A DNA stretch of 32,665 nt, taken from Candidatus Afararchaeum irisae (GTDB lineage Archaea > Halobacteriota > Halobacteria > Halobacteriales > Afararchaeaceae). How positions within the stretch are numbered: the stretch's first letter is position 1; each line of letters starts with the position of its first letter. The translations under genes were made by a program, and so were the position numbers. Location of the stretch: assembly GCA_034190545.1 (NCBI GenBank), contig JAXIOF010000037.1, positions 1 through 32,665 of the forward strand. Reading direction: 5' to 3'. This document shows, one piece after another, positions 1 to 32,665 of the stretch. The notes under the pieces were generated by a model. That model searched no databases and was not told where the DNA came from. It saw only the letters and a list, made by a program, of their open reading frames with translations.

Positions 1-1
1 G

Positions 2-106
2 CATAGAACGGGAGTCCACGCGAAAGCCTCGGGGCTTGACCCCGAGGCGATTTACGACGCGTTCACAGAAAGGACACGCCTGAAGACGGTAGAGGACGAC
101 GTCTGA
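2..106 (+). CDS. C-terminal end of an unidentified protein, cut by the window edge
   Basis: The first frame open from the left edge gives 34 residues ending at TGA 104-106. The readable part contains HRTGVHAKASGLDP followed by EAIYDAF, and it ends with an acidic tail typical of this genome. The pattern H-x-x-G-x-H-x-x-A followed by P and Y is faintly like the C-terminal part of DRE-TIM metallolyases (isopropylmalate or homocitrate synthases). Those enzymes normally continue much further after this motif, so I do not assign the family. The gene is convergent with the regulator that ends at 131, leaving only 24 bases between them. The coding call rests on codon use like that of its neighbours. 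Confidence 0.5.
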   Translation, partial: HRTGVHAKASGLDPEAIYDAFTERTRLKTVEDDV

Positions 107-130
107 GTTAGTGGGTACAGACATCTGTTA

Positions 131-799
131 TCAGTCGTTCAGCTTCCATTTCACGTCCTCGCCATTTCTCTCTTTCGTCACGATACCCCTCTCCTCCAGG
201 CTACGCAGACTCTCGCGGACTACGTCGGGTCTCAGACCCATCTCCCTCGACAGCCTCTCGGCGTCGGACGCTCCCGAGTCGACGAGTTCGTCGATGATCT
301 CTATCTGGAGCTTGTTCTCTCCGGTTCCCTCTACCTTGTCCTCTATCTCCGACATTACCTCGGTTATCTTCGACTGTATGTACCTCTGTGCGAGCGAGAG
401 CTCGTTCTCTATCTTCTCAAGACGTTCGAGCCTGTTGACGAGGTCGACGATGTCGCTCGTCTTCTCGCTCTCGTACGAGTAGTTTATCTTTATGTGCTCG
501 TAGTTAGCCTTGAAGTTGGGGTTCGGGTACGCGCTCTTGACACCGAACGAGTAGGGAGATATGCTGACTTCGAGACGCAGGTTACGCGCTATGTAGAAGT
601 ACTTACGTCTCCTGTCGTCGACCTCGCTCTCTACGATCCCGGCGTCCTCAAGTATACTCAGGTGGTCGATGACCGCCTTCGGAGACACCCCGAGGTAGTC
701 GCTTATCTCCGTGATATAGCACGGCTTGTAAGCCAGGAGGTCTATTATACGTCTCCTGTTCTCGTTCCCGAGTATCTTGAATAGCTGTGAAGACTCCAT
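131..799 (-). CDS. ArsR-like transcriptional regulator with two winged-helix domains
   Basis: The protein has 222 residues. Residues 1-75 form an ArsR-type winged helix, with an opening (LFKILGNENRRRIIDLL) typical of helix 1 and a recognition region near KAVIDHLSILEDAGIV. A charged stretch with heptad-like spacing (about 105-155) is probably a coiled-coil dimerisation segment. Residues 165-222 look like a second winged helix (AERLSREMGLRPDVVRESL, then a short wing). Archaeal ArsR-family proteins with a helical extension are known; a second DNA-binding domain is my inference from the sequence. The ATG at 797-799 is the only good start, and a TATA-like box lies 37-44 bases upstream. It is probably a dimeric DNA-binding regulator. 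Its ligand and targets cannot be read from the context, because its neighbours are unrelated small genes. Confidence 0.85.
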   Translation of the reverse strand: MESSQLFKILGNENRRRIIDLLAYKPCYITEISDYLGVSPKAVIDHLSILEDAGIVESEVDDRRRKYFYIARNLRLEVSISPYSFGVKSAYPNPNFKANYEHIKINYSYESEKTSDIVDLVNRLERLEKIENELSLAQRYIQSKITEVMSEIEDKVEGTGENKLQIEIIDELVDSGASDAERLSREMGLRPDVVRESLRSLEERGIVTKERNGEDVKWKLND

Positions 800-835
800 G
801 CCCGACCCTCTTTTAGGATGAGTAAACTCTTACAC

Positions 836-850
836 AATATAAGTCTTCCC
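836..850 (-). promoter_or_regulatory. TATA/BRE promoter of the double winged-helix regulator
   Basis: Read on the minus strand this is GGGAAGACTTATATT, a purine-rich BRE-like half followed by CTTATATT. It lies 37-51 bases upstream of the ATG at 799. The GGAAGACTT core recurs upstream of cspA, the epimerase and the GTPBP1-like gene. Confidence 0.6.
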
Positions 851-909
851 CCACGCACCTCGCTGGAAGACAGTCCGGTGTACCACACTATACTGTCCGA
901 TCTCTGTCT

Positions 910-1293
910 TTAAGCATCGACATCAGGAGACTCGTCCTCGACCGACCTCTTCATAGAGTCACGTCTCGCCTTCGCGTCACGTCCGGTGACCTCTTCGAGG
1001 AACTCATTCTTCTTCTCCATAGCCTCCGAGGCGAGGTCGAGACGTCCCTCCTCCTGGAGCGTCTGAACGTCCTTCTCCTGGAAGTCGACTGCGAGCTCGT
1101 CCTTCTTGCTAGAGTGCTCGATAACGCCGACACCGACATGGTCGAAGACTAAGACGTCGTCGACTATATACATCTCGACGCCGTCTATCTCGTCGCGTCT
1201 GTCGACCTCACCGAAGTACTCCTCGACCTTCACCTTCATGTCAGGGACTCTTTCCTTGAGGTACTCTCCCCTCCTCATCTTGTAAGTTCTCAT
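910..1293 (-). CDS. Small acidic protein, DUF5611-like, haloarchaeal
   Basis: The protein has 127 residues, starting with MRTYKMRRGEYLKERVPDM. This opening resembles a small family annotated as DUF5611 in haloarchaea, recognised from memory and without a search. The first half looks globular (VEEYFGEV, then alternating beta-like hydrophobics around YIVDDVLVFDHVGVGVI). The second half is a charged helix followed by a disordered acidic tail. I chose the ATG at 1291-1293 because the frame upstream of it is Arg/Ser/Thr-rich and out of character: it is the antisense shadow of the zinc-ribbon gene. Function is unknown. It lies 37 bases downstream of the zinc-ribbon gene and may share its transcript. 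Confidence 0.75.
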   Translation of the reverse strand: MRTYKMRRGEYLKERVPDMKVKVEEYFGEVDRRDEIDGVEMYIVDDVLVFDHVGVGVIEHSSKKDELAVDFQEKDVQTLQEEGRLDLASEAMEKKNEFLEEVTGRDAKARRDSMKRSVEDESPDVDA

Positions 1294-1330
1294 GACACCA
1301 ACTAAGCCGATAGGTAACAAATGCGTTTTG

Positions 1331-1858
1331 TTAGGATCTCTCGGTCTCCTCGAGGTACGACTTACCACACGCGGGACAGATGTCACCCTCACGGAGCGAG
1401 TTCTCGTGTACCGGCGACTCGAAGCCACACGAACAGACATAGACCGTCGTAGGTTTGGTTCCGGGTATCGCGGTTCCGTCGGTACTGCTTGAGAGGTCGC
1501 GGTCTTTGCTGTCATCGGACTCCAGGACTACGGCGTCGTCGTCCTCGTCTACCTCGCTCACCATACCCATCCCTCCGGCTCCAGTACTGTATGTCTCGTC
1601 GTTACTCTCCGTGTCTCCTTCGACGGCTTCCTCCGAGGCTTCCACGTCTCCGGAACCCTCGGCGTCCTCAGACTCCTCGGAGCCGTCGTCCTTAGCTCTG
1701 ACCTCGGTGTTCTGGCTTACGACGCGTTCCTCGCCACACACCTCACAGACCTCGTACTCGACAGTCGAGACGGCAACCTCGTCGTCTCCCTCCTCACGTT
1801 CGGTTCGTGTCCGGGGCTCACCCCATCTGTGTCCTGTTACCGTGCATCTGAGACCCAT
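1331..1858 (-). CDS. Zinc-ribbon protein with a long acidic linker (DUF7093-like)
   Basis: The protein has 175 residues. The N-terminal part (MGLRCTVTGHRWGEP) carries a Cys and a His and is followed by CEVCGEERVVS. A highly acidic, Ser/Gly-rich linker of roughly 80 residues follows. The C-terminal part contains CSCGFES and CPACGKSYL. Together the CxxC pairs suggest two zinc-binding knuckles or one split ribbon. The order and the MGLRC...GH opening match a small haloarchaeal family that I recall as DUF7093. The ATG at 1856-1858 is preferred over the GTG immediately before it. A nucleic-acid or protein-docking role is likely for such ribbons, but there is no direct evidence. It starts 25 bases after the flippase stop codon. 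Confidence 0.75.
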   Translation of the reverse strand: MGLRCTVTGHRWGEPRTRTEREEGDDEVAVSTVEYEVCEVCGEERVVSQNTEVRAKDDGSEESEDAEGSGDVEASEEAVEGDTESNDETYSTGAGGMGMVSEVDEDDDAVVLESDDSKDRDLSSSTDGTAIPGTKPTTVYVCSCGFESPVHENSLREGDICPACGKSYLEETERS

Positions 1859-1882
1859 CACGGATACCGAGGTAACCGTGCC

Positions 1883-1890
1883 CTAAAAGC
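1883..1890 (-). promoter_or_regulatory. Possible TATA box of the zinc-ribbon gene inside the flippase 3' end
   Basis: The minus-strand sequence GCTTTTAG lies 25-32 bases before the ATG at 1858 and coincides with the last codons of the flippase. The spacing fits a leaderless transcript. The same bases code for the end of the flippase, so read-through from that gene is an alternative. Confidence 0.35.
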
Positions 1891-3508
1891 TTAGGGTTAA
1901 CAAAACATCGCGGTCGTCGTCTGAGACGTTCCGTGTCACGACGAAAGAAGCCAAGAAGACGACGACTACCGCCCCGAGTACGACGGGGAGATACATGGGG
2001 TCTATATCCATACCGTCTCCCGTCTCTATGAGCCGGTGTCCGACTAAGACAAGAGCCGTCGAGACTCCCATCGGAACCACGAGAGGCTTCTTGAACGAGT
2101 GGGCGTCTGTGAGGTAGTAAAGGACGACAACGCGTGCGACATTACGGATAACGAGTGCGGCGGCGGTCGCGACTGCCGCCCCCGTGAGACCGTAGACAGG
2201 TATTAGGTAGACGTTGAGTCCGAGGTTGACGAAGAACGCGCCTAAGTTCGCCCACATCACTACGCGCGTTTTTCCTATCGCGGTGAGTGTCGCTCCGTTG
2301 GGTCCCATAATGTTTCCGAGGAAGAAGGCGACCGAGAGTATCTGTAACGCGGTCGCCGCACGCGTGTACTCCGCGCCGAAGACTCCTCCGAGGACGGCTT
2401 CGGGGAAGAGGACGAAGACGACTATCAGGGGATACGTCGCCGACGCGAACCATTTCGTGAGGACGAAGTAGACACGTCTCATCGCGTCGTTCCTTCCTTC
2501 GGCGTGGAACTCCGAGACTAAGGGGGTGTACATGAAGATCATAGAGCCCCAGACTACGGGTACGACACGGACGAGAGGACGGACTGCGTCGTACATTCCG
2601 ACGTCCTCGGCTGTCTCGAAGTAGCCTATCATGAGTATGTCCATCCACGTCATCACCTCCATGAGTATAGCCGAGAACATCAGAGGAACCGAGAAGACGA
2701 CGAGCTTTCTCGGTGTCTCGAAGTCGCGGAGTCTCTCGCCGATCCGGTCGCTGAACCCTGCCGGGTTGTCTGTGACAGTGTAACCGAGGTAGAGCACAGC
2801 CGTAAGGAGGAGTGAGACGGGATAGGCACCGACGCCCGCGACATACGACAGACCTACTGCGGAGACACCGACGACGAGTATAGGAAAGCCGGCGTTCCGG
2901 AGTATCTCGTGGAAGACGACGCGTTCCCTCGTGCGTGAGAATCCCCTGAAGACCGCAGTTGAGACCCTTATCAGGGCGAAGAAGGGAACCCCGAGACAGA
3001 CGACACCTACCGCGAGAGCGTGATCCGGGGAGCCGACGAGTGTCTCGGCGAGGAATCCCGACGACATGAAGAGGACGGCTCCGACGAGGCTGCCCGAGAC
3101 TCCTGTGAGGAGAAGAGCCCAGAGTATTACTGTTCCCACCTCGCCTTCGCCTTCGCCTTCGCCTTCCTCTCCGTCGGAGTCAGCACCGTAGTAGGCTATC
3201 TGTCTCGTGACACCGTTCCGGAAGCCGAGCGAAGCGACTACACCGAAGACCGAGACTAGCGTGAATCCGACGGAGAAGACGCCGTACTCCGACGGTGTGA
3301 AGCTACGAGTGAAGACCGCCCTGCCGGCTACTCTGAGACCCACCCCGATGAGTGTGGCGACGACTACGACTGCGGCTCCCCTGACGACATGTCTGAGCGA
3401 CTCGGTGACCACGTCAGTCCCACGGCTACTCGTGTTCGTGCTCGTACTGCCGGTGTCACCAGACCCGCGTCTCGTGTCACCGTCGCTACTCGTCGTTTCT
3501 TCCGACAA
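1883..3508 (-). CDS. Polysaccharide/oligosaccharide flippase (Wzx/PST, MATE-like superfamily)
   Basis: The protein has 541 residues. After a disordered Ser/Thr/Asp-rich tail (1-35) it has about 12-14 hydrophobic segments, with features typical of the PST family: an early FTRSFTPSEYGVFSVG segment and a later glycine-rich LTGAAVATAAALVIRN segment. It should move lipid-linked glycans across the membrane for S-layer or pilin glycosylation, or for surface polysaccharide; archaeal AglR is a known relative. The frame upstream of TTG 3506-3508 is closed by TGA, so the start is this TTG or a downstream GTG at about residue 33; no ATG is available before residue 148. One extramembrane loop contains an EGEGEGEG stretch encoded by a hexanucleotide repeat. 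No glycosyltransferases are adjacent, but an NAD-dependent sugar epimerase lies at 5441. Confidence 0.85.
   Translation of the reverse strand: MSEETTSSDGDTRRGSGDTGSTSTNTSSRGTDVVTESLRHVVRGAAVVVVATLIGVGLRVAGRAVFTRSFTPSEYGVFSVGFTLVSVFGVVASLGFRNGVTRQIAYYGADSDGEEGEGEGEGEVGTVILWALLLTGVSGSLVGAVLFMSSGFLAETLVGSPDHALAVGVVCLGVPFFALIRVSTAVFRGFSRTRERVVFHEILRNAGFPILVVGVSAVGLSYVAGVGAYPVSLLLTAVLYLGYTVTDNPAGFSDRIGERLRDFETPRKLVVFSVPLMFSAILMEVMTWMDILMIGYFETAEDVGMYDAVRPLVRVVPVVWGSMIFMYTPLVSEFHAEGRNDAMRRVYFVLTKWFASATYPLIVVFVLFPEAVLGGVFGAEYTRAATALQILSVAFFLGNIMGPNGATLTAIGKTRVVMWANLGAFFVNLGLNVYLIPVYGLTGAAVATAAALVIRNVARVVVLYYLTDAHSFKKPLVVPMGVSTALVLVGHRLIETGDGMDIDPMYLPVVLGAVVVVFLASFVVTRNVSDDDRDVLLTLSF
3142..3166 (-). 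repeat. Hexanucleotide repeat encoding (Glu-Gly)n in a flippase loop
   Basis: Four perfect copies of CGCCTT (plus strand) lie in frame in the flippase gene and encode the Glu/Gly-rich loop between two predicted membrane segments. Copy-number changes would keep the reading frame. Confidence 0.85.
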
Positions 3509-3550
3509 GATTCAGTCTGTGTTTCTGAGGATAGAAGACCGCTACTTACT

Positions 3551-3751
3551 TTACTTCCGTGTAAGGTTTACCGCTCGTGGACCTTTCTCGGCTTCCTCTA
3601 TCTCGAACTCGACTTCCTCGCCTTCCTCTAGGTCGGGACCTCCGACGTCCTCCATGTGGAAGAAGACGTCCTCGCCTTCGTCAGTCGCGTCAGTCTCTAT
3701 AAATCCGTAACCGCCAGTGTCGTTGAAGAAGTTAACCGTACCTTCTGCCAT
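3551..3751 (-). CDS. cspA: Cold-shock domain protein
   Basis: The protein has 66 residues and is a single cold-shock (OB-fold) domain. The RNP1-like motif GGYGFIET is at about 13-20 and the RNP2-like VFFHM at about 29-33. It ends in GPRAVNLTRK, as CspA-type proteins do. Length and motifs are full. It should bind single-stranded RNA or DNA and act as an RNA chaperone. It is more acidic than bacterial CspA, as expected for a salt-in archaeon. The ATG at 3749-3751 follows a TATA-like box by 28-34 bases. It lies between the flippase and the GCS2-like gene on the same strand but appears to have its own promoter. Confidence 0.97.
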   Translation of the reverse strand: MAEGTVNFFNDTGGYGFIETDATDEGEDVFFHMEDVGGPDLEEGEEVEFEIEEAEKGPRAVNLTRK

Positions 3752-3778
3752 TGCATCTCGAACGTGGAGTCACGGGGA

Positions 3779-3791
3779 CATAAGTCTTCCG
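3779..3791 (-). promoter_or_regulatory. TATA/BRE promoter of cspA
   Basis: The minus-strand sequence CGGAAGACTTATG lies 28-40 bases upstream of the cspA ATG. It has the same GGAAGACTTAT core as the promoter at 836-850. Confidence 0.6.
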
Positions 3792-3818
3792 TGGGTAGGA
3801 GTACCACACACGGTCGTG

Positions 3819-5348
3819 TCACGCGAAGTCATCGAGCCTCTTGCCCTCACGTCCGAGACGTATGTACTCCGACTGCATCCGTCTCACAGAGGCGTCGAGG
3901 CTCAGACCGTCTTTGAGCCCCTCTCTCACCTTCCGTTTCTTCCAGACGCTCGGTGTGAGACGTGTCTCCCATCTCCTCCTCAGGGGTTCGAGGTACTTCT
4001 CGGCTGTCGACTTCTCGACACCTTCCGAGGTGAGACCCCTCTCGGCGTACTCGAAGACCTCGTCGTAGATGACTTCCTTGTCGCGTGTCTCGTTGCCGTC
4101 CTCGTCTATCCATCCTATGTTGGCGTCGAGACCTTCGTCTACGACTGAGTAGAAGTCGTCCCTCGTCTTCTTCCAGTCCAGACGTGAGACGGGATGGTCT
4201 TCCCGTACGAGACCTATTATCAGACCCGATACGACTGCCTGTACTCCCACGATCTCCTCGACAGTCGGCTGTGTGGGAACCGGGCGGTACTCGATACGCA
4301 CCGACTTCTCGTCGTTGTTCTCGTCGACCCGTTCCCCGCCTATCACGGCGCGGAGCCATCTCCAGTAGGTTCCGCGTCTGTAGTCGAACTCCCAGAACGA
4401 GTCGGTGTACTCTTCTTCGTCTTCCTCCTCGTTCTCCTCGAACCACTCCTTCAGAACCGGAGCGTAGAGACAGTCTTCGGTGACCCTGTCGACGACGTCG
4501 TCTGGTGTGTCTATGTCACGCGGAACCCTGACCTTCTTGTCGTCGTACTCGTCTCCGGGATTAACCGACTGTTCGAATATAGGAATCCTAAGCTCGTGAG
4601 GCGTCTCGTCGACGACTGACTCGGGGTCGTCGACGTCGTTGTAGAGGTCGGGAGGCAGGAAAGGCGAGTTCGTCGTGAGCGCGAGAACGGCGGGCATCGT
4701 CCGTATCGCAGTGTTGTAGTACGGCGCGAGTTCGTCGACATCGGGTATCTGGAGATGGGGCTGTAACGACGTCGCGAGCGACTCGTAGAGTATAGTCTCG
4801 AAGTCGTGGCTAGCCCCAGGGACGTCGAGTGACGCCTTCCCCGACTTAGCGAGGTAGTAGTTGTCTATGGCGTGGTAACGAGGGTCGACACGCATGTTTC
4901 TCGCGTAGACGTAGCTGCCTCTCTCGTCGACATCGTCGAGGTACTTCTTACTGCCTTCGTCTGGTGGAAGAGTCCAGACAGAATCGAGCACTATGTTGGT
5001 GTCGGAAGCCGTACGTGCCTCCTCTAAGACGTGTCTCACCTCGTCCTCCTGTCTCCTCAGACCCTCGTCGCTCAGGACAACGGGCGACGAGTTGATCTCG
5101 GCGTTGTGGAGTCCGAGCTCCTTAGATACCGACTCGACCTCGAAGACTTCGTCGGGGACTCTCACGAGACTTCCGTCGTCCTTGACCCCGTAGACCTCTA
5201 TTTCGAGACCCACGGTGAAGTCAGAGCTGTCGAGACTTCCGGTCTGGATCTCGTCCTTGAGGAACTCCGCCTGAGACTCGACACGTCTCTCGAACTCCAC
5301 GACGGTTGACTCGTCGAAAGACCTCCTTATTATCTCGTCGTCTTCCAT
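3819..5348 (-). CDS. Glutamate-cysteine-ligase-fold (GCS2-like) carboxylate-amine ligase homologue
   Basis: The protein has 509 residues. Four segments match the order seen in GCS2-family ligases: FTVGLEIEVYGV (like the GVEEE strand), ATSLQPHLQIPD (like the S-x-QVHVG strand), LALTTNSPFLPPD (like ALSANSPF), and RIEYRPVPTQPTVEEIVG (like the E-x-R...QPT segment). Such enzymes join the gamma-carboxyl of glutamate to an amine using ATP; halobacterial GshA makes gamma-glutamylcysteine. This protein is well over 100 residues longer than the usual GshA-type enzyme, with an acidic insert around 350-365 and an extra C-terminal helical part. The metal/ATP-binding acids are partly altered (GLEIEV rather than GVEEEF), so the substrate is uncertain. 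I start at ATG 5346-5348, because the 33 upstream in-frame residues overlap the divergent promoter region and are not acidic. Confidence 0.75.
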   Translation of the reverse strand: MEDDEIIRRSFDESTVVEFERRVESQAEFLKDEIQTGSLDSSDFTVGLEIEVYGVKDDGSLVRVPDEVFEVESVSKELGLHNAEINSSPVVLSDEGLRRQEDEVRHVLEEARTASDTNIVLDSVWTLPPDEGSKKYLDDVDERGSYVYARNMRVDPRYHAIDNYYLAKSGKASLDVPGASHDFETILYESLATSLQPHLQIPDVDELAPYYNTAIRTMPAVLALTTNSPFLPPDLYNDVDDPESVVDETPHELRIPIFEQSVNPGDEYDDKKVRVPRDIDTPDDVVDRVTEDCLYAPVLKEWFEENEEEDEEEYTDSFWEFDYRRGTYWRWLRAVIGGERVDENNDEKSVRIEYRPVPTQPTVEEIVGVQAVVSGLIIGLVREDHPVSRLDWKKTRDDFYSVVDEGLDANIGWIDEDGNETRDKEVIYDEVFEYAERGLTSEGVEKSTAEKYLEPLRRRWETRLTPSVWKKRKVREGLKDGLSLDASVRRMQSEYIRLGREGKRLDDFA

Positions 5349-5403
5349 TAAGACGAAATTAACCCACCGTGACTTTAGGATTCCGACTGGAAGAAAACGA
5401 GAC

Positions 5404-5417
5404 GGAAGACTTTCATT
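5404..5417 (+). promoter_or_regulatory. TATA/BRE promoter of the sugar epimerase
   Basis: GGAAGACTTTCATT lies 24-37 bases before the ATG at 5441, within the 92-base divergent region shared with the GCS2-like gene. It carries the GGAAGACTT core. Confidence 0.5.
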
Positions 5418-5440
5418 CCGTGCGTGTCTACCCCGAACCG

Positions 5441-6370
5441 ATGTCACCGTCTGATCTCGAAGGAAGGAAGGTACTCGTCACGGGTGGAGCCGGATTCATA
5501 GGCAGCAACCTGGCTAACTACCTCTCCGACTCAAACCAAGTCATAGCTCTCGACGACCTCTACCTCGGAACTCCCGAGAACCTCGACGACGAGGTCGAGT
5601 TCGTCGATAAGTCGGTGGTCGGCTCCGACGTTCCTGTCGACGACGTCGATGTCGTATTCCATCTCGCGGCTCTCTCGTCGCTCAACATGCACGAGGACGA
5701 ACCCATGAACGGAGCCCGGGTCAACGTCGAGGGATTCGTCAACGTCGTAGAACAGGCTAGGAAGGCGGGTGTCGACGACGTCGTCTACGCGAGTACGAGC
5801 AGCATATACGGCTCGCGGACAGATCCGTCGAGCGAGGACGAGAGGGTCGAGGCGAGAACCAACTACGAGGCGTCTAAGTTAGCGCGTGAACGTTACGCCG
5901 AGTCGTACTCGAACCGTTACGGGATGTCGCTCGCTGGAATGCGTTTCTTCTCGGTCTACCAGGGATACGGCGGCGCGGAGTCACACAAGGACGAGTACGC
6001 CAACGTCATCGCACAGTTCGCCGACGATATAGCCCACGACGAGTCTCCGGTTCTTTACGGCGACGGGACACAGACACGTGACTTCACACATGTCAACGAC
6101 GTCGTGAGAGCGTGTCAGCTCGCCGTCGGAGCCGACGACATATATAACGTCGGCACGGGCGAAGCCTACTCGTTCAACACGGTCGTCGATATGATAAACC
6201 AAGAGCTCGGGAAGGGGGTCGAGCCCGAGTACATAGAGAACCCGATCCCCGAGGACGTCTATGTCCACGACACGTGTGCCGACAACACCAAGATAGAGAA
6301 GGATCTCGGCTGGGAACCACGCATAGACTTCGACGAGGGAATCGAGAGGGTCTGTGAGGTATATAAGTGA
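5441..6370 (+). CDS. NAD-dependent epimerase/dehydratase (GalE/RmlB-like, extended SDR)
   Basis: The protein has 309 residues. The dinucleotide-binding motif GGAGFIG is at 15-21, with an acidic residue after the second strand (ALDDLYLG). The catalytic residues are in TSSIYG (about 119-124) and YEASK, giving Tyr142 and Lys146. The substrate end contains YGDGTQTRDFTHVND and YNVGTGEAYS, typical of nucleotide-sugar 4-epimerases and 4,6-dehydratases. It should convert a UDP- or dTDP-sugar for surface glycans and could feed the pathway served by the flippase at 1883. The exact sugar cannot be told. The start is ATG 5441; the 24 in-frame residues upstream run through the promoter. Confidence 0.9.
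   Translation: MSPSDLEGRKVLVTGGAGFIGSNLANYLSDSNQVIALDDLYLGTPENLDDEVEFVDKSVVGSDVPVDDVDVVFHLAALSSLNMHEDEPMNGARVNVEGFVNVVEQARKAGVDDVVYASTSSIYGSRTDPSSEDERVEARTNYEASKLARERYAESYSNRYGMSLAGMRFFSVYQGYGGAESHKDEYANVIAQFADDIAHDESPVLYGDGTQTRDFTHVNDVVRACQLAVGADDIYNVGTGEAYSFNTVVDMINQELGKGVEPEYIENPIPEDVYVHDTCADNTKIEKDLGWEPRIDFDEGIERVCEVYK
6360..6367 (+). promoter_or_regulatory. TATA box of the PUA-like gene, inside the epimerase 3' end
   Basis: TATATAAG overlaps the last codons of the epimerase and lies 20-27 bases before ATG 6387. This spacing supports that ATG over the upstream overlapping one and implies a leaderless transcript. Confidence 0.6.
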
Positions 6371-6386
6371 AACTGAGGACAGTCCA

Positions 6387-6839
6387 ATGACTCAGGAGTT
6401 CACTCAAGACGTTGACCCCGACGAGGTACTCGGTTTCTGGGACGAGAAGTTCGGCGTCACGAGAGAAGTCTTCGATGGATACGACCTCTACATGAAGGGA
6501 GAGTCGAAGGTCTGGATAACCTCAGCGGAGACTCTCGACGGTCTCGAGTACGAGTCGGTCGGACTTCCGTTTCTGCGCGTCAATCAGGAACATCCGAAGC
6601 CCACTACCGACGCGTTACAGGTCTTCGGAGAGTACGCCACCAAGAACACAGTCGATCTCGACGCCGACGACGCGAGACGGTTCGTCGAGGGCGAGACGGT
6701 CGAGAAGGAGTTCGACGTCGACAGCCTCGGCTACGTTATCGTGAAATACGACGACGAGGTACTCGGCTGTGGTCTCTACTTCCCCGGCGAACTCAGGAGC
6801 CAGATGCCGAAGGGGAGACGTGTGAGCCTGGCTATTTAG
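6387..6839 (+). CDS. PUA-like RNA-binding protein resembling the C-terminal domain of RsmF/NOL1-NOP2 methyltransferases
   Basis: The protein has 150 residues. FWDEKFGVTREVFDGYDLY at the start, LRVNQEHPKPTTDALQVFG in the middle and GELRSQMPKGRR at the end match a haloarchaeal family often named NOL1/NOP2/fmu-like or DUF7122, recalled and not searched. That family corresponds to the PUA-like domain at the C-terminus of RsmF-type rRNA cytosine-5 methyltransferases, without the methyltransferase domain. A role in rRNA or tRNA modification or ribosome assembly is therefore likely but unproven. ATG 6387 is preferred because a TATA box sits 20-27 bases upstream. The gene ends in a 4-base convergent overlap with ridA. 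Confidence 0.75.
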   Translation: MTQEFTQDVDPDEVLGFWDEKFGVTREVFDGYDLYMKGESKVWITSAETLDGLEYESVGLPFLRVNQEHPKPTTDALQVFGEYATKNTVDLDADDARRFVEGETVEKEFDVDSLGYVIVKYDDEVLGCGLYFPGELRSQMPKGRRVSLAI

Positions 6840-7213
6840 TCGAGTGCGGCGACCGCCTCTATCTCGACGTCGAAGCCCTTCGGAATACTACCCGCCTCGA
6901 CCGCGCTTCTCGCGGGAGGCTCTTCGTCGAAGTAGCCCGAGTAGACGTCGTTCATCTCGCCGAAGTCGTCTATGTCGTCGAGAAACACCGTGACCTTGAC
7001 GACGTCTTCGAGACCCGCCCCCGCTTCTTCGAGTACAGCCTGAATATTGTCGAGGCACTGCCGAGTCTGTTCTCCGACGTCGCCGTCGACGGCTTCACCC
7101 TCGGGTGTCAGGGGTATCTGTCCCGCGGTGAAGACAAATCCGTTCGCCACTGTCGCCTGTGAGTAGGCACCCACTGCCTCAGGCGCGTCGTCGGTAGAGA
7201 CTATATCCTTCAT
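6836..7213 (-). CDS. ridA: RidA family 2-iminobutanoate/2-iminopropanoate deaminase
   Basis: The protein has 125 residues, full length for RidA (YjgF/YER057c/UK114). It shows AVGAYSQA near 13-20, FTAGQIPL at 28-35, and PARSAVEAG with the conserved Arg at about 102, followed by VEIEA with Glu at about 119. RidA hydrolyses reactive enamine/imine intermediates released by PLP-dependent dehydratases. This fits its position 36 bases downstream of the threonine dehydratase on the same strand. I see no convincing promoter in that short gap, so co-transcription is likely. Confidence 0.95.
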   Translation of the reverse strand: MKDIVSTDDAPEAVGAYSQATVANGFVFTAGQIPLTPEGEAVDGDVGEQTRQCLDNIQAVLEEAGAGLEDVVKVTVFLDDIDDFGEMNDVYSGYFDEEPPARSAVEAGSIPKGFDVEIEAVAALD

Positions 7214-7249
7214 GTCCCAGAGTAGACGAGGAAAGACAAGAATCTGTCG

Positions 7250-8458
7250 TCACGTCGTGACACTCACGTCGTAGCCCTTCTTCTCAAGTGTCCTTACTAT
7301 CCTGTTGGCGTGTTGGGTGCTTCTCGTCTCTAGCTCGAACTCGACCTCCGCGGCGTTGAGTGCGACGTCCTTCGCCGTCCTGTCGTGGTGTATAGCGTAT
7401 ATGTTGGCGTTCATGTCGGAGATCAGGCTGGCTATGTCGACGAGTGCGCCCGGCTTGTCGTTCAGAACCGTTGTGAACTTGAGATACCGTCCCTCGTTGA
7501 CGAGACCTCTGTTTATGACCTGTGACAACGTGTTGCCGTCTATGTTTCCGCCGCTGAGGACACAGACGACCTTCTCGTCACCGATCTCGACCTTGTGGCT
7601 CAGAGCCGCCGCGACGGTAGCCGCGCCCGCACCCTCGACTACGGTCTTGTCACGCTCCAGAAGAAGAAGTATCGCGTTGGCTATCTCGTCGTCGGAGACC
7701 GTCACGACCTCGTCGACGTTCTCCTGTATCACCTCGAAGGTCGACTCCGCAATCGACCTCGTGGCTATCCCGTCGGCTATAGTCGAGACTCCCTCTCTCT
7801 CGTATATCTCTCCCTTTTCGAGGCTCTGTGGCACACTCGCCGCTCCCTCCGCCTGAACCCCTATCACGCGCGTGTCGGGGCTCCTCGCCTTTACTGCGGT
7901 CGAGATTCCCGAGATAAGCCCACCGCCTCCTATCGAGACTATCACCGTGTCGACATCGGGGAGGTCTTCGAGTATTTCGAGTCCTATAGTTCCCTGCCCC
8001 GCCTGTATATACGGGTCGTCGAAGGGATGGACGAATGTTCCGCCGTCGTTCCTCTGTATCTCCCTCGCCTTCTCGTACGCCTCGGAGTAGTCGACCCCCG
8101 AGAGGACGACAGTTGCTCCGTACTCACGTGTCGCCTGTACCTTCGAGATAGGGGCGTCCTCGGGCATCACTATGGTCGACTCTATACCCGCCTCTGTCGC
8201 GGCGAGTGCGACGCCCTGTGCGTGGTTCCCCGCACTCGCGGCTATGACACCCTTAGCGCGTTCCTCTTCGCTGAGGTTCTGTATCCTGTTGTACGCGCCG
8301 CGTATCTTGAACGCGCCCGTCCTCTGGCGGTTCTCGTACTTGAAGTACACTTCGGAGTCGGTGATGTCGCTGAAGGTCCGAGATGAGTTTAGAGGAGTGT
8401 GGCGCGCGACCCCTTCGAGCTCTTCGCGCGCGTCTTCTATGTCGTCTATGTCTATCAT
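7250..8458 (-). CDS. ilvA: Threonine ammonia-lyase with C-terminal ACT domain
   Basis: The protein has 402 residues. A fold type II PLP domain carries TGAFKIRGAYNR with the Schiff-base Lys at about 51, SAGNHAQG at 75-82 and the phosphate-binding loop GGGG at 177-180. From about 328 an ACT-like domain follows (VLNDKPGALVDIASLISD), as in short single-ACT threonine dehydratases. It converts threonine to 2-oxobutanoate and ammonia, the first step to isoleucine or a catabolic step. Regulation by amino-acid binding to the ACT domain is expected. ATG 8456-8458 follows a TATA box at 8481-8488. RidA directly downstream would remove the enamine product. Confidence 0.95.
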   Translation of the reverse strand: MIDIDDIEDAREELEGVARHTPLNSSRTFSDITDSEVYFKYENRQRTGAFKIRGAYNRIQNLSEEERAKGVIAASAGNHAQGVALAATEAGIESTIVMPEDAPISKVQATREYGATVVLSGVDYSEAYEKAREIQRNDGGTFVHPFDDPYIQAGQGTIGLEILEDLPDVDTVIVSIGGGGLISGISTAVKARSPDTRVIGVQAEGAASVPQSLEKGEIYEREGVSTIADGIATRSIAESTFEVIQENVDEVVTVSDDEIANAILLLLERDKTVVEGAGAATVAAALSHKVEIGDEKVVCVLSGGNIDGNTLSQVINRGLVNEGRYLKFTTVLNDKPGALVDIASLISDMNANIYAIHHDRTAKDVALNAAEVEFELETRSTQHANRIVRTLEKKGYDVSVTT

Positions 8459-8480
8459 ACTTACTTGAGGCTCTGTAAGG

Positions 8481-8488
8481 CTTTTATT
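8481..8488 (-). promoter_or_regulatory. TATA box of ilvA-ridA
   Basis: The minus-strand sequence AATAAAAG lies 23-30 bases upstream of the ilvA ATG, the usual archaeal spacing for a leaderless or nearly leaderless transcript. Confidence 0.6.
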
Positions 8489-8542
8489 GGTGACGGTTGG
8501 GCTTCCGATACAGTAAAGTCGTCGTTTCGTGTTTCTTTAAAC

Positions 8543-9445
8543 ATGACAGTAGACTCTGTCTCCGGATGTGACGGTATCTATATAGTCGACTTCAAGATGC
8601 TCGGACACGACGACCACGGCGCAGTCTATATCGTCGACGACGAAGAGACTGCTATAGTCGACACCGGAATGTCGCCCGGGGTCGACCATATCTACGACGC
8701 ACTCGACGAAGTCGGAATCGAGAGGAACGACGTAGACTACATCATACCGACACACGTCCATCTCGACCACGGCGGTGGCACGGGATTCCTCGCCGACGAG
8801 TGTGAGAACGCCGAGGTCGTCGCCCACGAGAACGCAGTACCCTACCTCTCCGACCCCGACAAGATAGAAAAGCTCGTCACGAGTGTCAAACGCGCCGTCG
8901 GGGATATGGCTGACGGCTACGGTACAGCGAAGCCAGTCGACAGGGACAGGATAAGATCCGTCGAAGACGGTGACGTGGTCGATCTCGGCGGACGCCAACT
9001 CGAAGTCCTGTATGCTCCGGGACACGCCCCACACCAGATCTGTCTCTTCGACACCCACGACGAAGCGATATTTACCGCCGACGAGGCGGGGATGAACATA
9101 GCCGGCGAGCTTAAGCCCACGACTCCGCCACCTAACTTCGACCTCGAAAAGAACTTGGAAAGCCTTGAGAGGTTCAAGGATCTAGATCCCGAGGTTCTCC
9201 TCTACGGACATTACGGCGCGAGACACGACGCAGTCGAGTCTTTAGAAGAGTACTCCGAGATTCTGAGAGACTGGGTCGACGAGGTCGAGGAAGTACGCGA
9301 GAACTACGAGACCGACGACGAGGTCGTCGACCATTTCGTCGAGTCCGACCATCTCTACTACGACGTCTGGGACGACGAGTCGGCGTCTGAGACGATAAGG
9401 ATGGACGTCGAGGGGGTTCTTCTCTACCTAGACAGGCAGGACTGA
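8543..9445 (+). CDS. Metallo-beta-lactamase-fold hydrolase
   Basis: The protein has 300 residues. The metal site motif THVHLDHGGG gives His71, His73, Asp75 and His76. Further ligands are likely in APGHAPHQ and FTADEAG, with a late GHYGARHD. An N-terminal strand pattern (AIVDTG) is typical of the fold. The C-terminal 80 residues are acidic and helical, as in glyoxalase-II-like archaeal members. It should hydrolyse a thioester, phosphoester or similar bond with two metal ions; the substrate is unknown. The start is ATG 8543, since the residues before it run through the ilvA promoter region. It is divergent from ilvA, with 84 bases between the two starts. Confidence 0.9.
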   Translation: MTVDSVSGCDGIYIVDFKMLGHDDHGAVYIVDDEETAIVDTGMSPGVDHIYDALDEVGIERNDVDYIIPTHVHLDHGGGTGFLADECENAEVVAHENAVPYLSDPDKIEKLVTSVKRAVGDMADGYGTAKPVDRDRIRSVEDGDVVDLGGRQLEVLYAPGHAPHQICLFDTHDEAIFTADEAGMNIAGELKPTTPPPNFDLEKNLESLERFKDLDPEVLLYGHYGARHDAVESLEEYSEILRDWVDEVEEVRENYETDDEVVDHFVESDHLYYDVWDDESASETIRMDVEGVLLYLDRQD

Positions 9446-9466
9446 ACGACGACAGGGACGGCAGCC

Positions 9467-10456
9467 TCAGATTCTCTGCTGTAGCTCGGGGTCTACGTTC
9501 CCGTTTCCGAAGTCGTACTCGTCGTCTGTCTCCGACTCCTCCTTCGCTCTCTCGACGTACGGCTCGAATACCTTCTTGAAGCTGACTTCGAGGAACATTC
9601 TCTCGTCGGTGGGTCGCAGGACGTTGCCCGTCTCAGTCTCCTTGTGGACGACGTACTTGTGTACGTTGACCCTACCGGCGTGGCGGAGATCGTCCTTCTC
9701 GGAGGTGATCTCGAAGAGCATCCTCCCGTCTCCGTTGTACTTCATCTTGACGTCGACGTGTCCCGTGTAGATACGGATGGGCGTCGGAGGACGGTAACGT
9801 GAGAAGTACATCTCGTCACCGCGTTTTGTTCCGACCTCGCGGAAGCCGAGACCAGCGAGTGCCGAGTTACACAGTCTCTCGAAGTAGTCGGCTTCGGGGT
9901 TACCCGCACCCGCGGCGGAGGTCGGCGTCTCCGGGGCTGAGTCGGAAGCTGAGTCGGTGACTGAGACCGTCTCGGCATCTCCGGAGTCTGTCTCCATGTC
10001 CATATCCGGACTTGGTTCTGTCTGTGCTCCGCCCGACTCCTCCGTCTCAGAGCCGAAGCTGAAGTCGGGGTCATCTTCCTGACCCGTGTCGTCGTACTCC
10101 TGCTTTATCTCATCAAAGCTCTTGCCGGGCTGTGTAGCCTCCTCTATATCCTCATCCGGCTTAGAGACCGAGGAGTTGGAAGAGGTAGCCTCGCTCTCCA
10201 TATCCGGCTCCGTGTCGTCTGACTCGTCGAACCCGAGGCTGTCCTCCGACTCCTCCAGACCCATTTCGTCCGACTCGTTGAATCCGAAGCCGTCGGAGTC
10301 CGAACCGTCTAAACCCATCCCGTCGCCGGTCTCTCCTGTGGCTTCGTCAGCTTCCGCGGCTTCGGCTTCGTCGGAGTCCTCCGACTCCCAGTCGTCCTCC
10401 CACTCACCCCCGTTCTCCTCGTACTCCTCTTTTAGCTCCTTGAAGCTCTTGTCCAT
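9467..10456 (-). CDS. Acidic protein of unknown function with a duplicated short motif and a C-terminal folded domain
   Basis: The protein has 329 residues. Residues 1-190 are extremely acidic and probably disordered. They contain two copies of K-S-F-x-E-(L/I)-K-x-E-Y-(E/D)-(E/D)-x-G, at about 3-16 and 112-125, and between them a degenerate repeat of G-(L/F)-(D/E/N)-E-S-(D/E). Residues 190-310 look folded, with alternating strands around MYFSRYRPPTPIRIYTG, VDVKMKYN, RMLFEITSEKDD and FLEVSFKKVFEPYVERA. There is no signal peptide and no membrane segment. I do not recognise the family. The arrangement suggests a tethered domain whose linear motifs bind a partner. The ATG at 10454-10456 has an AT-rich box 28-37 bases upstream. 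Confidence 0.8.
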   Translation of the reverse strand: MDKSFKELKEEYEENGGEWEDDWESEDSDEAEAAEADEATGETGDGMGLDGSDSDGFGFNESDEMGLEESEDSLGFDESDDTEPDMESEATSSNSSVSKPDEDIEEATQPGKSFDEIKQEYDDTGQEDDPDFSFGSETEESGGAQTEPSPDMDMETDSGDAETVSVTDSASDSAPETPTSAAGAGNPEADYFERLCNSALAGLGFREVGTKRGDEMYFSRYRPPTPIRIYTGHVDVKMKYNGDGRMLFEITSEKDDLRHAGRVNVHKYVVHKETETGNVLRPTDERMFLEVSFKKVFEPYVERAKEESETDDEYDFGNGNVDPELQQRI

Positions 10457-10483
10457 CTTGTCTCGGTCTCTCTACGGCTCTTC

Positions 10484-10493
10484 CTAAATTAAC
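10484..10493 (-). promoter_or_regulatory. TATA-like box of the acidic motif-repeat gene
   Basis: The minus-strand sequence GTTAATTTAG lies 28-37 bases upstream of the ATG at 10456. Confidence 0.45.
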
Positions 10494-10506
10494 TTTTGGG
10501 GCTACG

Positions 10507-11277
10507 TCATCCTGTGGCGTTGTAGACGACGTTGACGTTCGCGGTTACAGTCACGGGACCCGACTCTAACGTAGTGCTCGCACCTCCTGCGTCGCCGCCT
10601 GCCTGTAACATCATGCTTTCCCTAGGGACGAACCTCGACTCCGAGGTTCTCACTGAATGTACGCCTGTGACTGTAATACCGCCCGCGTCTGCTAACGTCT
10701 CAGCCTGTGACTGCGCGTTCTCCATTGCTTCTGTCAGAGCCTCGTTCCTCACAGTTCTCCTCGTCGAGTCCGACAGCGTGTACCTCGCGCCGTCGATGTT
10801 GGTCGCGCCGTTGTCGATGGCTGTGTCTATGACTTTTCCGACTCTACTCAGGTTAGTGAGCTCTATCTCGAACCCGTGTCTCGCGTAGTACTCCGTCTCG
10901 GGCTCGTCAGTCTTCTTCCGAGGTTGGACTACGCGCGGTGTTCTCTCGTCTATCCTGTAGTCAGTCGTACGTATCTGGTCGTCGTCTATACCAATCTGTC
11001 TCAGAGCCTGCCTCATATTCGTGACGTTCTCGGCGAGTCTGTCGCGTGCAGTCTGTGAGTCGTCCGCCCTGGCGACAGATGAGACTCTAACTACCGCCTT
11101 GTCGGGCTGTGCCTCGACCTCACCCGTTGCCGAGACTGAGACTGTCTTTCCCGAACTGGGCTGTGTCTGTGCGCTCGCAGTCGTCGAACTCTGACTCACC
11201 ATGAGTGCTCCCGAGACGAGGAGAGCACTCACCAACACAACACCCGCTAAGTACCTGTAGCTTCGTGACTGTGACAT
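10507..11277 (-). CDS. SIMPL (DUF541) domain protein, exported or membrane-anchored
   Basis: The protein has 256 residues. An N-terminal hydrophobic segment (about 9-30, YLAGVVLVSALLVSGALMV) after two Arg residues is a signal peptide or anchor. The rest matches the SIMPL family: VSVSATGEVEAQPDKAVV at the start of the domain, a central region with paired helices (ETEYYARHGFEIELTNLSRVGKVIDTA is the typical middle part), and ALTEAMENAQSQAETLADAGG near the end. SIMPL proteins are periplasmic or surface proteins in bacteria and common in haloarchaea; the biochemical role is unclear. ATG 11275-11277 has a good TATA box upstream. Confidence 0.9.
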   Translation of the reverse strand: MSQSRSYRYLAGVVLVSALLVSGALMVSQSSTTASAQTQPSSGKTVSVSATGEVEAQPDKAVVRVSSVARADDSQTARDRLAENVTNMRQALRQIGIDDDQIRTTDYRIDERTPRVVQPRKKTDEPETEYYARHGFEIELTNLSRVGKVIDTAIDNGATNIDGARYTLSDSTRRTVRNEALTEAMENAQSQAETLADAGGITVTGVHSVRTSESRFVPRESMMLQAGGDAGGASTTLESGPVTVTANVNVVYNATG

Positions 11278-11300
11278 ACAGATCTACATCACGCCATGAA

Positions 11301-11308
11301 CCTATATA
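11301..11308 (-). promoter_or_regulatory. TATA box of the SIMPL gene
   Basis: The minus-strand sequence TATATAGG is centred about 27 bases before the ATG at 11277. Confidence 0.65.
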
Positions 11309-11351
11309 CCTGACCTAGGCTAAAACAGACATTTGACTCTTCTACTCCACT

Positions 11352-12806
11352 CTACTCGGCTTCGGCGATACTGTCGAGTCTCTCCCTGAGCATCTGGTTG
11401 ACTGTACCGGGGTCGGCACTCCCACCCGTCTTCTGCATCACCTGTCCGACGAGGAAGTTGAGGGCGTCTTCCTCGCCGCTGAGGTAGTCGTCGACTGCGT
11501 CGGGGTTGTCGTCTATCGCCTCCTCGACCGCCTCGACAGTGACGTCCTCGCCCGCCTTCTTCATATCCCTCTCCTCGACTATCTCGACGGGAGCGCGTCC
11601 CTCGTCGAGTGCGTCACGCAGAGCCTCGACGGCGTTCCTGTCCGTAATTTCGTCCTCGTCGATCATCTTGACGAGATTCACAAACTCTGAGACGTCGACC
11701 TCGTCTACTGTCATGTCCCTGTAGTTAAGCTCACCCAGGAGTTCGTCGGCGACCCAGGTCGAGGCGACGCCGTAGCTGACCTCCTCGTCCTTGGCGACAG
11801 TCTCGTAGAAGTCGGCGACCGCCTTCTTCGACGTGAGCTTCTCGGCGACCTCGTCGGAGACGCCGTACTCGTCTATGAATCTCTCACGGCGGGCGTCGGG
11901 AAGCTCAGGTATGCCGATCTCGCCCTTGAACTTCTCGACGCGCACGACTGGAATGTCAGCCTCCTCGAAGTAACGGTAGTCGTGTTCCTCCGCCTTCTCC
12001 CTCAGAGTAACTGTGATTCCTCTGTCGTCGTCGTAATGGCGCGTCTCCTGTCTGATCTCGGCACCCCTCTTTATCTGGTTCTTCTGACGCGTGATCTCGT
12101 ATGCGAGAGCCTTCTCGACCCCTTTCGTCGATCCTATGTTCTTTATCTCTGTCCTGTTCCCGCCCTCGCCGTCGACCTCTATCGAGACGTTGGCGTCGAC
12201 CCTTATCGTACCTCCCTCTTCGGTGTCGAAGACATCGAGGTACTCCAGTATCTCACGTAGCTTGTCTACGAAGCCTCTCGCCTCCTCGGGGGTTTCGAGG
12301 TCGGGCTCAGTGACTATCTCCATCAGGGGAGTACCCGACCTGTTGTAGTCGACGAGTGTGTGGCTCGCTGTCTCTATCGAGCCTCCCTTGTGGACGAGAG
12401 AGCCGGGGTCTTCCTCCATATGGGCGCGGCGTATACGTACCTCTTTCTCGTCGTCTCCGACCCTCAGACCGACGGAGCCGTCCTGGTTTATCGGAGCGTC
12501 GTACTGTGTGATCTGGAAGTTCTTCGGGAGGTCGGGGTAGAAGTAGTTCTTCCTGTGGAAACGCGTCTCGTCGGCTATCTCGCAGTCGAGTGCCTTTCCG
12601 ACCATGACGGCGTACTCGACAGCCTTCTGGTTGACGACGGGAAGTGATCCGGGGAGTCCGAGACAGACGGGACACGTATGTGTGTTCGGCTCGGCGTTCT
12701 CGTAGTCGGTCGAACAGCCGCAGAACATCTTCGTCTGGGTGTCGAGCTGAACGTGAATTTCGAGTCCTATCGTGACGTCGAGACTCTCCCCGGGTTTAGC
12801 GCTCAT
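11352..12806 (-). CDS. gatB: Aspartyl/glutamyl-tRNA amidotransferase subunit B
   Basis: The protein has 484 residues, normal for GatB. The opening VTIGLEIHVQLDTQTKMFC and the paired cysteines at 29, 31, 45 and 48 (FCGCS, CPVCLGLPG) are the GatB signature and zinc site. KNYFYPDLPKNFQITQYDAP and DYNRSGTPLMEIVTEPD are also diagnostic. The C-terminal helical and YqeY-like part ends with NFLVGQVMQKTGGSADPG. It transfers ammonia to Asp-tRNA(Asn) or Glu-tRNA(Gln) within GatCAB. GatA and GatC are not in the window. It has its own TATA box at 12829-12837. Confidence 0.98.
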   Translation of the reverse strand: MSAKPGESLDVTIGLEIHVQLDTQTKMFCGCSTDYENAEPNTHTCPVCLGLPGSLPVVNQKAVEYAVMVGKALDCEIADETRFHRKNYFYPDLPKNFQITQYDAPINQDGSVGLRVGDDEKEVRIRRAHMEEDPGSLVHKGGSIETASHTLVDYNRSGTPLMEIVTEPDLETPEEARGFVDKLREILEYLDVFDTEEGGTIRVDANVSIEVDGEGGNRTEIKNIGSTKGVEKALAYEITRQKNQIKRGAEIRQETRHYDDDRGITVTLREKAEEHDYRYFEEADIPVVRVEKFKGEIGIPELPDARRERFIDEYGVSDEVAEKLTSKKAVADFYETVAKDEEVSYGVASTWVADELLGELNYRDMTVDEVDVSEFVNLVKMIDEDEITDRNAVEALRDALDEGRAPVEIVEERDMKKAGEDVTVEAVEEAIDDNPDAVDDYLSGEEDALNFLVGQVMQKTGGSADPGTVNQMLRERLDSIAEAE

Positions 12807-12828
12807 CGGGTCAAGATTGACCAGATAC

Positions 12829-12837
12829 GTATAAAAG
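12829..12837 (-). promoter_or_regulatory. TATA box of gatB
   Basis: The minus-strand sequence CTTTTATAC lies 23-31 bases before the ATG at 12806, preceded by ACAGT. Confidence 0.65.
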
Positions 12838-12880
12838 ACTGTTGCTACTCCTACTCTCGTCGAGCGACGTGCTTCTAATC

Positions 12881-14482
12881 CTAATCCTCATCCTCGCCAG
12901 TGCCCACCCTCGTGACCGTGCCCACACCCTTGCTCTTGCCCTCACGGAAGACGAACTTCTGCCCTTCTTTCACCATGTAGGGTCGGAACTTGAACCTCAG
13001 CTTAGCCTTTCCTTCTTGACCAGGGAGGAGATGTCCGCCCTCGGGCTCGAAGACGGCGGCTTCGGAGACTGTTTCGAGATGTACGACGGGCTCGTACCCC
13101 TCCCTTATACGTGTGGGATGGTTGAGTACCATGACCTCCGCCTCGAACTCACGTACGCTCTCGGCGTCGGGGTCGGATGTCAGAGCCATTCCGCGGCTTA
13201 TCTCGACCTCGTCGACCTTCTTGCCCTTGAGAGCCACGCCGACTATGTTTCCGGGCTTCGCCTTCTCAACTCGGTGGTAATGCATCTCTATGCTCCTGAC
13301 CTCAGCGCGCCGGAAGTCGCCGTCGGATGTGGGTCCGAGATATACTTCATCGCCGACCTCGACCTCGCCCTGCTTGACAGTACCGCTCGCCACGGTTCCG
13401 ACCCCTGTGACCTCGTAAGTTCTGTCTATGTACATCTCGAACTCCTCGTCGCTCTCGATCTCGCCGTGTGTCTTCGGAAGCTCCCTGAATATCTCATCGA
13501 GAGTGTCGAGACCCTCCATCGTCACCGCACTCGTCCTCAGTATCGGGACTATGACACCGCGTGGCAGACGGTCTACGGCGGTCTCAACGCCCCTGTCCTC
13601 GACGCTGTGGGGGATCTTTCCGACGTTCTTGAGGAGTTCGGCGACCTCCTCCTCAACCTCTTCGAGCCTCTCGTCTGAGACGAGGTCTGACTTCGTGACT
13701 GCGACTATTGTCGGAAGGTCGGCGGCGAGAAGAATCCCGAGGTGCTCACGTGTTATATGTGTGGGACCGTCGTCTGCGGCGACTGTGACGAGTCCGTAGT
13801 CGAGCTTCTGACCCATTATGCCTCTTATAGTCGTCTTGAGCCACGGCTCGTGTCCGACTGTGTCGACGAAGCTCACGAGCTTCTCGGAGTTCTCGACGAC
13901 GCTAGACCTCTCGCGTTTCGAGAGCGGGTTGTTCATCCTCACAGGCTCCTCTGACCCCGACTCGAAGCCGTAGACTCCGTAGCTCAGATCCGCCGAGAGA
14001 CCCCTGTCCATCTCGTGAGGCTGGACGTCGAGGTAGACACGTGTGCTCCCGTCTCCGTCGTCGGGTGTTCCCGTCACTAAGCTCCCGACGAGTGTCGACT
14101 TGCCGTGGTCTACGTGTCCCGCGGTTCCGACGACCAAGTGGTCTTTGTCCTCGTATGCGTTCGTGATACTAACGACGGCGACCTCCCCGGTTCCTACGTC
14201 GTGAGTCTCGACTTCACGTAGGGCTGCGTCCGCCTCTCCGGCTATCACAGACAGAACACTTATGCTCTCGTCGAGCTCTTCGTCGCTGATTCCTTCGAGA
14301 CCTCCGTCGTCGGTAACACCCACGACGTAAGTAGCCGATCCTCCCCCCGTGAGGATACGGTGTTTCATCTGTGCAGCAAGAGATTCGAGACGCCCGGATT
14401 CGAGGTGAGTCTGTCTTTCGAGCCTTTCCTTGAACTCTATGTTCTCACGCTCGCCGTCCTCGACGAGCCGGGCTAACTCCAT
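12881..14482 (-). CDS. GTPBP1-like translational GTPase
   Basis: The protein has 533 residues. An N-terminal domain (1-115) contains ATYVVGVTDDGGLEGISDEE, like the start of eukaryotic GTPBP1/2. The G domain follows: G1 GHVDHGKST at 122-130, G3 DTVGH at 207-211 and G4 TKSD at 263-266. Domains II and III of the EF-Tu type follow, with VTGVGTVASGTV and a C-terminal beta-barrel segment LRFKFRPYMVKEGQKFVFREG. Eukaryotic GTPBP1 and GTPBP2 act on stalled ribosomes and mRNA quality control; a similar role here is inference. A TATA element at 14506-14520 overlaps the end of the pilin gene. The gene lies head to tail with gatB, with 74 bases between them. Confidence 0.93.
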   Translation of the reverse strand: MELARLVEDGERENIEFKERLERQTHLESGRLESLAAQMKHRILTGGGSATYVVGVTDDGGLEGISDEELDESISVLSVIAGEADAALREVETHDVGTGEVAVVSITNAYEDKDHLVVGTAGHVDHGKSTLVGSLVTGTPDDGDGSTRVYLDVQPHEMDRGLSADLSYGVYGFESGSEEPVRMNNPLSKRERSSVVENSEKLVSFVDTVGHEPWLKTTIRGIMGQKLDYGLVTVAADDGPTHITREHLGILLAADLPTIVAVTKSDLVSDERLEEVEEEVAELLKNVGKIPHSVEDRGVETAVDRLPRGVIVPILRTSAVTMEGLDTLDEIFRELPKTHGEIESDEEFEMYIDRTYEVTGVGTVASGTVKQGEVEVGDEVYLGPTSDGDFRRAEVRSIEMHYHRVEKAKPGNIVGVALKGKKVDEVEISRGMALTSDPDAESVREFEAEVMVLNHPTRIREGYEPVVHLETVSEAAVFEPEGGHLLPGQEGKAKLRFKFRPYMVKEGQKFVFREGKSKGVGTVTRVGTGEDED

Positions 14483-14505
14483 ACACTACGTTTGTGTGGT
14501 GGTAA

Positions 14506-14520
14506 CAAAAGTCTTCCCCC
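14506..14520 (-). promoter_or_regulatory. TATA/BRE promoter of the GTPBP1-like gene
   Basis: The minus-strand sequence GGGGGAAGACTTTTG lies 24-38 bases upstream of the ATG at 14482. It shares the GGAAGACTT core with three other promoters in the window. Confidence 0.6.
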
Positions 14521-14918
14521 TAGCCGACCTCGTAACTCCTTATCGTGCTGTTCGACCCGTCGTACTCGCCGACTACTGTGACTGTGGTTCTCGAGTCTGG
14601 CTTTAGGTTTATCGTATCGCCGATGTCGCTACTCCCGACCGGAGCCCACGTACTGTCTATCTTCGACGTGCCACTTTTAGTGTATCTCACGTATATGCTG
14701 TCTGCCCTCGGTGCCGTGATAAGTCTGATATTGACGCTGCCTCCCCTCTCTTCTATAGAGACTCCCGCTTGGGCGTTCTGGTTGATCTCCTCGCCACCTA
14801 CTTGTATAAACGTGACACCTACAGCAGCGGCTATTATTACTGTTATCGCAACCATGAGCACCACGCCTATGACGGGTGAGACACCTCTGTCTTGCTTCAG
14901 TCTGCGCCTCCGTATCAT
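14520..14918 (-). CDS. Type IV pilin (PilA-like, Pilin_N domain)
   Basis: The protein has 132 residues. A class III signal peptide (RRRRLKQDRG) is followed by the conserved VSPVIGVVLMVAITVIIAA. Cleavage by the prepilin peptidase PibD is expected after Gly12. The hydrophobic helix (13-40) forms the pilus core. The exposed C-terminal domain is a small beta-rich fold with several Asn-x-Ser/Thr sites that could be glycosylated. Adhesion or biofilm pili are the known role of such haloarchaeal PilA proteins. No assembly ATPase or membrane platform gene is nearby, so this is a solitary pilin. ATG 14916-14918 has a TATA box 25-34 bases upstream. Confidence 0.93.
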   Translation of the reverse strand: MIRRRRLKQDRGVSPVIGVVLMVAITVIIAAAVGVTFIQVGGEEINQNAQAGVSIEERGGSVNIRLITAPRADSIYVRYTKSGTSKIDSTWAPVGSSDIGDTINLKPDSRTTVTVVGEYDGSNSTIRSYEVG

Positions 14919-14942
14919 TCCCCAAACTTACACAGTAATTAT

Positions 14943-14952
14943 GCATAAATCT
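14943..14952 (-). promoter_or_regulatory. TATA box of the pilin gene
   Basis: The minus-strand sequence AGATTTATGC lies 25-34 bases before the pilin ATG and is preceded by AC. Its first nine bases equal the rpl39e box at 21393-21402. Confidence 0.6.
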
Positions 14953-14983
14953 GTCTCACCCACAGACGCACCGAGACACTTCG

Positions 14984-14995
14984 GCATATTTATGG
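14984..14995 (+). promoter_or_regulatory. TATA box of sucCD
   Basis: GCATATTTATGG lies 25-36 bases before the sucC ATG at 15020, in the 101-base divergent region shared with the pilin gene. Confidence 0.65.
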
Positions 14996-15019
14996 GTTCA
15001 GCCCCTCCTCTCAGAACTA

Positions 15020-16165
15020 ATGAGGCTACACGAATATCAGGCTAAGGAGATCTTCGCCGACGCGGGGATTCCGACGCCCGAAGGCGTCGTCGTCTCGACG
15101 CCCGAGGACGCGCGAGAAGCCGCCGACGAGATAGGAGGAACCGTCGCGGTCAAGGCACAGGTTCACGTAGGAGGACGTGGAAAGGCGGGCGGAATAAAGA
15201 TAGCTTCGTCACCCGACGAGGCTGAGGAAGCCGCCGACGAGATAATCGGGATGGATCTCAAGGGTCACACCGTCGAGGAGGTTCTCATCGAGGAAGGAGT
15301 CGACATCGAAGAGGAGTTCTACGTCGGGATCACGATGGATCGCGGAGAGGGTCAGGGTGTCGCTATGGTCTCGTCAAAGGGCGGTGTCAACATAGAGGAG
15401 GTCGCCGAGGAGGAGCCCGAGGCGATAGCACAGAACCACATCGATCCTGCCTACGGATTACAGGGATTCGAGGCTCGTGAGTGCGTCTACAACACCGACA
15501 TACCCGACGAGGCGACGAGAGGCGTCTCGGCTGTACTCTCGACACTCTACGAGATATGGGACGAGAACGACGCAGAGGACGCCGAGATAAACCCCCTGAT
15601 GCTCACGGGAGACGGCGACCTGATCGCAGCCGACGCAGTCCTCAACATAGACGGATCGTCTCTCTACAGACACGAGGATCTCGCCGAGCTCGAAGAGGAG
15701 TCCTTCGACGACGAGTTCGAGGCTAAGGCGAGCGAAGAGGGGTTCGACTACGTCCGTCTCGACGGAAACGTCGGAATAATAGGAAACGGAGCGGGTCTCG
15801 TGATGACGACTCTCGACCTCGTAGACCACTTCGGAGGCAAGCCCGCCAACTTCCTCGACATAGGAGGAGGAGCGCGCGCGGATCGCGTCCAGTCGGCACT
15901 CGAACTCGTCTTCGACGACGAGAACGTCGACGCAGTCCTCTTCAACATCTTCGGAGGAATCACGAGATGTGACGAGGTCGCACAGGGAATAAACGAGGCT
16001 CTCGAAAGCTTCGACGAGCTTCCGAAGCCACTCGTCGTACGTCTCACGGGTACAAACGAGACCGAGGGAAGAGAGATACTCACCGAGAGGGTCGAGACAC
16101 GTGAGGAGCTTGAGGACGCCGTAAAGACAGCAGTTGAACTCGCCGAAACAGGAGGTGACCAGTAA
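15020..16165 (+). CDS. sucC: Succinyl-CoA synthetase (ADP-forming) beta subunit
   Basis: The protein has 381 residues, complete. The ATP-grasp opening [20 protein letters not shown], the nucleotide-binding [17 protein letters not shown] and the C-terminal CoA-ligase part with [15 protein letters not shown] are diagnostic of SucC. With SucD it converts succinyl-CoA, ADP and phosphate to succinate, CoA and ATP in the TCA cycle. The gene is first in a two-gene operon. The stop codon shares one base with the sucD start (TAATG). ATG 15020 is supported by the TATA box at 14984-14995. Confidence 0.98.
16151..16158 (+). promoter_or_regulatory. Perfect Shine-Dalgarno site of sucD
   Basis: GGAGGTGA, complementary to the 3' end of archaeal 16S rRNA, ends 6 bases before the sucD ATG and lies inside the sucC 3' end. 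It is the one clear Shine-Dalgarno site I found in the window and fixes the sucD start. Confidence 0.85.
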
Positions 16166-17031
16166 TGAGCGCACTAGTCGACGAAGACACGCGTGTGATA
16201 GTACAGGGAATAACCGGAAGCGAAGGTAAGTTCCACGCCGAACAGATGATGGAGTACGGCACCAACGTAGTCGCTGGTGTCACTCCCGGAAAGGGCGGAC
16301 AGGAGGAGCTCGGGGTTCCCGTCTACGACACTGTCAAGGAAGCCGCCGAGGAGGAGGACGCCAACACCTCGATAATCTTCGTGCCTCCCGCCTTCGCCGG
16401 AGACGCTGTGATGGAGAGTCTCGACGCTGACCTCGACCTTTCGATAGCGATAACCGAGGGAATACCCGTCCACGACATGGTACGTGTCAACCGCCGTCTC
16501 CAGGAGGTCGACACACATCTCGTCGGACCCAACTGCCCCGGAGTCATAACCCCTGGTGAGTCGAAGGTCGGAATAATGCCCGGCAACATATTCGAGAGCG
16601 GCAAGGTGGGTCTCGTCTCGCGCTCGGGTACACTGACCTACCAGATAGTCGACTCCCTCACGAGGAGAGGAATAGGACAGAGCACCGCTATAGGAATAGG
16701 CGGAGATCCTATAATAGGGACGTCTTTCACCGACGCTCTCCAGCATTTCGAGAACGACGACGAGACAGAGGCTGTCGCTCTCGTGGGTGAGATAGGAGGC
16801 TCCGACGAGGAGGAAGCCGCCGAGTGGGTCGCAGAAAACATGTCGAAGCCCGTCGCGGGATTCATAGCAGGAAGGACAGCACCTCCCGGTAAGCAGATGG
16901 GACACGCAGGAGCCATAGTCAGCGGAAGCTCCGGAACTGCCGAGTCGAAGATCGCTGCGTTCGAGGAAGCAGGCATAGAGGTCGCCGACACTCCCGACGA
17001 GGTCGCCGACGCCATCGAAGAGATGCTGTAA
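16165..17031 (+). CDS. sucD: Succinyl-CoA synthetase (ADP-forming) alpha subunit
   Basis: The protein has 288 residues, complete. The Rossmann CoA-binding part contains [16 protein letters not shown] near the start and [12 protein letters not shown] at about 121-132. The phosphorylated His is in [13 protein letters not shown], at about position 247. The start ATG overlaps the sucC stop by one base and has a perfect Shine-Dalgarno site, so translation is coupled. The gene ends 21 bases from the convergent vapC. Confidence 0.98.
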
Positions 17032-17052
17032 CGTAGGAAACTTACTTCTATC

Positions 17053-17445
17053 TCACTCTGAGCCGGATTCAGTCTCTGACTCAAGAGGTATCCTTTCTGT
17101 TCCCTCCACTCTGTTGTACTCCTTGTCCGACGAGACTATACTGTCTTCTCGGGCGTATGCCGCGTGGTAGGCGTCGAAGGCGGTCAGACCGTACTTCTCC
17201 ATGAAGTCCGCCGCCCGAAATAGTACGTCTTCTTCCTCCGGCACCGAGGCAATTTCGAGTGCGTGTGCGAGTGCTTCCATACGGTCGAACTCGAAACGGT
17301 TCGATATCACTAGTAACTCAAGTAGAGTCATCCGCGACGTGTAGATTTCGCCCGCGTTTTCCTCGACGATCTCAGAAGCTCTCTTCTGTAACCAGTCGTC
17401 TTCCTTTACGAGCGCGATGAAGAAGTCGGTGTCAGCGTATATCAT
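17053..17445 (-). CDS. vapC: VapC-type toxin, PIN-domain ribonuclease
   Basis: The protein has 130 residues. The four PIN acidic residues are visible: Asp5 in MIYADTDFF, Glu43 in TLLELL, Asp91 in TAFDAYHAA and Asp107 in SSDKEYN. VapC toxins cleave tRNA or rRNA using magnesium. All catalytic residues are present, so it is probably active. A short acidic tail (ESETESGSE) ends it. The start is ATG 17443-17445, one base after the antitoxin stop codon; the longer in-frame extension would overlap the antitoxin and is basic. Confidence 0.93.
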   Translation of the reverse strand: MIYADTDFFIALVKEDDWLQKRASEIVEENAGEIYTSRMTLLELLVISNRFEFDRMEALAHALEIASVPEEEDVLFRAADFMEKYGLTAFDAYHAAYAREDSIVSSDKEYNRVEGTERIPLESETESGSE

Positions 17446-17446
17446 C

Positions 17447-17737
17447 TTATTGTACAGTATCCTCTTCGGGTTCGGGTTCAACGCCGTCAGAAACAGTCTC
17501 CGAGGCAATCTCTTCACGGACTTTGTCGCGGGCTTCGCGCTTTATCTCGTCAGTACTTTTCCCCTTGAAGGCGTCTCCAACTGCATCACGAAGACCTTCA
17601 GTGGGATCGTCACTTAGAGGTATGAGCTCTATCCTGTCACGGAGTTCGACAACTCGGTATCTATCCCCGAACTTTTCCCTCATCTCCTGGGGAATCACTA
17701 TCCTCCCCCTGTTGTCAGCAGTCGTTGTCTTGGTCAT
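17447..17737 (-). CDS. vapB: VapB-type antitoxin, AbrB/MazE-like DNA-binding protein
   Basis: The protein has 96 residues. The N-terminal swapped-hairpin AbrB domain is clear: MTKTTTADNRGRIVIPQEM, then a beta segment (YRVVELRDRIELIPLS). The C-terminal half is charged and helical or disordered, the part that typically wraps the toxin. The gene is directly upstream of vapC with a one-base gap, so the two are translationally coupled. It probably represses its own promoter; an inverted repeat lies between its ATG and the TATA box. Confidence 0.93.
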   Translation of the reverse strand: MTKTTTADNRGRIVIPQEMREKFGDRYRVVELRDRIELIPLSDDPTEGLRDAVGDAFKGKSTDEIKREARDKVREEIASETVSDGVEPEPEEDTVQ

Positions 17738-17738
17738 T

Positions 17739-17768
17739 TTCCCACTATTCGTTACTTGATGGGAATAG
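17739..17768 (-). promoter_or_regulatory. Candidate autoregulatory operator of vapBC
   Basis: Two nested inverted repeats lie between the TATA box and the vapB start: TTCCCA/TGGGAA (17739-17744 and 17760-17765) and CTATTC/GAATAG (17745-17750 and 17763-17768). AbrB-type antitoxins bind palindromes at their own promoter, so this is a plausible operator. Confidence 0.4.
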
Positions 17769-17775
17769 ATAAATA
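17768..17775 (-). promoter_or_regulatory. TATA box of vapBC
   Basis: The minus-strand sequence TATTTATC lies 31-38 bases upstream of the vapB ATG and abuts the inverted repeat. Confidence 0.55.
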
Positions 17776-17828
17776 CTTTCCCCAGATGTCTATGTCCATT
17801 TCGCGACTCCCCTCGACCCGACTCACTA

Positions 17829-17837
17829 CCTTTTTGG
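17829..17837 (+). promoter_or_regulatory. Possible TATA-like box of the PHP gene
   Basis: CCTTTTTGG lies 25-33 bases before the ATG at 17862. The spacing is right but the match to a TATA box is weak. Confidence 0.4.
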
Positions 17838-17861
17838 TGGTCGAGACTGGTATTCTAAGTA

Positions 17862-18605
17862 ATGCCGTTGGGAGACGCCCCCCAGACTTCCTACGACGAC
17901 TCGGGTCTCCGTCTCAAGGTCGATCTTCACGTCCACTCCGACGCGTCACACGACGGACGCTCTTCAGTGGAGTCGATACTCGAACGCGCGAGTGAGATAG
18001 GACTCGACGCTATAGCTATTACCGACCACGACAGCATCACCGAGTCTCTCCATGCTCACGAAATTGCCTCGGAGTACGACATCATAAGTATACCCGGTGT
18101 CGAGATATCGACCTCCGACGGACATCTCCTCGCCCTCGGTATCGACGACCTTCCCGAGATAGGAATGCCTATAGACGAGACTGTCGAGAAGGTACGTGAC
18201 CTCGGTGGACTCGCAGTCGTTCCCCATCCCTTCCAGAGGACGAGACACGGGGCGGGGAAGGTCGATGACTGTGACGCTATAGAGGTCTACAACTCACGTC
18301 TTCTCACCGGAAGGTCGAACAGGAAGGCGAAGAAGTACGCCGAGAAGAAGGGCTTTACACAGGTCGGCGGGAGCGACGCACACACAGTCAGCATGGTAGG
18401 ACGGACATACACAGAGATAATCACTACGATAGACTCTAAGATAGAGACGAGCGAGAAGGTTCTCGAGTCTCTCAGACAGGGAATATCCACCACGAGCGTA
18501 CACGGGAGACGTACTCCTATTCATCTGAGCGCGAGACAGATAGCTAAGGGTGGGAGTAAGAAGGCGGCGAAGTCGCTAAAGTCGGCTATGTTCGGTCTTC
18601 TGTAG
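17862..18605 (+). CDS. PHP-domain metal-dependent phosphoesterase
   Basis: The protein has 247 residues. PHP metal-site motifs appear in order: DLHVHSDASHDGR (His23, His25), ITDHDS (Asp55, His56), IPGVEIS with the conserved Glu, VVPHPF and GSDAHT. This matches the short TrpH/YciV-like phosphoesterases, which act on phosphorylated nucleotides or short oligonucleotides (TrpH-type 5'-3' activity). The C-terminal 35 residues are basic (RRTPIHL, AKGGSKKAAKSLKS), unusual in this acidic proteome, and could contact nucleic acid. The gene stands alone and is convergent with ftsY. Confidence 0.92.
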   Translation: MPLGDAPQTSYDDSGLRLKVDLHVHSDASHDGRSSVESILERASEIGLDAIAITDHDSITESLHAHEIASEYDIISIPGVEISTSDGHLLALGIDDLPEIGMPIDETVEKVRDLGGLAVVPHPFQRTRHGAGKVDDCDAIEVYNSRLLTGRSNRKAKKYAEKKGFTQVGGSDAHTVSMVGRTYTEIITTIDSKIETSEKVLESLRQGISTTSVHGRRTPIHLSARQIAKGGSKKAAKSLKSAMFGLL

Positions 18606-18606
18606 T

Positions 18607-18663
18607 CTTCTTACCCTCGACTGACCCCGTAGTTGTTACTGTCAATTCCATACACGTAAGAAG
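18607..18663. other. Imperfectly explained inverted repeat between convergent PHP and ftsY genes
   Basis: CTTCTTAC at 18607-18614 is repeated inverted as GTAAGAAG at 18656-18663, with 41 bases between. This is the only structure seen in the 81-base convergent gap. It could form a weak stem at the ends of both transcripts, but an 8-bp arm with a long loop may be chance. Confidence 0.25.
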
Positions 18664-18686
18664 GGACGTAGGTATGCTGGTCTGAG

Positions 18687-19796
18687 CTAAGAGCTTCCGA
18701 GGAGTGCGTCTGCGAGCCTCTCGGGATCGAACTTCTCCAGGTCGTCGTATCCCTGACCAGTTCCGAGGAAGAGTATCGGCTTCCCCGTGACCTTCGAGAT
18801 CGAGATAGCCGCGCCCCCCTGTGAGTCGGCGTCAGCCTTAGTGAGGACGGTACCGTCTATCTCGGCGGCGTCGTTGAACTCCCTCGCTCTGTTGACAGCG
18901 TCCTGTCCGGCGACCGCCTCGTCGACGAAGACCGTGAGATCGGGGTCGACCACGCGGTCGATCTTACCCAACTGATCCATGAGATCCTGGGAGGTATGGA
19001 GCCTCCCGGCTGTGTCTCCGAGGACGACGTCGATACTGTTCGCCTCGGCGTACTCGACGGCGTCGTATATCACAGCGGCGGGGTCTCCACCCTTGTCGTG
19101 TTTTATGAGCTTCTTTCCGAGGTTCTCGGAGTGCTGTTCTATCTGTTCGTTCGCGCCCGCTCTGTAGGTGTCGCCGTTGGCGAGTACACTCGATATACCT
19201 CTGTCTTCGAGTCTCCTCGCTATCTTGGCGATTGTCGTCGTCTTTCCGACCCCGTTCACTCCCGTGAAGATCACGACGACGGGCTTGTCGGCTTCTTCGA
19301 CATATCTGTCGAACTCCAGACCGTCGACATCGAGTACGTCGACAAGTGCGTCGTGGAGAGCCTCGGTGACTATCTCGTCGGTCGACTCCCTCCATTTCCT
19401 CTTCTCACCGACTAAGCTCTCCTCGACGTCTTGGGTTATGGTGTCGGCGACGCCGACCTCGACGTCACTCGAAAGAAGTGCTCTCTCTAGCTCCCAGAGA
19501 GGATCTTCGAGGTCTTCCTCCTCTATTATGAAAGACCTCTCGGTGACAAGTGTCTTAGCCTTCTGTGTCAGGGAGGCTGACTCCTCGTCTTCCTCCTCTT
19601 GGGACTCAGTCTCAGCCTCTCGGGACTCGGACTCCTCCACCGTGCCGACCTGGGTCTCTTCCTCCTCTTCTGGCTCTGCTTTTGGTTCTGCTTTCTCAGA
19701 GACCTCCGACTCCTCGACCTCCTCGGCTTTCTCCTCGACACTCTCGTCTACGTCGTCACGGAAGCTTGAGAGCTTGTCCTTGAGGCTGTCGAACAT
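18687..19796 (-). CDS. ftsY: Signal recognition particle receptor FtsY
   Basis: The protein has 369 residues. Residues 1-75 form a long acidic A domain. The four-helix N domain follows, then the NG GTPase: G1 GVNGVGKTTTIAKIARRL from about 179, LANGDTYRAGANEQ, DTAGRLHTSQDLMDQL, TKADADSQGG and a final LGTGQGYDDLEKFDP. It receives the SRP-ribosome complex at the membrane and works with SRP54. It is the last gene of the rpl39e-rpl31e-eif6-pfdA operon, 12 bases after pfdA. The SRP54 gene (ffh), which I recall near ftsY in other haloarchaea, is not in the window. Confidence 0.97.
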   Translation of the reverse strand: MFDSLKDKLSSFRDDVDESVEEKAEEVEESEVSEKAEPKAEPEEEEETQVGTVEESESREAETESQEEEDEESASLTQKAKTLVTERSFIIEEEDLEDPLWELERALLSSDVEVGVADTITQDVEESLVGEKRKWRESTDEIVTEALHDALVDVLDVDGLEFDRYVEEADKPVVVIFTGVNGVGKTTTIAKIARRLEDRGISSVLANGDTYRAGANEQIEQHSENLGKKLIKHDKGGDPAAVIYDAVEYAEANSIDVVLGDTAGRLHTSQDLMDQLGKIDRVVDPDLTVFVDEAVAGQDAVNRAREFNDAAEIDGTVLTKADADSQGGAAISISKVTGKPILFLGTGQGYDDLEKFDPERLADALLGSS

Positions 19797-19808
19797 CTCT
19801 ACCTACTC

Positions 19809-20237
19809 CTATTCTTCGTCCTGCTGCATCTGCTGCTGCTGTTGCTGCTGAGCCATCTGAGCCTGCTGCTGTATCTGCTGTATCTCCTGAGTCTTCTGTT
19901 CTATGTCGCTCTCGGCACTCTGTTTCTCCTCCTGAAGATCGTCCCTCTTCGTCTCAAGCTTCTCGACAGCCTCCTCGGGTCCGACCTCGATGTTGACTCC
20001 CGCGCCTATTCCGACTACGACGTCGTCTACGTTGTCGACAGTCGCGGGTATGTAGGTGTCGCCTCCGAGAGGTAGAAGGATCTCAGAGCCCTCTTCGAGG
20101 TTTTCGAGCGACTCTATCGCCTCGTCACATCCCTCTATCTCGTCTTCGAGTGTCTCTACGAGTTCGCGGAGTTCTTCTATCTCGCCCGCGAGCTCACTGT
20201 ACGCCTGCTGTAACTGCTGCTGTTGTTGCATGCTCAT
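19809..20237 (-). CDS. pfdA: Prefoldin alpha subunit
   Basis: The protein has 142 residues. Two long coiled-coil helices (about 1-50 and 95-142) flank the beta-hairpin core with ILLPLGGDTYIPATV and the conserved VVGIGAGVNIEVGPEEA. This is the usual prefoldin-alpha layout. Both ends are glutamine-rich (MSMQQQQQLQQ, and a C-terminal run of seven Gln encoded by CAG/CAA triplets), which lies at the substrate-binding tips. It forms an alpha2-beta4 chaperone that hands unfolded proteins to the thermosome. It lies between eif6 and ftsY; two in-frame ATGs lie at residues 1 and 3. Confidence 0.95.
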   Translation of the reverse strand: MSMQQQQQLQQAYSELAGEIEELRELVETLEDEIEGCDEAIESLENLEEGSEILLPLGGDTYIPATVDNVDDVVVGIGAGVNIEVGPEEAVEKLETKRDDLQEEKQSAESDIEQKTQEIQQIQQQAQMAQQQQQQQMQQDEE

Positions 20238-20263
20238 TTTAATCAGTCTCCTGTCGTCTTAGT

Positions 20264-20941
20264 TTAGCTGTCTTCGTCTATAAATCCCAGAGCCTCTTCA
20301 ATCCTTCCAAGCTCTGGTCCTGTCGTCTCGGCTCCAACCACGTACCCCTTCGAGTTGGCTATGAGACCGCTTCCCACGAGAGGGGTTCCGTAGTTGACCG
20401 TACCTATGTCGACGGGCACCTCGAAGACGTCTTCGAGATATTCTACCTCGTCGCCACTCGACTTGGGATGTACGAGGACGCCCTCGTCTGTCGCCACACC
20501 CGCGGAGCCGACAGTATCGAGACCCGCTACTGTTCCCTCGTGAACCTCGACGCCGAGAACGCCGGCTATCTCGTCCTTCGCCTCCTCCGAAAGCTCAGGA
20601 CTCACGAGGGCGGCGTTGTCGTTCGCTAGGACTGTGTTTCCGACCGCAGTATGGCGTCCCGATATCCTCTCGACGTTGACCCCGGTAATGTCTCTGATCT
20701 CTCTTATCTCCCTGTCCAAGGCGTTAGAAGAAACAGCGATGCCCTCGGTGTTTCCTTCCGCCATAGTACCGAGGACTGACGAACCGTTGATGGTTCCCTT
20801 GTAAACGTTTTCGACGCCGAGTTCGTCGGCGACCTCTTCGGCTCTCGGCTCGTCTATCTCGGGGGTCACGAGTAGAGAGTCGTCAGTTGTGACACCGAAG
20901 ACGCCTAAGAACGGGCTCCCGTTGAACTCGGCTCTTAACAT
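20264..20941 (-). CDS. eif6: Translation initiation factor aIF6
   Basis: The protein has 225 residues, full length for the five-bladed (pentein) aIF6. Recurring units end in related segments such as NGSSVLGTMAEGN, VANDNA-like (VLANDNAALVSP) and VNYGTPLVGSGLIANSKG, all diagnostic. It binds the large ribosomal subunit and prevents premature joining with the small one. ATG 20939-20941 directly abuts a TTAGA tandem repeat that fills the gap to rpl31e. The gene between eif6 and pfdA in many archaea, L18a/LX, is absent here. Confidence 0.97.
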   Translation of the reverse strand: MLRAEFNGSPFLGVFGVTTDDSLLVTPEIDEPRAEEVADELGVENVYKGTINGSSVLGTMAEGNTEGIAVSSNALDREIREIRDITGVNVERISGRHTAVGNTVLANDNAALVSPELSEEAKDEIAGVLGVEVHEGTVAGLDTVGSAGVATDEGVLVHPKSSGDEVEYLEDVFEVPVDIGTVNYGTPLVGSGLIANSKGYVVGAETTGPELGRIEEALGFIDEDS

Positions 20942-20959
20942 TAGATTAGATTAGATTAG
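20941..20959 (-). repeat. TTAGA pentanucleotide repeat abutting the aIF6 start codon
   Basis: Nearly four tandem copies of TTAGA (CTAAT units on the coding strand) occupy the whole 19-base gap between rpl31e and eif6 and run into the ATG. There is no Shine-Dalgarno site in this gap. Confidence 0.85.
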
Positions 20960-20960
20960 T

Positions 20961-21215
20961 TTACTCGGCTATCTCGGCTTCGACGACTCCGTCGTCGAAC
21001 TTGGCGGCTCTGACACGCACCTTCGAGGGAGGACTCGAACGTCCGTTCGACCAGACTTCCTCGTTTATAGACGAGTCGAGGTTGATCTCGTCCTCGTCAG
21101 CCTTGAGGTGTTTCGAGAGATGGTCGCGGATGATCTTCATAGCCTCGTCGGCTCTCTCGTACTTCTTCGCCTTCTTGGCGTCCCTAAGCGGGACGTTCAT
21201 GACTCTCTCTTCCAT
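20961..21215 (-). CDS. rpl31e: Large-subunit ribosomal protein L31e
   Basis: The protein has 84 residues. The order VMNVPLRDAKKAKKYERADEA (in part), then MKIIRDHLSKHLKAD, NEEVWSNG and PPSKVRVRAAKFDDGVVEAE, is that of archaeal L31e. The length is normal. It sits at the peptide exit tunnel region of the 50S subunit. It begins three bases after the rpl39e stop codon. Confidence 0.97.
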   Translation of the reverse strand: MEERVMNVPLRDAKKAKKYERADEAMKIIRDHLSKHLKADEDEINLDSSINEEVWSNGRSSPPSKVRVRAAKFDDGVVEAEIAE

Positions 21216-21218
21216 TGT

Positions 21219-21371
21219 TTACTCGTCTAGGTCGCTACGTCTCCAGTTCCTTCTCTTGGGGTTCCTCACGACGTCCTGGTTCGTCTTCATTATGACCCAC
21301 GCCGGAACCCTTGAGTTCTGCTTGTTCGCCTTCGCGAGACGTTTCTTCTTCGCCTTGTTCTTCTTAGTCAT
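21219..21371 (-). CDS. rpl39e: Large-subunit ribosomal protein L39e
   Basis: The protein has 50 residues and is very basic: [18 protein letters not shown], then [13 protein letters not shown] and [11 protein letters not shown]. This is the normal length and sequence pattern of L39e, which lies in the exit tunnel. ATG 21369-21371 is chosen over a longer in-frame start because the TATA box at 21393-21402 lies 22-31 bases upstream and L39e is always about 50 residues. First gene of the operon. Confidence 0.97.
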
Positions 21372-21392
21372 GTTGGCGACTATGTCAGCACC

Positions 21393-21402
21393 ACATAAAT
21401 CT
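21393..21402 (-). promoter_or_regulatory. TATA box of the rpl39e-rpl31e-eif6-pfdA-ftsY operon
   Basis: The minus-strand sequence AGATTTATGT lies 22-31 bases upstream of the rpl39e ATG and is preceded by AC. No other good box is seen in the short gaps of the operon. Confidence 0.65.
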
Positions 21403-21426
21403 GTTATCTTCCTGTCTCCCACGTAG

Positions 21427-22089
21427 TCAGTCAGTCCTCACGACACCCAGGGTCTCGCCGTCGCCTGTCGACGAACAAGAATCGACAGTCTCGACTGATA
21501 TCTTCTCTATCTCTGAGGAGTTGCCCGGTATATCCACCCTGAGTCTGTCCTTCGAAGTAGTCAGACCCCAGATAACGTCGGGAACTCGGTTGAACGTTCT
21601 GACGCTTCTCCCACCGTAACAGACCTCGTACGGTACATCCGTCTGGCGCGGGAGAACCGACGGATTACTCACTTCTAAATCACCCACGACGACCGGAAAC
21701 GCTGCCTCGCCCAACGAACCCCACTTGTTGAACTCCGCCTTGTCGTTCGGGTCTAGGGAGTAAGATGGACCGGGCTGTACCAAGTCGAAGCCTACGAGGA
21801 GTATCCCTATCAGAAGGATGCCGACAGCGACCTTCTTGTACGTATCTGTCGTCATCCTCCACTCCTTGACCCTTCCGAGACCTATGACGCCTAAGACGAG
21901 AGGCGGAACAACTACGAGGAAGAACATCGGAGCCGCAAAACCCGTGAAAGACATCAGCGACCTCACGAAGCCGAGGTAGATCACGAAGCCGACGCCGTAG
22001 AGCGTCGTAACCGCGTAGTAGTACCCCGTCGTTATCACTACACCGAAGCCGAGGAAGTAGAGGACTGACTCCGTGAGTGGTGACAGCAT
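21427..22089 (-). CDS. Membrane protein of unknown function
   Basis: The protein has 220 residues. Three hydrophobic segments lie at about 10-32, 45-70 and 86-103, followed by a 110-residue hydrophilic C-terminal domain with two cysteines (VCYGGRS and SCSSTGD). The C-terminal part contains strand-like segments ([22 protein letters not shown]), like an immunoglobulin-type outer domain. I do not recognise the family. It lies 49 bases downstream of ndh on the same strand and may be co-transcribed. Codon use matches the neighbours, so it is probably a real, lineage-restricted gene. Confidence 0.75.
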
Positions 22090-22138
22090 CTGATGGAGTA
22101 AGAACGCGGTGAGACCGGAGAAAGCTTACGGTTTAGAT

Positions 22139-23302
22139 TTAGAGCTCCTTGAAGAAGCTCTTGACACCTCTCTTCGCTCCTCTAACCGAAGCTATATGTC
22201 TCGCTGCGACCGTCTTCTTGAGGAGACGCGCTGCGACCCCGCCGAAGACGTTTCCGTTCACCATAGCGACCGCCTCACGTCCGACAGAGACGAGAGTCCC
22301 GGGGTCGTTTAGCTCGAACTCCCTGAGCTCGTCGCCTTCTATCTTGCTCAGTATGTTCTCGGCACATATGTCCGCCTCGTCCTCAGCCGCCCAAGCCGTC
22401 TGTGGTGCTCTGTTTCCGTTGGTGTCCTCTACGGCTCCCGCGTCTCCTATCACGAAGACATCGTCGGCGTCGACCGACTCGAGGTGCTCGTCGACTTTGA
22501 AGGCGTTCCTCTCGGCGTCCTCGGTCTCTATGTCGATGTCGAACTCCCTCGCCGTCAGACCGCCCGCCCAGATCAGCATGTCGTACTCTATCGGATCACC
22601 CTCGTCGAGACGCACCTCGTCGTCGGTGACCTCGGTTATGGGGTCGCCCGTCTTCGTCTGTATACCCTTCGAGCGCAGGAGTCTCTTTATATGTGACCTC
22701 AGACGGTCGTCGATACTCGGACCCGGCATGACCTCGTCGAGAGCCTCTATTATGTTCACGGTCACCTCGCCCTCTCTGATCTCTGCGTCGTCTATGACGT
22801 CTGCTATCTCCCCCGCCGTCTGTATACCTGAGAGACCCGCTCCTCCGATGACGACACGTTTCTCGGCACCCTCCTTCGCCTCCTCGACTATCTCCTCTAG
22901 GTCGTGTCTTATGCTGAAGCCGTCGCCGAGGCTCCGGAGAGTGTGGGCATTCTCCTCCATCCCGGGGATTCCGTAGAAAGCAGTACGTTGCCCGAGTGCT
23001 ATAACAAGGTAGTCGTACTCGATCTCGTCGTCTTCTAAGACGACCTTCTTCTCCTCGAACTCGAATCCCTCGACCTCCGACTCGACGAAGTTAGCCCTGC
23101 CTTTCTTTATCTCGTCCATGGGTATCGCAATCTCCTCGTCGACCGACGGGTCGTATATAACCCTGTGTACCTCGTGGCGCACGAGATGGTAGTCGTTCTT
23201 GTCGACCCAGACGATCTCGTCTTCGGTGTCGAGGCTACTCCTCAGACGTTTTACTACGGTCGCACCTCCGTATCCAGCACCGAGAACTACTACCCTGTTC
23301 AT
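22139..23302 (-). CDS. ndh: Type II NADH dehydrogenase (NDH-2), FAD-dependent
   Basis: The protein has 387 residues. The FAD-binding GAGYGG is at 8-13, the NAD(P)H-binding GGAGLSG at 153-159, and the second FAD contact near VFVIGDAGA. Between them lie YLVIALGQRTAFYGIPG and IEALDEVMPG, as in NDH-2 and sulfide-quinone-reductase-like enzymes. The C-terminal end (RHIASVRGAKRGVKSFFKEL) is amphipathic and basic, a likely membrane-binding helix. It should pass electrons from NADH to a quinone without pumping. Sulfide:quinone reductase is less likely because the paired catalytic cysteines are absent. Divergent from the rpoH operon. Confidence 0.92.
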   Translation of the reverse strand: MNRVVVLGAGYGGATVVKRLRSSLDTEDEIVWVDKNDYHLVRHEVHRVIYDPSVDEEIAIPMDEIKKGRANFVESEVEGFEFEEKKVVLEDDEIEYDYLVIALGQRTAFYGIPGMEENAHTLRSLGDGFSIRHDLEEIVEEAKEGAEKRVVIGGAGLSGIQTAGEIADVIDDAEIREGEVTVNIIEALDEVMPGPSIDDRLRSHIKRLLRSKGIQTKTGDPITEVTDDEVRLDEGDPIEYDMLIWAGGLTAREFDIDIETEDAERNAFKVDEHLESVDADDVFVIGDAGAVEDTNGNRAPQTAWAAEDEADICAENILSKIEGDELREFELNDPGTLVSVGREAVAMVNGNVFGGVAARLLKKTVAARHIASVRGAKRGVKSFFKEL

Positions 23303-23322
23303 ACTCCGTCTACATACTTGAC

Positions 23323-23330
23323 TACAAAAC
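23323..23330 (-). promoter_or_regulatory. TATA-like box of ndh
   Basis: The minus-strand sequence GTTTTGTA lies 21-28 bases upstream of the ndh ATG, preceded by CAGAC. Confidence 0.5.
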
Positions 23331-23437
23331 GTCTGTCGGTTGAGATGGACTCACGTACATCGATCGTGTATATCTATCTATTGTGGCAATCCGAGGAGTA
23401 TGTAAACAGTACCCAAGCCATCGAAATAAAGCAAGAG

Positions 23438-23448
23438 TTTTATTATAT
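23438..23448 (+). promoter_or_regulatory. TATA box of the RNA polymerase operon
   Basis: TTTTATTATAT lies 48-58 bases before the rpoH ATG, the strongest AT-rich box in the 193-base divergent region. It would give a leader of about 20-25 bases. A second possible box (CGATATAC near 23455-23462) is closer to the start. Confidence 0.5.
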
Positions 23449-23495
23449 CGTCACTCGATATACACAGTGGAACAGACTTTTTCACGGGAGAAAGA

Positions 23496-23735
23496 ATGAG
23501 CACGTTCAACGTCACTGACCACGACATGGCGCCCGAGCATATCTTGCTCGACGAGGACGAGGTCGAAGAGGTTCTGGAGAGATACGACCTCGAAAAGCCC
23601 GAGCTCCCCAAGATACGGGAGAGCGACGCCGGCTTGTCGAACCTCGACGCTGAGGTCGGCGACGTCATCAAGATAGTAAGAGAGTCGTGGACTACCGATA
23701 GAGCCGTCACATACAGACTTGTCATAGAAGACTAA
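23496..23735 (+). CDS. rpoH: RNA polymerase subunit H (Rpb5-like)
   Basis: The protein has 79 residues, full length for archaeal RpoH. NVTDHDMAPEHILLDEDE opens it; KPELPKIRESDAG and EVGDVIKIVRESWT with VTYRLVIED close it, matching the C-terminal assembly domain of Rpb5. It is the first gene of the split-polymerase operon, 8 bases before rpoB2. Confidence 0.97.
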   Translation: MSTFNVTDHDMAPEHILLDEDEVEEVLERYDLEKPELPKIRESDAGLSNLDAEVGDVIKIVRESWTTDRAVTYRLVIED

Positions 23736-23743
23736 AACAAAAA

Positions 23744-25423
23744 ATGAGCTTGGACAGAGGAAAGCTAGCCGACGCTTACTTCGGACAGGAACGCCTCGCA
23801 CAGCACCATATCTCGTCGTTCAATAACTTCCTCGAACACGGGATGCAGAGGGTTGTCGACGAGCAGGAGACGATAGAGACAGACATAGGCGAGAAAGAAG
23901 GGGAGGAGGAGGTCTACATAAAGCTCGGAGAGGTCGAGGTCGGAACCCCTATGGTGAGAGAGGCAGACGGAAGCGAGGAGACACTCTACCCGCAGGAGTC
24001 GCGTCTCAGGAACATAAGCTACAGCGCGCCTCTGAGGATGGAGATGCAGATCGTCGAGGGCGACTACGAACACGAACCCGTCAAGACGACTATAGGCAAG
24101 ATGCCTATAATGATAAAGAGCAAGAACTGTAACCTCGCGGGTCTCGACGAGGACGAACTCGTAAAGACGGGCGAAGATCCCGTCGACCCCGGTGGTTACT
24201 TCATAGTCAACGGGAGCGAGCGCGTCCTGATGACGAGCGAGGATCTCGCGCCTAACACTATACTCGCCGAGAGAGACACGAAGTACGGCGACGAGATACA
24301 GGTCGCGAAGGTCTTCTCACACAGACAGGGTTACCGCGCGCTCGTCACAGTCGAGAGAGGACGTGACTCACTCCTGAGTGTCGGATTCCCGAGCGTCTCG
24401 AACGACATAAACTTCGTCACACTCGTACGTGCACTCGGGCTTGAGACCGACGAGAAGATAGTCAACTCGGTCTCGAACGACCCCGAGATAGTCAAGTTCA
24501 TGCTCGAAAACCTCGAGGAGGCGGAGGTTCAGACACAGGAAGAGGCGATGGAGCTCCTCGGAAAGAAGGTCGCTAGCGGACAGGCGAAGGACTACCAGAG
24601 AAAGCGCGCCGACTACGTCATAGACAGATACCTCCTGCCCCATCTCGAAGATGTCAGTGAGGACGACGAGGAGGTCAGGATAGCGAAGGCGCATTACCTC
24701 TGCCGTATGGCGGAGACGTGTTTCGAGCTCGCACTCGGAAGGAGGGAGCCCGACGACAAGGATCATTACTCGAACAAACGTCTCAAGATATCGGGCGACC
24801 TGATGCAGGATCTCTTCCGTGTCGCTCTCAACAAGCTCGCGCGCGACGTCAAGTACCAGCTCGAACGTGCCAACATGAGAAACCGTGAGCTACGTGTCGA
24901 CACCGTCGTCCGTAGCGACGTACTTACCGAGAGACTCGAACATCCCCTCGCTACGGGTAACTGGGTCGGAGGACGTACGGGTGTCGCACAGCTTCTCGAC
25001 AGGTCGAACCACATGGCGATACTGAGCCATCTCAGACGTGTCGTCTCACCCCTCTCGCGCGGACAGCCCCATTTCGAGGCGCGCGACCTACATCCGACAC
25101 AGTGGGGACGTATCTGCCCCGGCGAGACTCCAGAGGGTCCTAACTGTGGACTCGTGAAGAACTTCGCCCAGTCGGTCGAGATATCGAAGGGAATAGAGGA
25201 CGACACACACGTACGTGACACACTCTCCGACCTCGGAGTCGAGAGAATACATACCTCGCCGACCTCCTCGGAGTCCGAGGCTGAGACAGAGACAGAGACT
25301 GAGACTGAGACTGAGACTGAGACTGAGACTGAGACTGAGACTGAGACTGAGACTGAGACCGAAGCAGACGCCGATACGGTCGACTCAGAAGAGACCCCTG
25401 AGACAGACGAAGCAGAAGCATAA
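23744..25423 (+). CDS. rpoB2: RNA polymerase subunit B'' (N-terminal half of RpoB)
   Basis: The protein has 559 residues. The opening LADAYFGQERLAQHHISSF, the central GGYFIVNGSERVLMTSEDL and the late CPGETPEGPNCGLVKNFAQS are those of RpoB''. After about residue 505 the conserved sequence ends, and a low-complexity tail of alternating Glu and Thr follows, then acidic residues to the stop. The tail is encoded by a hexanucleotide repeat and is not part of the usual subunit. The split from B' occurs at the normal euryarchaeal site. The next gene begins 6 bases after the stop. Confidence 0.97.
   Translation: MSLDRGKLADAYFGQERLAQHHISSFNNFLEHGMQRVVDEQETIETDIGEKEGEEEVYIKLGEVEVGTPMVREADGSEETLYPQESRLRNISYSAPLRMEMQIVEGDYEHEPVKTTIGKMPIMIKSKNCNLAGLDEDELVKTGEDPVDPGGYFIVNGSERVLMTSEDLAPNTILAERDTKYGDEIQVAKVFSHRQGYRALVTVERGRDSLLSVGFPSVSNDINFVTLVRALGLETDEKIVNSVSNDPEIVKFMLENLEEAEVQTQEEAMELLGKKVASGQAKDYQRKRADYVIDRYLLPHLEDVSEDDEEVRIAKAHYLCRMAETCFELALGRREPDDKDHYSNKRLKISGDLMQDLFRVALNKLARDVKYQLERANMRNRELRVDTVVRSDVLTERLEHPLATGNWVGGRTGVAQLLDRSNHMAILSHLRRVVSPLSRGQPHFEARDLHPTQWGRICPGETPEGPNCGLVKNFAQSVEISKGIEDDTHVRDTLSDLGVERIHTSPTSSESEAETETETETETETETETETETETETETEADADTVDSEETPETDEAEA
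25295..25354 (+). repeat. GAGACT hexanucleotide repeat coding for (Glu-Thr)10 in RpoB''
   Basis: Ten perfect tandem copies of GAGACT lie in frame, flanked by degenerate GAGACA and GAGACC units. The repeat encodes most of the acidic C-terminal tail of RpoB''. Changes in copy number would alter tail length without a frameshift. Confidence 0.95.
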
Positions 25424-25429
25424 CACAAC

Positions 25430-27253
25430 ATGAGTTCGGAAACCTCGAAAGTATACATAGACGGAAGTCTCGTAGGAACCCACGAGAGACCCGAGGATCT
25501 CGTAGAGAGCCTCAGGCAGGAGAGAAGACGCGGAAACATAAGCGATCAGGTCAATATATCGATAGACAAACGCACGAAGGAGGTCTTCGTCGACACCGGA
25601 CCCGGAAGGGCACGCCGCCCTCTAGTAGTCGTCGAGGACGGTGAGCCTCTCGTCACACAGGAACACATAGACGCACTCGAAAACGGAGAGATAGAGTTCG
25701 AGGATCTCGTCGAGAAGGGATACGTCGAGTACATAGACGGAAACGAGGAGGAAGACCTCCTGATCGCCGTAGACGAGGACGAGCTTACCCAGAACCACAC
25801 ACATCTCGAACTCTACCCGTCGCTCATATTCGGAATCTGTGCGGGAATGATCCCGTACCCCGAACACAACGCGTCGCCACGTATAACCATGGGAGCGGGA
25901 ATGGTGAAGCAGTCGCTGGGTCTTCCAGCGGCGAACTACCGCGTCCGTTCGGACACTCAGTCGAACCTCCTCCATTACCCTCAGCTCTCGATGGTCTCGA
26001 CACAGACCTCGGAGGCTATAGGCTACGACGAACGCCCCGCGGCACAGAACTTCGTCGTCGCAGTGATGTCTTACGAGGGATTCAACATCGAGGACGCTCT
26101 CATACTCAACCAGGGAAGCGTCGACAGGGCACTCGCGCGTTCACACTTCTTCCGTATGTACGAGGCTGAGGAACGCGGATACCCAGGCGGACAGGAAGAC
26201 AGATTCGAGATTCCCGAGGACGACGTCCGTGGACACAAGGGAGAGGACGCCTACACACATTTAGACGACGACGGACTCGTAAACCCTGAGACTGAGGTCG
26301 GACAGAGCGAGGTTCTCGTCGGAAAGACTTCGCCGCCGCGTTTCTTAGAGGAGCCCGACACGATGGCGGGTCTCTCGCCCCAGAAGAGACGTGAGACGAG
26401 CGTGACGATGAGGTCGAACGAGAAGGGAATCGTCGACACGGTGATGCTGATGGAGGGTCAGGAGGGCAACAAGGTCGCGAAGGTACGTGTGAGGGACGAG
26501 AGAATTCCCGAACTCGGAGACAAGTTCGCCTCGAAACACGGACAGAAGGGTATCACGGGACATATAGCCCCGCAGGAGGACATGCCCTTCACTGAGGACG
26601 GTATAACTCCCGATCTGATCATAAATCCCCACGCACTCCCGTCACGTATGACTGTGGGGCATGTCTTAGAGATGCTCGGCGGAAAGGTCGGTGCTCTCGA
26701 AGGAAGACGTATCGATGGTACTGCCTTCACGGGAGAGGACGAGGACGAGCTAAGGGAGTCTCTTGTCGAACGTGGATTCAAGTCGTCGGGCAAACAGACG
26801 ATGCACTCGGGTATCACGGGCGAGAAGATAGACGCCGAGATATACACCGGAATCATTCTCTACCAGAAGCTCCACCACATGGTGAGCAAGAAGATACACG
26901 CGCGCTCACACGGTCCCGTCCAGGTTCTGACACGTCAGCCGACTGAGGGACGTGCGAGAGAGGGTGGTCTACGTATAGGAGAGATGGAGCGCGACGTTCT
27001 GATAGGACACGGCGCTGCACTCACGCTCAAGGACCGTCTCCTCGACGAGTCGGACCGCGAGATGATCTACGTCTGTTCGAACTGTGGAATGACTGCGACA
27101 GAGGACGTACGTCAGAACCGTGTCTACTGTCCCAACTGTGACTCGGAGACAGGTATACACGAGGTCGAGATGAGCTACGCCTTCAAGCTCCTACTCGACG
27201 AGATGAAGTCGCTCGGAATAGCACCGCGTCTCGACCTTGAGGACGCGGTCTGA
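25430..27253 (+). CDS. rpoB1: RNA polymerase subunit B' (C-terminal half of RpoB)
   Basis: The protein has 607 residues, a full B'. Diagnostic segments are [54 protein letters not shown] and [14 protein letters not shown]. The zinc site has Cys549, Cys552, Cys567 and Cys570. It contributes the catalytic wall, the hybrid-binding domain and the clamp contact. It is translated from the same transcript as B'' after a 6-base gap and is followed by rpoA1 after 38 bases. Confidence 0.98.
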
Positions 27254-27291
27254 ACAAAGCAGTAAAACAACAACTCGATTCCAATCCAATT

Positions 27292-29946
27292 ATGAGCACG
27301 AACACAAGTCCCAAACAGATTAGCTCGATTGACTTCGGGCTGATGAGTCCCCAGTCGTACCGTGATATGAGCGTCACGAAGATAATCACGGCTGACACCT
27401 ACGACGACGACGGCTTCCCGATAGACATGGGTCTGATGGATCCACGTCTCGGAGTCATAGATCCGGGTCTCCAGTGTAAGACGTGTGGAAAACGGTCGGG
27501 TCAGTGTGAGGGGCATTTCGGACACATAGAGCTCGCCGCACCCGTGATACACGTCGGATTCTCGAAGCTCATCAGACGTCTCCTCAGAGGAACGTGCAGG
27601 GAGTGTTCACGTGTCCTACTCACAGAGGATCAGAAAGACGAGTTCGACGAGAAGCTCGAGAAGACGAGGTCTTTCAACCAGGATCTCAGCGACGTCACCA
27701 AGAGCGCGATAAGGGCGGCGAGGAAGAACTACTTCTGTCCCTACTGTGGAGAGGAACAGAAGAAGATCAAACACGAGAAGCCGACGACCTACTACGAGGA
27801 CGGTCACAAGCTGATGCCGTCGGACGTCAGAGACCGTCTTGAACGTATACCCGATGACGACCTCGAAGCCATAGGTATAGACGCCGAGGACTCACGTCCC
27901 GAGTGGATGATACTCACAGTCCTCCCCGTACCTCCCGTGACCGCACGTCCGTCGATAACACTCGACAACGGACAGAGAAGCGAGGACGACCTCACCCACA
28001 AGCTCGTCGACATAATACGTATCAACCAGAGGTTCATGGAGAACCGAGAGGCGGGATCGCCCCAGCTCATCATAGAGGACCTCTGGGAGCTTCTCCAGTA
28101 CCACGTCACGACCTTCATGGACAACGAGATATCAGGTACTCCTCCCGCACGCCACAGGTCGGGGAGACCCCTCAAGACGCTCTCCCAGAGGCTCAAGGGC
28201 AAGGAGGGACGTTTCAGAGGATCTCTCTCCGGAAAACGTGTCAACTTCTCTTCGCGTACAGTCATCTCTCCCGATCCGACTCTCTCGGTCAACGAGATAG
28301 GAGTCCCTGAGAGCATAGCCAAGGAGATGACACAGAGCATGACCGTCACCCACAACAACATAGACGAGGCGGTCGAGTACGTACGTCGTGGTCCCGAGAA
28401 CCATCCCGGCGCGAACTACGTCAAGAGGAGCGACGGAAGACGTCTCAAGGTCACCGACACTAACTCCGAGAACCTCGCCGAGAGGATGCTTGAGGAGGAC
28501 GACGACGGAAACATACGTGGTATTGGATGGACGGTCGACAGACAGCTCAAGGACGGCGACATAGTACTCTTCAACCGACAGCCATCTCTCCACCGTATGT
28601 CGATGATGGCACACGAGGTCGTCGTGATGCCCCACAAGACCTTCAGGCTCAACACGACTGTCTGTCCGCCGTACAACGCCGACTTCGACGGCGACGAGAT
28701 GAACATGCATGTCCTCCAGAGCGAGGAGGCGCGTGCCGAGGCGCGTATACTCATGAGGGTTCAGGAACATATACTCTCACCGCGTTTCGGAGGTCCTATA
28801 GTCGGAGCTATACAGGATCACATCTCGGGACTCTACCTCCTCACACACGGCGAGAAGAACTTCGACGAGTCGGCGGCACTCGACCTCCTGAGGATGACGA
28901 CGGTCGACAACCTACCCGAACCCGACGGAACTGAGGACGGCGACGAGTACTGGACCGGAAAGACGGTCTTCTCTCTCATACTCCCCGAGGGACTCGACAT
29001 GGAGTTCGAGTCGTCGGCGGGTGACACCGTCGTAATCGACGACGGCGAGCTACTCGACGGCACCATAGACGAGAACGCAATGGGAAGCTTCGTCGGAGAG
29101 ATAGTCGACCTAGTCACGAAGGTCTACGGCGAGTCACGTTCGGCTCAGCTAATAGACGACGCGTCGTCGCTCGCCATAAGATCCATAATGCATTTCGGCT
29201 TCTCGTTCGGAATCGACGACGAGGATCTCCCCGAGGAGGCACACGAGGAGATAGACGCCTCTATAGTCGAAGCCGAGAAGGAGGCAGAACGTCTCATAGA
29301 GACCTACGAGCGCGGCGAGCTAGAGTCTCTTCCGGGACGTACGCTCGAGGAGACACTTGAGATGAAGATAATGCAGGCTCTCGGAAAGGCACGTGACTCG
29401 GCGGGAGAGATAGCCGAGGACTACCTCGAAGAGGACAACCCCGCCGTCGTGATGGCGGAGTCAGGAGCACGTGGATCTATGCTCAACCTCACACAGATGG
29501 CAGGCTGTGTCGGACAGCAGGCTGTGAGAGGCGAACGTATAAACAGGGGGTACGAGAACAGGACTCTTCCGCATTTCGAGGAGGGCGACCTGTCGTCCGA
29601 CGCGCGCGGCTTCGTCGAGCACTCGTACAAGGAAGGTCTCGAACCTAAGGAGTTCTTCTTCCATTCGATGGGAGGACGTGAGGGACTCGTCGACACTGCG
29701 GTTCGTACCTCGAAGTCGGGATACCTCCAGCGCAGACTCATAAACGCACTTCAGGAGATAGAGGCACAGTACGACGGAACCGTAAGGACGACCAACGGCG
29801 ACATGGTTCAGTTCGAGTACGGAGAGGACGGCACAGATCCGATGAAGATGCCGAAGGGAGAGGAGATAGACGTCGAAGCAGTCGTCGACAGAGTTCTCGA
29901 CGCCGAGTTCGACTCGGACAGTCCCGACTTCGTGACCAGCGACTAA
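27292..29946 (+). CDS. rpoA1: RNA polymerase subunit A' (N-terminal part of RpoA)
   Basis: The protein has 884 residues. The clamp zinc site is CKTCGKRSGQCEGHFGH (Cys62, Cys65, Cys72, His75), and a second pair lies in CRECS and CPYCGEE. The catalytic magnesium loop NADFDGDEMN begins at Asn462, giving Asp464, Asp466 and Asp468. The bridge-helix region and trigger-loop part (GGREGLVDTAVRTSKSGYLQ) end the subunit. Its length is normal for an A' without an intein. The split to A'' lies after a 38-base spacer that holds a tandem repeat. Confidence 0.98.
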   Translation: MSTNTSPKQISSIDFGLMSPQSYRDMSVTKIITADTYDDDGFPIDMGLMDPRLGVIDPGLQCKTCGKRSGQCEGHFGHIELAAPVIHVGFSKLIRRLLRGTCRECSRVLLTEDQKDEFDEKLEKTRSFNQDLSDVTKSAIRAARKNYFCPYCGEEQKKIKHEKPTTYYEDGHKLMPSDVRDRLERIPDDDLEAIGIDAEDSRPEWMILTVLPVPPVTARPSITLDNGQRSEDDLTHKLVDIIRINQRFMENREAGSPQLIIEDLWELLQYHVTTFMDNEISGTPPARHRSGRPLKTLSQRLKGKEGRFRGSLSGKRVNFSSRTVISPDPTLSVNEIGVPESIAKEMTQSMTVTHNNIDEAVEYVRRGPENHPGANYVKRSDGRRLKVTDTNSENLAERMLEEDDDGNIRGIGWTVDRQLKDGDIVLFNRQPSLHRMSMMAHEVVVMPHKTFRLNTTVCPPYNADFDGDEMNMHVLQSEEARAEARILMRVQEHILSPRFGGPIVGAIQDHISGLYLLTHGEKNFDESAALDLLRMTTVDNLPEPDGTEDGDEYWTGKTVFSLILPEGLDMEFESSAGDTVVIDDGELLDGTIDENAMGSFVGEIVDLVTKVYGESRSAQLIDDASSLAIRSIMHFGFSFGIDDEDLPEEAHEEIDASIVEAEKEAERLIETYERGELESLPGRTLEETLEMKIMQALGKARDSAGEIAEDYLEEDNPAVVMAESGARGSMLNLTQMAGCVGQQAVRGERINRGYENRTLPHFEEGDLSSDARGFVEHSYKEGLEPKEFFFHSMGGREGLVDTAVRTSKSGYLQRRLINALQEIEAQYDGTVRTTNGDMVQFEYGEDGTDPMKMPKGEEIDVEAVVDRVLDAEFDSDSPDFVTSD

Positions 29947-29948
29947 AA

Positions 29949-29972
29949 TAAGAGCAAGAGTAAGAGTAAGAG
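29949..29972 (+). repeat. YAAGAG hexanucleotide repeat in the rpoA1-rpoA2 spacer
   Basis: Four tandem copies (TAAGAG, CAAGAG, TAAGAG, TAAGAG) occupy most of the 38-base spacer between rpoA1 and rpoA2. They are purine-rich, but none is a normal Shine-Dalgarno site. Confidence 0.85.
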
Positions 29973-29984
29973 AGTGATAAAAAC

Positions 29985-32594
29985 ATGTCAGTAGAACCCG
30001 AGACAGTCGAGTCAAAGCTCGACGAGAGCGAGCTTCCCGAGAGACTCCATGAGAAAGTCAAGGACGCAGTAGGTAAGGAAGACGTGACCGAGGAACAGAT
30101 AGACGAGATAATCGCACAGACTGAGGAGAGGTACAGGTCGACGCGTATCGATCCCCTAGAGCCCGTGGGTACCGTGAGTGCTCAGTCTATAGGCGAACCC
30201 GGTACACAGATGTCGCTCGACGCCGACGAGGAGGTTATCGTACGCAGAGGCGGTAAGACCGAGATGGGTAGGATAGGTGAGATTGTCGACGGAGTCTTCG
30301 AAAACGCGTCTGAGACAGTAGAAGTCGACGGACACGAGGCTGTGGGCGTCACAGGACTCGAAGTTCTGAGTCTACGTGACGACGAGAAAACCCAATGGAA
30401 ACCCGTCGAGGAGGTCAGCAGACACGAGTCGCCCGACGAGCTCCTACATATTCAGCTTGAGGACGGACGTGATATTAGAGCCACGAAGTCCCACTCCTTC
30501 GTCACACGTGAGGACAACGGGGTCGTTCCAGTCGCTGGAGACGAACTCAAAGAGGGTGACTGGATACCTGTAGTCGGTGACTTCGGATCATCCGACGAGA
30601 CCGATACGGTACGGATCTTAAGATATCTTCCCGACGACGGCTACTGGTCGACAGACGCCGCCGCTGACGGAGGTGCTGTCACCGAGGAACAGGCGAAGAA
30701 CCGACTCGATGCACTCGAAGACGGTAGACTCGACGATGGAGTCTATCCCGTCGGTGGAACAGTCTCCCTTCCGAGACATCTCCCGGCTGACTCCGAGACG
30801 GGCTTCTTCTTCGGAGCCTACTTAGCTGAGGGATATGCCACCGACAGCTACGTCTCGATCTCGAACATCGACGACGGCTTCCTCGACCGTCTCCGTGGGT
30901 TTGCGGAGAGGTACGACCTCACAACCCACGAGTACGAAAACGGCGAGTTCGCCGAGGGACGTGATCTGCGTCTCAACGGAAAGATAGTCGCCGATCTCTT
31001 GAGACAGACATGTGGCGACGAGACCAAACGAGTCCCCGGGTTCGCGTTTGGCTCCTCAGACGACTTTGCCAGAGGTCTCCTACGCGGATACCTCTCTGGA
31101 GACGGAAGCGTGAGCGACGGTACTGTGCGCGCGTCATCGACCGACGAGAAGCTTATCGAGGACATCGCTCTCTTGCTCTCTCGTTTCGGTGTACACGCTA
31201 CACTCGGTGAGACACGGGACTCGTACACGTTACGTGTTCCACGTAGCCATCTCGGACGTTTCGCCGAGAGAGTGGGTCTTGTCGGCGAACGGAAGGAGGC
31301 ACTAGACGAAGCAGTAGCTACTCTCGACGAAGATGTCCCAGACGTAGTCGACCAGATACCCGAGTTCGGCGACGCTCTTGAGGAAGTCGCCGCCGGTGTC
31401 GGTGCTCCGTCACGTGAGTTCAACAGTGCGGTGAAGAGGGGACGTATAGGCAGGAGACGTCTCGAACGCCTCGTCGAACGTGCCGATGAGAGCGGAGTTG
31501 ACTCCGACTCAGTCGAGGATCTTCGTTCCGCGGTCGAGTCCGAAGTAGTCTGGAAACGCATAGAATCGGTCGAAGCTGTCGAGCCCACCCACGACTACGT
31601 CTATGATTTCTCCGTCGCAGGACTCGACACGTTCACGACGTCACAGGGTGTTGTGACTCACAACACGATGAACACCTTCCATTACGCCGGAGTCGCCGAG
31701 ATCGATGTCACACAGGGTCTCCCGCGTCTCATAGAGCTCGTCGACGCACGGAAGGAGCCCGACACGCCGATGATGACTGTCTACCTCAAGGACGACTGGG
31801 CGACCGACCGAGAGAAGGCGCGTGAGGTCGTCTGGGACATAGAGTCAACGACGATACTCTCGCTCGGCGACATCTCTACCAACGTCGCCGAGATGGAGGT
31901 CTCTATAAACTTAGACGAGGAGATGCTCGACGAGCGTCTCCTCTCAGTCGACGACATAGCCGACAAGATAGAGTCTAACCTCGGCGTCGACGTCCGAGCG
32001 AACGGAACACGTGTCTCTTTCGGACCGTCGTCTCCGTCGTACCGCGAGCTTCTCCAGCTCATAGAGGAGCTACGTGAGATCACGTTCAAGGGAATCGAGG
32101 AGATCGATAGGGTCGTCATACGTAAGGAAGACGTCGGCGACAGGGAGGAGTACGTCCTCTACACCGAGGGAAGTGCACTCAAGGATGTCATACAGGTCGA
32201 GGGCGTCGACGAGACACGTACGAGAACCAACAACATACACGAGATGGCTGATGTCTTCGGCATAGAAGCTGCGAGGAACTCCCTCATAGACGAGATGACC
32301 TCCACCCTTGAGGAACAGGGTCTCGAAGTCGACATAAGACACGAGATGCTCGTCGCCGACATAATGACTGTCACGGGAGAGATACGTAGCATAGGAAGAC
32401 ACGGAATCTCGGGCGCTAAGGAGAGCGTCCTGTCGCGCGCCGCCTTCGAGGTTACAGTCAACCAGCTTCTCGACGCCGCAGTCCACGGGGAGATCGATGA
32501 CCTCGACGGAGTCATAGAGAACGTCATCGTCGGACAGCCCATAAAGCTCGGCACGGGAGACGTCGACCTCGTCATGGGACGTCCCGAGGACTAA
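29985..32594 (+). CDS. rpoA2: RNA polymerase subunit A'' interrupted by an intein
   Basis: The precursor has 869 residues. Residues 1-76 and 561-869 are A'' (385 residues after splicing, normal length). The N-extein ends [13 protein letters not shown], and the C-extein starts [20 protein letters not shown]. Joined, they restore the highly conserved trigger-loop-adjacent [16 protein letters not shown]. Later segments (GHYGISGA-like [20 protein letters not shown], then [18 protein letters not shown]) are typical of the A'' end. Without splicing the polymerase active site would be disrupted, so splicing must be efficient. It is the last polymerase gene in the window. Confidence 0.97.
30213..31664 (+). 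mobile_element. Intein in RpoA'' with a LAGLIDADG homing endonuclease domain
   Basis: The element has 484 residues, Ser77 to Asn560 of the precursor. Splicing blocks can be read: block A begins [10 protein letters not shown] with Ser as first residue; block B is ATKSHSFVT (T-x-x-H); blocks F and G are [12 protein letters not shown] and VVTHN, with the penultimate His and final Asn. The +1 extein residue is Thr. Two LAGLIDADG-type motifs lie at 277-283 (GAYLAEG) and about 364-374 ([11 protein letters not shown]), both keeping the acidic residue, so the endonuclease may be active. The insertion point is within GEPGTQM/TMNTF, a conserved active-site position where archaeal RpoA'' inteins are known. 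Confidence 0.95.
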
Positions 32595-32637
32595 AACTCA
32601 GAAAAGTTCGTTCGCTCATGTGTAGAAGTCAGTACTT

Positions 32638-32650
32638 AATATTTTTTCGA
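32638..32650 (+). promoter_or_regulatory. AT-rich run after rpoA2: terminator T-tract or promoter of the next gene
   Basis: AATATTTTTTCGA includes six consecutive T residues 48-53 bases after the rpoA2 stop. Archaeal transcription can end at such runs, but TTAATATTTT could equally be the TATA region of a gene beyond the window. The sequence cannot decide. Confidence 0.35.
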
Positions 32651-32665
32651 ACCAATCGTCGGTGT

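Follow-up and report, generated by a model that had tools for sequence, protein, structure and literature searches.

A 32,665-nucleotide contig of Candidatus Afararchaeum irisae (Halobacteriales, Afararchaeaceae; JAXIOF010000037.1 of assembly GCA_034190545.1), analysed over its full length and hereafter called the window, contains a gene whose product, P0001, carries the same short motif twice in acidic sequence ahead of an unrecognised domain. What could such a protein bind, and in which cellular process could it take part? We propose that P0001 is a lineage-specific archaellum accessory, which may bind a putative partner of the linker of ArlCE (FlaCE) via its two motif copies. We give this reading about an even chance, since the ArlCE of the same genome is devoid of the canonical motif and the P0001 gene is unlinked to the arl cluster.

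Layout and isolation of P0001

The features of the locus are as follows, with positions in the window.

9467..10456, minus strand: gene for the 329-residue protein P0001, in which a compact domain comes after an acidic region of low complexity (residues 1-186).
10382..10453, minus strand: first motif copy and the sequence just downstream of it (residues 2-25; KSFKELKEEY, then an acidic stretch with a tryptophan), matching the ArlCE linker motif (E 4.9e-5; 0 of 20,000 shuffles).
10217..10285, minus strand: three G(L/F)(D/E/N)ES(D/E) units, located between the two motif copies (residues 58-80).
10088..10126, minus strand: motif copy 2 (residues 111-123; core KSFDEIKQEY at 112-121; E 0.00834; 0 of 20,000 shuffles).
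9527..9898, minus strand: unrecognised C-terminal domain (residues 187-310), for which a low-confidence model gives a helix, four strands, a helix, two strands and a helix.

The frame of P0001 opens with ATG and is favoured over an antisense ORF (10086-10487) because of codon usage and GC content by codon position: it shows a GC of 0.75 at third positions and +0.277 bits per codon relative to neighbouring genes, a measure on which the antisense ORF reaches -0.221. A duplicated KSFxE(L/I)KxEY motif in acidic sequence had been noticed from the letters of the DNA, and both copies are indeed found, at residues 3-12 and 112-121 with a spacing of 109 residues; the recurring unit reported between them is likewise present three times, at residues 58, 66 and 75. 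Residues 1-186 contain 35% of D+E and 3% of K+R (18% and 17%, respectively, for residues 187-310), and this composition together with the low-confidence model indicates that the acidic region is probably disordered. Upstream on the same strand are found a SIMPL gene (10507-11277), gatB and an EF-Tu-like GTPase gene. The P0001 gene is carried by a contig (C37) distinct from that of the che-arl cluster (C97). Elsewhere in the window, an RNA polymerase A''-like ORF (29985-32594, plus strand) displays by eye an apparent intein, with a long insert ending in VVTHN after which the sequence resumes, and an RNA polymerase B''-like ORF (23744-25423, plus strand) has a long tail of Glu-Thr repeats at its end.

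Homologues of the whole protein or of its C-terminal domain were confined to its own genome, both in a search of 59 relatives and, at meaningful E values, in a search of 392 members of the order. In the latter, 60 other genomes gave matches at E 0.0149-10 that we took as noise, those alignments that were inspected being short and, in several cases, running through stops or lying in a shadow frame. No homologue was found in genome contigs, viral contigs, plasmids or phages, the genome-contig and viral scans being seeded by peptide patterns of one sequence and therefore reaching close relatives only. In the same vein, a relaxed regular expression detected no motif-bearing ORF in the 29 SIMPL loci that were read (L033-L061). 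The C-terminal domain, which the sequence-only reading did not recognise, has kept this status. Its best Pfam match, OspG_kinase (PF22303; E 0.13 for the whole protein and 0.028 for the domain alone), reaches 12.8 and 14.9 bits over 45 residues, below the family cut-off of 27 bits; NCBIfam and PHROGs returned no family for P0001, and a sequence search of the PDB gave nothing significant (best E 0.024). Single-sequence structure prediction yielded models of low confidence (pLDDT 48.8 for the full length and 51.6 for the domain alone), and Foldseek with the domain model returned nothing at E <= 0.001, its top match having an E of 0.024.

The motif as a conserved island of the ArlCE linker

Searched across other haloarchaeal proteins, the motif of P0001 proved to be the most extended conserved stretch in the linker of ArlCE, which belongs to the switch complex of the haloarchaeal archaellum, the swimming motor. 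This is a link to the archaellum that was absent from the earlier reading and is added by the present analysis. Searched in 392 Halobacteriales genomes, a degenerate DNA pattern for KSFxE(L/I)KxEY (at most one mismatch) occurs in 138 of them, in nearly every case at a single place, against two matches with the reversed pattern as control. Among 46 places read beyond the window's own genome, 41 lie in ArlCE-type proteins (acidic, with FlaC-like and/or FlaE-like hallmarks), four in other proteins, including by eye an aminoglycoside-phosphotransferase-like ORF, and one is unclassified. With the exact pattern followed by GA, 116 stretches were retrieved from 84,980 species, a collection that may omit the window's own genome; 95 of them are haloarchaeal and 21 not, as judged from the record title. 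All 95 haloarchaeal matches are ArlCE-type by regular-expression hallmarks: the FlaC-like and the FlaE-like part are both present in 80, and 15 are partial (six with the FlaC-like part and nine with the FlaE-like part). Haloarcula and Halorubrum are among the haloarchaea with a motif-bearing ArlCE. The 21 others correspond to unrelated ORFs, many from one alphaproteobacterial family, and nine viral matches all fall in unrelated ORFs as well. The motif profile had no match in the PDB at E <= 10.

A profile of 26 positions (A1) was built from 31 ArlCE segments (of 48 distinct ones), none of which came from the window's genome, and was run on 59 genomes. Its two best matches in the window's genome are the two copies of P0001 (E 4.9e-5 and 0.00834). 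In the other genomes, all matches at E <= 0.01 belong to ArlCE (27 genomes, many of which also fed the profile, so that their matches are partly by construction), except for one DUF389-like membrane protein (E 0.00718). Of 40 genomes searched with PF04659, 20 are positive, and in 18 of these the profile matches ArlCE at E <= 0.01; none of the 20 negative ones has a motif match at this threshold. The two exceptions are the window's genome, whose matches are in P0001, and a genome (G022) with an ArlCE lacking the motif, from which the motif appears dispensable to ArlCE. In haloarchaea, the motif is not generic and is near-restricted to ArlCE.

The alignment of 27 ArlCE linkers (496 columns) contains 32 columns that reach 70% identity. 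The longest conserved island comprises the motif and a downstream SG.A.W part, and smaller ones correspond to an NPF start, GLF and FF; the GLF and A.A..FF islands near the start of the linker are possibly other docking motifs. The earlier idea of a conserved island that binds a partner is plausible and supported in part, through conservation in the ArlCE linkers of other genomes; no orthologue of P0001 was found that could show it for P0001 itself. A descent of the whole acidic region of P0001 from an ArlCE linker was also considered, but outside the motif 370 of 2,000 self-shuffles score as high, meaning that the likeness does not exceed composition and leaves this scenario unsupported.

Archaellum genes, putative partner and alternatives

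In the window's genome, contig C97 encodes two CheF, CheW-domain proteins, a HEAT-repeat protein adjoining CheF and an ArlCE with FlaC and FlaDE domains, together with CheY, CheB, CheA, a CheC-like protein, CheD, CheR and ArlF, G, H, I and J, which were named by eye from their sequence. PF04659 has two matches in this genome, on C97 and C25, and none in the window; ArlD is encoded on C25. The ArlCE of this genome (PF05377 at E 9.6e-23) does not carry the motif in its canonical form; at the same position of its linker stands a tandem unit with FEEMKQEF. A regular expression detects it twice, which none of 20,000 shuffles reproduces, and these copies amount to a single tandem duplication; the profile gives it 5.5 bits, a score matched by 1,314 of 10,000 shuffles. 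It was consequently not retained as a clear variant, in view of this lack of profile support, and may be either a diverged motif or no motif at all.

On C25, arlD and the gene of the actin homologue salactin (PF25229) adjoin on one strand (L126 7091-8757). Seven of 40 genomes contain salactin. In six of them PF04659 matches on the strand of the salactin gene, at a distance of 62-264 bases, and the remaining one (G002) gave no match to this family. This adjacency suggests a motility link of salactin, and no paper joining salactin with FlaD/ArlD was among the literature matches listed.

With which protein could the motif interact? In its accessible sections, PMC8978795 describes ArlCDE as binding CheF and, in Haloferax, ArlH, and also suggests a contact of ArlCDE with the polar cap. 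Binding of FlaCE/ArlCDE by CheF is likewise found in the accessible part of PMC2666748, and that of PMC9126983 leaves the CheF-ArlCDE attachment open, with the PH domains of CheF proposed as the contact. A partner on the chemotaxis side, most plausibly these PH domains or the HEAT-repeat protein, would make P0001 a modulator of CheY-P signalling to the motor. Besides the published binding and the proposed contact, this alternative benefits from the presence of two CheF and the adjoining HEAT protein in the genome, from the joint absence of motif and CheF in G022 (where ArlCE is present), and from two genomes of one genus, G028 and G056 (95% and 94% complete), in which no CheF is found and the downstream tryptophan of the ArlCE motif has been lost. 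However, in these same two genomes, which have no CheW-domain match either, ArlCE keeps the core as FDDLKAEY, indicating that retention of the core does not need chemotaxis proteins, and the tryptophan is also missing in G009 despite the presence of CheF. We view a chemotaxis-side partner as unlikely. From these two related genomes, a motor or pole component would be a somewhat likelier partner of the motif core than a chemotaxis protein. As an observation in its own right, G028 (L205) and G056 (L206), with archaellum genes and no CheF or CheW match, are possibly swimmers without chemotaxis.

The motif could alternatively represent an amphipathic helix of generic use in haloarchaea, whose partner would not belong to the archaellum (e.g. 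a chaperone, a protease or a filament) and which ArlCE and P0001 would employ independently. The location of the P0001 gene outside the arl cluster goes in this direction, as does the look-alike in the DUF389-like membrane protein. Nevertheless, such a helix fits poorly with the lack of any match in the 20 genomes without PF04659 and with the ArlCE type of all 95 exact haloarchaeal matches, which makes this explanation rather improbable. In DUF389-like membrane proteins (L211 1116-2522; L174), the motif-like segment is situated between the soluble part and the membrane part.

Finally, the two copies of P0001 score 21.6 and 15.6 bits with the ArlCE profile, for a best score of 10.5 bits in 20,000 shuffles of residues 1-185. 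The regular expression F.[ED][LIM][KR].[ED][YF], which finds both copies in the real region, occurs at least once in one of 20,000 such shuffles and at least twice in none. At the DNA level (at most two mismatches), the pattern retrieves in the whole genome the two copies of P0001 (no mismatch) and one place with two mismatches, and nothing with the reversed control. A coincidence, or a plain duplication within P0001 of an acidic/lysine helix that the composition favours, without any shared partner, is very unlikely: the strong compositional bias of the acidic region and its lack of likeness to ArlCE linkers outside the motif speak for it, but 0 of 20,000 shuffles equal either copy, the E value of 4.9e-5 in the own genome comes from an independent profile, and the match of the first copy continues beyond the core to include the tryptophan-containing acidic stretch (residues 2-25).

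A proposed archaellum accessory and its relation to known systems

To return to P0001 as an archaellum accessory, the observations comprise the motif, its doubling, its near-restriction to ArlCE in haloarchaea and the che-arl cluster of the genome. That P0001 and ArlCE have a partner in common, that P0001 takes part in motility and that it bridges or competes are inferred, and every further step of the mechanism below is conditional in the same way. Each KSFxE(L/I)KxEY segment would form a 10-residue amphipathic helix exposing F, L/I and Y on one face; the full-length model of P0001 places helices at residues 5-14 and 114-122 (pLDDT by block of 72 and 55). This helix may dock in a groove of an archaellum-associated protein, at the same surface as the linker motif of ArlCE. 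The presence of two copies on a long acidic tether could bring avidity, or let P0001 engage the ring-like switch complex at two sites. Alternatively to bridging, P0001 may compete with ArlCE at the docking surface. The C-terminal domain might bring in or sense something else. As a counterpoint, amphipathic E/K-rich helices can converge, as illustrated by the DUF389 look-alike.

In a broader and more tentative perspective, for which we estimate the chances at slightly short of even, the linker motif of ArlCE would be an undescribed docking element of the haloarchaeal archaellum switch or its polar anchor, and the orphan P0001 a new component (two-copy bridge or competitor) that would have borrowed the motif, the canonical form of which would have been lost from the ArlCE of the same genome. 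A description of the motif was not found in the accessible parts of the archaellum literature searched, a scope outside which fall the primary ArlCDE study and subscription papers. As far as the accessible sections of PMC9126983 and PMC8978795 indicate, the attachment of ArlCDE to CheF, to the motor core and to the polar cap is poorly known. Conserved within a linker of otherwise low conservation and found again in an unrelated protein, this motif of 10-25 residues offers a peptide bait and a deletion target in the search for the contact of ArlCDE.

How does P0001 compare with characterised or related proteins? Among the weak Foldseek matches to its domain are DR_1245 (ranks 7 and 9) and SycH (rank 25), the best E of 0.024 belonging to another protein; we take these to represent a YbjN / type III secretion chaperone-like fold, whose order of helices and strands is broadly similar to that of the low-confidence domain model. 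P0001 has no match to PF05377 (FlaC), PF04659 (FlaDE) or PF04283 (CheF) and hence none of the domains by which ArlCE, ArlD and CheF are defined. A likeness to CheF (PF04283), as a cytoplasmic adaptor acting on the switch complex of the archaellum, would hold only if the proposed reading is right, and the absence of PF04283 separates the two proteins. A similar layout is found in G010, in a 318-residue protein (L207 7342-8298; G010:C1:455020) with PF04659 at E 2.5e-25, encoded outside the arl cluster region that was read and, by eye, beside a methionyl-tRNA-synthetase-like gene. As in P0001, a motif-like segment near the N-terminus precedes a long disordered-looking tether and a C-terminal domain. 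Unlike in P0001, this domain is PF04659 and the motif is degenerate, failing the strict regular expression and scoring 6.0 bits (a score matched by 0 of the 5,565 shuffles reported, of 10,000 made). The possibility that P0001 is itself an ArlCE with a divergent C-terminus was rejected, given the missing FlaC part, the predicted beta-rich domain and the location outside the cluster. ArlCE nonetheless shares with P0001 the K-S-F-x-E-L-K-x-E-Y segment, its acidic flanks and a long acidic region. The two differ in that ArlCE has FlaC and FlaDE domains around its linker and usually one motif copy, whereas P0001 has neither domain and two copies, one of them at its extreme N-terminus.
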